Positions 1 through 64,000 of a stretch of 64,000 nt of DNA are shown here, one piece after another. The stretch is taken from contig NZ_CP081903.1 of the NCBI RefSeq assembly GCF_020091405.1, forward strand, positions 1,426,001 to 1,490,000, in the 5' to 3' direction. This DNA is from Bacteroides cellulosilyticus. GTDB lineage: Bacteria > Bacteroidota > Bacteroidia > Bacteroidales > Bacteroidaceae. Numbering within the stretch: the first letter of the stretch is position 1; the number at the start of each line of letters is the position of its first letter. The position numbers and the translations under genes are program-made. Below the pieces are notes generated by a model. That model saw only the letters and a list, made by a program, of their open reading frames with translations, was not told the origin of the DNA and ran no database searches.

Positions 1-242
1 GGATGTATAGAAGCAGTCCGGTTCAAATATGCCAGTTCACTATCCGCATCATAATAGTTGGCCATCTTTTCTAAACGACACAGCATTTTGTACACCGCAT
101 CGACTACCGACAGCAAAACGTCCTCCCCCTGCCTGCCACACAGCATTATATCGACACGTGTATGCATGGATGGAAACCAGGCATAAAGCAAGCCACCCTG
201 AGAAGGTGAATATTTATAAAGATGTTGAATAACGTCCGGCAT
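1..242 (-). CDS. ApbE-like FAD:protein FMN transferase, N-terminal part (runs off the left edge)
   Basis: An open minus-strand frame runs from an ATG at 242 to the window edge, giving about 80 residues. It contains FPSMHTRVDIMLCG, then RLEKMANYYDADSELAYLNR. This is the usual start of ApbE proteins: an M-x-T segment, a helix, then a 'RLE...S.Y..DSELS.LN' stretch. ApbE enzymes attach FMN from FAD to threonines of exported redox proteins. The frame stays open upstream to a TAG near 307 but has no other ATG, so 242 is the best start. No signal peptide is visible. The gene lies 82 bp after the DUF1080 gene on the same strand and may be in its operon. The C-terminal half is outside the window, so catalytic residues cannot be checked. 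Confidence 0.65.
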   Translation of the reverse strand, partial: MPDVIQHLYKYSPSQGGLLYAWFPSMHTRVDIMLCGRQGEDVLLSVVDAVYKMLCRLEKMANYYDADSELAYLNRTASIH

Positions 243-324
243 TTCCAAGTCTGTGTTTCCTAAAGAAAAATGAAAGGGCAAGCCACAATTCTGCAACTCA
301 CCCTTTTCAAAGACATACTATTAA

Positions 325-1665
325 TTACAACTCTTTGATCTTTATATTCTTAAACCAAACTTCATCGCCATGGTCTTGCAGAAGAATGTTTCCAGACTCT
401 GAATTACCGAAGTTAGGCCAATCTCTATACTTGCTATATGCAACCAGTGCATCCCACATCTGGTTCTGACGTGTGTATTCGATGAGCTTCACACCATTCA
501 GCCAATGCTCTACGTGGTCACCTTTCACGATAATCGTAGCCGTATTGAAATCTTTCTTGTTGAAAGGTTTGTCTGCCGGGGCAGGAATCAAATCGTAAAG
601 TGAACCCAATGTGCGGTTTCCTTTCACGCCCAATTTAGCATCAGGATGCTTATCATCATCAAGAATCTGAAACTCGCAACCAATAGCCGAACCGGCTCCT
701 TTATTCATATCGGGGTTTACGAAATATTTCACTCCACTGTTAGCGCCTTCAGTAATCTTGAAATCTACTTTCAGGATAAAGTTTTTGTATTGACGGGTAG
801 TCACGATATCGCCACCGTTAGCAGATTCAGCGCCACCACTCTTCATCACTTTCAGGATGCCGTTTTCCATTTTCCAACCCTTTTCAGGGAAAGAATTCAG
901 TTTGGCTCCTCTCCAACCTTCTGAAGTCTTACCGTCCCAAAGGAGCGTCCAACCTTCTTTTGCTTCATTCGGAGAGATGGTATTGGGGATAACATTTATC
1001 TCCGGAGCTTTCCGATCTGTCCGGTAGCGCTCTACGTCTGTTGTACAAATGCGGATATTCTTCCAACTGACTGTTTTTCCTTCATCGGCAGCATTACCGA
1101 TAGCATGTACTTGCAAAGCAATAAAACCGGCAGGGGTCATATCGTCCCAGATATTGGCACAAGGCACTCCATTGATCCAGGTAGCGATAGAATTACCTAT
1201 AGCCTCGATACGGGCCTTATTCCATTCATTGTTCTTAAAAGCACTTTTAGCTGCCGGATTTTGTGTCAGCGGATAAAGCCAGTTACGACGGGCCTCATCA
1301 TAGATGCCACCCGACCAGGCGCGCTTGGAGGGATCAATTTCAAACTGATAGCCATGTACACGTCCTTTCTGGTAGTCTTTCTTGCTTTCACTGCGCAGCT
1401 GCACACCCGAATTCAAGCCATCATCTACTTTGAAATCAAACTCCAGGATAAAATCACCATATGTCTTCTTTGTAGCCAGAAATGTGTTAGGTGTTCCCAT
1501 CTTCGAAATGCCGACAATAGCACCATCTACCACTTTGTATTCGGCTTTACCATTCAGCTTCTTCCAGCCACTCAGGTTCTTCCCATTGAAAAGCGGCTCC
1601 CAGTTTTGCGCCGAAACCACAGACGCACAAAACACAAACAAAAGCAACAAATAATTCTTTTTCAT
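325..1665 (-). CDS. Secreted protein with two DUF1080 (3-keto-glycoside hydrolase-like) domains
   Basis: The 446-residue protein has a signal peptide ending near residue 19 (VVSAQ). Two homologous DUF1080 domains follow, at about 22-207 and 236-446. Each opens with a '[10 protein letters not shown]' / '[10 protein letters not shown]' motif and contains an F-x-L-x-(F/V)-D-F-K strand and an NSGV motif. DUF1080 folds as a concanavalin-like jelly roll. Members have been linked to hydrolysis of 3-keto-glycosides made by Gfo/Idh-type dehydrogenases. The gene sits 38 bp downstream of such a dehydrogenase on the same strand, so it probably cleaves the oxidised glycoside in the periplasm. The family call is firm; the substrate is inferred from context. 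Confidence 0.85.
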
Positions 1666-1703
1666 ATTGATATTTCTTCTATTGATTATTTAATACTATG
1701 CAA

Positions 1704-3122
1704 TTACAGTTTATAGAACTCGTCCCATCCTTTACGAGGCGGTACGCCGGTCAACATTGCATTCGCAAACTCATTATTTGTAATCTGCTTGGTGCGAGGA
1801 TCAAAAAATATTTGCGTATTGAGACGTTGCGCAATCACTCCCAACGAGAATACCTGCCCCAGCACACCGTTAATTTCAAACGGTGAACGGGTCTTTTCCT
1901 GTCCCATACAAGCCAACAGGAAATTTTCGAAGTGATTCGACGGACTCTTAGGTACTTCCGGCAGTTTGCCTGCCATTTCCTTAGCTTTCTCTTCTGGTAT
2001 TATGGAAAGTGTACTGCCATGGCTTCCACCCTTAAATATCAAATCCTTTGTATAAATAATCTTTCCGGGGTTCAGACTGGAGGCCGGCGTATCTCCCTGA
2101 TTAGTTGCAGGAATATTAGGATCTAAACCGGATACACCATAACCGGCAGGGATAGGAGGAAGATTATCCAGACCATCATACCATGTAATGTCAACCGGCG
2201 GCATACCCTTACGTTGAGGGAAACGGAACAGGATAGTGGAAGAATAAGGGAAGAAATAGTCATTATGTCCGTTGGCATATTTCATAGACACTTCGTAGGG
2301 CAATCCCAATTCCAGGAATTCGTGAACCGTATCCAGGATATGCGCACCCCAATCACCCAGACAGCCCATTCCGAAATCGTACCAGCAGCGCCACTGTCCC
2401 AAATGGTAGTCTTTGTTATATTCGTGATAAGGAGTTACTCCCAACCAGGCATCCCACTCCATGTCTTTCGGCAGTTGCTGGCCGGAAGGGAACTTATAGA
2501 TATTGGTATCCCATTTGTGCCAGCGACGGGGATTATTCATGTGTGCCGTTACAGCCGTTACATCCTTGATAATACCGGCATCCATCCACGCCTTGAACTG
2601 AAAATAGTTAGCTTCCGAATGCCCTTGATTACCGACCTGTGTAGCCAGGTTCGGACGTTTCAGTGCAGCTTGCATCAGCAATTCTCCTTCATAGAAAGTA
2701 CGCGCCAGTGGCTTCTCCACATACACATGTTTGCCTGATGCCAAAGCCAGCATACTGATAGGGAAATGTGAATGGTCGGGAGTTGCTATGGCTACTGCAT
2801 CAAAATCATTGCCCGCCTTGTCAAACATCTGACGGAAATCACGGAAGCGTTTCGCCTTAGGATACTGGTTCATCACTTTCTGGGTGTGAGCGGCTCCCAT
2901 ATCCACATCGCACAGAGCCACGACTTCTACCATACCGGTACGGGCAAAATCGCTTATAATCTGCTCGCCACGGTTTCCAATGCCTATATAGGCAATCTTC
3001 ACTTTGTCCGTCATTTTCCTTTGCGTCGTGGAAGCACGGGCTCCCAGCACATCACCGGCTCCGAATGCCAGTCCGGCAGAAGCCATTGTCATCGTTTTCA
3101 AAAAATCTCTTCGTGTCGTCAT
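1704..3122 (-). CDS. Tat-exported Gfo/Idh/MocA oxidoreductase
   Basis: The 472-residue protein begins with a Tat signal (TRRDFLK plus a hydrophobic stretch), implying export folded with its nucleotide. The Rossmann motif IAYIGIGNRGEQI starts near residue 43. The family signature GKHVYVEKPLA, with the Lys of the EKP motif, follows in the dinucleotide-binding domain. The C-terminal half fits the usual alpha/beta domain of sugar dehydrogenases (WYDFGMGCLGDWGAHILDT). Such enzymes oxidise or isomerise sugar hydroxyls using tightly bound NAD. It lies between a small membrane protein and the DUF1080 gene, consistent with a 3-keto-glycoside pathway. The exact substrate cannot be read from the sequence. 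Confidence 0.85.
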   Translation of the reverse strand: MTTRRDFLKTMTMASAGLAFGAGDVLGARASTTQRKMTDKVKIAYIGIGNRGEQIISDFARTGMVEVVALCDVDMGAAHTQKVMNQYPKAKRFRDFRQMFDKAGNDFDAVAIATPDHSHFPISMLALASGKHVYVEKPLARTFYEGELLMQAALKRPNLATQVGNQGHSEANYFQFKAWMDAGIIKDVTAVTAHMNNPRRWHKWDTNIYKFPSGQQLPKDMEWDAWLGVTPYHEYNKDYHLGQWRCWYDFGMGCLGDWGAHILDTVHEFLELGLPYEVSMKYANGHNDYFFPYSSTILFRFPQRKGMPPVDITWYDGLDNLPPIPAGYGVSGLDPNIPATNQGDTPASSLNPGKIIYTKDLIFKGGSHGSTLSIIPEEKAKEMAGKLPEVPKSPSNHFENFLLACMGQEKTRSPFEINGVLGQVFSLGVIAQRLNTQIFFDPRTKQITNNEFANAMLTGVPPRKGWDEFYKL

Positions 3123-3163
3123 ATATCATTGGTATTAATTAAGTTACTGAATCTTGATCATCT

Positions 3164-3412
3164 TCAGTCCGCATCTCTTTTCTTCAAAAACAGACTTCTT
3201 ATCCCATAGAACAGAATGCGCAGGATTGTCCAGAAGACATAAAGCACGCCCGAAAACGCGAGGACATAGAAAAAGGATGTCAGCATCTCCGAGAAAGGTG
3301 TCTTATAAGAAATTATGGCATACAGATTTGCCAGATTGCCTATAATGAAGCACGCCAGCAAAGTCAGCAGTTCTATCTTTTTCCGGCGGGCGGTAATGAC
3401 TGTGTTTTTCAT
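3164..3412 (-). CDS. Small two-helix membrane protein
   Basis: An 82-residue protein with two hydrophobic helices (about 15-35 and 43-70) and basic ends. Its ATG overlaps the stop of the upstream oxidoreductase (ATGA at 3409-3412), which is good evidence that it is translated and coupled to it. I do not recognise the family. Being between two exported oxidoreductases, it might be a membrane partner, for example in electron transfer or anchoring, but no cofactor-binding residues are visible. Confidence 0.7.
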   Translation of the reverse strand: MKNTVITARRKKIELLTLLACFIIGNLANLYAIISYKTPFSEMLTSFFYVLAFSGVLYVFWTILRILFYGIRSLFLKKRDAD

Positions 3413-4701
3413 ACGGCTTCAGGTGTTTTAGCTTGATGATTCAAGTAATTGATTTTATATTCATCGGGGAAGTATAGTACCCGTTCTTCCTGTAAAGCCT
3501 GATCGCCCAACAGGCAAAGCATACTTGCATAATAGCCCTCTTCGGCTATGCGTTCCGGCTGCCTACGGGTAATAACAGCCTCAACAAAAGCTTCTAATAA
3601 CAAAGAAGTACCATCCGATTTAGGCCGTTCTCCCAGAATGAATTCTCCTTTGTTTTCATTGGCAGTTTCCGGTGCCCAGCTTGTTCCGGCAAAAGGTAAG
3701 GAATCAAACACTTTATTCTCCCATTCGTTAATCATCTGCAAAAATCCAGGTGCAGGAGGGACACTTTCAAAGAAGTATTTACCTTTCTCCGGTTCCACCG
3801 TCCCCAGATTACCCATGATTTGTTCTTCCAAACCATAGAATTTATTGGATATGACAGAATCAAATGTCATCTTCACTCCGTCATCGAACACATATATGCA
3901 ACTTACATTATCATATACTTCCCTACCGTCTTTCCAATAGGTGATAGCCCCATGTCCCATCACTTTCTCGGGAAGCTTTTGCAGTGCCCAGCTCCCTATT
4001 TGTAACTGATGACAAGCCAGTTCGGTCATCAGTCCTTTGGAATATTCGCGATACAGACGCCAGTTAATCAGACGTTCCAGATCAGGTGAAGGCACTTCCC
4101 GCCTCCAGTCTCCATTCCGGTTCCAGAAAGTACGGATGGCATTTATCTCACCGAAAGTGCCGGCATGAACCATTTCCATGACCTTGATGTATCGCGGATC
4201 GAAAAGACGTTGCTGCCCGGTAAAGAATATTTTGCCCGTACTGATGTGCTTACTATAAATGCGGAAACATTCTTCCATCGTAAAGCCTATGGATTTCTCA
4301 CAGAACACGTGCTTGCCGGCATCAAAAGCATCCAGCACAATTTGGCAATGGGAATTAAGAGGAGTAGCTACCAGTACGGCATCAACGGTTTTATCTTCCA
4401 GTATTTTCCGGTAATCGTCATAAACTTTAGCTTTCGGAGCCAGTTCCAGTGCTTTTTCAATAGAGGGCTGATAGATATCGCACAATGCCACAATTTCTAC
4501 TTTAGGATTCTGCACCAGGAAGCTCATCAAAAAACGTCCTCTTGAACCCGGACCGATGATAGCCAGACGGCACTTTTCACCGGATGTTTCTACAACTTCC
4601 GAAAAAGCAGAAAGCCAAGGGCTTGCCGATAGCAGCACTCCAGCTCCAATCATCCCTATATCTTTCAGAAACTCTCTCCTACTGATCAATATATCTTTCA
4701 T
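3409..4701 (-). CDS. Tat-exported Gfo/Idh/MocA oxidoreductase with an altered EKP motif
   Basis: The 430-residue protein has a Tat signal (SRREFLKDIG and a hydrophobic segment). The Rossmann motif LAIIGPGSRGR follows near residue 46. The family signature reads GKHVFCEKSIG: the Lys is kept but the usual Pro of EKP is Ser. The rest fits the family (LMTELACHQLQIG, and a C-terminal beta-sheet domain). It is the first gene after the HTCS on this strand, separated by 151 bp with a possible promoter. It probably oxidises the sugar ring of a glycoside, or reduces the product, together with its paralogue at 1704-3122. Confidence 0.83.
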   Translation of the reverse strand: MKDILISRREFLKDIGMIGAGVLLSASPWLSAFSEVVETSGEKCRLAIIGPGSRGRFLMSFLVQNPKVEIVALCDIYQPSIEKALELAPKAKVYDDYRKILEDKTVDAVLVATPLNSHCQIVLDAFDAGKHVFCEKSIGFTMEECFRIYSKHISTGKIFFTGQQRLFDPRYIKVMEMVHAGTFGEINAIRTFWNRNGDWRREVPSPDLERLINWRLYREYSKGLMTELACHQLQIGSWALQKLPEKVMGHGAITYWKDGREVYDNVSCIYVFDDGVKMTFDSVISNKFYGLEEQIMGNLGTVEPEKGKYFFESVPPAPGFLQMINEWENKVFDSLPFAGTSWAPETANENKGEFILGERPKSDGTSLLLEAFVEAVITRRQPERIAEEGYYASMLCLLGDQALQEERVLYFPDEYKINYLNHQAKTPEAV

Positions 4702-4773
4702 AATATAATCTTTAAAATAAAGCCTATTTCCCGTCTTTTACTGAAGGCAGAACAGCGATATAAAATGACAGTC

Positions 4774-4781
4774 CAAAAATA
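4774..4781 (-). promoter_or_regulatory. Possible -7 element for the oxidoreductase operon
   Basis: The minus strand reads TATTTTTG, matching the Bacteroides -7 consensus TAnnTTTG, 73 bp before the ATG at 4701. No good -33 TTTG was found at the expected distance, so support is weak. Confidence 0.35.
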
Positions 4782-4852
4782 GCAAAATCCTGAGATATAG
4801 AGTATAAATATTTATCCAAACAATGCGAAAATAGTACCAATCGCCCCTGTTG

Positions 4853-7800
4853 TCACTTTATAAAGTCCTTAGGCAGAACTCCGAACTGCTTCTGGAAGCA
4901 TTTTGTGAAGTAAGAAGGGGTATTGAACCCAGTCATGTAACATACTTCATTGATCTTACATTCTCCTTCCTGCAACAGCTGTGCCGCCTTCTTCAGACGT
5001 TCCAGACGAATGTAATCATTCGGGGTCAAATCCAGTATCCCTTTTATTTTCCGGTTCAGGCTCGAACGGCTCATATTCAGCAGGCTCGCCATATCGTCAA
5101 GACAGAATTCAGGATTTTGCATATTGGCCACAACTACTTCTTTCAATGTTTTAAGAAAGGTTTCGTCTGCTTTAGTCATCGCCATACTGTTAGCTTGTAC
5201 AAAAGGAGAATGAGCAAAAGAAACCCGCAACTTCTCGCGGTTACTCAACAAGTTAGACACACACACTCTTAGGTATTCCACAGAGAACGGTTTTTCTATG
5301 TAAACGTCCGCACCAAGCCTCATACCTTCTATTTTTGCCTGAAGGGTGGTTTTAGCTGTCAATAATATAATGGGAATATGACTATAATCAAGCTCCGACT
5401 TCAGATGCTCACACAGTTCCAATCCATCCATCTCGGGCATCATAATATCAGAAATAACCAGATTGACCGTATGTTCTCCCAATACTTTCAACGCTTCTAT
5501 ACCATTGACGGCTGTCAGCACCTGATATTCCGATGACAATTGTTTGGTCACAAACAACCGCATCTCCAAACTATCTTCTACAACCAACAGGGTATACCGA
5601 CATTGTTTACGACCGGTTTCCGGTTCTCCTTCTCCGGATGATTCTTCATTCATTACCGGTTCTTTTCGCTCTATTGTGACAGTTTGTACATGCTTCAGCG
5701 GAAGTGATAACAAGAAACAATTACATTCCATGGAATCTTCCATATATAATGTGCCTTCATGCAGTTCGGCAAGCAAGCGAGCTAATGCCAACCCAATGCC
5801 GGTACCGGATACGGAGCTCAAGACTCCCTCCTTATACTGGATGAACGGCTTAAAAATCTCTTCACGCATTTTTGCCGGAACAACAGGACCGTCATTACAA
5901 ACCGAAAACAACAGTTTATCTTCTTCCACATACAGCCTAACGCGGATATAAGTTTCAGAATACTTGATGGCATTGGAAAGCAGATTACTGATAATCTTGG
6001 TCAATCCTTCCTTATCGACCGAAGCATACACCGTTTCGGGAGAGTCAATAACAAATTCCAATTCTTTCTGACGTGCCGAAAGTCTAAAACGCTTACACGT
6101 CTTTTGCAAGATGTCCGACACATCACATTCCACAAAATTCAGTTGGAATCCTTGCGTCTCCGTTTTTCTGAAATCGAGCAACTGATTGACCAGATCGAGC
6201 AGCCGATTTGTATTCAGGTCCATTATCTCCAAATCATCCCTGATTTCATCAGATACCGATTTGGACGACAACACATTCTCAAGCGGACTCTTTATGAGCG
6301 TAAGCGGCGTACGTATCTCATGAGCTACATTCGTGAAGAAATCTATTTTAGCCGTATACAATTCCCTCTCCTTCTCACGCTCAAACTTCTCCATGGTCTG
6401 CTGATGCTTCTGTTGGGTCCTTCTCCTAAAATAGAAAATAACGGCAACCAGAGAACATAAAGCCAATAGTACATAAACGACATAGGCCCAGGTAGACAAG
6501 TAAAAAGGAGGTCGAATACGTATTTTAAGCACACGTTGCGCTTCATTCCATTTACCGTCGCTATTAGATCCCTTTATACGCAACGTATAACTTCCGTAAG
6601 GCAGATTGGAGTAATTGATCATGGAGTTCCTGCCTACCGTATACCATTCACTGTTAAAACCTTCCAGTTTATACTCTAACCGATTCATCTCGGGAGCCTG
6701 ATAACTTAAAGCGGCCACCTGAAGAGAAAAGGAATTCTGATTGGCATCAAGCTCTATTTCATCTGAATAAGTAATACTCTTCTTCATGGGAGAATCCGGA
6801 CTATCCACTGATAACCGCTTGTTGAACAAGTAAAAGTCAGTAATGACCACCGGAGGAAGAAAAGTATTCTCTACAAAAGTTTCAGGGTCAAAAGCTATAA
6901 ATCCATTGATACTGCCTAAGTAAATACGCCCTTTCTTGTCACAATATCCGGACTGGAAATTAAACTGGTTGCTCAACAATCCATTAGCCGTGGTATAAAC
7001 ATGTTTACTTTCCGTTTCCGGGTTGAAACAGACAAGACCATAATTAGTCGTAAGCCAAAGATTTCCCCGCTTATCCTCAACCATTTTATAGATAGTATTA
7101 CTTGGGAAACCTTTCGACATATCATAGCGGGTGAAGTTATCCGTCTCAGGATTATAGCGGCAGAAGCCCTCGCCCAAGGTCATAAACCACAGGCGTTTTC
7201 TGCTGTCTTCATAGATACTGATCACCTTATTGTAAGAGAGCGAAGCGGAATCTTTTTCATTCGACAGGTAATTCTTCCATTTCTGACTTCGGACATTATA
7301 GCAAAAGACTCCATTGGAGAAAGTAGCAAACCAAAGATTACCGTTGAAATCCTCCAATATATCATAAGTAAACATACTCTTCAATTCAGCAATACGTGTA
7401 AAGTCGTCAGAAGAGCGGTTGTATTTCAGTAGACCGGCTGTTGTACCAATCCAAACATCGCCTGTAGTGGTTTTACAAATGGTAAAAGCATCATTAGCGG
7501 ACATCGAGTTCTGAGTTTCACCTCTGGAATAATGTTTCACTTGTCTGGTATGCAGATTCACCCGGTTTAATCCACCGGAAAAGGTGCCCACCCATAGATC
7601 ATCTCCATCCAGGCAAAGTCCATGAACATTCTTGTAAATAGCAGGATGATCAAAAGGCACTATTTTACCATTTGCAGGGTCATAATTGAATAATCCCTTG
7701 TCTTCAGTACCTATCCACAGCGTACCGTCATTGCTTTCGCATATTTCTCGCACTCTACGCCCGAAGCCCCTGAGATCATCCCTTGGATAGAACTTCTCAA

Positions 7801-8803
7801 AATAAGTCCATTGATATGGATAATAGTTCACACCACCGAAATATGAACCTATCCACATACCATTTTCCTTATCGCGGCACAGTGAATAAATGGCATTATC
7901 CGACAATGCATAAGAATCATCCTGACCAGGAACCGACAGATGTGTCACCTTATCATTTGTCAGATTGTATATATACAGACCAGACTCCGTACCTACCCAC
8001 AGTTCATCATCGGATTTGAACTGCAACACGCGTACATAGGCGTCCAGCAATCTACGAGTTTTACCGGTGGTAAAGTTTATCTCAGTCAATCCGTTAACCG
8101 AAGCTATATAAACGCAATTGTGCGGACCACTGACATGCCAGTTAATGATATCTCCTTTAAATATCTCATTGCCATCTGCATCCTTAAAAGGTTGTAGCGG
8201 ACTTTCAAAATTATCCTTTGTGTAGTAAAGATTGTCAGCATACAAAGCCAACCAGCAGGTACTTTCGTTAAGCCAGAAACGAGCTACATTGGACATGCCC
8301 GAATCATGCAGATAATTCCACAACCTTTTCTCATGGTTGTAGCAAAACAAGCCCTGATTCTCCACCGATATCCAAATATTATCGTATTCATCGCTTCCAA
8401 TCATGGTTACGAAATCTCTAATAACAGTTCCTTTATCACTCGTCTGATTAAAAGCTGTGAAAGAATCAAGTACCGGATTATAGATAAAAACTCCCCCATC
8501 CGTCCCTATCCAGATATTTCCTTCATGATCTTCATAAAGTGCAGTAATGAAATTCTTGCCTAAACCGGAATTTTCCTTTTTGTATACGCGGTAAGATAAA
8601 CCGTCATAACGGTTCAGACCATCTTTAGTTCCGAACCACATAAATCCTTTCCTGTCCTGTAAAATCTGATATACGGTATTTTGTGAAAGACCGTTCCGGA
8701 TGTCCATTGTCTTAAAATAGTAATGAACAGCATTTTGTGCATATGACGGTAACACCGTCAATATGCACAAATAAAAGAATAGTTTTATAATCGTTCGGCT
8801 CAT
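4853..8803 (-). CDS. Hybrid two-component system sensor/regulator (HTCS)
   Basis: The 1316-residue protein combines sensor and regulator. A signal peptide (1-22) leads into a large periplasmic region of repeated beta-propeller blades (about 30-660, 'GLSQNTVYQILQDRKGFMWFGT'-type motifs) and a Y_Y_Y domain. A transmembrane helix lies near 770-795. Next come a HisKA domain (HEIRTPL, phospho-His about 828), a HATPase (NLLSNAIKYSE, GTGIGLALARLL), a receiver (LLVVEDS, phospho-Asp in SDIMMP about 1119, KPF) and a C-terminal AraC-type HTH (about 1212-1316). All catalytic residues are present. HTCS proteins sense oligosaccharides in the periplasm and activate the adjacent utilisation genes. It starts 21 bp after the GH2 gene, so the two are probably co-transcribed. 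Confidence 0.95.
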   Translation of the reverse strand: MSRTIIKLFFYLCILTVLPSYAQNAVHYYFKTMDIRNGLSQNTVYQILQDRKGFMWFGTKDGLNRYDGLSYRVYKKENSGLGKNFITALYEDHEGNIWIGTDGGVFIYNPVLDSFTAFNQTSDKGTVIRDFVTMIGSDEYDNIWISVENQGLFCYNHEKRLWNYLHDSGMSNVARFWLNESTCWLALYADNLYYTKDNFESPLQPFKDADGNEIFKGDIINWHVSGPHNCVYIASVNGLTEINFTTGKTRRLLDAYVRVLQFKSDDELWVGTESGLYIYNLTNDKVTHLSVPGQDDSYALSDNAIYSLCRDKENGMWIGSYFGGVNYYPYQWTYFEKFYPRDDLRGFGRRVREICESNDGTLWIGTEDKGLFNYDPANGKIVPFDHPAIYKNVHGLCLDGDDLWVGTFSGGLNRVNLHTRQVKHYSRGETQNSMSANDAFTICKTTTGDVWIGTTAGLLKYNRSSDDFTRIAELKSMFTYDILEDFNGNLWFATFSNGVFCYNVRSQKWKNYLSNEKDSASLSYNKVISIYEDSRKRLWFMTLGEGFCRYNPETDNFTRYDMSKGFPSNTIYKMVEDKRGNLWLTTNYGLVCFNPETESKHVYTTANGLLSNQFNFQSGYCDKKGRIYLGSINGFIAFDPETFVENTFLPPVVITDFYLFNKRLSVDSPDSPMKKSITYSDEIELDANQNSFSLQVAALSYQAPEMNRLEYKLEGFNSEWYTVGRNSMINYSNLPYGSYTLRIKGSNSDGKWNEAQRVLKIRIRPPFYLSTWAYVVYVLLALCSLVAVIFYFRRRTQQKHQQTMEKFEREKERELYTAKIDFFTNVAHEIRTPLTLIKSPLENVLSSKSVSDEIRDDLEIMDLNTNRLLDLVNQLLDFRKTETQGFQLNFVECDVSDILQKTCKRFRLSARQKELEFVIDSPETVYASVDKEGLTKIISNLLSNAIKYSETYIRVRLYVEEDKLLFSVCNDGPVVPAKMREEIFKPFIQYKEGVLSSVSGTGIGLALARLLAELHEGTLYMEDSMECNCFLLSLPLKHVQTVTIERKEPVMNEESSGEGEPETGRKQCRYTLLVVEDSLEMRLFVTKQLSSEYQVLTAVNGIEALKVLGEHTVNLVISDIMMPEMDGLELCEHLKSELDYSHIPIILLTAKTTLQAKIEGMRLGADVYIEKPFSVEYLRVCVSNLLSNREKLRVSFAHSPFVQANSMAMTKADETFLKTLKEVVVANMQNPEFCLDDMASLLNMSRSSLNRKIKGILDLTPNDYIRLERLKKAAQLLQEGECKINEVCYMTGFNTPSYFTKCFQKQFGVLPKDFIK

Positions 8804-8824
8804 AACCTCCTCCTTCCCGGAAGA

Positions 8825-10642
8825 TTACTTTTTCAACGAATTACAGATACGTGTATTTATTTCTTTAGCACGCTTTTCATCCAGCTTAATAACCTTACGG
8901 TCATAGGTCATCAGGCCATTCACTTCCACCTCCACGTCAGTAGTCTGTGTATAGACAGCTGCGGAGAATCCTCTGTCTACCATCTTATACAGCATATCGG
9001 CATACTTCACATATTCATCCGTAGCTTCCTTGGAAGAATTAAACTGAACATAACCCCAGTTGCGGTTCGGCTCCCAGATATGATCCTTTAGAACAAGACC
9101 GATACCACCGTATTCACCCAGGACAGTTGCACGCTGGGCATCATACAAGTACATCTCAGGTGCCGGATAATTATGCAGATCAAGCATATCACCACAAGTA
9201 TAATGGTTACCACCACTTGCCGGATTCACCAAACGGGTTGGATCATATTGTTTCGTCCATTCAGCAATTTCAACGGTCTTAAACTGCCCCCAAGCCTCAT
9301 TAAATGGCACCCAGGTACCAATGCAAGGATAAGAATACAGACAGTCCATTATTTCTTTCCATTCTTTGCGATAATAAGCTTCTGATTCGGCTGAACGCTT
9401 CATTTCCGTACCGTCAAAGTACTTCCGGTTCTGCCATTGCGGACCACGGTCACCACTCGGCATGTCTTGCCACACAATAATTCCAAGCTGGTCGCAATGC
9501 GTATACCAACGGGCAGGCTCTACTTTAATATGTTTACGGATCATATTATAACCGAAATCTTTTGTCTTCTGAATGTCGTACAGTAAAGCTTCATCCGTAG
9601 GAGCCGTATACAAACCATCAGGCCACCAACCTTGATCAAGCGGGCCAAACTGGAACAGCGCTTCATTATTCAGTTCCAAACGTACGATACCATTGGCATC
9701 CCTGCGAGTGGAATATTTACGCATGGCCGCATAGCTATCCACCTTATCTACAATCTTATTCCCCTCTTTTAAAGTAACTTTCAAAGTATAGAGAAAAGGA
9801 GAATCAGGGCTCCACAGTTTTGCATTTTCAGGCATCTCCACTTCTACAGGTTCTCCATTAATACTCTTACCGGCAGCAATTAATTGATTACCATCATACA
9901 CATTCACCTCAACGAAATCTGATGTGCTGTTGGCGTTCAGTTCAGCTTTTACCGTTAACAGATGACGGTCAATATCAGGAGTAATACGAAGATTTTCAAT
10001 ATGTTTACCAGCAACAGGTTCCAGCCATACAGTTTGCCAGATACCAGTAACAGGAGTGTACCAGATACCTTCCGGCCTGCTGACTTGCTTACCACGTGGT
10101 TGAGGGCCTCTGTCCGTAGGGTCCCAAACCTTTACAACCAGGCGGTTGCTGCCTTTAGCCAATAAGGCAGGAGTTATATCAAAGGAGAATGGAGTAAATC
10201 CTCCGGTATGACTCCCAACCTTAATATCGTTCACCCATACATCGGTTTTCCAGTCAACGGCACCAAAATGTAGCAAAACCTGTTTTCCTCTCCAGGCTGA
10301 AGGTATCTCAAAGCTCCGTTGATAGATTACTTCCTGATTTTCGTTCACTCTCCTTCCTACTCCGGACAAAGACGATTCTACAGCAAAAGGTACGAGAATT
10401 TGGCCTTCAAAATCCGTTGGAATGCGTCCACCTTTATCAATAATAGCATAATCCCACAAACCATTCAGATTTTTCCAGTCATTACGCTGCATGATGGGCC
10501 TTGGATACTCGGGCAATACATCGGAAGGATTGATCTGTTCTGCCCACTTTGTCTTTATTCTATCTCCGGCCGGTTTCCATTGAGCCGAACTCTCCAAAAT
10601 AAAAAACGTTACTAAAAATAACGAGATGAATAATTTTTTCAT
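8825..10642 (-). CDS. Secreted glycoside hydrolase family 2 enzyme
   Basis: The 605-residue protein has a signal peptide (1-20). A sugar-binding jelly roll (about 45-215), an Ig-like domain (216-325) and a TIM barrel follow. The acid/base is Glu449 in VPFNEAWGQ and the nucleophile is Glu510 in VLGEYGG, both in typical GH2 context. It lacks the long C-terminal domains of LacZ, so it is a short GH2 of the beta-galactosidase/glucuronidase/mannosidase group. Specificity cannot be told by eye. It heads the transcription unit containing the HTCS and may release the sugar that the oxidoreductases act on. Confidence 0.9.
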   Translation of the reverse strand: MKKLFISLFLVTFFILESSAQWKPAGDRIKTKWAEQINPSDVLPEYPRPIMQRNDWKNLNGLWDYAIIDKGGRIPTDFEGQILVPFAVESSLSGVGRRVNENQEVIYQRSFEIPSAWRGKQVLLHFGAVDWKTDVWVNDIKVGSHTGGFTPFSFDITPALLAKGSNRLVVKVWDPTDRGPQPRGKQVSRPEGIWYTPVTGIWQTVWLEPVAGKHIENLRITPDIDRHLLTVKAELNANSTSDFVEVNVYDGNQLIAAGKSINGEPVEVEMPENAKLWSPDSPFLYTLKVTLKEGNKIVDKVDSYAAMRKYSTRRDANGIVRLELNNEALFQFGPLDQGWWPDGLYTAPTDEALLYDIQKTKDFGYNMIRKHIKVEPARWYTHCDQLGIIVWQDMPSGDRGPQWQNRKYFDGTEMKRSAESEAYYRKEWKEIMDCLYSYPCIGTWVPFNEAWGQFKTVEIAEWTKQYDPTRLVNPASGGNHYTCGDMLDLHNYPAPEMYLYDAQRATVLGEYGGIGLVLKDHIWEPNRNWGYVQFNSSKEATDEYVKYADMLYKMVDRGFSAAVYTQTTDVEVEVNGLMTYDRKVIKLDEKRAKEINTRICNSLKK

Positions 10643-10671
10643 GGTATGTAACTCTATTTAATGTTTGGAAG

Positions 10672-10679
10672 CAAAGTTA
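10672..10679 (-). promoter_or_regulatory. Probable -7 promoter element of the GH2-HTCS unit
   Basis: The minus strand reads TAACTTTG, a good match to TAnnTTTG, 29 bp before the GH2 ATG at 10642. This gives a leader of about 20 nt. No convincing -33 element was seen. Confidence 0.5.
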
Positions 10680-10888
10680 GCTACAAATTCATTTTCTGAA
10701 TAACGCAATTGACTCAATAAATGCAATAATCTTTCCATTTATTCGCTAAGATAGAAAGATATATGGGAAAAACGCACTAATTGGCGAGATCAATAGCAAG
10801 AAATAAAGAAGATGGGAAATTATAGAAGAGTAATATAACAGCCAGAATCATGAGGAGGTTTCCGGTATAAAATGGATACTACATAAAA

Positions 10889-10976
10889 ACTTCTTGCTGA
10901 CAAATAGTTAATAGCTTGTCAGCAAGAAGTCGAGAGTCTGTTTACAAGAAGTTATCGCCTTGTAAAGTCCTTATTT
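10889..10976. repeat. 22-nt periodic intergenic array with a 15-bp inverted repeat
   Basis: Most of the structure in the 414-bp gap 10643-11056 is here. CAAGAAGT recurs exactly 22 nt apart (10923, 10945). A (T/C)TGT step recurs at 10916, 10938 and 10960. Arms ACTTCTTGCTGACAA (10889-10903) and TTGTCAGCAAGAAGT (10916-10930) form a perfect 15-bp stem with a 12-nt loop. A second stem pairs TTTACAAG (10941-10948) with CTTGTAAA (10959-10966). There is no T-run after the stems, so it is not a standard terminator. The unit resembles the array at 24160-24247. Confidence 0.65.
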
Positions 10977-11056
10977 CCAATAAATTCTAAACATCAAACC
11001 GATATACTTTCTTAGTAGTTACTTTTTAAAATTAATAATTGAAACTTCCTTGTCTG

Positions 11057-11512
11057 TCAGGTAATCTGCCGTTTCAAAGCATTTGCATATCCCTCGATAA
11101 TCAATTCCAGTCCATCCGTTAATTCTTGTGGTGAAATAACGATCTCCAATTTTCCTACCGTAGCATTTTCTGGTGTTTTTTTATTAGGGAAGCTGATCTG
11201 TAGCTCATCATTTATAACTTCTAGGGCAAATTCTGCCGTCACAGTAGCCTTTTCTATTTTAGAGGCTGTAACAGGTACCAATGTGATTAAAGGGACCTGA
11301 ACTGTTGTAGTAGTAACTGCTCCGGTATCATCCAAAGCAGGATATTCAAGTTGCACTATCTTCGGAACCAATGCCCCTTTATTTTTCCCCTCCCCGTCAA
11401 CAGGCTTTTCAAAATACTTATCCAGCAAGCCTTCATTCTTGTCCATCAGCGAGTCACTGGCACTTACAATGGCATGATGGATAGCCTCTACAAACAATTT
11501 AAAGCTAATCAT
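11057..11512 (-). CDS. DUF2589-like protein (short)
   Basis: A 151-residue protein. It opens with a helix (FVEAIHHAIVSASDSLM), followed by beta-strands including VPLITLVPVTASKIEKATV. This matches the '(L/V)PLLT(I/L)(L/V)P(I/L)NSLA(I/V)..(V/I)' strand of its two larger neighbours, the core of DUF2589 proteins. It lacks their 'VNVHAGQLPLPKGV' ending and closes with an amphipathic helix instead. The function of DUF2589 is not known to me. It is the last gene of the signalling cluster on this strand and probably forms a complex with the other two. Confidence 0.65.
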   Translation of the reverse strand: MISFKLFVEAIHHAIVSASDSLMDKNEGLLDKYFEKPVDGEGKNKGALVPKIVQLEYPALDDTGAVTTTTVQVPLITLVPVTASKIEKATVTAEFALEVINDELQISFPNKKTPENATVGKLEIVISPQELTDGLELIIEGYANALKRQIT

Positions 11513-11546
11513 ATCGATGAATTTTATGATTCGACACTATGCTATT

Positions 11547-11744
11547 TTACTTTTTCTGAGGTGCTATCTTTTTCAACTTTTCAAAGTTGTCGACTGCCTC
11601 ACTCACTACCGAGCGGCTTTCCGATGCTAACCCAATCGCCGCTTGACAGTTAGGGCATGAAAATTGTACGCCTTGGATTAACAAATGCAAATCAACGGGT
11701 ATTTGGGTCCTGCATACCGGACATGGGATATTTTGATCTATCAT
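11547..11744 (-). CDS. Small zinc-ribbon protein
   Basis: A 65-residue protein with CPVC at residues 8-11 and CPNC about 20 residues later, a four-cysteine zinc ribbon. A short charged helix (about 45-65) follows. It lies 4 bp after one DUF2589 gene and 34 bp before another, so it belongs to this operon. Zinc ribbons also open the AAA+ and FHA proteins and fill the 329-residue protein of this cluster. This suggests a shared docking or assembly role. Confidence 0.7.
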   Translation of the reverse strand: MIDQNIPCPVCRTQIPVDLHLLIQGVQFSCPNCQAAIGLASESRSVVSEAVDNFEKLKKIAPQKK

Positions 11745-11748
11745 ACTT

Positions 11749-12381
11749 CTATTCTTCTTTTTCCGACTGTTTATCTATTTTTTGTATGGGCTGTATCGAT
11801 TTCGTATACAAATCAAGTAAAGTCAATACTCCTTTAGGCAAAGGTAGTCTGCCCGCATGTATATTCACTTTAAGACGGCTTGACAAAGTACTATCATATT
11901 GTTCACGGAAGTTTTTCTTATATTCCTGTTTGGCTGGAGCAATTCTTCCATTCAGAACCGCCTTCTTCTCTACAAGTTGCACATCCGCATTCACTTTCGA
12001 TTTATAATCATAAGAACCCACCGATGTGATTTCCAGATCAAAATCCACATTGATCTTATCAATTGCAAGAGAATTTAAAGGCAGTAAACACAGTAAAGGA
12101 ACCTGGAAAGCCATTTTGTTGATAGAGATGTATCCCGGATCAGTCGGTTGTTTCGTATGATCAACAACCGGCTGAGTCAGCACCATCTCTATCATAAGAG
12201 GTTGTCGCAAGTCACTTCCCTCCTCTTTTGTGAAGCAATAATCAAGCAAGAATTGAGCCTGCCCGGTTAGCATCATAACATTGGCTTTCGAGGCCGCCAC
12301 CAAAGGTGCGCCAATGATGGATTCAATGTTAAGCTCTGCCCCAAATTGAGGTTTGAATGTAACTTGCTCGTTTTCAGACAT
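11749..12381 (-). CDS. DUF2589 protein
   Basis: A 210-residue soluble protein. The N-terminal segment IESIIGAPLVAASKANVMML is the typical DUF2589 opening. Then come PLMIEMVLTQPVV, VPLLCLLPLNSLAIDKI and a final VNIHAGRLPLPKGVLTLLD. It aligns along its length with the neighbour at 12465-13256 but lacks that protein's glycine-rich tail. No signal peptide, membrane helix or catalytic motif is seen. The pair probably arose by duplication. Confidence 0.75.
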   Translation of the reverse strand: MSENEQVTFKPQFGAELNIESIIGAPLVAASKANVMMLTGQAQFLLDYCFTKEEGSDLRQPLMIEMVLTQPVVDHTKQPTDPGYISINKMAFQVPLLCLLPLNSLAIDKINVDFDLEITSVGSYDYKSKVNADVQLVEKKAVLNGRIAPAKQEYKKNFREQYDSTLSSRLKVNIHAGRLPLPKGVLTLLDLYTKSIQPIQKIDKQSEKEE

Positions 12382-12464
12382 AATTGTTTATTTCGACTTA
12401 ATATTAAATTTCCCTGATAATTCTACATATTAAGTTTATCACCAATATTTACTTATTTTGGTTC

Positions 12465-13256
12465 TTAACCTCCAGTTCCTCCATTAGCTCCAGTTCCTCC
12501 ATTAGTTCCAGCCCCTCCATTAGCTCCAGCTCCTCCATTAGCTCCAGTTCCTCCATTAGTTCCAGCCCCTCCATTAGCTCCAGCTCCTCCATTAGCTCCT
12601 TCACCTTTTGCAGGGGTCAATTCTATAGGCTGAATTGCTTGTGCAAATGCTTCGATAATAGTGTTTACTCCTTTAGGAAGTGGCAATTGGCCTGCATGTA
12701 CATTAACCGTATACTTGGCAGAATTACTCTTCTCATAATGTGTATCATGGGTCGAAGAATCTTTTGAAGAATAACTGGCCGAACCTTTAATAGTTGTACT
12801 TAGCAGCCCCCAGCCTATTTTAGTTTCAAAACTACCTTCACCTGCACTCTCAGATGATTTTGCTTCATTATTGTCTTCAGAGAAACTTGATTTTACTTCC
12901 ATTTCAAAGTTTATATCCACGGTTTCGACAGCTAATGAATTGATTGGCAAGATTGTCAATAAAGGCAGACTAAATTTAGTACTGGCTTGAGGAATCCCTT
13001 TAGTAGTATCCATACCCGGAGTTATAACACTTCTGGTTAATACCATATCAATCATGATAGGCTCATACTGGGTCGGAATTTCGTTCCCATCTTTATCCTT
13101 CTTCTTCATGTTGAAACAAGTATCCAACATAAACCTTGTTTGCGTAAGAGCCATTGAAGAATTCGCCTTAGCGGCTGCATTCAAAGGACCTCCGATTAAG
13201 CTTTCCATTGGCAGCCCGGAGAATTGCTGCGACATCGATAATAAATTTGTATCCAT
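12465..13256 (-). CDS. DUF2589 protein with a Gly/Asn repeat tail
   Basis: A 263-residue protein. DUF2589 features: LPMESLIGGPLNAAAKAN near residue 15, EPIMIDMVLTRSVI, FSLPLLTILPINSLAVETV, and VNVHAGQLPLPKGVNTIIEA. Between them is a Ser-rich insert (about 135-185). The last 45 residues are seven hexapeptides of type G(A/T)NGG(A/T), a flexible low-complexity tail that may be elastic or adhesive. The tail is encoded by an 18-bp DNA repeat likely to vary in copy number. It lies in an operon with two further DUF2589 genes. Confidence 0.75.
   Translation of the reverse strand: MDTNLLSMSQQFSGLPMESLIGGPLNAAAKANSSMALTQTRFMLDTCFNMKKKDKDGNEIPTQYEPIMIDMVLTRSVITPGMDTTKGIPQASTKFSLPLLTILPINSLAVETVDINFEMEVKSSFSEDNNEAKSSESAGEGSFETKIGWGLLSTTIKGSASYSSKDSSTHDTHYEKSNSAKYTVNVHAGQLPLPKGVNTIIEAFAQAIQPIELTPAKGEGANGGAGANGGAGTNGGTGANGGAGANGGAGTNGGTGANGGTGG
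12468..12599. repeat. 18-bp in-frame tandem repeat (54-bp higher unit)
   Basis: About seven copies of an 18-bp unit with core CTCCATTAG encode the G(A/T)NGG(A/T) tail of the DUF2589 protein. Copies alternate in a two-plus-one pattern that repeats every 54 bp. Changes between copies are mostly Ala/Thr codon switches. Because units are multiples of three, slippage would change tail length without breaking the frame. Confidence 0.85.
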
Positions 13257-13288
13257 AATAATGCGTTTTGAAGAAGTTATTAAATATG

Positions 13289-13411
13289 TTAACTAAAACT
13301 CAGAAGTCTCTTAATCCATCTTTTTATGCACTCGAATAAACGAACAAAAAATCCTTTTTTCCTCTTAGGCTTTTCCGCCGGATAAAAACTAATAGTAATG
13401 CGTTCACCCAT
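13289..13411 (-). CDS. Possible 40-residue basic peptide, first gene of the DUF2589 unit
   Basis: An ATG at 13411 opens a 40-codon frame ending in TAA at 13289. The peptide begins MGERITISFYPAEKPKRKKG and ends in a basic amphipathic helix (FECIKRWIKRLLSF). It lies 32 bp upstream of the DUF2589 gene on the same strand. A TAACTTTG promoter element sits 34 bp before its start, and the purine-rich GAAAGAC precedes the ATG. The charge pattern looks selected rather than random. I do not recognise the family. It could be a membrane-active or regulatory peptide. Confidence 0.45.
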   Translation of the reverse strand: MGERITISFYPAEKPKRKKGFFVRLFECIKRWIKRLLSFS

Positions 13412-13444
13412 ATGTCTTTCACACTTACCCCAATTAGTAATGTG

Positions 13445-13452
13445 ACAAAGTT
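13445..13452 (-). promoter_or_regulatory. Probable -7 promoter element of the DUF2589 operon
   Basis: The minus strand reads TAACTTTG, matching TAnnTTTG. It places a start site about 25 nt before the 40-codon gene. It suggests the DUF2589 genes have their own promoter, separate from the kinase/AAA+ unit. No clear -33 element was seen. Confidence 0.5.
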
Positions 13453-13560
13453 AGTGACATAAAAGCAAAAAAAAGAACATAAGTGATAACAACTAATTTT
13501 CACAACTAGTTACTTATCAACCACTTACAAAGAGAAGTAATAACAATTTCAAAAAGCAGG

Positions 13561-14142
13561 CTAATTAGCAACCTTTAATTTTATCCGATGCCTCCTTTGA
13601 GCCACAATTTGCTTATTGACATTCCCAAAGCAGAGAGCAATGGTAAAATCATCTAATCCACAAATTGAGAGGCATGAAAATAGACAATCGTCTTCTGTAT
13701 ATTTAGGATAGGTTTGGTGCAGATACTCTATATAGTCCTTGTATATCTCTACAACAGTAGAACGCAGTTTCTTCTGTTCATCTTCCAATAAAATGCGTAA
13801 GTCCTGTTTATTTTTAGTTTTGTCTTGACGGCTAAGCCGTTCTATTGTTTTATAAATGGATGTCTCTTTAAAGATCACATTGCATAATTGTGCCTTTTCA
13901 TCGGCCAATTTTCTGATTTCACTTTCTTTCTGAGAAAGCAGTTTTTGAGTTTCTTCTTGCTTATCCCTCAATAAAGAAATATAATACTCAGTCTCTACCG
14001 CATGCACTTCCAATAAAGCCTGGTCATACTTGTGCTCCTGTTCGAGATACTTCTTCCGCTGCTTGGTCCGTTGAATATACCAGACCAGAAAAAGAATCAC
14101 GAGTAAACAGAAAACGATCAGATAGATAAATGGAAACTGCAT
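13561..14142 (-). CDS. Membrane-anchored coiled-coil protein with a LuxR-like C-terminal HTH
   Basis: A 193-residue protein. One transmembrane helix (about 5-25) is followed by a long charged coiled coil (about 30-130). A C-terminal domain reads YTEDDCLFSCLSICGLDD, then FGNVNKQIVAQRRHRIKLKV. This layout matches the C-terminal half of Bacteroidetes membrane-tethered regulators, where a helix-turn-helix with an 'R.R(I/L)..K' end follows a coiled coil. The usual N-terminal TPR sensor is missing. It may sense through partners in the cluster and control its genes. Its own weak -7 element (TATTTTTG) is at 14189-14196. Confidence 0.6.
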   Translation of the reverse strand: MQFPFIYLIVFCLLVILFLVWYIQRTKQRKKYLEQEHKYDQALLEVHAVETEYYISLLRDKQEETQKLLSQKESEIRKLADEKAQLCNVIFKETSIYKTIERLSRQDKTKNKQDLRILLEDEQKKLRSTVVEIYKDYIEYLHQTYPKYTEDDCLFSCLSICGLDDFTIALCFGNVNKQIVAQRRHRIKLKVAN

Positions 14143-14272
14143 CTTCGCTCTTACTTTAAAATATTCGATTATTTGACAACAAAGGAAACAAAAATAAAAA
14201 GAAATAGCAATATATTTTTTTTAAATATCTGACTCATCAACCTATATCGTGCATTTGATCGGCTATCTCTTC

Positions 14273-15022
14273 CTATTCTATCACCCGCAGAAGCACAACA
14301 CTCACATTATCCCTGCCACCTGCCGCCTTTGCAGCTTCTGTCAAACTGATTGCAGTAGGTTCTCGCTGAAGGACTTCCTCAATCTGATCATCTGTAAGCA
14401 TATCACTCAAACCATCGGAACAAATCAAAAAGAGGTCTTCATCCAATAATTGGCCGGTTAATTCGGTGAAATCGGCAAAAGCTGATGTTCCGGCACCCAA
14501 AGAATTATAGATTACATTGGATGGAGTAGTCATATCTCCGGTCAGTTCCCGCATGGAGTGGTCCGACGAAAGTTGTTTCAGAATACCGCCACGATAACGA
14601 TACAGGCGGCTGTCTCCAATATTCACCATATAGATGCTCTCTTCATAACTGAACATACCTACAAAAGTGGTTCCCATTCCCTCGTATTGAGGAAGTTCAA
14701 CGCCCTTATTTGTTATCAGAGCATGAGTTTCATTCACCCAATTCTTTATCTCACCGGACAGTACTTCATGAGAAAGTCCACAAGGAAGATCGGTAATAAA
14801 ACGGTCGAATGCCTGGGTAGCCAACTCACTGGCAAACTCTCCACCTTCGTGTCCGCCCATACCATCCGCTACAAAAGCCGTAAAACGAGCTTGAGGAATG
14901 AGTTCAAACTTTTGTTCGTATGTTTCGTCACGATAAAGTCCTCCGTTGAAGAGTATCATATCTTCATTATTGGTACGTATGCACCCCATATCACTGGCAA
15001 GCTGACATTTCAATAATAACAT
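14273..15022 (-). CDS. PP2C-type Ser/Thr protein phosphatase
   Basis: A 249-residue protein with the full set of PPM motifs: RTNNED (16-21), VADGMGGHEGG with Asp53, NIGDSRLYRYRGG, ICSDGLSDML and GGRDNVSVVLL. These bind two metal ions and hydrolyse phospho-Ser/Thr. It is soluble with no extra domain, the usual length of a stand-alone bacterial PP2C. It lies 62 bp after the FHA gene in the kinase unit and most likely reverses the kinase encoded at 19135-22602. Confidence 0.93.
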   Translation of the reverse strand: MLLLKCQLASDMGCIRTNNEDMILFNGGLYRDETYEQKFELIPQARFTAFVADGMGGHEGGEFASELATQAFDRFITDLPCGLSHEVLSGEIKNWVNETHALITNKGVELPQYEGMGTTFVGMFSYEESIYMVNIGDSRLYRYRGGILKQLSSDHSMRELTGDMTTPSNVIYNSLGAGTSAFADFTELTGQLLDEDLFLICSDGLSDMLTDDQIEEVLQREPTAISLTEAAKAAGGRDNVSVVLLRVIE

Positions 15023-15084
15023 AAGGCAATTTTGCGATTTAATGATTACAACCTATGATTAAGATTGGCTCTATTCCATCGATT

Positions 15085-15759
15085 CTATTCAACCTTGAAA
15101 TCAAGATTGGCTATGCGAATGACATCTCCGATGTTAAACATAACAGGTACATTCGGCGAAAGACGGTTACCGTTTACAAACGTGCCATTGGTAGAATCCA
15201 GATCCACTATTTCCCATTGTCCGGATACATTCTTCTGTAAGCGGGCATGGGTACCGGAAACATATCCCTGAGAAGCAAATGCAGATACATAATCGCCCTT
15301 TCTGCGACCAATCACCACGCCATTTCCCAAACCTAAACGAATGCCTGCGGCAGAACAAACCAAACGTACAGGAAGTGGAACTGCGGATACTCCCGGACGC
15401 ATTGTCTTTTCAGGCTCAGAAGAAACCGGACTCACAGGAGAAGCCGAGGAATTCACAGAAGAAGTGGAAGGACACACAGGCGACACGACTTGGTTTGCAG
15501 ATGAAGGCGCGAAATTAGCAGCTCCGCCAGAAGCAGGTTGCCCTGCAGGAATCGGAGCAACCGATCGGTCCTTGGAACTGCTATCGCCTGCTGTAGCTTT
15601 AGCGGATACTAACGGCTGACCGCATTGCGTGCATCGCTTCCCCTTTCCAAACACATGGCATTGAGGGCAAATATACAGTTCAACACCACATTGATCGCAA
15701 TAGTAACTATCACTTTCTATTTCAACTCTGCACTTGGGGCAGTTGACTAATGTACTCAT
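15085..15759 (-). CDS. Zinc-ribbon / FHA-domain protein with a KTMRPG motif
   Basis: A 224-residue protein. Two zinc ribbons lie at 8-48 (CPKC, CDQC, CPQC, CTQC). A Ser/Pro-rich linker (55-115) is followed by EKTMRPG with Thr119, then an FHA domain (about 132-224). The FHA domain has the phospho-Thr-binding residues Gly151-Arg152, Ser168/His171 (SGTHARL) and DSTNGTFVNG. FHA domains bind phosphothreonine. The KTMRPG motif just before the domain matches the repeated KTLRPG motif of the kinase in this cluster. It could be a kinase target that folds onto its own FHA domain, as described for GarA-type proteins. Confidence 0.9.
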   Translation of the reverse strand: MSTLVNCPKCRVEIESDSYYCDQCGVELYICPQCHVFGKGKRCTQCGQPLVSAKATAGDSSSKDRSVAPIPAGQPASGGAANFAPSSANQVVSPVCPSTSSVNSSASPVSPVSSEPEKTMRPGVSAVPLPVRLVCSAAGIRLGLGNGVVIGRRKGDYVSAFASQGYVSGTHARLQKNVSGQWEIVDLDSTNGTFVNGNRLSPNVPVMFNIGDVIRIANLDFKVE

Positions 15760-15789
15760 TTCTTTAGTGATTAACGATTAGTGATTCAA

Positions 15790-18700
15790 TTATCCCATAT
15801 CCTCAGGTAACAATATACTGTAGCTTGCCGGATCAAAGTCAGGACGCTCCATTTCGTGACGAAGACGGGAACTCTGGTTCTTTTTCACCCGATCGAAATA
15901 ATTATTTACTTCACGGGCATTGGCAAAATTACGTTCACGACGATTATATAAGTCCGTGAAGTAAACATGCATGGCATTTTCTGCCTCAGGAGTCAGTGTT
16001 AGCTTATCCTTTTTCACCTTCATCCTAAAAATTTGCGCCAATTCATCGGGATTATAGTCCTCAAAATGAATTACCTTGGTAAAGCGGGATTCCAAACCGG
16101 AATTCGTATCAATCCATTGGCGGATCTCACGCGGATACCCGGCAGCAATGCAAACCATCTTCCCCTTATAATCAAGCAACATCGGCAAAATGGTATTCGT
16201 AGCCTCCTGCCCGAAGTTATCGCCCATCAGTGAATAAGCTTCGTCAATAAAGAACACACCGCCCACCGCACGCTTCACAACCCGTGCCGTCTTAGTGGCA
16301 GTCTGTCCCACATAGCCTTCTACTAGGTCCTTACGGGTTACTTCCAACAAGCGATTGCTGGGCAATACGCCCAATGAATAGAAAATATTTCCCATGATAC
16401 GTGCCACAGTAGTCTTTCCCGTTCCCGGATTACCGACAAAGAGATAGTGATCCACTACACCCTGGAATTTCTTACCCATCGCTTCCGCCTTAGCACGCTC
16501 CACTTTGATATAATCGGCAATCTCCTTCACTTCACGTTTCACGCCGGATAATCCGATCAATTGGTTCAATTCTGCCATGCACTCTTCTTCATCGATCATC
16601 TTTGGCGGATCATACGGAATATCCTCCGCCTCGATGGTCAGGTACATTTCGCGAGTCAAGGTCTGTCCTCCGGCATGTAATTGTGCCAGCCGGTTGGCAC
16701 GGCGGGCTTTGGTTTTCTCAAAGAGTTTCACCATTTCCCCTGCATTTCCAAAGTTCTCATCTTTCGATGTCACCATTTCATCGACTAACTTAATCAGCAT
16801 CTCTTCTGCATCCGGTGTCAGTGTATTCCCTTTCTTCCTGATAAGAGAACGATAAATACAAATCAACTGGTCTGCCGAGTAGTCCTCGATATGCAGAAAA
16901 TTACTAAACCTGCGCCGGAAGCCCGGATTGGCATTATTGACAAATTCCTCCATTTCAGCGCGATAACCGGCACAGATAACCACGAATTTCCCGGCATCCT
17001 TCACCATTCGGGTCATTAGTGCCTCCACGGCTTCCACTCCAGTCTGATCCTTACTTCCACCCGCACTGATAGGCATCAGGGCATAGGCTTCATCTATAAA
17101 AAGAATACCGCCCATTGCTTCGTCACAAGCCTTATCCACAAGTTTGGCCGTCTCATTCTGATATGTACTTATCAGATGTTTACGCTCCTTTTCCACGACT
17201 TTATCGGTAGGCAGCAGACCGATGGCTTTAAAGACCTCTCCCAACTTACAGGCAATGGTGGTCTTACCTGTCCCCGGATTACCCGTCAGCACAATGTGTA
17301 CAGGAGTCACCTCAGCGTCAGCAATACCCATTTCCATCATTTCCTTGTCCATGGCTATCTTGTTCGCCAACGCACGTATCTCTGCTTTTACACTGTCCAT
17401 ACCGACGAATTCATTCAGTTCAGCAAGTACAGTGTCCAGACTCTTGATATTTTTGCTTTCTTCACCTTCAATATCCGCACGCGTCAGTACATGCACCATA
17501 GATACATCATAATCCGGTGTACCCTTCAGTTCCAGCAACCGGACTCCCTGATTCTTGATTGCACGATCCATTGTGTTACGTACCTCGCGGGCATTACCGA
17601 AATTGCGTGTACGGGTCAGATACATCTTCGAGAAGTAATTACGGATAAATGCCTCGGCCTCTTCATCCAGGGTCAGATGCTCTTTCTTCACCTGCCGACG
17701 AAAAATTTCCGCCAATTCATCGGCTTTATAGTCGCGGAAAGTCACCGTTTCATTGAAACGGGAGGCCATCCCCGAGTTGGAGCTCAGAAATTCTCCCATC
17801 TCCTTTGTATATCCGGCAGCAATAGCCACAAACTGCCCACGACGGTCTTCTACCAGTTTCAGCAACGTATCAATTGCTTCCTGGCCGAACTGGTCATTAT
17901 CACCTTGCTTCAATGTATAGGCTTCGTCAATGAACAGCACTCCGCCCATAGCCATATCCACATATTTTTCCACGGCCAAGGCCGTCTGACCCACATATCC
18001 CGCAACCAGCTCCTTTCGTGAAACTTCCACCAGCTGACCGATGGGCAACACTTCCAGCGAATTCAGAATATCAGCAAAGATACGGGCAATCGTTGTCTTC
18101 CCCGTTCCCGGATTACCAAGGAACAGAAAATGATCTTTGACCTCCCGTTTAGCTCCGGCACCTTTCCGTTCCCGTTCAAAATCTATCTTATGAATGATTT
18201 TCTGCACCGTTGCCTTGATTTCATCGATACCGACAAACTCATCCAGCTCTGCCATGATCTCCTCATAACTCTTCTGCCGGAACTCTTTACCGGGAATATC
18301 CTCAGGAATGGCAACCGATGCATTCGGATCGCGCTTGATAGTATTGGCAAAGATATCAGCCGCTTTTTTCACAGCCAAATGCCCATTCCCGAAATCATCT
18401 GATTTCTGTCGCATCTCATTCTTAAACACACGTTCCAATTTGGCATCCGCTTCCTCGCTCAATGCAATCCCATAACGTTTTTTAAGTTCATGGATACAAA
18501 GCTGCTTCAGTTCCTCCATACTGAAATCTTTCAGATCGAAGTAATACTCAAAGCGATTGCGCACATCAGGATTGGATACCAGAAACTCTTTAAAGGCCGA
18601 TGAAAGCCCGGAAAGAATGACTATCGGATCATTGTTCCACTTATCCATACAGCTGAACAGCTTATCAAGCTTATTGATATCATTGGCTGCACCCGAAGGC

Positions 18701-19131
18701 AAAAGCTTCTGCACATTTTCAATGCAGAGAATACCCCCTTTCAGGTCGGCGGTATTCTTTTCCCACTCTTTGGCAAACTCCTCATAATCCACCGCATCCA
18801 CTACTTTCATGGCAGGCTTCTTGATAATACCACTGGAGTACAATAGTTTTTGCAATACTCCTGCCAGTTTGGTTTTACCGGTTCCGGTATTTCCCGTAAT
18901 AATCATGTCCATGCCCAGGCGAATGGAAATGCCACTACGCTGTGCACGCAAAGCGAGCGACTCACAAGTATTTACCAAATCCTGCAACTGGTTCTTGACG
19001 GTTTCCATCCCTACCAACTCACGCAACGGTTCAGTAGCTTTAGTAACCACATTGGTGCCACACCATTTGCAGAAAACAGCGTTTTCACGGTTCGGCTTAT
19101 TACATTTCGGACAATTCATAGTCATCTTCAT
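15790..19131 (-). CDS. Four-module AAA+ ATPase (CbbX/SpoVK-like) with an N-terminal zinc ribbon
   Basis: A 1113-residue protein. A zinc ribbon (CPKC 7-10, CKWC 21-24) precedes four CbbX-type AAA+ modules. Walker A motifs are at 80-87, 339-346, 617-624 and 900-907. Walker B is FIDE in modules 2, 3 and 4 (400-403, 678-681, 961-964) but IEN in module 1 (137-139), so module 1 probably binds ATP without hydrolysing it. The GYVGQT pore-loop motif is kept in modules 2 and 4; module 3 has TYQNET. Such ATPases remodel or thread protein partners. The gene starts 3 bp after the kinase stop, so the two are tightly coupled. The substrate is unknown. Confidence 0.9.
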   Translation of the reverse strand: MKMTMNCPKCNKPNRENAVFCKWCGTNVVTKATEPLRELVGMETVKNQLQDLVNTCESLALRAQRSGISIRLGMDMIITGNTGTGKTKLAGVLQKLLYSSGIIKKPAMKVVDAVDYEEFAKEWEKNTADLKGGILCIENVQKLLPSGAANDINKLDKLFSCMDKWNNDPIVILSGLSSAFKEFLVSNPDVRNRFEYYFDLKDFSMEELKQLCIHELKKRYGIALSEEADAKLERVFKNEMRQKSDDFGNGHLAVKKAADIFANTIKRDPNASVAIPEDIPGKEFRQKSYEEIMAELDEFVGIDEIKATVQKIIHKIDFERERKGAGAKREVKDHFLFLGNPGTGKTTIARIFADILNSLEVLPIGQLVEVSRKELVAGYVGQTALAVEKYVDMAMGGVLFIDEAYTLKQGDNDQFGQEAIDTLLKLVEDRRGQFVAIAAGYTKEMGEFLSSNSGMASRFNETVTFRDYKADELAEIFRRQVKKEHLTLDEEAEAFIRNYFSKMYLTRTRNFGNAREVRNTMDRAIKNQGVRLLELKGTPDYDVSMVHVLTRADIEGEESKNIKSLDTVLAELNEFVGMDSVKAEIRALANKIAMDKEMMEMGIADAEVTPVHIVLTGNPGTGKTTIACKLGEVFKAIGLLPTDKVVEKERKHLISTYQNETAKLVDKACDEAMGGILFIDEAYALMPISAGGSKDQTGVEAVEALMTRMVKDAGKFVVICAGYRAEMEEFVNNANPGFRRRFSNFLHIEDYSADQLICIYRSLIRKKGNTLTPDAEEMLIKLVDEMVTSKDENFGNAGEMVKLFEKTKARRANRLAQLHAGGQTLTREMYLTIEAEDIPYDPPKMIDEEECMAELNQLIGLSGVKREVKEIADYIKVERAKAEAMGKKFQGVVDHYLFVGNPGTGKTTVARIMGNIFYSLGVLPSNRLLEVTRKDLVEGYVGQTATKTARVVKRAVGGVFFIDEAYSLMGDNFGQEATNTILPMLLDYKGKMVCIAAGYPREIRQWIDTNSGLESRFTKVIHFEDYNPDELAQIFRMKVKKDKLTLTPEAENAMHVYFTDLYNRRERNFANAREVNNYFDRVKKNQSSRLRHEMERPDFDPASYSILLPEDMG

Positions 19132-19134
19132 TTA

Positions 19135-22100
19135 TCAGTTCTCTACATCTGCTTTCGCTTTTTTGAAACTGAAGTTCACTTGTTTCTTGGTCGTATAATT
19201 CTCATAAGTACCTTCAAAAGCATCCATTCCATCGCCGGTGAACGTACCGTTATACTGCCCGTCGAGAGTACCGTTCTTGTATACATCGTCAAAATGGATA
19301 GTATTCGTAACGGCATTCACAGTGCCCGTCAGCGTCTCATCGGTCAGATTCGTATATTGCACATGTATAGTAGCCTTCAAACCTTCCGAGTCTGCTTTCG
19401 TTATGTTCAGCGTAGCATTACGCCCTTCGAACGTACCCTCCCATGTACCTACCAGCTCTTTAAGCTTCCTGTCGTTTTGCAGAAAACGGGAGGCATCCAG
19501 ACCGAATGCCGGAGTATATTGCACAAACAGGTAGGCCAGCCAGCCTACCATCACCATGGAAAGCACGGCACGATAAATGAACTTGCGGATGCACTCCTTC
19601 AGATAGGTGGCGTATTTCACCGATTCACCACCGATGGAAGATTCAAAATGCGTTCCCACATCCGCCTTGAAAGCGAAATGCAACGGCTCCAATCCCGTCT
19701 CCTCGAAACCTGGATTCAGCAGATGGCTGTGCAGGCTCCGCTCTACCGGAAGCTTGAAATAACAGCTTTTCATCAGATAATAAGCCAGCAGAACCAGAAG
19801 TCCGGCCAATACATAATGGGCATATGGCATGATGAGTTCGAGCACAAAATAGACCACATAATAGATTACCGACCCCACTATAGCACCTAAAAGAATACAA
19901 AATATAAGATTCTTGAAATCAGAAGCGACATACATAAGGATACTGAAAATTACAGTCATCGTCACAATGGCACCGACGGAGACAGTGGGCAACGGATTTT
20001 CTGTGAACGGAAGCCCGTAGAAGCATAATGCAGCTGCAAAAGCCAGAATAGGAATGAAACACAGTATTCCCAGCAATACACGCATCACTGTCAGTATCCT
20101 ACAACGCAAACGCACTTTCCGCAGGTTCTTATTCACAAAATTGGTGGCAATACGGAAATTGGAAACATCTGTATCTTTACTATCTATTTTTTCGATGAAT
20201 TCGAGATATTTCACCGTTTCCTGCTCATATGCGAATTTGGGAGAAAGATTCTTCAACGGATTCTCCTGAAAGAAAGTAGTAAGCCAGTCTCTCAAATATC
20301 CACTCTCCAGTTCTGCCTTAACTTCTTTCGATGGAATGGACTTCAATCCGTCCAAATCGGTTATACTCTTATCACTATCCTTGAAGTAATAATAAGGTAA
20401 AGCGCCCAATCCCTTGATCATCTTAAAGGTAGCTATAATCCAGTTGTAAGGGCCTGCTTTCCGGAGATTATCTTTGGATTTCAGTTCAAAGCAATAATTT
20501 ATCCATTCAATCTTATCCTCATACACACCCTTAGACTTCAGATAGAAATAGAGCCGCGAACCTTTCAGACTTGAAAGCATGCCGAGAATATAATCGGCAT
20601 ATTCATGATCCGGATCATTCTTCGGTGTATTCTTGTAAACCATCAACTGTTGATTGATGAATTGGGCTATTTGAGTATGCGTGAAATAATAATTATTTGC
20701 TGTCTCGTCCATTTGCAGGGTAAAGGAAACCTTAGGACTCAAATTATAAAGTACACCGTAAGTTACCGCAGCATCGGATGTAGTGAAACCTTTCAATTGA
20801 GTACGTATCTTCCCTACCAATCCTTTATCACGACCTGCCAACCATATCAGGAAAGACTCTTCCGCCAAATCATTCCACGAATCAGCGCTCAACATATGAT
20901 TATAAGCATAATGAAGAACTTCTTCCGGTGTATTGCAACGCCCCAAATTCCCCTTTTCATCGATCAATTCATAAGGACGTGAAGGATCAAGCTCATAGAT
21001 CAAACGCCATAAAGCCTCCCGCTGGCGACCTTTTTTATTAAACAAGGAAGCTGCATTATCCGTAAGCCGCTTCAGATCGTGCGCATTAAAAAAGAGAAAC
21101 AGGGGATCGTTCGCGTTCGCCAAGGTAGTCTGGTAAGTGCTGAAGTTCTCAATGAGAGATTGCGCTATTTCTTCGGCGGTAGTCCGCGGACGTCCCTTGA
21201 CATCATAATAGGGCATATCCACATTGAGCGTATAACAGGCGGCATACAGCCCGGCAGTCTGGTCCTTCGGATAGCGCTTTTCTACAATATCTTCGATTTC
21301 CGAAACCAATTCCGGCCGCTGATTATCATTCAGCCATTTCGTAAGCTTACCGGTATAGAGATATTTAATGGCAAGATTCTGATCCTGTCGCATAAAATCA
21401 GCCAATTGTTCGGGTGAATGTGCTATCTGATTCTTTCCGGCATTAAAAATAATACTGAAACGACGTTTACTTTCCTGCCCGACAAAATCACTGAATACAT
21501 CCTCTCCCCGAGCCCAACGAACGATTTCGGTAAATCCACAACGTTTTTCCGGCTGCGGTGCAGTCAATGCTTTTATTAATTGTAGCGTTCGTCCCGATAA
21601 ATCCACAGGAAAAGGCAAATCTCCCGTACGTTTGCGCTTCATCAGTTCAAATTCTCTTTCTTTAAACTCTTTCTCGCCCATCCACAGACAGAGCAAAACC
21701 ATACCAAGAGAGTAAAAATCACTCTTCGTGTCAATCTCCACCCGATTCTCACCGGGAACCGTATAATACATTTCGGGAGCTGCATAAATGCGGGTACGAG
21801 CCTGGTCCGTACGGGCAACTCCATTCTGATCGCATCTTACAGAAATACCAAAATCCCCCAGCAGCACCTGATTCTGATTCTCATCGGCAAAAAAGAAATT
21901 ACCCGGCTTGATATCCCGATGAATAAACCCATGCTTATGACAGAAATCAATGGCAGCAGCAGCTTGTTTAGCAATTTCACAAAGCCTTCTTTCGTCTCCT
22001 TTCAGGTTTATTTTATCCAAAGAGCCTCCTTTACAGTAAGTCATTACTTCATAATGCCTCAATTCACCGGAAACACGCGGATTATCCCACTGACCATGAT

Positions 22101-22602
22101 CTATGATATCCACTAATAATCCCGAGCGCGGAGTTTGTCTTATAATTTCAAGTATCTGATGATTAGGAGGCGGTTCAATACCAACATAATAGAGTTTTAG
22201 TACGTACTGCTTTCCCTTATTTTCCACCAGAAAGATCTGAGCTTCTCCCGTCCCATCCGATATTAACTTTATAACCCTGTAATTCAAACCTTTAATAAGA
22301 TATTCCGTATCATGCTGGCGAGTGATAGCCTCAATCGCCTTTTGCTGTTCGGCACGTAAGGTCGCATCATCTGACGAAACCGGACGCAACGTCTTATCCT
22401 CCATTCCACCGGGATGCAGAGTTTTGTCAATGTTAGCTACACCAGGGCGCAAGGTCTTCTTACTATCATCTTCCGGGCGAAGAGTTTTTTCTTCTTCACC
22501 AGGACGAAGGGTTTTCTCGGCTTTCAGGGCAGGGCGCAAAGTTTTATCACCGTCCGCACTACCGGGACGCAGTGTTTTATCACTGTCTCTAAAGTCGCTC
22601 AT
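19135..22602 (-). CDS. Membrane Hanks-type Ser/Thr kinase with N-terminal KTLRP repeats and a C-terminal beta domain
   Basis: I chose the ATG at 22602 (1155 residues); an upstream TTG at 22656 would add residues unlike the repeats. Residues 9-84 hold eight 'KTLRPG'-type repeats (Thr 10, 21, 31, 40, 50, 61, 71, 81). The kinase domain (about 105-370) has a probable ATP-binding Lys136, HRDIKPGN (228-235) and DFG (250-252). A long helical region, about five transmembrane helices (about 830-960) and another near 1030 follow. The last 105 residues start GTWEGTFEGR and look like a lipocalin-type beta barrel. The repeats are likely autophosphorylation sites read by the FHA protein. Confidence 0.92.
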   Translation of the reverse strand: MSDFRDSDKTLRPGSADGDKTLRPALKAEKTLRPGEEEKTLRPEDDSKKTLRPGVANIDKTLHPGGMEDKTLRPVSSDDATLRAEQQKAIEAITRQHDTEYLIKGLNYRVIKLISDGTGEAQIFLVENKGKQYVLKLYYVGIEPPPNHQILEIIRQTPRSGLLVDIIDHGQWDNPRVSGELRHYEVMTYCKGGSLDKINLKGDERRLCEIAKQAAAAIDFCHKHGFIHRDIKPGNFFFADENQNQVLLGDFGISVRCDQNGVARTDQARTRIYAAPEMYYTVPGENRVEIDTKSDFYSLGMVLLCLWMGEKEFKEREFELMKRKRTGDLPFPVDLSGRTLQLIKALTAPQPEKRCGFTEIVRWARGEDVFSDFVGQESKRRFSIIFNAGKNQIAHSPEQLADFMRQDQNLAIKYLYTGKLTKWLNDNQRPELVSEIEDIVEKRYPKDQTAGLYAACYTLNVDMPYYDVKGRPRTTAEEIAQSLIENFSTYQTTLANANDPLFLFFNAHDLKRLTDNAASLFNKKGRQREALWRLIYELDPSRPYELIDEKGNLGRCNTPEEVLHYAYNHMLSADSWNDLAEESFLIWLAGRDKGLVGKIRTQLKGFTTSDAAVTYGVLYNLSPKVSFTLQMDETANNYYFTHTQIAQFINQQLMVYKNTPKNDPDHEYADYILGMLSSLKGSRLYFYLKSKGVYEDKIEWINYCFELKSKDNLRKAGPYNWIIATFKMIKGLGALPYYYFKDSDKSITDLDGLKSIPSKEVKAELESGYLRDWLTTFFQENPLKNLSPKFAYEQETVKYLEFIEKIDSKDTDVSNFRIATNFVNKNLRKVRLRCRILTVMRVLLGILCFIPILAFAAALCFYGLPFTENPLPTVSVGAIVTMTVIFSILMYVASDFKNLIFCILLGAIVGSVIYYVVYFVLELIMPYAHYVLAGLLVLLAYYLMKSCYFKLPVERSLHSHLLNPGFEETGLEPLHFAFKADVGTHFESSIGGESVKYATYLKECIRKFIYRAVLSMVMVGWLAYLFVQYTPAFGLDASRFLQNDRKLKELVGTWEGTFEGRNATLNITKADSEGLKATIHVQYTNLTDETLTGTVNAVTNTIHFDDVYKNGTLDGQYNGTFTGDGMDAFEGTYENYTTKKQVNFSFKKAKADVEN

Positions 22603-22652
22603 AATTCTATATAGTTTTAAGATTAGCCAATCCGGCAAGGCCCCATGAAGGA

Positions 22653-23642
22653 TCAATCATCCTGATACTCAAAGGTTTTTGTAACAGTCACCACATCCTC
22701 ATATACCCAAGTCCCCCCCAGTTCCGGCTGGGCACACTCACTTGGGTGGCTATGGTGGCAACCGCAGAGGTTACATATCCAACAAACAGGCGCTGTTGTT
22801 ACGGATTTCCGCAAAACAGGCAATTTCCTTGCCGAATAGTAATTCCGCTGCATCTGTGGCGTCATATCTCCTTCCGGACGAAGTTTCTCCATCAGCAACT
22901 TCATTTCTTCCAGTTTCTCTTTATAAGATTGCTTCGCTTCGTCAAGATCTACCTTCTTCACATTCAGTTGTATCTTCGGACGGGTTTGAACAGGTTCCTC
23001 CACTTTCGGTTTAGGTCTGGAAACCTGCATTCCTTCAAGAGAACCGCTTCCTGAAAAGAGATCTTTATATTGTTGTATCAGTTTCTTATCGGCTTCACTC
23101 AATTCTACAGGAGGCAGTTCCGGTTCCCCCACCGGAAGTTCTTCAGAGACAGTATTCAGTATTTGTTCTTCCAAATCGGCAAGTTCCTGTGCCAATGCCA
23201 GCATTTCCTGAAAGACGGGGTCTTTCTTCGCCTTTTGCATTTCCTGCATTGCCATCTCATTCAGGGGACGATTACATTTTCGGCAAAAACTGCGGAAATT
23301 AAGGGTATTGCAGTCAGGACAGATAATCCCTGTGCGAGGATTACCACAATCAGGACAGAAGAAATCATCCGCTTCCATCGAGGCACCGCAGAATGAGCAC
23401 AATTCTGCATGAAGTCCTTGTCCGCAATGAGGGCATATTTCCCAATTAGGCTGAACAGGAGAGTTACAACGCATGCATGAAGTTCCTTTAAGCGCCATGC
23501 CACATTCTTCACAGAATTTATCGCCACTGTGACAAGGTGTCCCGCAATTAGGACAACATTGCGGCTGTTCCGCCTGTTTCTCCGAAGTCTTCTGCTGCGC
23601 CTTTATCTGTTGTTCCGATAAAGATTGATGTTGCTGTTCCAT
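22653..23642 (-). CDS. Multi-zinc-ribbon protein heading the kinase operon
   Basis: A 329-residue protein. Four zinc ribbons lie between about 29 and 135 (CPNC/CEEC, CMRC/CPHC, CSFC/CPDC, CPDC/CRKC). A charged helical region (about 135-265) and a Cys/His-rich end (CWICNLCGCHHSHPSEC) follow. It is the first gene of the minus-strand unit, 50 bp before the kinase ATG. No catalytic motif is seen. The ribbons probably act as a scaffold shared with the other zinc-ribbon members of the cluster. Confidence 0.8.
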   Translation of the reverse strand: MEQQHQSLSEQQIKAQQKTSEKQAEQPQCCPNCGTPCHSGDKFCEECGMALKGTSCMRCNSPVQPNWEICPHCGQGLHAELCSFCGASMEADDFFCPDCGNPRTGIICPDCNTLNFRSFCRKCNRPLNEMAMQEMQKAKKDPVFQEMLALAQELADLEEQILNTVSEELPVGEPELPPVELSEADKKLIQQYKDLFSGSGSLEGMQVSRPKPKVEEPVQTRPKIQLNVKKVDLDEAKQSYKEKLEEMKLLMEKLRPEGDMTPQMQRNYYSARKLPVLRKSVTTAPVCWICNLCGCHHSHPSECAQPELGGTWVYEDVVTVTKTFEYQDD

Positions 23643-23687
23643 AAACCGTATTCAGACTATAAGTTGACCACCCAGATTTTAAGTTTC

Positions 23688-23695
23688 CAAATATA
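23688..23695 (-). promoter_or_regulatory. Possible -7 element of the kinase operon
   Basis: The minus strand reads TATATTTG, matching TAnnTTTG, 46 bp before the ATG at 23642. No -33 element was found. Confidence 0.4.
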
Positions 23696-23773
23696 TCAAA
23701 TTATTTGCGGAATACGATGGCGGCAGATAGAAAAAACTCTTTTTTGCTTCTAAACAGAAAAAGAAAGGAATGA

Positions 23774-23858
23774 AGTTACGAGCTACAGGCTACAAGCTAC
23801 AAGTAGCTGCGCTATGTTCCGAAAGGCACTTGTAGCTTGTAGTCTGTAGCTCGTAACT
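23774..23858. repeat. 31-bp inverted repeat (hairpin)
   Basis: Arms 23774-23804 and 23828-23858 are complementary over 31 bp with one mismatch and a 23-nt spacer. The left arm itself repeats GCTACA with small spacers. It lies in the 1.1-kb gap between the divergent kinase operon and mnmG. No T-run follows, so it is not a typical terminator. Confidence 0.8.
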
Positions 23859-23926
23859 GATTCATAACCCTACAAAAATGCACAAAACATAACCAATAGA
23901 AATTTAACTCATATTCTGGATATTAG

Positions 23927-24014
23927 CTATATATATCGGACGCGCAGCATCTATATATCGAACATGTCGCATCTATATATCGGACATGCAGCATCTATAT
24001 ATCCAATACCACCG
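23927..24014. repeat. 22-nt periodic array, GATATATAGAT family
   Basis: Four units start at 23927, 23949, 23971 and 23993, exactly 22 nt apart. The shared core on this strand is ATCTATATATCG followed by a GC-rich half (GGACATGCAGC in unit 3). An inverted core CGATATATAG follows at 24013. The reverse complement of a unit matches the units at 51989-52098 at about 18 of 22 positions. Confidence 0.75.
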
Positions 24015-24159
24015 ATATATAGCTCGTTAGTCCGCATCACATACACACTTTTTTCACATAATATGGAAATGCAGCTTGTTATAGTTGCAACAGTGACGAT
24101 ATATTCGTCCTATCAATCACACTGTGTAAGGAAATCGAAAGCCTGTTATTTCTCCCTTT

Positions 24160-24247
24160 ACAGGAAGTTAAGAGTTTGTCGACAGGAAGTTAACTTCTTG
24201 CCAACAAACTCTTAATTCCTTGTCGACAAGAAATTGGCACTTTGTAG
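24160..24247. repeat. 22-nt periodic array, ACAGGAAGTTAA family
   Basis: Four units start at 24160, 24182, 24204 and 24226. All begin ACA; three carry GAAGTTA- or GAAATT-like sequence and the units end in a TTGTCG-like step. Inverted pairing is also present: TTAAGAGTTTGT against ACAAACTCTTAA, and TTGTCGACA twice. The units resemble those at 10889-10976, 13 kb away. Confidence 0.7.
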
Positions 24248-24368
24248 TGCCTTGATAATCAGCGATAAATTTTCCTTGTACAAAAAGAATATTCGTGCAC
24301 ATATATTACTTGCTTTTCACACCTCTAACATATTCCACTTACTTCGAAATCGGACATGCCTGAAACTA

Positions 24369-24443
24369 CAAGCAACGTCATGATGCAAAACTAGCAATGT
24401 CGTAATGCGGAATATTGCTAGTTTTGCGTCATGACATTGCTTG
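24369..24443. repeat. 30-bp inverted repeat with 22-nt internal period
   Basis: Arms 24369-24398 and 24414-24443 pair over 30 bp with two mismatches and a 15-nt loop. Two direct units (24369 and 24391) match at 16 of 22 positions. The sequence thus combines the 22-nt period with a long hairpin. Confidence 0.65.
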
Positions 24444-24488
24444 TTATAATTATATTCAATACACCAAAGTGTTATTTTCTTCTTGCAG

Positions 24489-24615
24489 TCTTTCAGTTTT
24501 TTCCCGAGCTCCCTGTTCATAGGCATTTCAGCTGAAACATCCAAGTCTATAGTCGTTTCAGGCATATTTCAGCCGGAATACTGATGAACAGGGAGCTCGG
24601 GAAAAAACTGAAAGA
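24489..24615. repeat. Perfect 32-bp inverted repeat flanking 63 bp
   Basis: Arms 24489-24520 and 24584-24615 are exact reverse complements over 32 bp. Read outward, each arm encodes the same start, MNRELGKKLKD: on the plus strand from 24585 and on the minus strand from 24519. The two frames then diverge. The 63-bp centre has no TAnnTTTG promoter motif on either strand. It lies 82 bp upstream of the mnmG promoter element. It may be a miniature mobile element or an inverted duplication. Confidence 0.85.
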
Positions 24616-24696
24616 TTGGTGTGGTTCACAAGCCACTAACCTTCCCTTAAACAATGATAAGAAAAAGAAAAACTGGATGAGTAGTAGTTTTTTTCG

Positions 24697-24704
24697 TAAC
24701 TTTG
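24697..24704 (+). promoter_or_regulatory. Probable -7 element of the mnmG promoter
   Basis: TAACTTTG matches TAnnTTTG, 25 bp before the mnmG ATG at 24729. A T-rich stretch precedes it but no exact -33 TTTG. Confidence 0.5.
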
Positions 24705-24728
24705 CACTGTTTTAAAGACATTGAATGA

Positions 24729-26603
24729 ATGGAGTTTAAATACGACGTTATCGTGATTGGCGCCGGACATGCCGGTTGTGAGGCCGCAGCTGCTGCGGCA
24801 AATCTGGGTTCAAAAACCTGTCTTATCACCATGGACATGAATAAGATAGGACAAATGAGTTGTAACCCTGCCGTAGGCGGTATTGCCAAAGGACAAATTG
24901 TACGCGAAGTAGATGCTTTAGGTGGATATATGGGATTAGTGACCGATCAGACCGCCATCCAGTTCCGTATCCTGAACCGTTCCAAAGGCCCCGCAATGTG
25001 GAGCCCCCGTGCACAATGCGACCGCAATAAGTTCATCTGGGCATGGCGCGAAATATTAGAAAACATTCCTAATCTGCATATCTGGCAAGATACAGTACGC
25101 GAAATTCTCGTTGAAAACGGAGAAGTGGCAGGCTTAACCACTTTACTCGATGTAACCTTCCGTGCAAAGTGCATCGTACTGACCGCCGGCACTTTCCTGA
25201 ACGGATTAATGCACGTAGGACGTACCAAACTTGCCGGAGGACGTATGGCAGAACCTGCATCTTACGAATTAACCGAATCCATCGCAAGACACGGCATCGA
25301 ATACGGACGCATGAAAACCGGTACGCCTGTTCGCATAGACGGACGGAGCGTGCACTATGAATACATGGAAACGCAGGATGGAGAATGTGATTTTCATAAA
25401 TTCTCATTCCTGGATACCAGCGTACGTCACTTAAAGCAACTTCCATGCTGGACTTGCTTCACGAACGAGGAAGTACACCATGTATTACGTGAAGGGTTGC
25501 CGGATTCTCCCCTTTTCAACGGACAGATTCAGAGTATCGGTCCACGTTACTGCCCCAGTATCGAAACTAAAATAGTTACTTTCCCCGATAAGGAGCAACA
25601 CCAACTTTTCCTGGAACCTGAAGGAGAAACGACACAGGAACTTTACTTAAATGGTTTCTCTTCATCACTCCCGATGAATATACAGATAGAAGCACTGAAG
25701 AAAGTCCCTGCATTCAAAGACTTGGTGATTTATCGTCCCGGATACGCTATCGAGTATGACTACTTTGACCCTACTCAACTAAAACATACGTTGGAAACGA
25801 AGAAAATTAAAAATCTATTCTTTGCAGGACAGGTAAACGGAACTACCGGATATGAAGAGGCAGCCGGACAAGGAATCATTGCCGGAATCAATGCACATAT
25901 AAACTGTCACGGTGGCGAACCATTTACTCTTGCACGAGACGAAGCATATATCGGCGTATTGATCGACGATTTGGTAACCAAAGGCGTGGATGAACCTTAT
26001 CGCATGTTCACTTCGCGCGCCGAGTACCGCATCCTGCTACGTATGGACGATGCAGATATGCGTCTCACCGAAAAGGCATGGAAACTCGGACTTGTAAAGA
26101 GCGACCGCTATGAATTATTGAAACGAAAACGTGACTCAATCAATAGTATCATAGAATTCACTCGTAACTATTCGATGAAACCGGCATTAATCAATCCGGT
26201 ATTGGAGCAATTGGGTACCACTCCCCTCCGCCAAGGATGCAAATTGATCGACCTTATAAACCGTCCCCAAGTTACGCTTGAAAACATGGCTGAGCATGTC
26301 AGCGCTTTCCGCCGGGAACTGGATAAAGTTACTGAAAGAAAAGAAGAAATAATTGAGGCAGCTGAAATCCTGATTAAGTATGAAGGATACATTGGACGTG
26401 AACGAATGATTGCAGATAAACTGGCTCGTCTGGAAAGCATCAAAATAAAAGGGAAGTTTGATTATAATGCCATCCAATCCCTATCCACCGAAGCAAGACA
26501 GAAGCTGGTGAAGATTAATCCGGAAACGATAGCCCAGGCAAGCCGGATTCCGGGCGTATCACCAAGCGATATAAACGTATTGTTGGTGCTTTCGGGCAGA
26601 TAA
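24729..26603 (+). CDS. mnmG: tRNA uridine-5-carboxymethylaminomethyl modification enzyme MnmG (GidA)
   Basis: A 624-residue protein, the family's normal length. The FAD-binding motif VIGAGHAGCEAA starts at residue 10. Family blocks follow: CNPAVGGIAKG, PRYCPSIETKI, GTTGYEEAAGQG and FTSRAEYRILLR. MnmG, with MnmE, installs the cmnm5 group on U34 of tRNAs, using FAD and methylene-THF. It starts a plus-strand housekeeping run with apt and uvrC. Confidence 0.97.
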   Translation: MEFKYDVIVIGAGHAGCEAAAAAANLGSKTCLITMDMNKIGQMSCNPAVGGIAKGQIVREVDALGGYMGLVTDQTAIQFRILNRSKGPAMWSPRAQCDRNKFIWAWREILENIPNLHIWQDTVREILVENGEVAGLTTLLDVTFRAKCIVLTAGTFLNGLMHVGRTKLAGGRMAEPASYELTESIARHGIEYGRMKTGTPVRIDGRSVHYEYMETQDGECDFHKFSFLDTSVRHLKQLPCWTCFTNEEVHHVLREGLPDSPLFNGQIQSIGPRYCPSIETKIVTFPDKEQHQLFLEPEGETTQELYLNGFSSSLPMNIQIEALKKVPAFKDLVIYRPGYAIEYDYFDPTQLKHTLETKKIKNLFFAGQVNGTTGYEEAAGQGIIAGINAHINCHGGEPFTLARDEAYIGVLIDDLVTKGVDEPYRMFTSRAEYRILLRMDDADMRLTEKAWKLGLVKSDRYELLKRKRDSINSIIEFTRNYSMKPALINPVLEQLGTTPLRQGCKLIDLINRPQVTLENMAEHVSAFRRELDKVTERKEEIIEAAEILIKYEGYIGRERMIADKLARLESIKIKGKFDYNAIQSLSTEARQKLVKINPETIAQASRIPGVSPSDINVLLVLSGR

Positions 26604-26660
26604 AGCAAATACGTTCCACGTGAAACAAAGAATTCAATAAACGCATTAAAAATACTGATT

Positions 26661-27185
26661 ATGAGCAAAGAAACTCTTGCAAAAAGCATTCGGGAAATCC
26701 CCGATTTTCCTATTCCGGGAATTCTATTTTACGACGTAACTACATTGTTCAAAGATCCTGCAAGGCTTCAGGAACTTTCAGATACATTGTATGAAATGTA
26801 CAAGGACAAAGGTATCACAAAAGTGGTAGGTATTGAATCGAGAGGCTTCATTATGGGACCTATCCTCGCCACCCGCTTGGGTGCAGGTTTCATTCCTATC
26901 CGCAAGCCCGGAAAGCTTCCTGCAGAAACCATCGAGGAAAGCTACGATAAAGAATATGGTAAAGACACCATTCAGATACATAAAGATGCTCTCAACGAGA
27001 ACGACATAGTTTTGCTACATGACGATCTGCTCGCCACAGGCGGAACAATGGAGGCCGCCTGCAAGCTAGTACAAAAGATGAATCCGAAGAAAATATATGT
27101 AAACTTCATCATAGAACTGAAGGAGTTGCACGGAATAGACTTATTCAACAAAGACGTAGACGTACAGTCGGTACTTTCATTATAA
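26661..27185 (+). CDS. apt: Adenine phosphoribosyltransferase
   Basis: A 174-residue soluble enzyme that makes AMP from adenine and PRPP. The PRPP-binding loop is IVLLHDDLLATGGT (116-129). Other Apt features are DFPIPGILFYDVTTLF near the start and IESRGFIMGP. It lies 57 bp after mnmG and 26 bp before uvrC on the same strand, so the three may be co-transcribed. Confidence 0.97.
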   Translation: MSKETLAKSIREIPDFPIPGILFYDVTTLFKDPARLQELSDTLYEMYKDKGITKVVGIESRGFIMGPILATRLGAGFIPIRKPGKLPAETIEESYDKEYGKDTIQIHKDALNENDIVLLHDDLLATGGTMEAACKLVQKMNPKKIYVNFIIELKELHGIDLFNKDVDVQSVLSL

Positions 27186-27211
27186 ACAAAGAGAAGAGAC
27201 CTGAGAACCAC

Positions 27212-29038
27212 ATGGAGAATAACCCTGAACTTAAAACCAGCGAATATCTGAAAGGAATTGTATTAAACCTTCCGGAGAGCCCCGGTATTTACCAATATTT
27301 GAATACCGAAGGGGTTATCATATACGTAGGTAAAGCTAAAAACTTAAAGCGAAGGGTCTCCTCCTATTTCAACAAAGAACACGAACCGGGAAAAACAAGA
27401 GTACTCGTCAGCAAAATAGCCGATATCCGATATATTGTGGTGAACTCTGAGGAAGACGCCTTGCTGCTAGAGAATAATCTCATCAAGAAATATAAGCCAC
27501 GGTACAATGTCTTGTTGAAAGATGATAAGACATATCCGTCCATTTGCGTTCAAAACGAGTATTTTCCCCGGATATTCAAGACACGTAAAATCATACGCAA
27601 CGGTTCCTCTTACTATGGCCCTTACAGCCATGTACCTTCCATGAATGCATTGCTCGATCTTATCAAGCATCTGTATCCGTTACGCACCTGCAACCTGAAC
27701 CTTTCACCCGAAAATATCCGGGCTGGAAAATTTAATGTTTGCCTGGAATATCATATCAAGAACTGCGCCGGACCTTGTGTAGGGAAGCAATCACTGGATG
27801 ATTACATGAAAAACATCGGAGAAATCAAGGAAATCCTCAAAGGTAATACGCAGGAAATACAACGGATACTTTTTCAGCAAATGCAGGAACTGGCTGCCGA
27901 AATGAAGTTTGAAGATGCACAAAAGGTCAAGAGTAAATACATGCTGATTGAAAGTTACCGTGCCAAGTCAGAGGTAGTAAGCAATGTTCTGCATAATATC
28001 GATGTTTTTTCCATAGAGGAAGACAGCGATGGCAAATCTGCATTTATCAATTATCTGCATATCACAAACGGGGCAATCAACCAGGCTTTTACATTCGAGT
28101 ACAAGAAGCGGTTGAATGAAACCAAAGAAGAACTTATCCAACTGGGCATCATTGAAATGAGAGAGCGATACAAGAGCCTTTCACGCGAAATCATCGTGCC
28201 TTTCGAGGTGGATATGGAGTTGAAAGACGTGGTCTTTACAATACCTCAGCGAGGGGATAAGAAGAAACTGCTGGATCTTTCCATTCTGAATGTAAAGCAG
28301 TATAAGGCCGATCGCATGAAGCAAGCCGAAAAGCTGAATCCGGAACAGCGCAGCGTCCGCTTGATGAAAGAGATACAGGAAGAGTTACACCTTGAACATT
28401 TACCCATACAAATAGAGTGTTTTGATAACTCAAATATCCAAGGCTCCGATCCGGTTGCCGCCTGCGTGGTATTCAAGAAAGCCAAGCCCTCAAAACAAGA
28501 CTACCGGAAGTACAATATCAAGACCGTAGTAGGTGCAGACGACTACGCCTCCATGAAAGAAGTCGTAAGACGCCGTTATCAGCGCGCTATTGAAGAAAAA
28601 GCAACCCTACCCGACCTCCTTATCACCGACGGTGGAAAGGGACAAATGGGCGCCGTAAAAGAAGTTCTGGACGAACTAAACCTGAATATCCCCATTGCCG
28701 GACTTGCCAAGGATGGCAAACACCGCACATCCGAACTGCTTTATGGCTTTCCACCGCAGACTATCGGTTTAAAACAAAACACTCCCCTGTTCCGATTATT
28801 GACGCAGATACAGGATGAAGTACATCGTTTTGCCATTACTTTCCACCGCGAAAAACGCAGCAAACGACAGATTGCTTCCGAGTTGGACGAGATAAAAGGC
28901 ATTGGAGAAAAGACAAAAGCAGCTCTGCTAAAAGAGTTTAAAAGCGTAAAGCGCATAAAAGAAGCATCCCTGGAGGCGCTTACGAAGGTTACAGGAGAAG
29001 CTAAAGCAAAAGTTATTGAAGAATATTTTAGGAGTTAA
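27212..29038 (+). CDS. uvrC: Excinuclease ABC subunit C
   Basis: A 608-residue protein with the standard UvrC order. A GIY-YIG nuclease (about 20-100, SPGIYQYL and IIYVGKAKNLKRRV) comes first. A UVR segment (about 205-240), an RNase H-like second nuclease (FDNSNIQGSDPVAACVVF, LLITDGGKGQ) and C-terminal HhH motifs (IKGIGEKTKAALL) follow. With UvrAB it makes both incisions around DNA lesions. Nothing is missing. Confidence 0.97.
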   Translation: MENNPELKTSEYLKGIVLNLPESPGIYQYLNTEGVIIYVGKAKNLKRRVSSYFNKEHEPGKTRVLVSKIADIRYIVVNSEEDALLLENNLIKKYKPRYNVLLKDDKTYPSICVQNEYFPRIFKTRKIIRNGSSYYGPYSHVPSMNALLDLIKHLYPLRTCNLNLSPENIRAGKFNVCLEYHIKNCAGPCVGKQSLDDYMKNIGEIKEILKGNTQEIQRILFQQMQELAAEMKFEDAQKVKSKYMLIESYRAKSEVVSNVLHNIDVFSIEEDSDGKSAFINYLHITNGAINQAFTFEYKKRLNETKEELIQLGIIEMRERYKSLSREIIVPFEVDMELKDVVFTIPQRGDKKKLLDLSILNVKQYKADRMKQAEKLNPEQRSVRLMKEIQEELHLEHLPIQIECFDNSNIQGSDPVAACVVFKKAKPSKQDYRKYNIKTVVGADDYASMKEVVRRRYQRAIEEKATLPDLLITDGGKGQMGAVKEVLDELNLNIPIAGLAKDGKHRTSELLYGFPPQTIGLKQNTPLFRLLTQIQDEVHRFAITFHREKRSKRQIASELDEIKGIGEKTKAALLKEFKSVKRIKEASLEALTKVTGEAKAKVIEEYFRS

Positions 29039-29093
29039 CTCCTCCTTCTACATATTCATACGTACAAATTGCAGGCAATCACGAATTTATTCG

Positions 29094-29101
29094 TAACTTT
29101 G
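29094..29101 (+). promoter_or_regulatory. Probable -7 element upstream of dtd
   Basis: TAACTTTG matches TAnnTTTG, 39 bp before the dtd ATG, in the 101-bp gap after uvrC. Confidence 0.5.
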
Positions 29102-29139
29102 CATCCGGAAAAGTTTTAAAAGATTAGGATAAAAAGAAC

Positions 29140-29592
29140 ATGAGAGTAGTCATACAACGTGTCGGACACGCTTCCGTTACAATCAACGGAACATGCAAGT
29201 CCGCTATAGGGAAAGGGCTTCTGATATTGGTAGGTATTGAGGAAACAGACGGACAAGAAGATATTGACTGGCTTTGCAAAAAAATTGTCAACCTGCGTGT
29301 CTTTGACGACGAGAATGGAGTAATGAACAAATCAATCCTCGACATTAACGGTGAAATACTGGTAATCAGTCAGTTTACCTTGCATGCTTCCACAAAGAAG
29401 GGTAATCGTCCTTCATATATACGTGCAGCAAAGCCCGATATTTCTGTTCCGCTGTATGAACAGTTTTGCAAAGATTTGAGTTTTCTATTAGGCAAAGAAA
29501 TAGGTACCGGAGAATTTGGTGCCGACATGAAGGTAGAATTATTGAACGATGGCCCTGTGACCATCTGTATGGATACAAAAAACAAGGAATGA
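29140..29592 (+). CDS. dtd: D-aminoacyl-tRNA deacylase
   Basis: A 150-residue protein of normal length. It starts MRVVIQRVGHASVTING. It has the SQFTLHASTKKGNRPSY segment (the SQFTL motif of DTD) and a C-terminal GEFGADMKVELLNDGPVTI with the GP motif. DTD removes D-amino acids and glycine from mischarged tRNAs. Its stop overlaps the start of the next gene by 4 bp (ATGA), indicating translational coupling. Confidence 0.97.
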   Translation: MRVVIQRVGHASVTINGTCKSAIGKGLLILVGIEETDGQEDIDWLCKKIVNLRVFDDENGVMNKSILDINGEILVISQFTLHASTKKGNRPSYIRAAKPDISVPLYEQFCKDLSFLLGKEIGTGEFGADMKVELLNDGPVTICMDTKNKE

Positions 29593-29930
29593 TGACATTA
29601 GAAGAAGCTCAGCATCAGGTAGATTGCTGGATTAAAAAGTATGGTGTACGCTATTTCAGCGAACTCACCAATATGGCTGTCCTTACCGAAGAGGTAGGTG
29701 AACTGGCAAGAGTTATGTCCCGCAAATACGGTGACCAATCCTTCAAAGAAGGAGAAAAAGATAATATCGAAGACGAAATAGCGGATGTCCTCTGGGTACT
29801 ACTCTGCATTGCCAATCAGACAGGTGTAAACGTCACTGAAGCGTTTGCCCGCAATCTGGAGAAGAAAACCCAACGGGATAACACCCGCCATATCAATAAT
29901 CCTAAATTGCAAGACCATGGAGAAGAATGA
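29589..29930 (+). CDS. MazG-like nucleotide pyrophosphohydrolase
   Basis: A 113-residue protein starting at the ATG that overlaps the dtd stop; a second ATG follows immediately at 29592. The MazG metal-binding pattern is visible: EEVGELA, then DEIADVLWVL. A longer upstream frame exists but reads out of frame across dtd. Such small proteins hydrolyse non-canonical or excess NTPs to NMP and PPi. Its 3' end overlaps deoC by 14 bp. Confidence 0.85.
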   Translation: MMTLEEAQHQVDCWIKKYGVRYFSELTNMAVLTEEVGELARVMSRKYGDQSFKEGEKDNIEDEIADVLWVLLCIANQTGVNVTEAFARNLEKKTQRDNTRHINNPKLQDHGEE

Positions 29931-30819
29931 ACCTAACCAGAACAAGTATGATGCCGCATTGGCAAAGTACAACACACAGCTGGACGATACGGAAGTAGCT
30001 GTCCAGGTAGCGAAAATCATTGCAGAAAAAGTGCCCGGAAACCATACGGAGGAGGTCAAGAAATTCTTGTTCCACTGCATTGATCTTACTACACTGAACA
30101 CTACGGACAGCGATGAAAGCGTGATGAAATTCACTCAAAAAGTAAATCAGTTCGATGAAGAATTCCCTGATTTGGAGAATGTCGCTGCTATCTGTGTTTA
30201 CCCTAACTTCGCAGAAATCGTAAAGAGTACCCTGGAAGTAGAGGATGTAAAAATAGCCTGTGTTTCGGCAGGTTTTCCTTCCTCACAAACCTTCACAGAA
30301 GTAAAAGTAGCAGAAACCGCCATGGCACTGATGGAAGGTGCAGACGAAATAGATATCGTAATTTCAGTAGGCAAATTCCTGAGTGGAGACTACGAAAACA
30401 TGTGCGAAGAGATACAGGAACTGAAAGATGTCTGCAAGGAACATCACATGAAAGTGATTCTGGAAACAGGCGCTCTGAAGAGTGCTTCCAATATCATGAA
30501 AGCCTCTATTCTATCTATGTATTCGGGCGCAGACTTTATAAAGACATCTACCGGGAAACAACCACCCGCTGCAACCCCGGAAGCTGCTTATGTAATGTGC
30601 CGGGCTATTAAAGAATATTACGATAAAACCGGCAATAAAGTAGGTTTCAAACCTGCCGGAGGCATTAATACCGTAAATGACGCCGTCATCTACTACACTA
30701 TCGTCAAAGAGGTGCTTGGCGAAGAATGGCTCGACAACCAATGGTTCCGTTTGGGAACTAGCCGCCTGGCCAACCTTCTACTTTCGGATATTAAAGGCAT
30801 GGAAATAAAGTTTTTCTAA
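29917..30819 (+). CDS. deoC: Deoxyribose-phosphate aldolase
   Basis: A 300-residue protein from the ATG at 29917 (MEKNEPNQ), overlapping the MazG-like gene by 14 bp. DeoC blocks: IDLTTL, ICVYPNF, EIDIVISVGKFLSGDY, KVILETG with a catalytic Lys, and DFIKTSTGK with the Schiff-base Lys. It splits deoxyribose-5-phosphate into glyceraldehyde-3-phosphate and acetaldehyde. The length and the N-terminal helical extension match the longer DeoC type. Confidence 0.95.
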   Translation: MEKNEPNQNKYDAALAKYNTQLDDTEVAVQVAKIIAEKVPGNHTEEVKKFLFHCIDLTTLNTTDSDESVMKFTQKVNQFDEEFPDLENVAAICVYPNFAEIVKSTLEVEDVKIACVSAGFPSSQTFTEVKVAETAMALMEGADEIDIVISVGKFLSGDYENMCEEIQELKDVCKEHHMKVILETGALKSASNIMKASILSMYSGADFIKTSTGKQPPAATPEAAYVMCRAIKEYYDKTGNKVGFKPAGGINTVNDAVIYYTIVKEVLGEEWLDNQWFRLGTSRLANLLLSDIKGMEIKFF

Positions 30820-30841
30820 AGATAGAAGTAAAACTGAATAT

Positions 30842-30873
30842 AAAAGCCTGACAGGAAATTCTGTCAGGCTTTT
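30842..30873. terminator. Bidirectional terminator between deoC and the polyprenyl synthase gene
   Basis: A 13-bp perfect stem (AAAAGCCTGACAG / CTGTCAGGCTTTT) with a 6-nt loop and A/T tails on both sides. It lies between convergent genes. Confidence 0.9.
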
Positions 30874-30907
30874 ATATTATGAAGGCAGTACAAAATTTTC
30901 GGGGAAA

Positions 30908-31882
30908 TCACTTATCGCGGTCCACTACATAATCCAAATAAGCAGCAAGGCCGGCTTTTACATCTGAATCAGGCAAGGATGCCAATAATAAAAGCGCTTT
31001 TTCCTTATAGGCAAACATGGTCTGCACTGCATATTCAATGCCACCTTGTTGCTTGGCAAATTCGATTAATCGGGCGATTTCATCGGCCGAGGCAGTACCA
31101 TTTTTCACTTTGACGGCAATCTCTTCCGCACTTTCATCCTTGGTAGAGTTCAAGGCATAAAGAACGGGAAGGGTCAGTTTGCCTTCCAACATATCGTTTC
31201 CTGTTGGCTTACCTATCTCCTTACTATCATAATAGTCGAATATATCATCCTTAATCTGGAAGCAAAGACCGATATATTCACCGAACTGGCGCGCAAATTC
31301 CGCCTGTTCATCGGTCACTCCTACCGAGAGAGCACCCGATTTGGTACAAGCTGCAAAGAGCACAGCCGTCTTCTTACGGATCACATCAAAATAGATTTCT
31401 TCGGAGAATTGGAGATTACTTACATTAGAAAGTTGAAGAAGTTCGCCCTCGGATAAATTCTGTCCCAGACGGGAAACCACATCAATAATAGCGTAATTAT
31501 GCGTCTTGCCTACCTGCACAAGTGCGGTTGCCAAAAGGTAGTCACCCACCAGTACCGCTACCTTATTATTATAAATAGCATTCACCGACAGCTGTCCGCG
31601 ACGCTCGGTACTTTCATCCACCACATCATCGTGTACCAGACTGGCCGTATGTAATAATTCAAGGGAAACCGCCGCATGAAGTGATTCGGGACAAATCCGT
31701 CCATATAGCTTTGCCACAAGCAGCAGCAAAATCGGACGCATCATCTTCCCGTTCTTTTGTCGAATGTGTGAGATTACTTCATTCAGCAAAAAGTTGGAAC
31801 TGGTAAGCGAATTATCAAACAGCTTTTTGAAATCGTCCAGTTCTGCCGCTATCGGAGTTTTTATGAGTGATGAGTTGTCCAT
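30908..31882 (-). CDS. Long-chain polyprenyl diphosphate synthase
   Basis: A 324-residue trans-isoprenyl diphosphate synthase. The first Asp-rich motif is HDDVVDES (about 84-91) and the second is KDDIFDYYDS near 215. GKPTGNDMLEGKLTLPVLYAL is typical of the IspB/heptaprenyl group. It probably makes the menaquinone side chain; product length cannot be read from sequence. It is convergent with deoC and divergent from polA, with 86 bp between the two starts. Confidence 0.92.
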   Translation of the reverse strand: MDNSSLIKTPIAAELDDFKKLFDNSLTSSNFLLNEVISHIRQKNGKMMRPILLLLVAKLYGRICPESLHAAVSLELLHTASLVHDDVVDESTERRGQLSVNAIYNNKVAVLVGDYLLATALVQVGKTHNYAIIDVVSRLGQNLSEGELLQLSNVSNLQFSEEIYFDVIRKKTAVLFAACTKSGALSVGVTDEQAEFARQFGEYIGLCFQIKDDIFDYYDSKEIGKPTGNDMLEGKLTLPVLYALNSTKDESAEEIAVKVKNGTASADEIARLIEFAKQQGGIEYAVQTMFAYKEKALLLLASLPDSDVKAGLAAYLDYVVDRDK

Positions 31883-31968
31883 GCATCGCTATTTTCCCAC
31901 AAAAATAGTAATAAAACACTTAATACGGTATTTTTTTGTACTTTTACCATGAAAAAAAGGATAAATAT

Positions 31969-34794
31969 ATGAATTCTGACGATAAACTGTTTCTTCTCGA
32001 TGCCTATGCATTGATATATCGCGCCTATTACGCGTTCATCAAGAGCCCTCGGATTAACTCCAAAGGGTTCAATACTTCCGCCATTCTGGGCTTTGTAAAT
32101 ACCCTGGAAGAAGTACTCAAAAAAGAGAATCCTACTCACATCGGAGTCGCTTTCGATCCCGCCGGACCGACCTTCCGCCATGAGGCCTACGAACAATATA
32201 AGGCACAACGTGAGGAAACTCCGGAAGCTATCCGCCTTTCCGTACCTATTATAAAGGATATTATACGTGCATACCGCATTCCCATCCTGGAAGTAGCGGG
32301 ATACGAAGCCGACGACGTCATCGGTACGCTTGCCACTGAGGCAGGACAACAAGGCATCACCACTTACATGATGACTCCCGATAAGGACTATGGCCAATTA
32401 GTATCTGAAAATGTATTCATGTACCGTCCCAAACATACCGGCGGGTTTGAGGTTATGGGAATAGAACAGGTAAAAGCTAAATTCGACATTCAGTCCACCC
32501 AGCAGGTTATTGACATGCTGGGATTAATGGGGGATGCCTCCGATAATATTCCCGGATGTCCCGGTGTCGGAGAGAAAACCGCACAAAAGCTGATCAGTGA
32601 ATTCGGCAGTATCGAAAATCTTCTGGAGCACACCGATGAACTAAAAGGTGCATTGAAGACGAAAGTCGAAAATAACCGGGAAATGATTACCTTCTCCAAA
32701 TTCCTTGCAACAATCAAAATCGATGTTCCCATCAAACTTGACATGAAAGCTCTCGTTCGTGAAGAACCGAATGAAGAAGAACTCCGGAAAATTTTCGAAG
32801 AACTGGAATTCCGTACACTCATTGACCGTGTACTCAAAAAGAGTAGCTCTCCCTCCCCTTCTTCCGTTGCTCCCGATCTTTTTTCACCAGACCCGCTTTT
32901 TACTCAAAATAACGGTCCGATTCAAGGCAATTTGTTTGAAGAATTTGCGTCCAACGGGCCGGAAGATTCCAAAAATTCAAATCTCGCGCGTTTAGAAACC
33001 ATCAATGCAGACTACCAACTCATTGATACAGAAGAGAAAAGGAGCAAAATTATTAAAAAGTTGCTTACAACTAAAATTCTCTCAATAGATACAGAAACGA
33101 CTTCAGCCGAACCAATGGAAGCAGAATTGGTAGGGATGAGCTTCAGCGATACCGAAAATCAGGCTTATTATGTTCCGGTTCCGGCAGAACGGGAAGAAGC
33201 GTTAAAAATAGTAAATGAGTTCCGGCCGCTCTACGAAAATGAAAATTCAATGAAAGTCGGACAAAATATCAAGTACGATATTCTTGTTCTTCAAAATTAC
33301 GGGATGGAAGTGAAAGGTGAACTTTTCGACACCATGATCGCACATTACGTTTTGCAACCCGAACTTCGTCATAACATGGATTACCTGGCAGAAATTTACC
33401 TGCATTATCAAACCATCCACATTGATGAACTTATCGGCCCGAGAGGAAAGAACCAAAAGAACATGCGGGACCTTCCACCAGAAGAAGTTTACAAATATGC
33501 ATGCGAAGATGCAGACATTACTTTAAAGCTAAAGAATGTACTTGAAGAAGAATTGAAGAAGCAGGGAGTTGAACATCTCTTCTATGAAATAGAAATGCCG
33601 CTCGTACGCGTACTTGCCAATCTGGAAAGTAACGGGGTGCGCATTGATACCGAAGCACTGAAACAAACCTCCGAGCATTTCACTGTCCGCCTGCAAGAGA
33701 TAGAAAAAGAAATCTATGAACTGGCAGAGGAAACGTTCAATATAGCTTCACCCAAGCAGGTGGGCGAAATCCTGTTCGACAAACTAAAGATTACAGATAA
33801 GGCAAAGAAAACCAAGACAGGACAATACGTCACTTCGGAAGAGGTACTGGAAAGCCTGCGCAATAAACATGAGATTATCGGAAAGATCCTCGAATACCGT
33901 GGATTGAAAAAATTATTAGGAACGTATATCGATGCTCTCCCCCTACTGATCAATCCACGCACAGGGCGTATTCATACTTCTTTTAACCAGGCAGTCACAG
34001 CTACCGGACGACTCAGTTCCAGTAACCCGAACCTGCAAAACATTCCTATCCGCGACGAAGACGGTAAGGAAATCCGTAAAGCCTTCATTCCGGACGATGG
34101 TTGCGAGTTCTTCTCCGCCGACTATTCACAGATAGAGTTGCGCATTATGGCACATCTAAGCGAAGATAAGAATATGATTGACGCCTTCCTCAGCGGTTAT
34201 GATATTCATGCCGCCACTGCCGCTAAAATATATAAGGTAGACATAAAGGACGTCACTTCCGACATGCGTCGCAAAGCCAAGACAGCCAATTTCGGTATCA
34301 TCTACGGTATTTCTATCTTTGGACTGGCAGAACGTATGAATGTGGACCGTAAAGAAGCCAAAGAATTGATCGATGGGTATTTCGAAACCTACCCGCAAGT
34401 TCGTGAATATATGGATAAAAGCATTCAGATAGCACGCGAACAAGGATATGTGGAAACGATCTTCCACCGCAAACGTTTCCTGCCCGATATCAACTCCCGC
34501 AACGCAACCGTACGCGGATATGCAGAGCGCAATGCCATCAATGCGCCTATCCAGGGAAGTGCAGCTGATATCATTAAAGTTGCCATGGCACGCATCTACA
34601 AACGCTTTCAAAGTAACAATCTGAAAGCAAAGATGATTTTACAGGTCCATGACGAACTAAATTTCAGCGTTCCAGAGGCTGAAAAAGAGTTTGTGCAACA
34701 AATTGTAATTGAAGAAATGGAACGTGCATATCGCATGCACGTACCCCTGAGAGCCGATTGCGGGTGGGGGAAAAACTGGTTGGAAGCCCATTAA
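31969..34794 (+). CDS. polA: DNA polymerase I
   Basis: I chose the ATG at 31969 (941 residues, MNSDDKLFLLDAYALIYR); an upstream ATG would add an atypical leader. Order: 5'-3' exonuclease (1-290, with YEADDVIGTLA and DASDNIPG), 3'-5' exonuclease (about 360-540, SIDTETTS) and family A polymerase. Polymerase motifs are SADYSQIELRIMAH, RRKAKTANFGIIYG and QVHDELNF. The proofreading acidic residues appear present. It is complete and of usual length. Confidence 0.97.
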   Translation: MNSDDKLFLLDAYALIYRAYYAFIKSPRINSKGFNTSAILGFVNTLEEVLKKENPTHIGVAFDPAGPTFRHEAYEQYKAQREETPEAIRLSVPIIKDIIRAYRIPILEVAGYEADDVIGTLATEAGQQGITTYMMTPDKDYGQLVSENVFMYRPKHTGGFEVMGIEQVKAKFDIQSTQQVIDMLGLMGDASDNIPGCPGVGEKTAQKLISEFGSIENLLEHTDELKGALKTKVENNREMITFSKFLATIKIDVPIKLDMKALVREEPNEEELRKIFEELEFRTLIDRVLKKSSSPSPSSVAPDLFSPDPLFTQNNGPIQGNLFEEFASNGPEDSKNSNLARLETINADYQLIDTEEKRSKIIKKLLTTKILSIDTETTSAEPMEAELVGMSFSDTENQAYYVPVPAEREEALKIVNEFRPLYENENSMKVGQNIKYDILVLQNYGMEVKGELFDTMIAHYVLQPELRHNMDYLAEIYLHYQTIHIDELIGPRGKNQKNMRDLPPEEVYKYACEDADITLKLKNVLEEELKKQGVEHLFYEIEMPLVRVLANLESNGVRIDTEALKQTSEHFTVRLQEIEKEIYELAEETFNIASPKQVGEILFDKLKITDKAKKTKTGQYVTSEEVLESLRNKHEIIGKILEYRGLKKLLGTYIDALPLLINPRTGRIHTSFNQAVTATGRLSSSNPNLQNIPIRDEDGKEIRKAFIPDDGCEFFSADYSQIELRIMAHLSEDKNMIDAFLSGYDIHAATAAKIYKVDIKDVTSDMRRKAKTANFGIIYGISIFGLAERMNVDRKEAKELIDGYFETYPQVREYMDKSIQIAREQGYVETIFHRKRFLPDINSRNATVRGYAERNAINAPIQGSAADIIKVAMARIYKRFQSNNLKAKMILQVHDELNFSVPEAEKEFVQQIVIEEMERAYRMHVPLRADCGWGKNWLEAH

Positions 34795-34871
34795 CTCCAC
34801 CTATAACTTTATTTAACTTACAATCAGAAAGCAACTGAAGTAATCTGTTCGAAATACAGTTTGCTCACCAT

Positions 34872-34905
34872 AATATCCGGCAACATCACTGCCGGATATT
34901 TTTTT
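34872..34905 (+). terminator. Terminator downstream of polA
   Basis: Perfect 11-bp stem (AATATCCGGCA / TGCCGGATATT), 7-nt loop, then a run of T to 34905. It lies 77 bp after the polA stop. Confidence 0.9.
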
Positions 34906-35003
34906 GTCATCAATCTTGGCAAAAAGAAAGCATAAGGGAGCAACCATATTTGACATTTTGACTATATTTAATTCATATATGATATTTATGTCAATTAAAT
35001 ACG

Positions 35004-35011
35004 TACCTTTG
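35004..35011 (+). promoter_or_regulatory. Probable -7 element for the DUF3836 gene
   Basis: TACCTTTG matches TAnnTTTG in an AT-rich region, 62 bp before the ATG at 35074. Confidence 0.5.
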
Positions 35012-35073
35012 CAACGAATTCAATGACATATTGATAGAATACAGTAAGAGATAACTTAAAAACATATAGAACC

Positions 35074-35466
35074 ATGAGAACAAAAGTATTTTTAAAAACA
35101 GTTGCTTTATCAGCAGTAATTCTTTTTAGTGCTATGGCAGCTTCTGCAGCTAACAAAAACAACCTTATTTACAATTCGGAAGAGAAAGACGGAATGATGG
35201 TTGGGCAAACCGTTTACAAGATGGACAGTGGAACTTTAGCAAACTACATGAAGTACAGCTACAAGTATGATGACCAAAAACGTATGACGGAAAGCGAAAC
35301 TATGAAGTGGAACAGCCAAAAGAATACTTGGGAAAACGATCTTCGCATTTGCTACGCCTATCAGGGAAAAAGCATCACTACCACTTATTATAAATGGAAC
35401 AGTAAACAAAAAGCATACGTCCTTGTACCTGACATGACGGTTACGATGGACAATCCAAGCCTGTAA
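35074..35466 (+). CDS. Small secreted DUF3836-like protein
   Basis: A 130-residue protein with a clear signal peptide (1-25, ending ASAA). The mature part repeats a 'K.KYSY.YD...R.TE.E...W....NTWEND' pattern (KYSYKYDDQKRMTESETMKW). This is the short beta-hairpin repeat of DUF3836 proteins, abundant in Bacteroides. Its function is unknown. It has its own promoter and terminator, so it is a single-gene unit. Confidence 0.7.
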   Translation: MRTKVFLKTVALSAVILFSAMAASAANKNNLIYNSEEKDGMMVGQTVYKMDSGTLANYMKYSYKYDDQKRMTESETMKWNSQKNTWENDLRICYAYQGKSITTTYYKWNSKQKAYVLVPDMTVTMDNPSL

Positions 35467-35539
35467 ATCTTACAGATACTCTCTTAAAATTCTAACAAAT
35501 TGAACAAACCGAAACCTTTATAAGTTTTGTACACCAACG

Positions 35540-35573
35540 AAAGCCGGAATACGCGATGTATTCCGGCTTTTTT
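35540..35573 (+). terminator. Terminator after the DUF3836 gene
   Basis: Perfect 12-bp stem (AAAGCCGGAATA / TATTCCGGCTTT), 7-nt loop, then T residues. Confidence 0.9.
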
Positions 35574-35575
35574 CA

Positions 35576-35583
35576 TAACTTTG
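35576..35583 (+). promoter_or_regulatory. Probable -7 element of the HD hydrolase gene
   Basis: TAACTTTG lies 3 bp after the preceding terminator and 23 bp before the ATG at 35607, leaving a leader of only about 15-18 nt. Confidence 0.5.
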
Positions 35584-35606
35584 CCTTTCAAAAAAAACAT
35601 CTATTT

Positions 35607-36233
35607 ATGATACCTGCCAACCTCACCCACTACATTGAAACAGAAATCATTCCACGTTATGAGAAGTTCGACAAGGCTCATAACCTCTCGCACGTACAGG
35701 CCGTTATAGAAGAGAGCCTTTCACTTGCCAAACAGTATGGTGTAAATGAAAGTATGGCATATACTATTGCCGCTTACCACGATACCGGGCTTTGTCATGA
35801 TCGTGCTACACATCACCTAATCTCAGGTGAGATTCTGAAGCAAGATGCCGCTCTCCGCCAATGGTTCAATGAAAAAGAAATAGAAACCATGAAGGAGGCG
35901 GTAGAAGACCATCGGGCATCTACGGACCATGAACCTCGGAGTATTTACGGAAAAATAGTCGCAGAAGCAGATCGCGTGATTGACCCCACTATCACTCTAC
36001 GCCGCACTGTACAATACGGGCTGAAACAACAACCAGAAGCAGATAAAGAATGGCACTATCAACGTTTTCATCAGCATTTAATGGATAAATATGCACCGGG
36101 AGGATATCTGAAGCTCTGGCTTCCAGACTCCAAGAATACAGAACGCCTGAAAGAACTACAAACTATTATCCTAAACGAAGATTTGCTCAAAAGAACATTC
36201 AACAAATTATTTTCAGAAGAAAAAAACAATTAA
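35607..36233 (+). CDS. HD-domain phosphohydrolase
   Basis: A 208-residue protein from the ATG at 35607; a longer frame from 35556 would begin inside the terminator and promoter. HD residues: HNLSHV (about 27-32), AYHDTGL with the HD pair, and later EDHRAS and EADRVID. The family hydrolyses phosphate esters, often nucleotides. The substrate is unknown. It lies 10 bp before the next gene and is probably co-transcribed with it. Confidence 0.8.
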   Translation: MIPANLTHYIETEIIPRYEKFDKAHNLSHVQAVIEESLSLAKQYGVNESMAYTIAAYHDTGLCHDRATHHLISGEILKQDAALRQWFNEKEIETMKEAVEDHRASTDHEPRSIYGKIVAEADRVIDPTITLRRTVQYGLKQQPEADKEWHYQRFHQHLMDKYAPGGYLKLWLPDSKNTERLKELQTIILNEDLLKRTFNKLFSEEKNN

Positions 36234-36243
36234 ACCTCCGATA

Positions 36244-36990
36244 ATGAAAGCACTTTATTATAATGCCATACTTGGCATATTACTATTCTTTCCCTCATTT
36301 TTGAAAGCGCAAATCAGACCTTTTGAACCACTTAATCCAGACAGGATATTCTTTAAGGGAAAGGTTGTGGATACAGATAACAACGCTCTCCCCAAGGTAA
36401 GTATCTACATACCCGGAAGTATGCGTGGAACAATTTCAGACTCAAACGGAAATTTCTACATAGATGCCAAACCTAAAGAAACCCTATACTTCACCTATGC
36501 AGGAAAAGAAGATGCATACAGACAATTACAGGAGAAAGATACTACCGGCTTCATAGTACAAATGCAACCACGTATTCAAAGATTGAAAAATGTACATGTA
36601 AGAAAAGATAAGATAATCATTGAAAAAGGTGAACCTTATGAAGACGACCGTGATGGTACGTTTGAACTTGTATATGCAGATGCCTATTTCCCAGATGGTG
36701 AAGAAGCTTTATACAAATTCTTTAAAGAAAACCAACAATATCCTCAGGAAGCTTTTAAGCAAGGAGAAGAAGGAGAAGTACTAATACAGTTCACTATTGA
36801 CAAAAAGGGCAAAGCTACCGATCCTAAAATCCTCCGGAGTGTATCATCAATGCTGGATCAAGAGGCAAAACGCCTCGTTCTTTCCATGCCAGCTTGGAAG
36901 CCTGCCAGACAAAGAGGTTTGTGTGTAGAAAGTACCTTTATATTGCCTATCTATTTCCATATAGATATATGGAAAAAATATACAGAATAA
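36244..36990 (+). CDS. Carboxypeptidase-like domain plus TonB C-terminal domain protein
   Basis: A 248-residue protein with a signal peptide (1-22, ending LKAQ). A carboxypeptidase regulatory-like domain (about 36-110, FFKGKVVDTDNNALPKVSIY) is followed by a TonB-type C-terminal domain (about 160-245). The latter shows GEVLIQFTIDKKGKATDPKI and a closing MPAWKPARQRG. It lacks an N-terminal transmembrane anchor typical of TonB. It may act in outer-membrane signalling or transport. Confidence 0.75.
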   Translation: MKALYYNAILGILLFFPSFLKAQIRPFEPLNPDRIFFKGKVVDTDNNALPKVSIYIPGSMRGTISDSNGNFYIDAKPKETLYFTYAGKEDAYRQLQEKDTTGFIVQMQPRIQRLKNVHVRKDKIIIEKGEPYEDDRDGTFELVYADAYFPDGEEALYKFFKENQQYPQEAFKQGEEGEVLIQFTIDKKGKATDPKILRSVSSMLDQEAKRLVLSMPAWKPARQRGLCVESTFILPIYFHIDIWKKYTE

Positions 36991-37065
36991 CACTACATAG
37001 CATTGAAAGACATAGGGCAACGTTAATTAAAACCTAATCTTTTATCAGATAAACAGAAGAATACC

Positions 37066-37073
37066 TATCTTTG
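37066..37073 (+). promoter_or_regulatory. Probable -7 element of ychF
   Basis: TATCTTTG matches TAnnTTTG, 33 bp before the ychF ATG. A TTTA about 21 nt upstream may serve as the -33 element. Confidence 0.5.
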
Positions 37074-37105
37074 CAGCAAGAAAATAAGTAATAACAAAAT
37101 AGATA

Positions 37106-38209
37106 ATGGCTTTACAATGTGGTATTGTTGGCCTGCCGAACGTAGGCAAGTCGACGCTTTTCAACTGTTTGTCCAACGCAAAAGCGCAGGCGGCAAACTT
37201 CCCTTTTTGTACAATAGAACCGAATGTAGGTGTAATCACCGTGCCCGATGAGCGCCTGACGAAACTCGCCGAACTGGTACATCCGGGCCGCATCGTGCCC
37301 ACTACAGTGGAAATCGTGGATATTGCCGGACTCGTAAAGGGTGCCAGCAAAGGCGAAGGACTGGGTAACAAATTCCTCGCGAACATTCGTGAAACGGATG
37401 CTATCATTCACGTGCTGCGTTGCTTCGACGATGAAAACGTGACACACGTAGACGGAAGCATCAACCCGGTGCGCGACAAGGAAATCATCGACTACGAATT
37501 GCAACTGAAAGACCTGGAAACCATTGAAAGCCGCATCCAGAAAGTGCAGAAGCAAGCACAGACAGGTGGCGACAAAGCTGCCAAGCTGGCTTACGACGTA
37601 CTGGTACAGTATAAAGAGGCACTGGAACAAGGCAAGAGCGCACGCACCGTGCAGTTCGAAACCAAAGACGAACAGAAGATTGCCAAAGAGCTTTTCCTCC
37701 TGACCAGCAAACCGGTGATGTACGTTTGCAACGTGGACGAGGCAAGCGCAGTGAATGGCAATAAATACGTGGAAATGGTGCGCGAAGCAGTGAAGGACGA
37801 AAATGCCGAAATCCTGATTGTAGCCGCCAAGACCGAAGCCGACATCGCCGAGCTGGAAACATATGAAGATCGCCAGATGTTCCTTGAAGAAGTAGGATTA
37901 AAAGAATCCGGCGTAAGCCGCCTGATTAAATCAGCCTACCAATTGCTGAACCTGGAAACCTTCATCACCGCCGGAGAAATGGAAGTGAGAGCATGGACCT
38001 ATCAAAAAGGCTGGAAAGCTCCGCAATGTGCCGGAGTTATCCACACCGACTTTGAAAAAGGATTCATCCGCGCCGAGGTTATCAAGTACGAAGATTTCAT
38101 TCAGTATGGCAGCGAGGCCGCCGTACGCGAAGCCGGAAAGCTGGGCGTGGAAGGCAAAGAATACGTGGTGCAGGACGGAGACATCATGCACTTCCGGTTC
38201 AACGTCTGA
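37106..38209 (+). CDS. ychF: Redox-regulated P-loop ATPase YchF
   Basis: A 367-residue protein of normal length. G1 is GLPNVGKSTLFN near residue 8 and G3 is DIAGLVKGASKGEGLGNKFL. A coiled-coil insert and a TGS domain follow (about 280-365, EVRAWTYQKGWKAPQCAGVIHTDF). YchF/OLA1 proteins prefer ATP over GTP and associate with ribosomes. The coding sequence is visibly richer in G/C-ending codons than its neighbours, as expected for a highly expressed gene. Confidence 0.96.
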   Translation: MALQCGIVGLPNVGKSTLFNCLSNAKAQAANFPFCTIEPNVGVITVPDERLTKLAELVHPGRIVPTTVEIVDIAGLVKGASKGEGLGNKFLANIRETDAIIHVLRCFDDENVTHVDGSINPVRDKEIIDYELQLKDLETIESRIQKVQKQAQTGGDKAAKLAYDVLVQYKEALEQGKSARTVQFETKDEQKIAKELFLLTSKPVMYVCNVDEASAVNGNKYVEMVREAVKDENAEILIVAAKTEADIAELETYEDRQMFLEEVGLKESGVSRLIKSAYQLLNLETFITAGEMEVRAWTYQKGWKAPQCAGVIHTDFEKGFIRAEVIKYEDFIQYGSEAAVREAGKLGVEGKEYVVQDGDIMHFRFNV

Positions 38210-38226
38210 TTTACGGAACTCATTAT

Positions 38227-38254
38227 AAATCGTCCGCCAAGTGGCGGGCGATTT
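38227..38254 (+). terminator. Hairpin terminator after ychF
   Basis: A 12-bp stem with one G-U pair (AAATCGTCCGCC / GGCGGGCGATTT) and a 4-nt loop, but only a short T-run. It sits 18 bp after the ychF stop. Confidence 0.6.
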
Positions 38255-38282
38255 AATCACAGAATAATACTGCAAACCAACC

Positions 38283-39098
38283 ATGAAGCAACTTTTCTCT
38301 ACTCTACTCGTCATGCTTCTGTGCAGTGTCGCTTATGCACAGCAACAAGACTCAGTGACCATCTCCGGTCGTGTGACAGACTATGACGGGCAACCGATAG
38401 ACAGTGCCAGTGTTTGGTGGCAAAACCCGCAGTTCAACGATGTCATAGAAGTCGTCACCGGCAAAGACGGACACTACACTGCCCGCGTGCCTAAAGGCAA
38501 ATATCAGAGTGTGGCTTCTATCTACTTCCCCTCTTATGCGCATATCGCCATGAAAAGCGGTCTGCCCGAAGCAGAACACCGCCTGGAGTTCTGGGCTTGG
38601 GACTTCATCGCCGACCGCGACACTACGCTTAACATCCGCTACAACCGTATGGAAGCTTACGGCCTGCGTGCCTTCCGCATTCCCGGTGCCATGCCCACCT
38701 ATCAGATATACGTCCGCCCCATGAGTCTGACGCGCTTCTACCAATGGATGGAAAAGACAAAGCCCGAATCCATACTGCACGGTGAAACTCTTGGCGACAT
38801 CAAGCAAGAGTCTCAGAGCAAGGATGCCAAAGAATCGCAGTGGGCGCCCCGACCCGAACAACTGAAAGTCACAGTCTGGATAGATGGCGAGGAAGTCCCC
38901 GTATTGATGAAGCAGGAAATAAAAGAGTACTTTGACGCCAACGAATACGCCAATGCCTATCTGCTGACCGTAGACCTCCCCAAGCATCCGAAAGCAGGAC
39001 TCCCTTACCGTATTTTCAAGGTAGAACTGGAAGACCTGGAGAACGGTGACCGTGGCGAAGGGCTTTACTATATGGAAAAAGAAATCTACGTAAAATAG
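38283..39098 (+). CDS. Secreted protein with a carboxypeptidase regulatory-like domain
   Basis: A 271-residue protein with a signal peptide (1-20, AYAQ). A carboxypeptidase regulatory-like domain (about 25-100, VTISGRVTDYDGQPIDSASV, GKDGHYTARVPKGKY) comes first. I do not recognise the remaining 170 residues, which are rich in Trp, Tyr and charged residues. It ends 14 bp before a ketopantoate-reductase-like gene, so the two may share a transcript. Function unknown. Confidence 0.7.
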   Translation: MKQLFSTLLVMLLCSVAYAQQQDSVTISGRVTDYDGQPIDSASVWWQNPQFNDVIEVVTGKDGHYTARVPKGKYQSVASIYFPSYAHIAMKSGLPEAEHRLEFWAWDFIADRDTTLNIRYNRMEAYGLRAFRIPGAMPTYQIYVRPMSLTRFYQWMEKTKPESILHGETLGDIKQESQSKDAKESQWAPRPEQLKVTVWIDGEEVPVLMKQEIKEYFDANEYANAYLLTVDLPKHPKAGLPYRIFKVELEDLENGDRGEGLYYMEKEIYVK

Positions 39099-39112
39099 TA
39101 CATTGCAACAAA

Positions 39113-40036
39113 ATGGAGAACAATAATATGAAATACCTTATAGCCGGCACAGGTGGTGTGGGAGGCAGTATCGCCGCCTTTCTTTCCCTTGCCGGAAAAG
39201 ATGTGACCTGCATTGCCCGCGGTGAGCATCTGGCTGCCCTGCACGAACACGGATTGTGTCTGCACTCCGACCTGAAAGGTGAACATACACTACCCATAAA
39301 AGCCTATACCGCCGAAGAATATACAGGCAAAGCCGACGTCATCTTTGTATGCGTCAAAGGCTATTCCGTAGACTCGATAACGGAGTTGATAAAACGCTCC
39401 GCCCACAAGGACACGGTTGTAATCCCTATTCTCAATGTCTACGGCACAGGTCCCCGCATCCAGCGCCTGGTGCCCGGAGTGACGGTTCTGGACGGCTGTA
39501 TCTACATCGTCGGCTTCGTGTCCGGCAAAGGGGAAATCACGCAAATGGGCAAGATATTCCGTCTGGTTTACGGTGCACACAAAGGCACGGTTGTTCCCCG
39601 TGGAACGTTGGAAACTATACAACAGGATTTGCAGGAAAGCGGCATCAAAGCCGAGATATCTCCCGACATCAACCGGGATACTTTCGTGAAGTGGTCTTTC
39701 ATCTCCGCTATGGCTGTCACCGGAGCCTATTACGATGTGCCTATGGGCGAAGTACAGAAGCCCGGAGAGGTGCGCGATACGTTTATCGGACTATCCCGTG
39801 AGAGTGCTGCACTGGGCGCTAAACTCGGTATTGACTTCAAGGAAGACATTGTAGAATATAATCTTAAAGTTATCGACAAACTGGATCCGGAAAGTACTGC
39901 TTCCATGCAGAAGGATATGGCTAAGGGACACGAAAGTGAGGTGCAAGGGTTGCTTTTTGATATGATTGCTGCCGCAGAAGAACAGGGGATTGATATTCCG
40001 ACGTACAGGATGGTGGCGGAGAAGTTCAAATCTTGA
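39113..40036 (+). CDS. Ketopantoate reductase-like protein (PanE/ApbA family)
   Basis: A 307-residue protein. The Rossmann motif LIAGTGGVGGSIAAFLS is near residue 8, and CIARGEHLAAL follows the second strand. The catalytic Lys is probably in TFVKWSFISAMA. The family reduces 2-dehydropantoate to pantoate with NADPH, but paralogues with other substrates are common, so I give no symbol. ATG 39113 and ATG 39128 are both possible starts. Confidence 0.85.
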   Translation: MENNNMKYLIAGTGGVGGSIAAFLSLAGKDVTCIARGEHLAALHEHGLCLHSDLKGEHTLPIKAYTAEEYTGKADVIFVCVKGYSVDSITELIKRSAHKDTVVIPILNVYGTGPRIQRLVPGVTVLDGCIYIVGFVSGKGEITQMGKIFRLVYGAHKGTVVPRGTLETIQQDLQESGIKAEISPDINRDTFVKWSFISAMAVTGAYYDVPMGEVQKPGEVRDTFIGLSRESAALGAKLGIDFKEDIVEYNLKVIDKLDPESTASMQKDMAKGHESEVQGLLFDMIAAAEEQGIDIPTYRMVAEKFKS

Positions 40037-40057
40037 AGTCGCAATTTGCGACTTCAA
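40033..40057. terminator. Short perfect hairpin overlapping the stop codon
   Basis: An 11-bp perfect stem (TTGAAGTCGCA / TGCGACTTCAA) with a 3-nt loop includes the stop codon of the preceding gene. No T-run follows, so termination is uncertain. Confidence 0.4.
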
Positions 40058-40111
40058 ATAAGGCAGTAACCGATGAAATACTATTTATGCATCCCAATAT
40101 AAAAAAAACAG

Positions 40112-40684
40112 ATGGAATTAACAGTAATCATACAGAGTAAAATATACGAGATAAGGGGACAACAAGTAATGCTTGACTTTGACCTGGCAGAAGCATATGG
40201 CATAGAAACAAGAGTCCTTAAACAAGCCATCAAACGCAACATTAAACGTTTTGAAGGAGAGGACTTTATGTTTACCCTAACCAAAGAAGAACTTTCAAGA
40301 TCACAAATTGTGACCTTGAACAAAGGGCGAGGTAGCAACTTTAAATACATGCCTTTTGCTTTTACTGAATTAGGGGTAGCTATGCTTAGTAGTGTATTAA
40401 ACTCTGACACGGCTATTGAAATGAATAAAAGCATCATGCGTGCTTTCGTCGCCGTCCGCCGATTTATAGCTAATCCGCCAGTTGACAGAGTATCCGAGCT
40501 GCAAAACGAATTGAAAGAACTCAAATCCTACATCGAAGAAGTCTTCACCGACTACAACGATATCAACGAAGACACCCGTGTGCAACTGGAGCTAATCAAC
40601 CGAACCCTTGCCGAACTGCAAGCCCAGAAAAGACTGGCAGACAGCCCCAGAAACCCTATCGGCTTCATAAAACCAAAACAATAA
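40112..40684 (+). CDS. ORF6N-domain protein
   Basis: A 190-residue protein. The ORF6N domain (about 8-95) contains IYEIRGQQVMLDFDLAEAYG, KRNIKRFEGEDFMF and PFAFTELGVAMLSSVLNS. A coiled coil (about 130-175) follows. ORF6N proteins are DNA-binding or antirepressor-like and are common in phages and mobile DNA, but also occur as single chromosomal genes in Bacteroides. It lies 21 bp before the first lgt copy. No other phage gene is nearby. Confidence 0.85.
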   Translation: MELTVIIQSKIYEIRGQQVMLDFDLAEAYGIETRVLKQAIKRNIKRFEGEDFMFTLTKEELSRSQIVTLNKGRGSNFKYMPFAFTELGVAMLSSVLNSDTAIEMNKSIMRAFVAVRRFIANPPVDRVSELQNELKELKSYIEEVFTDYNDINEDTRVQLELINRTLAELQAQKRLADSPRNPIGFIKPKQ

Positions 40685-40705
40685 ACCATATAATCAGATA
40701 TATTT

Positions 40706-41548
40706 ATGCCATCACTGCTCACCATCAACTGGAATCCCGACCCCGAACTGTTCAACCTCTTCGGAAGTTTCCCCATTCGCTATTACGGGCTACTGTGGGG
40801 CATCGGCATCGTACTTGCCTGCATCATAGTCCAGCGCGAATACCGGGACAGGAAAATCAGTGAAGACAAGTTCACCCCCCTCTTTTTCTATTGCGTAATC
40901 GGTATCACCCTCGGAGCAAGGTTAGGACACTGCATTTTCTATGATTGGGGTTATTATCAGAACCATCTCATAGAAATGATACTTCCCATCAAGCAGTTTC
41001 CAAACGAAGGCTGGAAGTGGATAGGCTATCGAGGACTTGCCAGCCATGGCGGTACCCTCGGACTCATCATCGCCCTGTGGCTCTATTGCCGCAGAACCAA
41101 GATGCACTATATGGACGTACTGGACATGATAGCCGTAGCCACCCCCATCTGTGCCTGTTTCATCCGCCTTGCCAACCTGATGAACTCCGAAATCATCGGC
41201 AAGCCAACCGATATGCCTTGGGCTTTTGTATTCGAACAGGTAGATATGCTACCCCGCCATCCGGCACAGCTTTACGAAGCCATCGCCTACTTCATCTTCT
41301 TCCTGGGAATGGTTTACTTATATAAGAAATCAGATCACGGCACAAAGCTGCACCGCGGCTTCTTCTTCGGCCTCTGCCTGACAGAGATATTCACCTTCCG
41401 CTTCTTCGTGGAATTCCTCAAAGAAAACCAAGTGGATTTTGAGAATACAATGACTCTCAACATGGGGCAATGGCTCAGTATTCCGTTCGTTATCATCGGA
41501 ATATACTTCATGCTCCTTTACGGGAGAAAGCAAACGATAAAAAAGTAA
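40706..41548 (+). CDS. lgt: Prolipoprotein diacylglyceryl transferase, copy 1
   Basis: A 280-residue membrane protein with about seven helices. Lgt signature residues are present: [36 protein letters not shown] and RHPAQLYEA. It transfers diacylglycerol from phosphatidylglycerol to the cysteine of prolipoproteins, an essential step in an organism with many SusD-type lipoproteins. A close second copy lies 33 bp downstream. Confidence 0.93.
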
Positions 41549-41581
41549 ATAAACTTATCTATAACCAATATAATTGAAAAT

Positions 41582-42415
41582 ATGCTCTCATTATTAACCA
41601 TCAACTGGAACCCAAACCCCGAACTATTCAATCTGTTCGGACATATTCCCGTACGTTATTACGGTCTGTTATGGGTCATCGGTATCGCCTGTTCCTATTT
41701 CGTAGTCCGCTACCAGTACAGAGACAAAAAAATCGGCGATGACAAGTTCGAACCGCTGTTCTTCTATTGCTTCTTCGGTATCCTCATCGGAGCACGCCTG
41801 GGACATTGCCTGTTCTATCAGCCGGAATACTATCTTCATCACTTCTGGGAGATGATATTGCCTATACAGTTCCTGCCCGATGGAGGTTGGAAATGGACCG
41901 GCTATGCAGGTCTCGCCAGTCATGGAGGCACGCTGGGGCTGATGATAGCCCTATGGCTGTACTGCCGCAAGATGAAAATGCACTATATGGATGTATTGGA
42001 CATGATTGCCGTGGCAACTCCTATCTGCGCCTGCTTCATCCGCCTTGCCAATCTGATGAATTCTGAAATTATCGGTAAAGCGACCGATGTGCCTTGGGCA
42101 TTTGTATTCGAACGGGTAGATATGCTTCCCCGGCATCCGGCACAGCTTTACGAGGCAATCGCCTACTTCATCTTCTTCCTGCTGATGATTTTCCTGTATA
42201 AGAATTACGGCAAGAAGCTGCATCGTGGTTTCTTCTTCGGACTCTGTCTGACAGAAATTTTTGTATTCCGCTTCTTCGTAGAATTCCTGAAAGAGAACCA
42301 GGTAGATTTCGAGAATAGCATGTCACTGAATATGGGACAATGGCTCAGCGTTCCGTTTGTAATCATAGGAGTGTATTTCATGTTCTTCTACGGAAAGAAG
42401 AAAACACAGAAATAA
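41582..42415 (+). CDS. lgt: Prolipoprotein diacylglyceryl transferase, copy 2
   Basis: A 277-residue protein about three-quarters identical by eye to the preceding gene. It keeps all signature segments ([43 protein letters not shown]). Differences cluster in the first two helices and the first periplasmic loop. It is a tandem duplication in which both copies look functional; they may differ in regulation or lipoprotein preference. Confidence 0.93.
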
Positions 42416-42420
42416 AAGAA

Positions 42421-42462
42421 GAATGAGGATGTATCAGACACGATTCTGATGCATCCTCATTC
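42421..42462. terminator. Bidirectional terminator between lgt copy 2 and the 513-residue gene
   Basis: A 17-bp stem with one mismatch (arms 42421-42437 and 42446-42462, GAATGAGGATG outermost) and an 8-nt loop, between convergent genes. Confidence 0.8.
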
Positions 42463-42465
42463 ACA

Positions 42466-44007
42466 CTATTTACGTTGCCACTTACTCTTCGAGGCATGCT
42501 CCCGCTTCAGAATATCACTTAGGGGAACTTCAAATATCTTGGCCTCAACCCATGCTACAAAGTCAAACTTACGCAAAATCTGAGTCTCATATTTATCCGC
42601 ATACAAAACGTGAACTTCCTCCGCCATACTTTCCCATATTTTCGCTCGTTTTTTCCGGTCCGTATCAACAAAAGAGTAATTCAAGAATTTAAGCAGAAAA
42701 GATTCTACCTTCAGATTATGCCCTTTATTTTTGGACATTTCCCGCTTGATAGAGCGAACTTCGGACTGGATATAGTCTACATCCCCCAACTCATAATGAA
42801 TCATCACATTCACGATCCTAATGGTGCGAAACAGCGGCAGAGAATATAGATGTCCTCTCCCGATAGTCGTACTCAACCGTTTCCGGGCTTTCCTGTACTC
42901 CCCGTTACCCAAATGGATCAAGGCGACATACAAGGACATTTCCGCCTGTTGCTGTTCTTTTAATAAGGCCATTTTATCAATCAGCGAAGCCTGATGTTCA
43001 GCAATCCATAAACCAGCCTGCTCAAACTCTCCCCTATCGATATAGGAGAATAACCTGTATATGAATATCACATAAGTTACATTCAACTGAAAACTCGATG
43101 ACGGCGAAGACAGTTTCTCCAACTTCCCTATAAAATAATCCATACCCTCATAATTGTGCATGATACGAAGACTCTCTAACATTCCTTCCACCGTCATCAG
43201 ATAATATACCGGAGGATTATTCCAAAGATGGGTGTTCTCTTCGAACAACTTGTTCAGCTCCACAAACGAATTGAACGCAGCTCTGTAATCTCCCACCGTC
43301 ACAAAGTAATTGGCCTGGAAAAGCTGGTGATTCTTCTTTATCTCAAAGTTCTCGACGCCTGCACTTGCCACGATACTGATCTCACTCGTCACCAGATCAT
43401 CTAACTTCTGTGTTTCCTCCAATGATCGTGAAGCTCCTCTATTAAGCATTCTCAACTTCAATAACTCATACAATGAAGACTGTTCATTCAGCTGCCTGAT
43501 ATTCTTTAGGGTATTATTCATCTTATATTGCTTGTTCAGGAGTTTCTTTTCATCCACCTCTTCGAAATCCAAAGTCAAGAGATAATTCAGTTCCAGCCTT
43601 TGCGCCACAAGCAGTGCAAAATGATTCTCATAGTAGACAGCTTTTTCCTTCACTTTTTTCAGTACCTGGAAGCACTCCTGATACATTGATTTCTCATACA
43701 ACACCCTGGCATGCAGCAGCTCATTGAACAACAGATAATAGCTATCCTGCTCTGTTCTCAGTTCTGTCAATATCTCTATCAGCAGGTCGAACAGGTAAAT
43801 AACCACCGTATTGAAAGAAGAAGTGGGCTTTGCCTTCAGGAAACACTGTTTCAGTTCTTCAGGGTCACTGATCTTCTTGTCATCAATCAATCTGAAAAGG
43901 AAGATATAGTCTTTCTCCGGCTTATTGGATATATAGATAGAGAATTCTTTCTTCTCTTGTTTCGTGAGACTATTTATCAATTGGATAAGCGATTCGGACT
44001 TTAGCAT
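42466..44007 (-). CDS. Large helical protein of unknown function, divergent from ribokinase
   Basis: A 513-residue protein with no signal peptide or membrane helix. It is almost wholly helical with TPR-like pairs (NYFVTVGDYRAAFNSFVEL; LYVALIHLGNGEYRKARKRL). The opening LINSLTKQEKKEFSIYI is a conserved start in a Bacteroidetes family I cannot name. The C-terminus is basic. It is transcribed away from the ribose locus with a 298-bp shared upstream region, the usual position for a regulator. I see no clear helix-turn-helix. A regulatory role is inference. Confidence 0.65.
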   Translation of the reverse strand: MLKSESLIQLINSLTKQEKKEFSIYISNKPEKDYIFLFRLIDDKKISDPEELKQCFLKAKPTSSFNTVVIYLFDLLIEILTELRTEQDSYYLLFNELLHARVLYEKSMYQECFQVLKKVKEKAVYYENHFALLVAQRLELNYLLTLDFEEVDEKKLLNKQYKMNNTLKNIRQLNEQSSLYELLKLRMLNRGASRSLEETQKLDDLVTSEISIVASAGVENFEIKKNHQLFQANYFVTVGDYRAAFNSFVELNKLFEENTHLWNNPPVYYLMTVEGMLESLRIMHNYEGMDYFIGKLEKLSSPSSSFQLNVTYVIFIYRLFSYIDRGEFEQAGLWIAEHQASLIDKMALLKEQQQAEMSLYVALIHLGNGEYRKARKRLSTTIGRGHLYSLPLFRTIRIVNVMIHYELGDVDYIQSEVRSIKREMSKNKGHNLKVESFLLKFLNYSFVDTDRKKRAKIWESMAEEVHVLYADKYETQILRKFDFVAWVEAKIFEVPLSDILKREHASKSKWQRK

Positions 44008-44198
44008 AGCATTAGTAGATTTTGAAATAACGAAAGCAAGGTAGAGAAAAAAACAAAAGGAAACAATCCTTTCGCGGAATAATATAAGCTTTAGCTATAT
44101 TACAAATATTAGAATACCGCATATACATATACACAAAATTCATTATATATCAATCAATTAACACTTATGATAACGATATTATATAAATTTACCAGTAT

Positions 44199-44206
44199 TA
44201 TATTTG
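44199..44206 (+). promoter_or_regulatory. Possible -7 element of the ribose locus
   Basis: TATATTTG matches TAnnTTTG, 99 bp before the ribokinase ATG. The whole 44008-44305 gap is AT-rich and holds no gene. Confidence 0.45.
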
Positions 44207-44305
44207 TGCACTTTTTGTTTGCTTATGAATTATCTATCGCATACATTTGGCGTAGAAAAAGAAAGCACAGTTCCGAATTACTTAATCTTAAACTAATTAA
44301 TAGCC

Positions 44306-45214
44306 ATGAGCAAGAATATCATTGTAATAGGTAGTTGTAATACAGATATGGTCATCAAAGCCGACCGCCTCCCCGTTCCCGGAGAAACAGTAATGGGCGG
44401 CAGTTTCATGATGAACCCCGGAGGTAAAGGAGCCAACCAGGCTGTAGCCGCTGCCCGATTAAAAGGAAATGTGTACTTCATAGCCAAGACCGGCAACGAT
44501 CTATTCGGCAAACGTTCCATAGAGCAGTACGAAGACGAAGGAATTCACGTTGAAAATATCTATTCAGACCCTACCCTCCCTTCCGGAGTAGCACTGATTA
44601 TGGTAGACGTGAACGGAGAAAACAGTATCGCTGTCGCCTCCGGAGCCAATGGCTCACTGAGTCCTGAAGATATCCGGAAAGCACAGCCTGTCATCGAGAA
44701 AGGAGATATCCTGCTGATGCAACTGGAAATTCCCATAGAAACAGTGGAATATGCAGCCCAGATAGCAAGCGAACAGGGCATCAAGGTTATTCTGAACCCA
44801 GCACCCGCCCGCGCTCTCTCCAACAAGCTGCTGCAAAACCTGTATATGATTATCCCCAACGAAACGGAAGCCGAAATCCTTTCGGGAATCAAAGTGACCG
44901 ACTGGGAAAGCGCCCGGAAAGCTGCGGATATCATCAGTGCCAAAGGAGTGGACATTGTCGTGATTACAATGGGTTCCAAAGGAGCTCTGATTAAGGAAAA
45001 CAACGAATACCACGAGGTTTCCGTCCCCAAAGTGAAAGCGGTGGATACCACAGCTGCCGGAGACACCTTCTGCGGCTCTCTGTGTGTAGCCCTATCCGAA
45101 GACATGAATGTGCTGGATGCCGTGAAGTTTGCCAATAAATGCGCCTCCATCACAGTGACCCGCATGGGAGCACAGTCCGCCCTGCCCTATCGCAAAGAAA
45201 TAGATATTTTATAA
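44306..45214 (+). CDS. rbsK: Ribokinase
   Basis: A 302-residue PfkB-family kinase. The N-terminal motif is GGSFMMNPGGKGANQAVAAARL. The C-terminal catalytic motif DTTAAGDTFCGSL holds the base Asp. NPAPA and NETEAEILSG are typical of ribokinase rather than other PfkB members. It phosphorylates ribose to ribose-5-phosphate. It is followed by a sugar permease and SusC/D, so it starts the ribose-type operon. Confidence 0.93.
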   Translation: MSKNIIVIGSCNTDMVIKADRLPVPGETVMGGSFMMNPGGKGANQAVAAARLKGNVYFIAKTGNDLFGKRSIEQYEDEGIHVENIYSDPTLPSGVALIMVDVNGENSIAVASGANGSLSPEDIRKAQPVIEKGDILLMQLEIPIETVEYAAQIASEQGIKVILNPAPARALSNKLLQNLYMIIPNETEAEILSGIKVTDWESARKAADIISAKGVDIVVITMGSKGALIKENNEYHEVSVPKVKAVDTTAAGDTFCGSLCVALSEDMNVLDAVKFANKCASITVTRMGAQSALPYRKEIDIL

Positions 45215-45238
45215 ATAATAACTTTAAATTCTGATACC

Positions 45239-46243
45239 ATGTTTATTGTAGACAGTTACTCATTAGCCGTTATTTTCTGCGTTATCACGATGCTCTGCTG
45301 GGGTTCGTGGGGTAATACACAGAAACTTGCCGGGAAGACCTGGCGTTACGAATTGTTCTACTGGGATTACGTTATCGGTATCCTGGTCTTCTCCCTCCTT
45401 TTAGGATTCACGCTGGGCAGTACGGGAGATGCCGGACGCGGTTTCGTTGAAGATCTGAAACAGATCAGTATGGAGAACTATGCAAGCGCTTTTGCAGGAG
45501 GGGTTATATTCAACCTATCCAATATCCTGCTGTCAGCTTCCGTCTCGATGGCCGGGCTTACGGTAGCATTCCCTCTGGGAGTTGGCATAGCATTGGTATT
45601 AGGGGTTTTCGTCAACTACTTTGGCGAGCCCAAAGGTGATGCGGTAATCCTTTTCAGTGGTGTGGCGCTGGTGGTACTAGCCATTATTTTCAATGCCATA
45701 GCTGCCGGAAAGATGAATAAGAAAGGAAGCAGTACGAATAAGAAAGGAATTCTTATCGCCATCATAGCAGGTGTACTGATGTCCTTCTTCTACCGGTTCG
45801 TTGCCGCTGCCATGGACTTAAATAACTTTGAGTCGCCTACTCCCACAATGGCTACTCCGTATTCTGCATTCTTTATATTCGCAATAGGTATCTTCATAAG
45901 CAATTTCATTATCAACACCATCGTGATGAAGAAGCCGTTTGTAGGTACTCCGGTAAGCTATAAAGAGTACTTCCAAGGCAAATTCAGCACACATATGGTC
46001 GGAGTGCTGGGAGGAGCCATCTGGGGATTAGGCACGGCTCTGAGTTACATTGCAGCAGGGAAAGCCGGCGCGGCTATCTCGTATGCTTTGGGACAGGGAG
46101 CGCCTATGATTGCAGCTTTGTGGGGTATATTCATCTGGAAGGAGTTCAAAGGCTCTTCACGGACGGTAAATATCCTCCTGGCTTGCATGTTCGTTCTGTT
46201 TATATCTGGTTTAGGAGCAATTATCATCTCCGGAGCCAATTAA
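45239..46243 (+). CDS. Inner-membrane sugar permease (DMT superfamily, GRP/RhaT-like)
   Basis: A 334-residue protein with about ten transmembrane helices. The opening SLAVIFCVITMLCWGSWGNT and YELFYWDYVIGIL-type segment are typical of glucose/ribose porter-type permeases of the drug/metabolite superfamily, and also recall ureide permeases. GLGTALSYIAAGKAGAAISYALGQGAPMIAALWG lies in the last helices. Between ribokinase and SusC, its likely cargo is ribose or a nucleoside. Confidence 0.8.
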   Translation: MFIVDSYSLAVIFCVITMLCWGSWGNTQKLAGKTWRYELFYWDYVIGILVFSLLLGFTLGSTGDAGRGFVEDLKQISMENYASAFAGGVIFNLSNILLSASVSMAGLTVAFPLGVGIALVLGVFVNYFGEPKGDAVILFSGVALVVLAIIFNAIAAGKMNKKGSSTNKKGILIAIIAGVLMSFFYRFVAAAMDLNNFESPTPTMATPYSAFFIFAIGIFISNFIINTIVMKKPFVGTPVSYKEYFQGKFSTHMVGVLGGAIWGLGTALSYIAAGKAGAAISYALGQGAPMIAALWGIFIWKEFKGSSRTVNILLACMFVLFISGLGAIIISGAN

Positions 46244-46251
46244 TCCGGCTC

Positions 46252-46302
46252 TCACTCGATCTCATAAATTAATGCTTTCTTTTTCTACCTTTCATCGAGT
46301 GA
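46252..46302 (+). promoter_or_regulatory. Inverted repeat in the SusC leader
   Basis: Arms TCACTCGAT (46252-46260) and ATCGAGTGA (46294-46302) pair over 9 bp across 33 nt. They lie in the 117-bp gap before susC and could fold in the mRNA leader. Confidence 0.3.
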
Positions 46303-46360
46303 AAGAGGAAATTGCCTGAACTAAATATACATTTTCGTTCAACCTAAAATTTTTTAATAC

Positions 46361-49300
46361 ATGAGACTAATTAAAGCAATATTATTCTGTCTGTGCATGT
46401 GTTCGTTCGACTTGTACGCACAAGTCAATGTCACAGGTATTGTAAATGATAACACCGGGGAGACACTTCCCGGAGTATCTATTCTGGCAAAAGACGGCGA
46501 CCGTACCTACGGCACCACCACCGATATGAATGGCAAATACCAGATTAAAGTCAATCAAGGTGCTACCCTTGAGTTCAGCTTCATCGGCTTCGCCACACAA
46601 AAGGTGAAAGTGGGCACCGGCAACGTCATCAATATCACTCTGGAGCCCGAAAACAAACTACTGGACGAAGTAGTGGTTATCGGTTATGGTACTGTAAAGA
46701 AGAAAGATTTGCTGGGTTCCATATCTACCGTCAAGGAAGATGCTCTGGCCGAACGCGTTTCGGGCAATGTAGTGGAATCTATGCGCGGTCTGACTTCCGG
46801 TGTAAAGATTACGAGCAGCGGTCAGCCCGGCTCCAATGCCAACATCACGATCCGTGGTTTAGGCAGTCTGACGAACAATAACCCGCTGTTCATCATCGAC
46901 GGTGCCTATGGCGGCAGCGACTTGGGTGTCAATGTGGAAGATATCGAATCCATCCAAGTGTTGAAAGATGCCTCATCAGCGGCCATATACGGATCGCGTG
47001 CAGCCAACGGTGTTGTAATCATCACCACCAAACAGGGTAAAGAAGGTGACTTGAAAGTAAAGTTCGACTCCCAACTGACGCTGAGCTGGCTCCCCCGTTA
47101 CGACCTGATGGATGCCGAGACATATAAAATCTACAACGACCGCGCCTACGACGAAGCCATACTGGCAGGCGTCTCAGGCATTACCAAACGTCAGAACCAC
47201 TACGACGGGAATACCGACTGGCAGGATGAAATGCTGAGCACCGGTGTTTTACAGAACTACAACGTCTCGTTGTCCGGTGGTTCCAAAACGGTGAAGTACT
47301 ACGCCTCACTGAACCGCATGGTCGACGACGGCGCCCTATTGAATACCAAGTATGACAAATACGGTTTCCGCATCAACACAAGTGGACAGAAGGGCATTTT
47401 CTCCTATGGAGAGAACTTCTACTACACCAAGTCGGACCGGAAAAACCTGAATGGTAATCCCTGGAGTGACTTTATCGGTATAGCACCAACAATTCCGGTA
47501 TATGATGAATCACATCCCGGAGGATACGGATATGGTGACGTAGACCGCGCGAACACATACGGTCTGAACCCCGTAGCCATGCAAAACCTGTATGTGCAGA
47601 ACAACGAAGAAGAGTATCTGACAGGAAACATCTACGGACAGATATCACTCTTCGGGATGTTCGATGCCAAACTGAATGTAGCCTACAAGAGTTATATGGG
47701 TATTACCAACTCACTGCGCAAGAAAGGTAACTGGACGATGGGCCAGGGAGACGATGCCGCGAGCTTAGGCTACGACAGCGCCAAGAATCACGACATCCTG
47801 ATTGAGCAGACCTATAACTTCAAGCATAAATTCGGTAAGCACGATGTGAATGCTCTGTTCGGTATCACCTACAACAAGTTCCACGAAGAAAAGCGCTGGA
47901 TAACGAAATTAGACCCACTGATGATAGGTGACAAATACATCACTTCACTCGATGCCGCCACCGGCAACACCACCGCAGGCGGTAATTATGGTGAATCTGC
48001 CTTGATTTCCTACCTCGGAAGAATCAACTATTCGTATGCCGACAAATATCTGGCACAGGTGACCGCCCGCCGCGACGGCACTTCCCGTCTGCCCAAAAAC
48101 GACCGTTGGGGAAACTTCCTCTCCGTTTCACTGGGCTGGCGCATCAGTGGAGAGAAGTTCTTCCAGGTGCCCTGGATTGACGATTTGAAGATACGTGCCA
48201 ACTACGGTACACTCGGTAACAGCAGTATCGGCTACTGGGACTACCAATCGGTCATCAACACCGCTCCGCGTGCAGTGATCGGCAGCCCCGAAAACATCCT
48301 GATTGGTATGACGCAATCCCAGTTGAGCAACAACGATCTTGTCTGGGAGAAGAAGACAACCGCCAACATAGGTTTCGACTTAGTCGCCCTCAACAACCGT
48401 CTCCGCTTCACGGCCGAATATTTCTACTCCAAAAGCGAAGACCTGCTTGTCTACCTGCCCATCCTGATGAGTTCAGGTAACGAAGGCGGTGCACCGGCTG
48501 TCAATGCCGGCAGTCTGGAGAATAGAGGAGTCGAATTTGAAGTAGGCTGGAATGATAAGGTCGGTGAATTTGAATACTCAGCATCATTAAACATCTCCCA
48601 CTTGAAGAACAAAGTTATTGATCTGGGCTATGGGAAACAGAATAAGAAGATTCCTACATATACCACGCTCGCAATAACCGAAGTCGGACAGCCTCTCGGT
48701 ATGTGGTACCTTTACAAGATGCTCGGCATCTTCCAATCCGAAGAAGAAATACAGAACTATGTAAACTCCGAAGGCAAAGTCATTCAGCCGAATGCCCGCC
48801 CCGGTGATATCAAATACGATGATTACAACGGCGATGGAATCATTTCATCCGAAGACCGCCAGAAAGTGGGCAATCCGTGGCCAAAGCTCGAACTCGGCTT
48901 AAATCTTGGTGCCTCCTATAAAGGTTTCGACCTGAGCATCAGCGGTTACGGCCGCTTCGGACAGGAAGTATGGAACGGCTCGGCAGCCGCAGCCGGTGAC
49001 TTCGCCAACAACCAGAACAACTTCAACGGCATTGTTCCCTGGACACAGGAGCACCCGGTGAACGACCGTCCGCGCATCGTATACGGAGATTCCCGCAACA
49101 GCCGAAGCGACCAGGACCGCTGGTTAGAGAACGGTTCGTTCTTCCGTCTGAGCGACATTACCTTAGGATATACGGTTCCTGCCCGTTACATCAAGAAAAT
49201 CGGTTTGGAGAGACTCCGTGCGTCAGTCACCCTGCAGAACATGGTTACTTTCACCGGATATTCCGGACTTGACCCTGAATTTGCAGACAGCGGCATCTTC

Positions 49301-49372
49301 ACTATGGGAGCAGACTATTGCTCGTTCCCCAACCCGCGTGCCGTACAGTTTGCCTTATCATTCACATTCTAA
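46361..49372 (+). CDS. SusC-type TonB-dependent outer-membrane transporter (ribose-type locus)
   Basis: A 1003-residue protein. A signal peptide (1-20) and carboxypeptidase-like domain (VNVTGIVNDNTGETLPGVSI) come first. The TonB-box region DEVVVIGYGTVKKKD and the plug (NITIRGLGSLTNNNPLFIID; DASSAAIYGSRAANGVVIIT) follow, then a 22-strand barrel ending in a terminal Phe (FALSFTF). It imports ligands captured by the SusD lipoprotein encoded 11 bp downstream. The locus suggests ribose or nucleosides. Confidence 0.96.
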   Translation: MRLIKAILFCLCMCSFDLYAQVNVTGIVNDNTGETLPGVSILAKDGDRTYGTTTDMNGKYQIKVNQGATLEFSFIGFATQKVKVGTGNVINITLEPENKLLDEVVVIGYGTVKKKDLLGSISTVKEDALAERVSGNVVESMRGLTSGVKITSSGQPGSNANITIRGLGSLTNNNPLFIIDGAYGGSDLGVNVEDIESIQVLKDASSAAIYGSRAANGVVIITTKQGKEGDLKVKFDSQLTLSWLPRYDLMDAETYKIYNDRAYDEAILAGVSGITKRQNHYDGNTDWQDEMLSTGVLQNYNVSLSGGSKTVKYYASLNRMVDDGALLNTKYDKYGFRINTSGQKGIFSYGENFYYTKSDRKNLNGNPWSDFIGIAPTIPVYDESHPGGYGYGDVDRANTYGLNPVAMQNLYVQNNEEEYLTGNIYGQISLFGMFDAKLNVAYKSYMGITNSLRKKGNWTMGQGDDAASLGYDSAKNHDILIEQTYNFKHKFGKHDVNALFGITYNKFHEEKRWITKLDPLMIGDKYITSLDAATGNTTAGGNYGESALISYLGRINYSYADKYLAQVTARRDGTSRLPKNDRWGNFLSVSLGWRISGEKFFQVPWIDDLKIRANYGTLGNSSIGYWDYQSVINTAPRAVIGSPENILIGMTQSQLSNNDLVWEKKTTANIGFDLVALNNRLRFTAEYFYSKSEDLLVYLPILMSSGNEGGAPAVNAGSLENRGVEFEVGWNDKVGEFEYSASLNISHLKNKVIDLGYGKQNKKIPTYTTLAITEVGQPLGMWYLYKMLGIFQSEEEIQNYVNSEGKVIQPNARPGDIKYDDYNGDGIISSEDRQKVGNPWPKLELGLNLGASYKGFDLSISGYGRFGQEVWNGSAAAAGDFANNQNNFNGIVPWTQEHPVNDRPRIVYGDSRNSRSDQDRWLENGSFFRLSDITLGYTVPARYIKKIGLERLRASVTLQNMVTFTGYSGLDPEFADSGIFTMGADYCSFPNPRAVQFALSFTF

Positions 49373-49383
49373 ATACTGCCGAT

Positions 49384-50952
49384 ATGAAAAAGATAGCTCT
49401 ATATATATTATGCGGCGCAGCAGCGCTGTTCACGTCGTGCGACCCTTCCCTGCTCGACCTGCAAAATGAGAACACCCTCAGTACGGGCGTATACTGGAAG
49501 ACGGAATCCGACATTGAGGCCGGTGTAATATCTGTATATGGCATGTTCTACCGCCAGGGAACATGGACCCGCAATATCTATACACAGATGATAGGCATGG
49601 CCGACGAAGGCGTCAGCTATGCCGGATGGACGGAACTGAACGAGTACACCAAGTTCATCTTTACCGATTATAACTTCACAGAGGTAAATACTAAGATCTA
49701 CCGTGAACACTACACCGCCATCTTCCGTGCCAACCAGGTGCTGGACAACATTGATAATGTTGCATTTGCCGACGAAACGCACAAAAATGACCTGATAGGG
49801 CAGACCAAGTTCCTGCGTTCTTTCTACTACTTCTATCTGACCACCCTTTGGGAGAACATTCCCATCGTCCTGAAGACTTCTTCGGCCGCCGACAAGCCCA
49901 TGCAAGCCAGTGCAGACGAAATGCTCACTCAGATAGAAACCGACCTGGAAGACGCCGTCACCAAACTGCCCGCCACCCGCGACGCCAATAACTACGGCCG
50001 CCCGACGAAAGGCGCCGCCTACGGACTACTGGCGAAAGCCTATGCACAGCACCATAAATGGGAAGATGCCCGCAGATGCCTCGAATGGCTCATCGACGGT
50101 GAAGGAAAGCGGTACTACGACCTCGTCCCCAACTGGGCTGACAACTTCAGCAACCAAACGGAAGACAACAAGGAGTCGCTATACGAAATCCACTTCTCAC
50201 TGACCAACCGGGTAGGCTTCGACCAAACAGACAACTACCTGGACCCGAACGCACAGTTGGGCACACAGATTGAGATGAATCAAGCCCCCACCGGAATCGG
50301 TTGGAACAACATTGAAGCAAGGCGTTGGCTGGTGGACTACTATAAACGCGAACAAACCACAGATGGAAAGAATGACATCCGCCTGTTCTACACCCTGTGG
50401 TACGACGGAGCTGCATCCGACTTCCCCGAATATCCGAACCAGCTGATTTATGGCAAGCCCTGGAACAGCGATTGGGGTAACCGCGTGTTTATCAAGAAGT
50501 ATAGCACCGATGCCTCCCCGCTGTATTACTGGAACAACAACAACTTCCGTTCATTGCGATATGCCGATATGCTATTGCTCTATGCCGAAGCACTCAACGA
50601 GCTGGGAGCCACCCCGTCTGCCAAAGCTATCGAATGCCTCAACCGCGTGCGCAACCGTGTAAACCTGCCCGACATAGAAGACAGTTCTTTCTACAATGGC
50701 AGCCAGATAACAGGCAATAAAGACGCTTTCCGCGAACATCTGAAAATCGAACGCGCCCTTGAGCTTGCCATGGAATGTGTACGCTGGGTTGACTTGAAAC
50801 GCTGGGGCATCAATGACATCAACACTCTGAACGAGTTGAAAACCCGTGACAGCGATTTCAACAACTTCATCATCGGTAAGTCTATCCGCATGCCTTTGCC
50901 GCAAAGCGAAGTGGATAACAATCCGAATCTGAAACAAAATGACCAATATTAA
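49384..50952 (+). CDS. SusD/RagB-type surface glycan-binding lipoprotein (ribose-type locus)
   Basis: I chose the ATG at 49384 (522 residues), 11 bp after the susC stop; an upstream ATG would start inside susC. A lipoprotein signal (LFTSCD) opens the protein. SusD features: GQTKFLRSFYYFYLTTLWENIP, AAYGLLAKAYAQ and a C-terminal LRYADMLLLYAEALNELG with LNRVRNRVNLP. It works as a lid on the SusC barrel. Confidence 0.95.
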   Translation: MKKIALYILCGAAALFTSCDPSLLDLQNENTLSTGVYWKTESDIEAGVISVYGMFYRQGTWTRNIYTQMIGMADEGVSYAGWTELNEYTKFIFTDYNFTEVNTKIYREHYTAIFRANQVLDNIDNVAFADETHKNDLIGQTKFLRSFYYFYLTTLWENIPIVLKTSSAADKPMQASADEMLTQIETDLEDAVTKLPATRDANNYGRPTKGAAYGLLAKAYAQHHKWEDARRCLEWLIDGEGKRYYDLVPNWADNFSNQTEDNKESLYEIHFSLTNRVGFDQTDNYLDPNAQLGTQIEMNQAPTGIGWNNIEARRWLVDYYKREQTTDGKNDIRLFYTLWYDGAASDFPEYPNQLIYGKPWNSDWGNRVFIKKYSTDASPLYYWNNNNFRSLRYADMLLLYAEALNELGATPSAKAIECLNRVRNRVNLPDIEDSSFYNGSQITGNKDAFREHLKIERALELAMECVRWVDLKRWGINDINTLNELKTRDSDFNNFIIGKSIRMPLPQSEVDNNPNLKQNDQY

Positions 50953-50969
50953 CCGAAGACATCTGAGTT

Positions 50970-51959
50970 ATGACTAAAACAAGATATTTATTGATAGGAG
51001 CAGTCATATCACTGCTGACTTTATGGGGATGCAGCAACGATTCCGACTATGTAATCGGAAGCAATCCCAATGAATTTGCCATCAATCCGGTAGCCATACC
51101 GGTAAGCGCGGATGGCGGAACCTACGAACTGACAATCACCGGCAATGAGTCCTGGACAGCCAAATTAACCGACTCCAACAGTTCGGCACAAGACTGGTGC
51201 ACACTGAGTGCAACGTCGGGCACAGGCAAGATGGTAATCACGCTCACCGTAAAGCCGAGTACCTCGTTCGTAAAAAACCGTTCCCTCCTCATCGAAGTAA
51301 GCGGCGGCAACAAGACGCTGAAGTCCAGAGTGCTGCAAGAAACGATGGTACTGGGCGAAGACGAAATACTGATAAACGGTATGGTATGGTCTACCAAGAA
51401 CGTAGGCTCTCCCGGAACATTCGTAAGCTCTCCCGACGAGATAGGACAGTTGTATCAGTTCAACCGCAAAGTGGGTTACCCCGCCGGTCCTCAAGGTGAC
51501 CCCGCACCAGCCAACTGGCCCGCAGACTATATGAACGACAACACCAACTGGATGACGGAGAACGATCCTTCACCCGAAGGCTGGCGTGTGCCTACCACAC
51601 AAGAAATGGCAGCCCTGTGGGAAAAAGGAGCAACATGGGTGACAGCCGCCCAAACCGGCTTCAAAGTTGACGGAATCATTATCGGAGTAGATGAGGCCAC
51701 CGCCAAACGTGCCACCAAGGACAACCTGAAACAACTGGGCTGCCTCTTCCTGCCCCAAAGCGGCTGGAGAAGTGAAAGCGGAATGATGGACCGCACATGG
51801 CTCTGTGCCGTACGCAGTGCCAATTCATTGAGCGTCACACATGGCGGAATGTCATTGGGAGACTCAGGCGGTTACCGGGACACATGGGGCTGGGGCGATG
51901 GCCAAAAGGCCCGTGCAGCCATGATACGCCCTGTCAAAAACATACAAGTTGAAGATTAG
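50970..51959 (+). CDS. Surface lipoprotein with BACON-like and FISUMP domains
   Basis: A 329-residue lipoprotein (LTLWGCSND). A BACON-like beta-sandwich (about 35-118) has ADGGTYELTITGNESWTAKL and a WCTLSATSGTG segment. The C-terminal 210 residues fit the FISUMP domain (INGMVWSTKNVGSPG, PSPEGWRVPTTQEMAALW). Both are usually binding or structural modules of surface proteins. Its place right after SusD suggests a second surface binding protein for the same ligand. Confidence 0.8.
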   Translation: MTKTRYLLIGAVISLLTLWGCSNDSDYVIGSNPNEFAINPVAIPVSADGGTYELTITGNESWTAKLTDSNSSAQDWCTLSATSGTGKMVITLTVKPSTSFVKNRSLLIEVSGGNKTLKSRVLQETMVLGEDEILINGMVWSTKNVGSPGTFVSSPDEIGQLYQFNRKVGYPAGPQGDPAPANWPADYMNDNTNWMTENDPSPEGWRVPTTQEMAALWEKGATWVTAAQTGFKVDGIIIGVDEATAKRATKDNLKQLGCLFLPQSGWRSESGMMDRTWLCAVRSANSLSVTHGGMSLGDSGGYRDTWGWGDGQKARAAMIRPVKNIQVED

Positions 51960-51988
51960 TTTGCAGCATCCATTTACCCAACGTGAAG

Positions 51989-52098
51989 GACATATATATT
52001 CAACACGTTGGATATATAGATCCAACGCATCCGATATATAGATCCAACACGTCCGGTATATAGATCGGACAGATTGGATCTATATGCCCAACAACTCA
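51989..52098. repeat. 22-nt periodic array, GATATATAGAT family
   Basis: Five units start at 51989, 52011, 52033, 52055 and 52077. Units 2 and 3 share GATATATAGATCCAAC and differ mainly in the following four bases. They lie between the FISUMP gene and the next lipoprotein gene on the same strand, starting 30 bp after a stop codon. The units match the array at 23927-24014. Confidence 0.8.
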
Positions 52099-52124
52099 TT
52101 CATTAACAAACCAATTTTAAGAAG

Positions 52125-53159
52125 ATGAACAGATATAAGACCTATATATGCCTTACCCTGCTAGCCCTTTCCGGCTGTAAGAACAATGACGACAACAGCC
52201 CACAGACACTCACACCGCAAATCCGGTATGAGTTCAGCGGTGGCGCAGGACACTATAATTATGCTCCGAGCATCATCCAGGACGAATACGGCATCCGCTA
52301 CGGGTTCATCTGCGAGAACCGCGACCCATTCAAGATAGTGGACTATGTTTATCTGTATAAAGGCATCCCTACGGAGAAAGGCTACGTATGGCAACCCGGC
52401 ACACAGATTATCGAACCCTCTGAAAGCGGCTGGGACAACTGCCACATCTGCGACCCCGACGTCCGCGAATTCAAAACAACCTATAAAGGGGAAACCTACA
52501 ACTGGATTATGACCTACCTCGGCGTAGATCGTTGGGACTGTAACCATAACCAGATAGGACTCGCCATCTCCAAGAACATTGAAGGTCCTTATATCAAGTT
52601 CGACAAAAACCCATTGGTTGCCTATCAGGACACCACCAAATGGGGTGTAGGGCAAAGCACCACCATCGTCAAGGACTCCGCCACCATACAGTTGTTCTAT
52701 CACTCCACCACGGAGAACGGCCCCTTCTGCATGCGCGAGATAAAACTGAACGATCTGGATAACATCGTATTGGGCGAGGAACAGGCAATCCCCTTCCTGA
52801 GCGCCAACAGTTATCCCGCCATGTCCGACAAGTACATCTATATGGTGTCCGAAACCCGCGTATCTCCCATCAAGGAAATACCCACCTGGGTAGGCGATGT
52901 ATGCCGCCTGGCGTACAAGCCGAGAACCGAAGACCTGGCCGGAGACAAGGACGGCTGGATAGAAATCGGACATGCCGGACCGGAAGAGACGGGATTCCCG
53001 CGAAACCATAACCCGGGCATCCTGACGGACACGAAAGGTTATATGCTCAGTGATGACGAACTGGTGATGTACTTCACCCCCGCCATGACAGGAGAGAACT
53101 GGTTATGGTCTTATGACCTGTATTCGGCTACGTTCAATCTGAAAAGTTACTTCAAATAA
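52125..53159 (+). CDS. Five-bladed beta-propeller lipoprotein, glycoside-hydrolase-like (copy 1)
   Basis: A 344-residue lipoprotein (LALSGCKN). Propeller-like motifs are spaced along the chain: YNYAPSIIQDEYGIRYGFI, CHICDPDVREF, WGVGQSTTIVK and GFPRNHNPGIL. They recall GH43/GH32-type propellers, where acidic residues at blade starts are catalytic, but I could not assign a family. It is a clear paralogue of the gene at 54273-55418. It may release or bind a ribose-containing ligand at the cell surface. Confidence 0.7.
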   Translation: MNRYKTYICLTLLALSGCKNNDDNSPQTLTPQIRYEFSGGAGHYNYAPSIIQDEYGIRYGFICENRDPFKIVDYVYLYKGIPTEKGYVWQPGTQIIEPSESGWDNCHICDPDVREFKTTYKGETYNWIMTYLGVDRWDCNHNQIGLAISKNIEGPYIKFDKNPLVAYQDTTKWGVGQSTTIVKDSATIQLFYHSTTENGPFCMREIKLNDLDNIVLGEEQAIPFLSANSYPAMSDKYIYMVSETRVSPIKEIPTWVGDVCRLAYKPRTEDLAGDKDGWIEIGHAGPEETGFPRNHNPGILTDTKGYMLSDDELVMYFTPAMTGENWLWSYDLYSATFNLKSYFK

Positions 53160-53211
53160 GAAAGTTCACATTTTCATTTCACCGAATAATTAACTTCTAA
53201 AACATAATGTT

Positions 53212-54264
53212 ATGATCAAGAACAAACTTTATCTATTAGGCTTATTTCTACTGGCCTTGTCGAGCTGCACTTCCTCCGGGAAACAGCAGAAAACGGAAGT
53301 TGCTTCAAACGCGGAAAAGATTATCTTGGAAACGGACATCGGCAATGATGTGGACGATGCTCTGGCGCTGGATATGCTCTACAAATATCTGGATGCGGGA
53401 GACATCGACTTATTGGGTATCATGATAAACAAGGAGGGCACTTACCCTGCCGAATACACAGACATCATGAACACTTGGTACGGTTATCCCCAAATTCCCA
53501 TCGGCATCCTGCACAATGGGGCGGACTGCGAGAATGACGCCACAAACTATGCCAAAGCCGTATGTCTGATACAGGATGAGAACAGCAAACCGACATTCAA
53601 ACGTTCGCTGAAAGGTGGTTACGACCAACTGCCGGAAGCTCCCGCCCTCTATCGCAAGCTGCTGGCACAGCAACCGGACAGTTCCGTCACGATCATCTCC
53701 GTAGGTTTCTCTACCAACCTTGCACGCTTGCTGGATACTCCGGCCGACGAATACTCATCGTTGACGGGCAAAGAGCTGGTTGCCAAGAAAGTGAAACTGC
53801 TATGCACTATGGCAGGATGTTTCAACAACCCCGAATTGTACGAATACAACGTTGTGAAAGATATTCCGGCAGCAAAGAAAGTGTTTACGGAATGGCCCAC
53901 CACGCTGGTGACTTCGCCTTTCGAGGTAGGTATCGCCATCAACTATCCTGCTACCAGCATCAAGAACGATTTCCAATGGGCACCGATACATCCGATGGTA
54001 GAAGCGTACAAGAGTTATCAAAAAATGCCATATGACCGTCCGACATGGGATTTGACCTCAGTACTCTATTCTGTTGAAGGACCTTCCTACTTCACTGTTT
54101 CGCCCGCAGGCAAGATAAGTGTAACGGACAAAGGGGCTACGGAATTTACTCCCGATGCGACCGGAAACCGCTACTACCTCACGGTAGATGCCGCCCAGGC
54201 TGAGAATATCAAACAACATTTTGTCAAACTGATTAGCAAACAACCCGCTCACTTTACTAAATAA
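53212..54264 (+). CDS. Inosine/uridine-preferring nucleoside hydrolase-like lipoprotein
   Basis: A 350-residue lipoprotein (LALSSCTS). The Ca-binding ribose-site motif of IUNH enzymes is intact: ETDIGNDVDDALAL. VTIISVGFSTNLARLL and VTSPFEVGIAINYP follow in the expected order. These enzymes split nucleosides into base and ribose. As a lipoprotein it acts in the periplasm or at the surface, feeding the permease and ribokinase of this locus. Confidence 0.9.
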   Translation: MIKNKLYLLGLFLLALSSCTSSGKQQKTEVASNAEKIILETDIGNDVDDALALDMLYKYLDAGDIDLLGIMINKEGTYPAEYTDIMNTWYGYPQIPIGILHNGADCENDATNYAKAVCLIQDENSKPTFKRSLKGGYDQLPEAPALYRKLLAQQPDSSVTIISVGFSTNLARLLDTPADEYSSLTGKELVAKKVKLLCTMAGCFNNPELYEYNVVKDIPAAKKVFTEWPTTLVTSPFEVGIAINYPATSIKNDFQWAPIHPMVEAYKSYQKMPYDRPTWDLTSVLYSVEGPSYFTVSPAGKISVTDKGATEFTPDATGNRYYLTVDAAQAENIKQHFVKLISKQPAHFTK

Positions 54265-54272
54265 TCAATATC

Positions 54273-55418
54273 ATGACTAAATATCTATTCTATATTATCG
54301 GGTTATGGCTATTCTGCTCTTGTTCGGACAGCACACCGGGAGAAGAACCGCCCGTTACCCCTCCCGAACCGACTCCTACCATAACCATCAGTAAACCGGA
54401 ATTCGTCTTCGGTTTCACGGGAGAGAGTAAATATTCTTATTGTCCGAGCGCACTGAAACAGGAGGACGGCAGTGTACACCTGTTCTTCTGCGGCAACCCG
54501 GAGAACCAGATTATGGTTGATAACATCTTCCATATAAAAATCAATTCGGACGGTTCGCAAACTGCTCCCAAAAGTGTACTGCAACCGGGCATCGCAGGCA
54601 CATGGGACGATCATCACACCTGCGACCCTTCCGTCATCGAGGGCAGTTTCAGCTGGAACAACGTGACTTACAAATATGCCATGTTCTTCCTGAGCAATAT
54701 GTACGGAGTGTATTACAATGAAATCGGTGTGGCATTCAGTAACAGCTTGGATGCCGACAGTTGGGTGAAATATCCGAAACAGATTGTAAGAAAGACGTGG
54801 TCGGACGACGGTGACCAGGAAATTGGCGGCGGCGGAAAATCGTGGGGAGTAGGCCAGCCATCCGTAGTATCTCTTGACAAGAAAGGGAAGGTATTGCTGA
54901 CTTACACCATCGGTGACATCGGCGGCACACGGATAGCATGGGCGGAAGCTGACTTCAGCAACATGGATAGCTATACCATCAGCACTCCTATGACTATCGT
55001 TCAAAGCGGCTTGCTGGCTATTGACAACCAATCGAGGGATTATACCTGCAATTCCGAGTTCGCCATCAACCAAGATGCGGATAAAATTGTCATGATACGC
55101 CCTGTGCAACCCATGCCCAATGATTACCCCGCTTATCTGAACAGTGCGCTGGAAATAGACTACATGAACCTCTCCGACTTCATGAACCAAAGCGGCAGTT
55201 GGACACCCATATACCGGATTACTCCCGACGATACGGGTTACCCGAGAAATCATAACGCAACTTTATTACGGGATAACTTCGGGCACTTACAAGATTGGGA
55301 AGAACCGGCTTTCTACTTTACAGTCAGCAAGGCGGCACCTGACGTACAACCTTCGGGCAGCAGCCATGCCGAATGGACATATCATATCTGGAAGAGCAAG
55401 GTGGTGAAAAGCAAATAA
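54273..55418 (+). CDS. Five-bladed beta-propeller lipoprotein, glycoside-hydrolase-like (copy 2)
   Basis: A 381-residue lipoprotein (LFCSCSDS) with a Pro-rich linker. It shares ordered motifs with copy 1: YSYCPSALKQEDGSVHLFF, HTCDPSVIEG, WGVGQPSVVS and GYPRNHNATLL. It starts 8 bp after the nucleoside hydrolase stop. It ends the operon. Enzyme or binding protein cannot be decided by eye. Confidence 0.7.
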   Translation: MTKYLFYIIGLWLFCSCSDSTPGEEPPVTPPEPTPTITISKPEFVFGFTGESKYSYCPSALKQEDGSVHLFFCGNPENQIMVDNIFHIKINSDGSQTAPKSVLQPGIAGTWDDHHTCDPSVIEGSFSWNNVTYKYAMFFLSNMYGVYYNEIGVAFSNSLDADSWVKYPKQIVRKTWSDDGDQEIGGGGKSWGVGQPSVVSLDKKGKVLLTYTIGDIGGTRIAWAEADFSNMDSYTISTPMTIVQSGLLAIDNQSRDYTCNSEFAINQDADKIVMIRPVQPMPNDYPAYLNSALEIDYMNLSDFMNQSGSWTPIYRITPDDTGYPRNHNATLLRDNFGHLQDWEEPAFYFTVSKAAPDVQPSGSSHAEWTYHIWKSKVVKSK

Positions 55419-55683
55419 TATCAATCTGACAATTTGATAATCCCATCACGCGAGAATGTCTTCTTTCCACCCGAAGATAAAGAAGGAAGAAAAAAACGCA
55501 AGGATTTCATTTTGCAGAAACGCAGGAAGAAGGGGAAAAGCACTTTTGGAAGAACATCATGGAACGATTTGTCCCCTTTTAGTGTTTTAAAGCCCGATAT
55601 CGGGCGGAATGCTGACAAAAGGTGGGATTGCCGGTTATCACGTCATTCGTTCAACCAGAAGAAAATAAAGCATGTTCCCGGTA

Positions 55684-55903
55684 AGGCTACACCCTTTCAT
55701 CCACATGGTATCACCCTTTCAGGGAAATGGCTACACCCTTTTTGGGAAAAGGTGTAGCCCTACCGAAAAACAGATGGTGTATTTTACCTGAATACATCAT
55801 CTGTTTTGTCTGAAAAGACCATCCGTTCAAGGCAAATAGATGGTGTATTGCAGACAAAAAGATGATTTATCTCCCGAAAAGAGACGATGGATTGCGCTAA
55901 AAG
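55684..55903. repeat. Ten-unit 22-nt periodic array
   Basis: Units start every 22 nt from 55684 to 55882. Units 1-3 share a C(A)CCCTTT core and GGGAAA end (caccc at 55690, 55712, 55734). Units 5-10 share an AGAYSATS start (AGATGGTGTATT in units 5 and 8) and an A-rich end; units 6 and 7 carry the inverted ATC form. Units 3 and 4 are partly inverted copies (GGCTACACC / GGTGTAGCC). The phase is unbroken for 220 bp. Confidence 0.8.
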
Positions 55904-56201
55904 GAGTAATTCAATCCAATGCTACGTCAGCAGAATATACGAAATTACATCTTTATGTCAACAAAATAGCAATATCTTTATCCTTGAAGCAGACTGAAAA
56001 GCACTCAGCAATATTTCACAAGTCTTATTCTCTCAGCTACCCGGTTACCCCTACTTTATTACAAATAACAGGGAATCATACCCCCACTTCATTACAAAAT
56101 CATTATCTTTATACTGAAAAACAAACACTTAAGCTTTTATGATAGAGCGTAGACTTTTATCCCCCTTGACCGAATGGAAAAACAGTAAAAACAGAAAGCA
56201 T

Positions 56202-56245
56202 GAGGAACAGCCCCACAGGAACATAACGGGCTGTTCCTCTTCTTT
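56202..56245 (+). terminator. Strong terminator in the gap before the mannan locus
   Basis: Perfect 12-bp stem (GAGGAACAGCCC / GGGCTGTTCCTC), 14-nt loop, then TTCTTTTT. It lies about 785 bp after the last gene of the ribose-type operon. Confidence 0.8.
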
Positions 56246-56340
56246 TTACGGTTTTGTGACATATCTATCTATATTTATGCCATTGCCTGCATCCATACAT
56301 TAATGTCGCGAAATCATATACCTCTTCCCACATTTGCGCA

Positions 56341-56348
56341 TACCTTTG
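56341..56348 (+). promoter_or_regulatory. Probable -7 element of the mannan operon
   Basis: TACCTTTG matches TAnnTTTG. It gives a leader of about 155-160 nt before the GH76 ATG at 56515. Confidence 0.5.
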
Positions 56349-56434
56349 CAAACAGAAAAAAATTCATTTGTATCCTTGATTGAAGAATAGGTAAGATAAA
56401 AACATAGGTAAGAAAGATTTCAGAACAGGAAAAC

Positions 56435-56467
56435 AAAAACAGGTAGTTGAAACTGCTACCTGTTTTT
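56435..56467 (+). terminator. Terminator-like hairpin in the GH76 leader (possible attenuator)
   Basis: Perfect 12-bp stem (AAAAACAGGTAG / CTACCTGTTTTT), 9-nt loop, with the closing arm ending in TTTTT. It lies between the promoter element and the ATG, 47 bp before the start codon. Confidence 0.65.
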
Positions 56468-56514
56468 CTAAAAGAGAAAAAGAAAAACATACAATATAAC
56501 AATCTAAATTAAGA

Positions 56515-57717
56515 ATGATGAATTCAAAACAAGCGCTTTTCAGTCTATTAATATGCGTAATGGCAATAACAGGTTGTGATACGCAAAAACAGGCCCTCGT
56601 AGGTAATGAACTTGCCCTGACACGAGCCAAGCAAACGTTGGATTCCTTGTACCAGAATTATTCAGTCTCCGGCACATGCCTGTTGCGTGAAAATTATCCT
56701 TCCAACATAGGTGATTATACTGCAACCTACCTGGCATCCGAAGAGCAAAAGAATATGCCTAACCTGTATTCCTATCTATGGCCCTATTCCGGAACCTTCT
56801 CGGCCGTAAACGCTTTATTCGAGACAACAAGCGATGCAAACTACAAATCATTGCTCGATACTAAAGTATTAATAGGCCTGGAAGAATATTTCGACACCCG
56901 GAGAACTCCCGAAGCCTACGCTTCATACATCAACAGCGCAGCGCAATCCGATCGTTTCTATGATGATAATGTCTGGTTGGGAATCGACTTTACCGACGTT
57001 TACACGCTTACCAAAGAAGCAAAATATCTCCAGAAAGCACAACTTATCTGGAATTTCATAGAAAGTGGTATGGACAACAACCTGGGAGGCGGTATCTACT
57101 GGTGCGAGCAAAAGAAAGAATCCAAGAACACCTGCTCGAATGCTCCCGGTTCAGTCCTCGCGCTGAAACTCTTCAAAGCCACAAAGGACAGCACCTATTT
57201 CGTAAAAGGTCAGCACCTTTATGAATGGACCAAAGCGAACCTGCAAGATTCGACCGATTACCTGTACTTCGATAATATCGCCCTGGACGGAAAAATAGGT
57301 AAAGCCAAATTTGCCTATAACAGTGGCCAGATGATGCAGTCGGCCGCCCTACTTTACCAACTGACCGGTGACAAAAACTATTTGACCGACGCTCAGAACA
57401 TCGCCCGGGCATGTCACAACTATTTCTTCATGGACTATGCAACAGAGCAGGGTAAAACCATCAAACTCCTGAAGAAAGGCGATATCTGGTTCACCGCAGT
57501 CATGCTCAGAGGTTTTATCGAACTATACCAGGCAGACCGGAACAAAGTCTATCTGGATTCCTTCAACCAAAGTCTGGACTATGCCTGGGAACATGCACGG
57601 GATGAGAAAGGATTATTCAGCACCGACCTCAGCGGAAGTACCCACGATAACCGGAAATGGTTGCTGACCCAAGCTGCCATGGTTGAAATGTATGCCCGCC
57701 TTGCGGCCGTCAAATAA
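56515..57717 (+). CDS. GH76 alpha-1,6-mannanase-like lipoprotein
   Basis: A 400-residue lipoprotein (Cys21, AITGC). The (alpha/alpha)6-barrel family GH76 is shown by the catalytic Asp pair in FYDDNVWLGIDF (Asp150-Asp151), plus YLWPYSGTFSAVNAL and GGGIYWCEQ. GH76 enzymes are endo-alpha-1,6-mannanases on the backbone of fungal mannan. It heads an operon with GH125 31 bp downstream. A second ATG at codon 2 is also possible. Confidence 0.88.
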   Translation: MMNSKQALFSLLICVMAITGCDTQKQALVGNELALTRAKQTLDSLYQNYSVSGTCLLRENYPSNIGDYTATYLASEEQKNMPNLYSYLWPYSGTFSAVNALFETTSDANYKSLLDTKVLIGLEEYFDTRRTPEAYASYINSAAQSDRFYDDNVWLGIDFTDVYTLTKEAKYLQKAQLIWNFIESGMDNNLGGGIYWCEQKKESKNTCSNAPGSVLALKLFKATKDSTYFVKGQHLYEWTKANLQDSTDYLYFDNIALDGKIGKAKFAYNSGQMMQSAALLYQLTGDKNYLTDAQNIARACHNYFFMDYATEQGKTIKLLKKGDIWFTAVMLRGFIELYQADRNKVYLDSFNQSLDYAWEHARDEKGLFSTDLSGSTHDNRKWLLTQAAMVEMYARLAAVK

Positions 57718-57748
57718 TAAATGAGAATATACTAATACCTTTTAAAAC

Positions 57749-59215
57749 ATGAAAAAGAGAAATATCGGTCTATGCGCCGTAGCGTTGTTCTGCATGCACA
57801 ACAATGCCAAAGCAATGGAGCCAACTTTAAAACAGGACAACACCAAAGTTGTGAACCATGCCCAGGTGACTGCCGCTTACAAGACCAACCGCCCTGCCGT
57901 AAAAAACAGACTGTACGTTTCGAAAGCCGTAGAAGCCGAAATCCTGCGGGTAAAGAAACTGCTGACCAACCAGAAACTGGCATGGATGTTCGAGAATTGT
58001 TTTCCGAACACACTGGATACCACCGTACATTATCGTTTGCTGGATGGTAAACCCGATACATTTGTCTATACCGGCGACATCCACGCCATGTGGCTGCGCG
58101 ATTCCGGTGCACAGGTTTGGCCCTACGTGCAACTGGCACACAAAGACCCTGAACTGAAAAAAATGTTGGAAGGCGTCATCCGTCGCCAGTTCATGTGCAT
58201 CAACATCGATCCTTATGCCAACGGATACAACGATGGCCCTACTGGTGGCGACTGGATGTCAGATATGACCGACATGAAACCCGAACTGCACGAACGTAAA
58301 TGGGAAATAGACTCCCTCTGCTACCCTCTCCGACTGGCTTACCAATACTGGAAAGAGACAGGCGATGCCAGCGTCTTCGACGAAGCATGGATAGAGGCTA
58401 TCACCAACATCCTGAAAACGTTCAAAGAACAGCAGCGCAAAGACGGTGTAGGCCCTTATAAATTCCAACGCAAGACGGAACGCGCGCTCGACACACTGAA
58501 CAATAATGGTCTGGGTGCTCCAGTCAACCCTGTCGGACTCATTGTTTCCTGTTTCCGTCCTTCGGATGATGCCACCACACTTCAGTTTCTGGTTCCGTCG
58601 AATTTCTTTGCTGTATCTTCTTTAAGAAAAGCTGCGGAAATCCTTTCGACGGTGAATGAAAATGGTACTCTGGCTCAGGAGTGCACAGCCCTGGCTGACG
58701 AGGTAGAGATTGCCTTGCAGAAATACGCTACCTACAATCACCCGAAATACGGCACAATCTATGCTTTCGAAGTAGATGGTTTCGGCAACCACATGCTGAT
58801 GGACGACGCTAACGTACCGAGCCTCCTCGCCATGCCTTATTTGGGAGATGTGGATGTAAACGACCCTATCTATCAGAATACCCGTCGCTTCGTATGGAGC
58901 CAGGACAATCCGTATTTCTTCAAAGGAAAAGCCGGTGAAGGAATAGGCGGCCCACATATTGGATATGATATGGTATGGCCCATGAGCATCATGATGAAAG
59001 CTTTCACCAGTCAGGATGATCAAGAGATTAAAGAATGTATCAAGATGCTGATGGATACAGATGCAGGAACCGGATTCATGCACGAATCTTTCCACAAAGA
59101 TGATCCGGCAAACTTTACCCGCGCCTGGTTTGCCTGGCAAAACACACTGTTCGGAGAGCTGATTCTGAAACTGGTGAATGAAGGAAAGGTGGAATTACTT
59201 AATCAAATATTATAA
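57749..59215 (+). CDS. GH125 exo-alpha-1,6-mannosidase
   Basis: A 488-residue protein with a signal peptide ending near residue 22 (NAKA). GH125 blocks: TGDIHAMWLRDSGAQVWPY (about 110-128), DPYANGYNDGPTGGDW, GPHIGYDMVWPMSIMMKA and GFMHESFHKDDPANFTRAW. These metal-independent inverting enzymes release mannose from alpha-1,6 chains. It complements the endo-acting GH76 product upstream. Confidence 0.92.
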   Translation: MKKRNIGLCAVALFCMHNNAKAMEPTLKQDNTKVVNHAQVTAAYKTNRPAVKNRLYVSKAVEAEILRVKKLLTNQKLAWMFENCFPNTLDTTVHYRLLDGKPDTFVYTGDIHAMWLRDSGAQVWPYVQLAHKDPELKKMLEGVIRRQFMCINIDPYANGYNDGPTGGDWMSDMTDMKPELHERKWEIDSLCYPLRLAYQYWKETGDASVFDEAWIEAITNILKTFKEQQRKDGVGPYKFQRKTERALDTLNNNGLGAPVNPVGLIVSCFRPSDDATTLQFLVPSNFFAVSSLRKAAEILSTVNENGTLAQECTALADEVEIALQKYATYNHPKYGTIYAFEVDGFGNHMLMDDANVPSLLAMPYLGDVDVNDPIYQNTRRFVWSQDNPYFFKGKAGEGIGGPHIGYDMVWPMSIMMKAFTSQDDQEIKECIKMLMDTDAGTGFMHESFHKDDPANFTRAWFAWQNTLFGELILKLVNEGKVELLNQIL

Positions 59216-59264
59216 AACTCTGAAACAATAAATGTTTGCTACACTTTAATAATACTATAAACAT

Positions 59265-62200
59265 ATGAAAGAAATCAAAAAAAGAAAATGGTTTATTCTG
59301 ACAAAGCACTCAACCAGAATAACGGCTATCTGTATTTCCCTCTTGGTAATAGGGGCATTTAGCGAGCAAGTTTATTCAAAAGATAACTTGGTCAATAAAG
59401 CCACAAACATTACAGATGGAATTCGGCAAGAGGCAAAAAGAAACATCACCGGACAAGTAAAAGACAATATGGGTGAAAGCCTAATTGGAGTAACCGTCCA
59501 AATAAAAGGAGAAGTAGGCGGAACCATCACCGATATAGACGGCAAGTTTACAATTAAAGCCAATATAGGTGACAAATTGGTAGTATCTTATATTGGATAC
59601 ACCCCTCAAGAAATAATGATTGACAATCGTGAGCATTTCTCAATCGTCTTAAACGAAGACGTCAATGAACTGCAAGAAGTTGTAGTTGTAGGGTATGGTA
59701 CACAAAAACGTCTGAATGTAACAGGTTCTGTGTCATCCGTTTCTTCAAACCAGTTAAAACAAAGCCCTGTTGCCAATATATCTAATGCTTTGGCCGGACG
59801 CCTACCCGGTATCATTTCCGTCCAACGTGGTGGAGAACCGGGCAATGATGGAGCCAACATATGGATACGTGGTTTCGGTACGTATGGAACAGCAAACTCC
59901 CCACTTATAATGGTAGATGGACTAGAACGCAGTTATGACAATATTGACCCCAATGAAATAGAGGATATCACCATATTGAAGGATGCCTCTTCTACTGCAG
60001 TTTATGGAGTTCGTGGTGCTAACGGTGTTATTCTTATCACAACCAAAAGGGGTACTGCTGAAAAGCCGCAAATTAGCGTTAACTTGCAAACTGCCATTCA
60101 GCAACCTACACGTTTACCTAAATATTTAGATTCATACGATGCCTTAACGCTCTATCGTGAAGGTTTAGTGAATGATGGACTAAATGCTGCTATGTATACA
60201 GACGAATACTTAGCAAAATACAGAGACAACAGTAATCCTACTTATAAATATCTTTACCCTAATGTAAATTGGCAAGACGAAATGCTTAAACCGTCTTCAA
60301 TGATGCATCAAGCTAATATCAATATAAACGGTAAAAATTCATTTGTCCGCTATTTTGTTTCAGTATCTTATATGCAGCAAAACGGACTTTATAATTATGA
60401 AGATGCCACAGAAGACTATAATATTCAAGCAACTCTGAACCGATATAATTTCCGCTCAAATGTAGATTTATCCATCTCTAAGAATTTAGAAATGGAAGTC
60501 AATCTAGGAGGTATCATCCGTGACCGTAACTATCCTAACGTAGATACTGGAGACCTTTGGAATCGTTTAAAGATAACACCTCCATGGTGGTATCCCGTAC
60601 AGAACCCTGACGGTTCGGCTGCCGGTGTACAAGGTTTAGCAAGAAATCCTTATGCCATGTTGACCCAACAAGGTTATAGAAAGAATTTCGAAACAACTCT
60701 CCAAGCTACGGCCGGTTTTACATGGAAGTTACCTTGGGTAACCCCTGGATTAAGTATAAAAGGCCGCCTGTCCTTTGATACAATGAATTTCAGGGATGTA
60801 ACTCGTGCTAAAGGAGCATACACCTACCGTTATGTAACAAATGAAGATGAACCCGACTTATCCAAAGGTACATACATCCGCGTGGAAGAAGGAACCAACA
60901 CGTTAGATTACTCTGTTAATGCCAACGGAAACAAAAAAGTCATTGCAGAACTGTATCTTAATTACGAACGCAGGTTTGGCAAACATGATATAAAAGGGCT
61001 CTTACTGTATAATCAAGAAAGCTATTCCGCTGCTGTGGGAGGAGGCAAAAACAATGCAATTTCTGGATTACCCTACAAATATCAAGGTTTAGTGGGACGG
61101 GCAGCATATGCTTTTGACGACAGATACTTTGCTGAATTTAACTTTGGTTACAATGGTTCGGAAAACTTTATCAAAGGACGACGGTTCGGTTTTTTCCCAG
61201 CCTTCTCTGCCGGTTGGCTAATTTCTAATGAAAGCTTTATTCAAGATAATCTCCCACAAATAAGCCTATTGAAACTCAGAGTTTCTGCAGGCGTTGTTGG
61301 AAATGACAAGTCAGGACAACGCTTCCTGTATCAAGGGAAATGGATATTGGATGCTCCGGGCTACCAGTTTGGAACAAACAATGACGGTGCTTGGTATGCC
61401 GGAGCCGAAGAAAATGCTACCGGTAACCCATTCGTTACTTGGGAAAAGTCTAAGAAATTCAATTTCGGTCTTGACTTAGGGCTGTGGAATAATGAACTAA
61501 AGTTGGAGACAGACATCTTTTACGAACGAAGAGACAATATTCTGACACAACCATTAACCATACCCGAAATTGTGGGTATAGCAAACTTACCGATGATCAA
61601 CGCAGGTATAGTTGATAACAAAGGATTCGAAGCCACCCTTACTTATCAAAAGAATATTAATGACTTTGGTTACTTCATCAGAGGGAATGTTTCTTTTGCC
61701 CGCAATAAGATTGTGGACATTACTGAACCCAAACTGGAAGGAAGAGAGTGGCAAGCACGTACTGGACGAAGAATCAATGAACACATGGGTCTGACTGCCA
61801 TAGGTTTGTTCAAAGACTGGGAAGACATTGCAAGCAGTCCTAAACAAACTTTCGGTCCTGTCCAACCAGGTGATATCAAATATGCAGATCTAAATGGTGA
61901 CGGACAAATAGACACACAAGATGAAGGATACTTAGGAAGAGTATCAATTCCGGAAACGATGGCAGGATTATCCTTAGGATTAAATTACAAAGGATTTGAT
62001 ATTAGTGTATTATTTCAAGGTGCTTTTGGTGCCTATGTCTACTACGGAGGGAGCAGTACTTATCCGTTTTCACAGAACAGTAGCGTCTTGGCAGAAGTAA
62101 AAGATAACTATTTCAGCACCCAAAATCCTAATGTGAATGCCTTATATCCACGTATGACATCCAATGACAATGCCAATAACTATCGTGTATCAAGTTTTTG

Positions 62201-62426
62201 GCACCGAAACAGCGATTATGTCCGGCTCAAAAATGCGGAAATAGGTTATACCTTTTCGAAAGCACTAATCAACAAGATTGGAATATCAAATGCCAGAATC
62301 TATCTTACTGGTTTGAATTTGTATACATGGAGTAAAATCAAGACCTTTGACCCGGAAATACCCGATGGTACGGGCAGTTACCCACAACAACGTACTATCA
62401 ACATGGGAATAAACTTTTCTTTTTAA
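59265..62426 (+). CDS. SusC-type TonB-dependent transporter (mannan locus)
   Basis: A 1053-residue protein with a long N-terminal region and signal peptide (about 1-45). A carboxypeptidase-like domain (NITGQVKDNMGESLIGVTVQ), the TonB-box region LQEVVVVGYGTQKRLN, the plug (WIRGFGTYGTANSPLIMVDG; DASSTAVYGVRGANGVILIT) and a barrel ending in Phe (MGINFSF) follow. By eye it uses more A/T-ending codons than the two upstream glycosidase genes and the other susC. It imports alpha-mannan fragments by context. Confidence 0.95.
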   Translation: MKEIKKRKWFILTKHSTRITAICISLLVIGAFSEQVYSKDNLVNKATNITDGIRQEAKRNITGQVKDNMGESLIGVTVQIKGEVGGTITDIDGKFTIKANIGDKLVVSYIGYTPQEIMIDNREHFSIVLNEDVNELQEVVVVGYGTQKRLNVTGSVSSVSSNQLKQSPVANISNALAGRLPGIISVQRGGEPGNDGANIWIRGFGTYGTANSPLIMVDGLERSYDNIDPNEIEDITILKDASSTAVYGVRGANGVILITTKRGTAEKPQISVNLQTAIQQPTRLPKYLDSYDALTLYREGLVNDGLNAAMYTDEYLAKYRDNSNPTYKYLYPNVNWQDEMLKPSSMMHQANININGKNSFVRYFVSVSYMQQNGLYNYEDATEDYNIQATLNRYNFRSNVDLSISKNLEMEVNLGGIIRDRNYPNVDTGDLWNRLKITPPWWYPVQNPDGSAAGVQGLARNPYAMLTQQGYRKNFETTLQATAGFTWKLPWVTPGLSIKGRLSFDTMNFRDVTRAKGAYTYRYVTNEDEPDLSKGTYIRVEEGTNTLDYSVNANGNKKVIAELYLNYERRFGKHDIKGLLLYNQESYSAAVGGGKNNAISGLPYKYQGLVGRAAYAFDDRYFAEFNFGYNGSENFIKGRRFGFFPAFSAGWLISNESFIQDNLPQISLLKLRVSAGVVGNDKSGQRFLYQGKWILDAPGYQFGTNNDGAWYAGAEENATGNPFVTWEKSKKFNFGLDLGLWNNELKLETDIFYERRDNILTQPLTIPEIVGIANLPMINAGIVDNKGFEATLTYQKNINDFGYFIRGNVSFARNKIVDITEPKLEGREWQARTGRRINEHMGLTAIGLFKDWEDIASSPKQTFGPVQPGDIKYADLNGDGQIDTQDEGYLGRVSIPETMAGLSLGLNYKGFDISVLFQGAFGAYVYYGGSSTYPFSQNSSVLAEVKDNYFSTQNPNVNALYPRMTSNDNANNYRVSSFWHRNSDYVRLKNAEIGYTFSKALINKIGISNARIYLTGLNLYTWSKIKTFDPEIPDGTGSYPQQRTINMGINFSF

Positions 62427-62445
62427 CACTATAAATTATCAGAAC

Positions 62446-64000
62446 ATGAAAAAAATATATTTCATCATTATATATTCACTATTAGTGACTTCATGTGACT
62501 TCTTGGATATCGTGCCGAAAGAAGTTGTAATGGAGGAGGATATTTGGAATGACATCAAGAATGCTGAAAAAGTACTTGCAAAACTCTATAATGCTATACC
62601 TAGCGAAACGATGAGCGATGATGTGTGGGGGGCATCAGACGAAGCCTGGCATCATTGGGAAAATAACAATCAGTCTTCATGGAAATACAATACCGGAAGT
62701 TGGGGTCCAACAGACAACCCACTTGGAAACTGGAATTGGCGCTATCAAGATATACGCCGGGCAAACCTATTTATTGAACATATTGAGTCTGTACCTCTAC
62801 AAGGAGACCAACAAGAGTATTATCAAGTAAGAATACCCGTATTTAAAGCCGAAGCTCGTTTTTTACGTGCATTCTACTATTTTGATTTACTTAAAAGATA
62901 TGGAGCGGTACCTCTGATTACCGAGTCTATAAAAGATATCAATAACACCACTTCAACTTTAATAGAACGAAATTCTGTAGACGAAATAGTTCAATTCATT
63001 GTTAATGAATGCGATGACATTAAACACACTCTCAAAGTAGATTATACCGATGAGCCCTCTCAGACTGGTAGAGTGACAAGAGGAGCAGCCCTTGCACTGA
63101 AAAGTCGTACATTACTTTACGCCGCCAGTCCACTATTCAATGGCAATAAACTATATGAGAACATAACTAAACAAGACGGAACCCCGCTATTTAGTACAAA
63201 TTACGATCAAGAAAAATGGAAAAAAGCTGCTGACGCAGCTGAAGAACTATTAGCTTTGGTAGACCAAGATGTTTACGAACTCTATCAACCCAATCCCGAT
63301 AACCCAGTGGATAATTATGCACAATTATTCTACACTCGCGAATGGAAAGAAACAATTTTAGCTTATTCACAAGGTAATGGTAACGGTTATGAAATCGGAC
63401 ATTTTCCGAACGGATATCCCTTCAACGGACAGGGTAAAATGAGTGTATTACAGGAATTAGTTGACGCTTACGAAACAAATACAGGATTTCCCATAGACGA
63501 CCCACGAAGCGGTTACACAGAAAAAGGATTCTGGGATGGAGTCATGTGGGACGGAATAGAATTCTCTGATGTCCATAATGTATCCAACATGTATTTCAAC
63601 CGCGATCCACGATTTTATGCTTCTATCTATTTTCAATACTGTAACTGGGTGCTATCACGCCATAAAAGGCCTGTCAAGTTTGCTTATTACGGAAACAGAA
63701 ACTTCAACAATGATGACTCCGATGCGTGGCCTTGGTCAATGGGAACACACAACATGACAGGATACGGAGTTCGAAAATGGGGATCTCCTGAAGTAGATAT
63801 TTTAAACGGAACAGGAACTGCCCGAAGAAATATTCCCGTCTTCCGCTTAGCAGAAATCTACCTAAACTATGCAGAGGCATTAAATGAATATTTAGAGAAA
63901 CCTGATCAAAGAGTATACGATGCAGTGAACAAGGTAAGAGCACGTGTACAAATGCCTGCACTTCCTATCAAAGACAGAACGGAAGATTTAACTAAAGAAG
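62446..64000 (+). CDS. SusD/RagB-type lipoprotein (mannan locus), C-terminus beyond the window
   Basis: The ATG at 62446, 19 bp after the susC stop, opens a frame with no stop to the window end (518 codons). A lipoprotein signal (LVTSCDFLD) opens it. SusD features: FKAEARFLRAFYYFDLLKRY, RGAALALKSRTLLYAASPLFNG and IPVFRLAEIYLNYAEALNE. By position and helix content about 90% of the protein is present. It pairs with the preceding SusC. Confidence 0.93.
   Translation, partial: MKKIYFIIIYSLLVTSCDFLDIVPKEVVMEEDIWNDIKNAEKVLAKLYNAIPSETMSDDVWGASDEAWHHWENNNQSSWKYNTGSWGPTDNPLGNWNWRYQDIRRANLFIEHIESVPLQGDQQEYYQVRIPVFKAEARFLRAFYYFDLLKRYGAVPLITESIKDINNTTSTLIERNSVDEIVQFIVNECDDIKHTLKVDYTDEPSQTGRVTRGAALALKSRTLLYAASPLFNGNKLYENITKQDGTPLFSTNYDQEKWKKAADAAEELLALVDQDVYELYQPNPDNPVDNYAQLFYTREWKETILAYSQGNGNGYEIGHFPNGYPFNGQGKMSVLQELVDAYETNTGFPIDDPRSGYTEKGFWDGVMWDGIEFSDVHNVSNMYFNRDPRFYASIYFQYCNWVLSRHKRPVKFAYYGNRNFNNDDSDAWPWSMGTHNMTGYGVRKWGSPEVDILNGTGTARRNIPVFRLAEIYLNYAEALNEYLEKPDQRVYDAVNKVRARVQMPALPIKDRTEDLTKE

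Follow-up and report, generated by a model that had tools for sequence, protein, structure and literature searches.

Genes 14273-23642 of the window (the 64,000-nucleotide stretch of Bacteroides cellulosilyticus DNA analysed here) form a conserved five-gene unit, predicted to act in phospho-signalling, which recurs in gut and other Bacteroidota. The explanation that best accounts for the whole, and which we rate a little above even, combines this unit with docking through a threonine tag and an output delivered by an AAA+ protein. The case is drawn from sequence: gene content and order, the correlated divergence of the encoded proteins, their conserved catalytic and phospho-binding residues, and the tag itself.

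Organisation and conservation of the unit

An ORF check of the window recovered every gene of the original prediction in its place, all on the minus strand. The unit's gene 1 encodes DZR, a multi-zinc-ribbon protein of 329 aa (22653..23642; Pfam DZR, 57 bits). KIN (19135..22656; Pkinase, 99 bits), a membrane kinase, bears (D/E)KTLRP repeats in its N-terminal part and has the conserved K, HRD, DFG and APE motifs of a Hanks Ser/Thr kinase. Translation probably begins at the ATG near 22602 and not at the TTG at 22656, since most aligned relatives start at the former. Five hydrophobic segments lie within residues 850-1045, and the C-terminal domain has stand-alone relatives which are lipoprotein-like in 7 of the 10 loci read; a structure-match search gave no credible solved relative of this region. 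AAA4 (15790..19131) combines a zinc ribbon with four CbbX/SpoVK-like AAA+ modules, seen as four stretches matching Pfam AAA (178 bits) and likewise four matching AAA_lid_6. Its Walker B motif is degenerate in module 1 (IEN) and reads IDE in modules 2-4.

The FHA protein (15085..15759; Pfam FHA 57 bits, DZR 31 bits) consists of a double zinc ribbon, a disordered linker containing EKTMRPG, and an FHA domain in which the phosphothreonine-binding residues R, S, H and N are invariant in 17/17 rows. Zinc ribbons are thus common to the FHA, AAA4 and DZR proteins. The final gene of the unit encodes a PP2C phosphatase (14273..15022; PP2C_2, 51 bits) which scores 156 bits against a Stp1/IreP-like model, below the cut-off of 230. 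The Pfam matches of Pkinase, AAA, FHA, PP2C_2, DZR and DUF2589 all lie above cut-off, and the predicted trio of kinase, FHA reader and PP2C eraser is borne out within a single conserved unit. A shadow ORF was also recorded in the window, at 39349-39801.

The order DZR-KIN-AAA4-FHA-PP2C is conserved in 20 of 27 loci, including those of distant Bacteroidota, and most loci without the full order are cut by contig ends. DZR is the first gene in all 25 loci where it was found. Distances among the unit proteins are correlated (r 0.79-0.96), indicating that they have diverged together. Kinase and FHA profiles select the identical 7 of 395 phylum genomes, albeit with 6 of these 7 among the source rows of the FHA profile. 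G250 is counted among the seven, though its kinase match pieces are short, because its DNA holds the unit; eight phylum kinase matches were classed as short. PP2C is absent beside L019, L022 and L134 in the locus survey, and no FHA match was found in the draft genomes G036 and G957, in which the kinase is present. The unit adjoins mnmG in Bacteroides and likewise in two MAGs of Prevotellaceae (L018, L019, L020), a location which suggests long residence. The original prediction had taken the whole row of genes as one system. Order and co-divergence uphold this for DZR, KIN, AAA4, the FHA protein and PP2C, but not for the DUF2589 genes, the small zinc ribbon, the LuxR-like gene or the 40-residue ORF.

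A threonine tag shared by kinase and FHA protein

The KTLRPG motif of the kinase had been noticed before, but its occurrence in the FHA protein had been missed. In the window the tail holds six T[LMIV]RP repeats and one DATLRA (22380..22590, minus strand, limits approximate), and the FHA linker carries a single EKTMRP (15395..15411; C1:1441395-1441411; minus strand). Across loci the motif (D/E)KT[ILV]R(P) is repeated in the N-terminal tail of the kinase, whilst each tagged FHA protein has one copy, placed in the linker in Bacteroidales and at the final residues in two other families. The tag therefore shifts position among FHA proteins and is nonetheless retained.

The enrichment is marked. 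The tag occurs in 15 of 20 FHA proteins, against 0.59 expected by shuffling, and T[ILVM]R is found 77 times in the 1,704 residues of kinase tail, compared with 45 times in 62,394 residues of other ORFs. A tagged FHA partner accompanies 16 of 17 tagged kinases and none of the 5 untagged ones, although the permutation and Fisher values attached to such comparisons are optimistic because the rows are related. G200, which was kept out of the motif definition, fits the pairing. Among window ORFs of at least 100 aa, T[LMIV]RP outside the kinase tail appears only in the FHA protein; under a strict pattern the tag is almost confined to this pair in their own genome, in which no further convincing tagged protein was found. 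Single-locus similarity tests are less uniform, reaching p < 0.05 in only 11 of 20 loci, with L059, L128, L122 and L121 far from that level. One locus, L134, runs against the rule, with motifs in the tail and no tag in the FHA protein. In L061, L121 and G807 neither protein has the motif, which therefore cannot be essential in every case.

Two loci carry a different sequence in matched form: L062 has HATGK repeats in the kinase and HSTGK in the FHA protein, and L127 has TLKP and TAKP as its kinase/FHA pair. The presence of one tag in both kinase and adaptor suggests how the partners find each other. A broader proposal is offered more tentatively, at somewhat under an even chance: that a private threonine tag, written by the kinase on itself and on its adaptor, is the address linking sensor, adaptor and CbbX-type AAA+ remodeller throughout the Bacteroidota, with the tag changing in step in both proteins, moving between linker and C-terminus, and re-coded lineage by lineage in loci such as L062 and L127.

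A proposed mechanism

Most likely, the tag threonines are phosphorylated by the kinase and docked by the FHA domain, with the AAA+ protein as the output. The extracytoplasmic C-terminal domain of the membrane kinase would sense a cue from the envelope or from outside, and the kinase would then phosphorylate the (D/E)KT[ILV]R(P) threonines of its own cytoplasmic N-terminal tail. The FHA domain of the zinc-ribbon/FHA protein would dock on the resulting phosphothreonines. The adaptor's single copy of the tag may also be phosphorylated, letting the protein fold back onto its FHA domain or join a second molecule. The marks would be removed by PP2C. Through contacts among the zinc ribbons of the FHA, AAA4 and DZR proteins, the adaptor could control the CbbX-type AAA+ machine, which would in turn remodel a client protein.

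It is less probable, though the strongest of the alternatives, that the repeats are unphosphorylated docking or spacer sequences, common to the two proteins by descent or through binding of a third partner, and that the FHA domain in fact recognises some other protein. The motif-less lineages, which retain both genes, agree with this reading. The threonine, however, is constant, and it accompanies a kinase that looks active and a phosphothreonine-binding domain that is intact. The tag also relocates within the FHA protein and yet stays, and under a strict pattern few other proteins of the same genome carry it.

The possibility of a defence system

The patchy spread of the unit (7 of 395 phylum genomes) would also suit a defence or conflict system, in which neighbouring SUKH, DUF1963 or DUF2589 genes would be variable partners; this we consider improbable. 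At 7 of 19 loci the unit contains or adjoins SUKH-like or DUF1963 genes, a raw count in which 4 of the 7 are above Pfam cut-off and 3 rest on a sub-threshold match or clustering. Domain-level PADLOC matches link the kinase to mad6 (113 bits) and AAA4 to IetA (82 bits), but PADLOC gives nothing for the FHA, PP2C, DZR, LuxR-like or three DUF2589 proteins. Moreover, several of the scanned neighbours are household genes, no effector is common to the loci, and the position beside mnmG suggests a long-term resident. A known anti-phage system (PADLOC-DB 2.0.0) was rejected, since only KIN and AAA4 match, at domain level, and no system-specific model does.

The DUF2589 cassette and other neighbours

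Downstream of the unit lie DUF2589 protein a (12465..13256), DUF2589 protein b (11749..12381), a small zinc ribbon (11547..11744) and DUF2589 protein c (11057..11512), all on the minus strand. The three DUF2589 proteins score 109, 85 and 46 bits respectively against PF11655 (cut-off 23). No Pfam family passes its cut-off for the small zinc ribbon, which reaches 23.3 bits against NCBIfam MJ0042_CXXC (cut-off 20.9). These genes look like an independent cassette, set apart from the five-gene unit. DUF2589 is present in 4 of 26 kinase genomes, all close relatives; among 395 genomes, 28 have DUF2589 and 7 the unit, with an overlap of 1 (the source genome) against about 0.5 by chance. The same cassette, with the small zinc ribbon between b and c, stands without the unit in the distant L085 and L090, whilst B. 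stercorirosoris keeps the unit and lacks DUF2589. On this evidence membership of DUF2589 in the unit was rejected. The co-occurrence that the original prediction proposed to check is seen for kinase and FHA protein, but for DUF2589 it stays at chance level. That all eleven genes form one system, with the DUF2589 proteins as effectors of the kinase/AAA+ unit, is very improbable, since its shared strand, short distances and identical arrangement in the near relatives B. timonensis, B. cellulosilyticus DSM 14838 and G073 are outweighed by this distribution and by the lack of any T[ILVM]R tag in the window's DUF2589 proteins.

The cassette often adjoins hydrolase genes. In B. timonensis an M15-like gene lies between DUF2589 c and GH2; a tblastn search of the window recovered nothing of it. 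No credible solved relative of DUF2589 emerged from the structure-match search. DUF2589 had no match in phage records and two in plasmids (24-27% identity); the kinase had none in plasmids, and of 67 pattern matches in viral contigs none was confirmed as a kinase relative. A phage or plasmid origin was rejected on these searches.

Two further features adjoin the unit. The membrane LuxR-like gene (13561..14142, minus strand), a non-member, is probably 5'-truncated: its product has 193 aa, against 550 aa in B. stercorirosoris, and covers only positions 360-545 of 563 in NCBIfam BT3442_fam (48 bits, cut-off 940). A possible 40-residue peptide ORF (13289..13411, minus strand) has counterparts in B. 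timonensis and B. cellulosilyticus that each differ at a single residue, copies too close for its coding status to be judged; nothing similar was seen ahead of DUF2589 at three further loci. A scan for Bacteroides promoters gave no useful result.

Implications

Phospho-signalling by Hanks kinases and FHA proteins seems little described in Bacteroidota; among the papers listed on Bacteroides, FHA domains, Hanks-type kinases and phosphatases, titles and abstract openings revealed no such pathway. The matched tag in kinase and FHA protein is a new observation. With it, an inventory of domains becomes a docking model that can be tested directly at named residues, and the matched pairs provide a natural series in which to follow the evolution of a phospho-address. 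A tandem CbbX-type AAA+ protein is likewise linked to control by a kinase, and the DUF2589 family is set apart as a cassette of its own.

Comparison with known systems

In line with the original prediction, no described system with the make-up of the unit was found among the matches listed in literature searches, although several share parts of it. The type VI secretion regulators PpkA, PppA and Fha likewise comprise a kinase, a phosphatase and an FHA protein, and the FHA protein binds a phosphothreonine of its partner, according to the parts of the source consulted (PMC3953482). The FHA protein of the unit does not qualify as TagH (26.5 bits, cut-off 120.25). VipB/TssC (PF05943) had no match in any of the 26 unit genomes, the E. 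coli control being positive, which goes part of the way towards setting type VI secretion aside; a divergent TssC could escape this model, and the Bacteroidota protein may be one. AAA4 exceeds the NCBIfam cut-offs of CbbX, SpoVK and EccA alike, although its scores sum over four modules and a single-module cut-off therefore says little; it differs from all three in the zinc ribbon at its start, and no secretion or Rubisco context was seen.

ArnA of the Sulfolobus ArnA-ArnB pair resembles the FHA protein in having a zinc finger, a disordered linker and an FHA domain, and among solved structures its own (5a8i) matches the FHA alignment best (E 8.4e-13). Its partner ArnB, however, is a vWA protein, and the portions consulted describe neither an AAA+ protein nor a shared tag (PMC6509490, PMC12852372). 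In the PFNA operon of bifidobacteria, as far as the consulted text goes, a Ser/Thr kinase accompanies an AAA+ protein and phosphorylates this ATPase, with PP2C (prpC) and FHA added in some species (PMC8430577). There the AAA+ protein is a MoxR and is found with FN3, DUF58 and transglutaminase genes, in contrast to the tandem CbbX-like AAA+ modules and zinc ribbons seen here (PMC8430577). Pfam matched the unit proteins to none of MoxR, FN3, DUF58 or transglutaminase (for AAA4, within the best 25 of 68 matches).

PknG of Actinobacteria, in the sections of the source consulted, docks OdhI/GarA via phosphothreonines of its tail, and parallels the unit both in a disordered N-terminal kinase tail whose threonine sites recruit an FHA protein and in an FHA protein with a phosphorylatable motif of its own, ETTS (PMC8546545). 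Up to E 1, the Pfam matches of KIN include neither a TPR nor a rubredoxin family, and its 13 NCBIfam matches include no PknG model. PknG, by the same partial account, has TPR and mostly also rubredoxin, and its tail is poorly conserved in sequence, whereas here a membrane kinase shares one operon with DZR, AAA4 and PP2C, and a repeated tag is common to its tail and the FHA protein.

Composition and distribution of the five-gene unit

The original prediction tentatively assigned all the genes of this region to one phospho-threonine/AAA+ system; each was found on the minus strand with the domains described. The host genome comprises one contig of 6.94 Mb, the window being 1426001-1490000 of C1. 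At its core lie genes for a zinc-ribbon protein (DZR), a membrane Hanks kinase (KIN), a tandem CbbX-like AAA+ protein (AAA4), a zinc-ribbon/FHA protein (FHA) and a PP2C phosphatase. The beta-3 lysine, HRD, DFG and APE motifs are all present in the kinase, and the FHA residues R, S, H and N, which we take to be those binding phosphothreonine, are kept in 17 of 17 aligned rows. In the window AAA4 has four Walker A motifs, with a degenerate Walker B in the first module; at each of the 25 loci inspected by eye, the protein starts with a zinc ribbon. The window protein is 99% identical to its counterparts in Bacteroides timonensis and in B. cellulosilyticus DSM 14838, which places the host in that clade. 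The LuxR-like gene (13561-14142) appears to retain only the C-terminal part of a protein that is intact, at 550 aa, in B. stercorirosoris.

Within the genus (119 genomes), 12 carry an AAA4 match of at least 44% identity over at least 847 of 1,113 residues. Each of these also has DZR, kinase and FHA genes adjoining AAA4 (the FHA gene of G079, locus L020, being identified by manual reading of the DNA), and 11 have PP2C there too. A further 25 genomes gave weaker or partial matches; the eight such neighbourhoods that were read, part of them on short contigs, showed none of the other unit proteins. The genus is rich in further CbbX-like tandem proteins, roughly 900 aa long (G123, G002, G115, G015 and others) and 26-38% identical to AAA4.

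An 11-row kinase profile of the region beyond the catalytic domain matched 15 of 395 genomes of the phylum. Seven matches take in sequence that follows the kinase domain, and the unit is present in the surrounding DNA, split over two contigs in G200; the other eight comprise the C-terminal domain only, in frames of 153-188 aa. The profile matched 6 of 393 genomes of the order and, in two other families, three of 79 (f33) and six of 80 (f51) at a stricter limit. A ZnR-FHA profile matched 21 of the 395 phylum genomes, seven of them below 1e-60 and identical to the seven with the kinase; the next best match (7.9e-14) covers the FHA part only. Six of the seven (all save G200) supplied profile rows, so the strength of their matches is partly by construction, but the absence of a strong match in the other 388 genomes is not. 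Two draft genomes with the kinase, G036 and G957, gave no FHA match.

The order DZR-KIN-AAA4-FHA-PP2C is kept in 20 of 27 loci, several being near-copies and L020 placed by manual reading. PP2C is missing from L019 and L022, neither DZR nor PP2C was found in L134, and contig ends account for L124, L129, L130 and L135. Pairwise distances of the five proteins correlate (r 0.79-0.96; 17-20 loci). Conserved order and correlated divergence support a single unit of these five genes. DUF2589 is present in four of 26 genomes with the kinase.

DUF2589 and other neighbours

DUF2589 occurs in 28 of 395 phylum genomes, and its cassette (DUF2589 a, b, small zinc ribbon, DUF2589 c) is found without the unit at L085 and L090. 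In seven of 20 fetched DUF2589 regions (L074, L076, L077, L080, L083, L085 and L088; a raw count of genes picked by eye), a nearby gene matches a Pfam family of hydrolases or wall-binding proteins above the cut-off, the families being M15, trypsin-like, endonuclease/exonuclease, patatin, CHAP, GH25 and subtilase. It is as if DUF2589 were the partner of exchangeable effector enzymes. At L074, L078, L080, L082, L083, L084, L086 and L088, two more proteins that look conserved come after DUF2589, one of about 225-285 aa and the other of about 180-200 aa; both from L080 and the larger from L078 lack a Pfam match. An extra 152-aa gene separates DUF2589 c from GH2 in B. timonensis (L017 17935-18393) and G073 (L054 near 3265); it is M15-peptidase-like by eye, yet has no Pfam match, and is absent from the window. 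Genes resembling SUKH (SMI1/KNR4) or DUF1963 lie within or adjoin the unit in seven of 19 loci (L122 7289, L126 10445, L060 5593, L059 738, L124 4665, L062 9026 and L127 16931), and are possible accessory partners.

A threonine tag shared by kinase and FHA protein

The kinase N-terminus is a repeat tail (DKTLRPG, DKTLRPA, EKTLRPG and so on), and the FHA linker in the window contains EKTMRPG. T[LMIV]RP occurs seven times in window ORFs of at least 100 aa, always in these two proteins. The count took in 20 loci with both proteins, after removal of near-identical L017, L021 and L054, of duplicates L052, L053 and L055-L058, and of loci whose contig lacks an FHA gene. The 1,704 kinase-tail residues contain 77 copies of T[ILVM]R, and the 62,394 residues in other ORFs at these loci contain 45. 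The motif lies in disordered parts of 15 of the 20 FHA proteins; 5,000 shuffling trials gave a mean of 0.59 and a maximum of 5. Bacteroidales FHA proteins carry the tag in the linker, while in six of the seven counted f33 and f51 loci it forms the C-terminus (EKTIRV, DATVRV, DKTVRI, EKTVRI, EKTVRL, DRTVRL), the seventh, L134, having no tag. The two placements fall on opposite sides of a fully supported kinase-tree branch.

Since the motif was derived from the counted loci, cases outside its definition were examined. In G200, with FHA on a separate contig, FHA ends SDDDKTIRL and the kinase tail starts MADDNDKTIRLDSEDDDKTIRINS; in G807 the motif is in neither protein. Over 22 loci, FHA bears the tag in 16 of 17 with at least two tail motifs versus none of five with fewer (Fisher 2.3e-4, kinship ignored). 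What look like matched sequence variants were noticed post hoc in L062 (HATGK repeats in the kinase, HSTGK in FHA) and L127 (TLKP repeats, TAKP); comparison gave no convincing match in L061 and L121. Own partners score higher in pairwise similarity than swapped ones (33.1 versus 27.3; permutation, 5e-5), a difference that shared ancestry alone could explain. Single-locus shuffle tests gave p <0.05 in 11 of 20 loci, tagless L134 among them.

Searching the host genome for DNA that encodes [DE]KT[hydrophobic]RP, a pattern blind to looser forms of the tag, gave 14 matches (reversed control, four). Six lie in the kinase and FHA genes. Of the remaining eight, a 722-aa ORF holds one in frame, and another falls in a shadow ORF (39349-39801) overlapping a 307-aa gene.

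Topology of the kinase

A crude hydropathy scan places five hydrophobic segments (850-1045) ahead of the last 125 or so residues of the window kinase, and five, three and four segments in L127, L060 and L123, respectively. In seven of ten loci, stand-alone relatives of the last domain start like lipoproteins, judged by eye, and the other three had no suitable ORF; because of this likeness, we infer that the domain lies outside the cytoplasm. Such small proteins (L099, L100, L101, L103, L105, L106 and L113) occur in genomes without the unit and, in G350, next to it.

Working model and known systems

PknG recruits GarA/OdhI via autophosphorylated threonines in its N-terminal tail (PMC8546545), and ArnA shows that one protein combining a zinc finger with an FHA domain can keep a partner in two states (PMC12852372). 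By analogy with PknG-GarA/OdhI, the tag threonines of the kinase tail and FHA protein would be phosphorylated, and the FHA domain would bind the phosphorylated tag. AAA4 may be the output. PknG/ArnA-type logic, with the shared tag, zinc-ribbon set and AAA+ output, would give each part of the unit a role. Literature searches for this gene combination and for DUF2589 gave no description among the matches listed; subscription literature lay mostly outside their scope, leaving absence unproven. Among the matches listed, the nearest parts lists are the PFNA operon (PMC8430577), type VI threonine signalling (PMC3953482) and an actinobacterial kinase/PP2C/vWA theme (PMC7159879).
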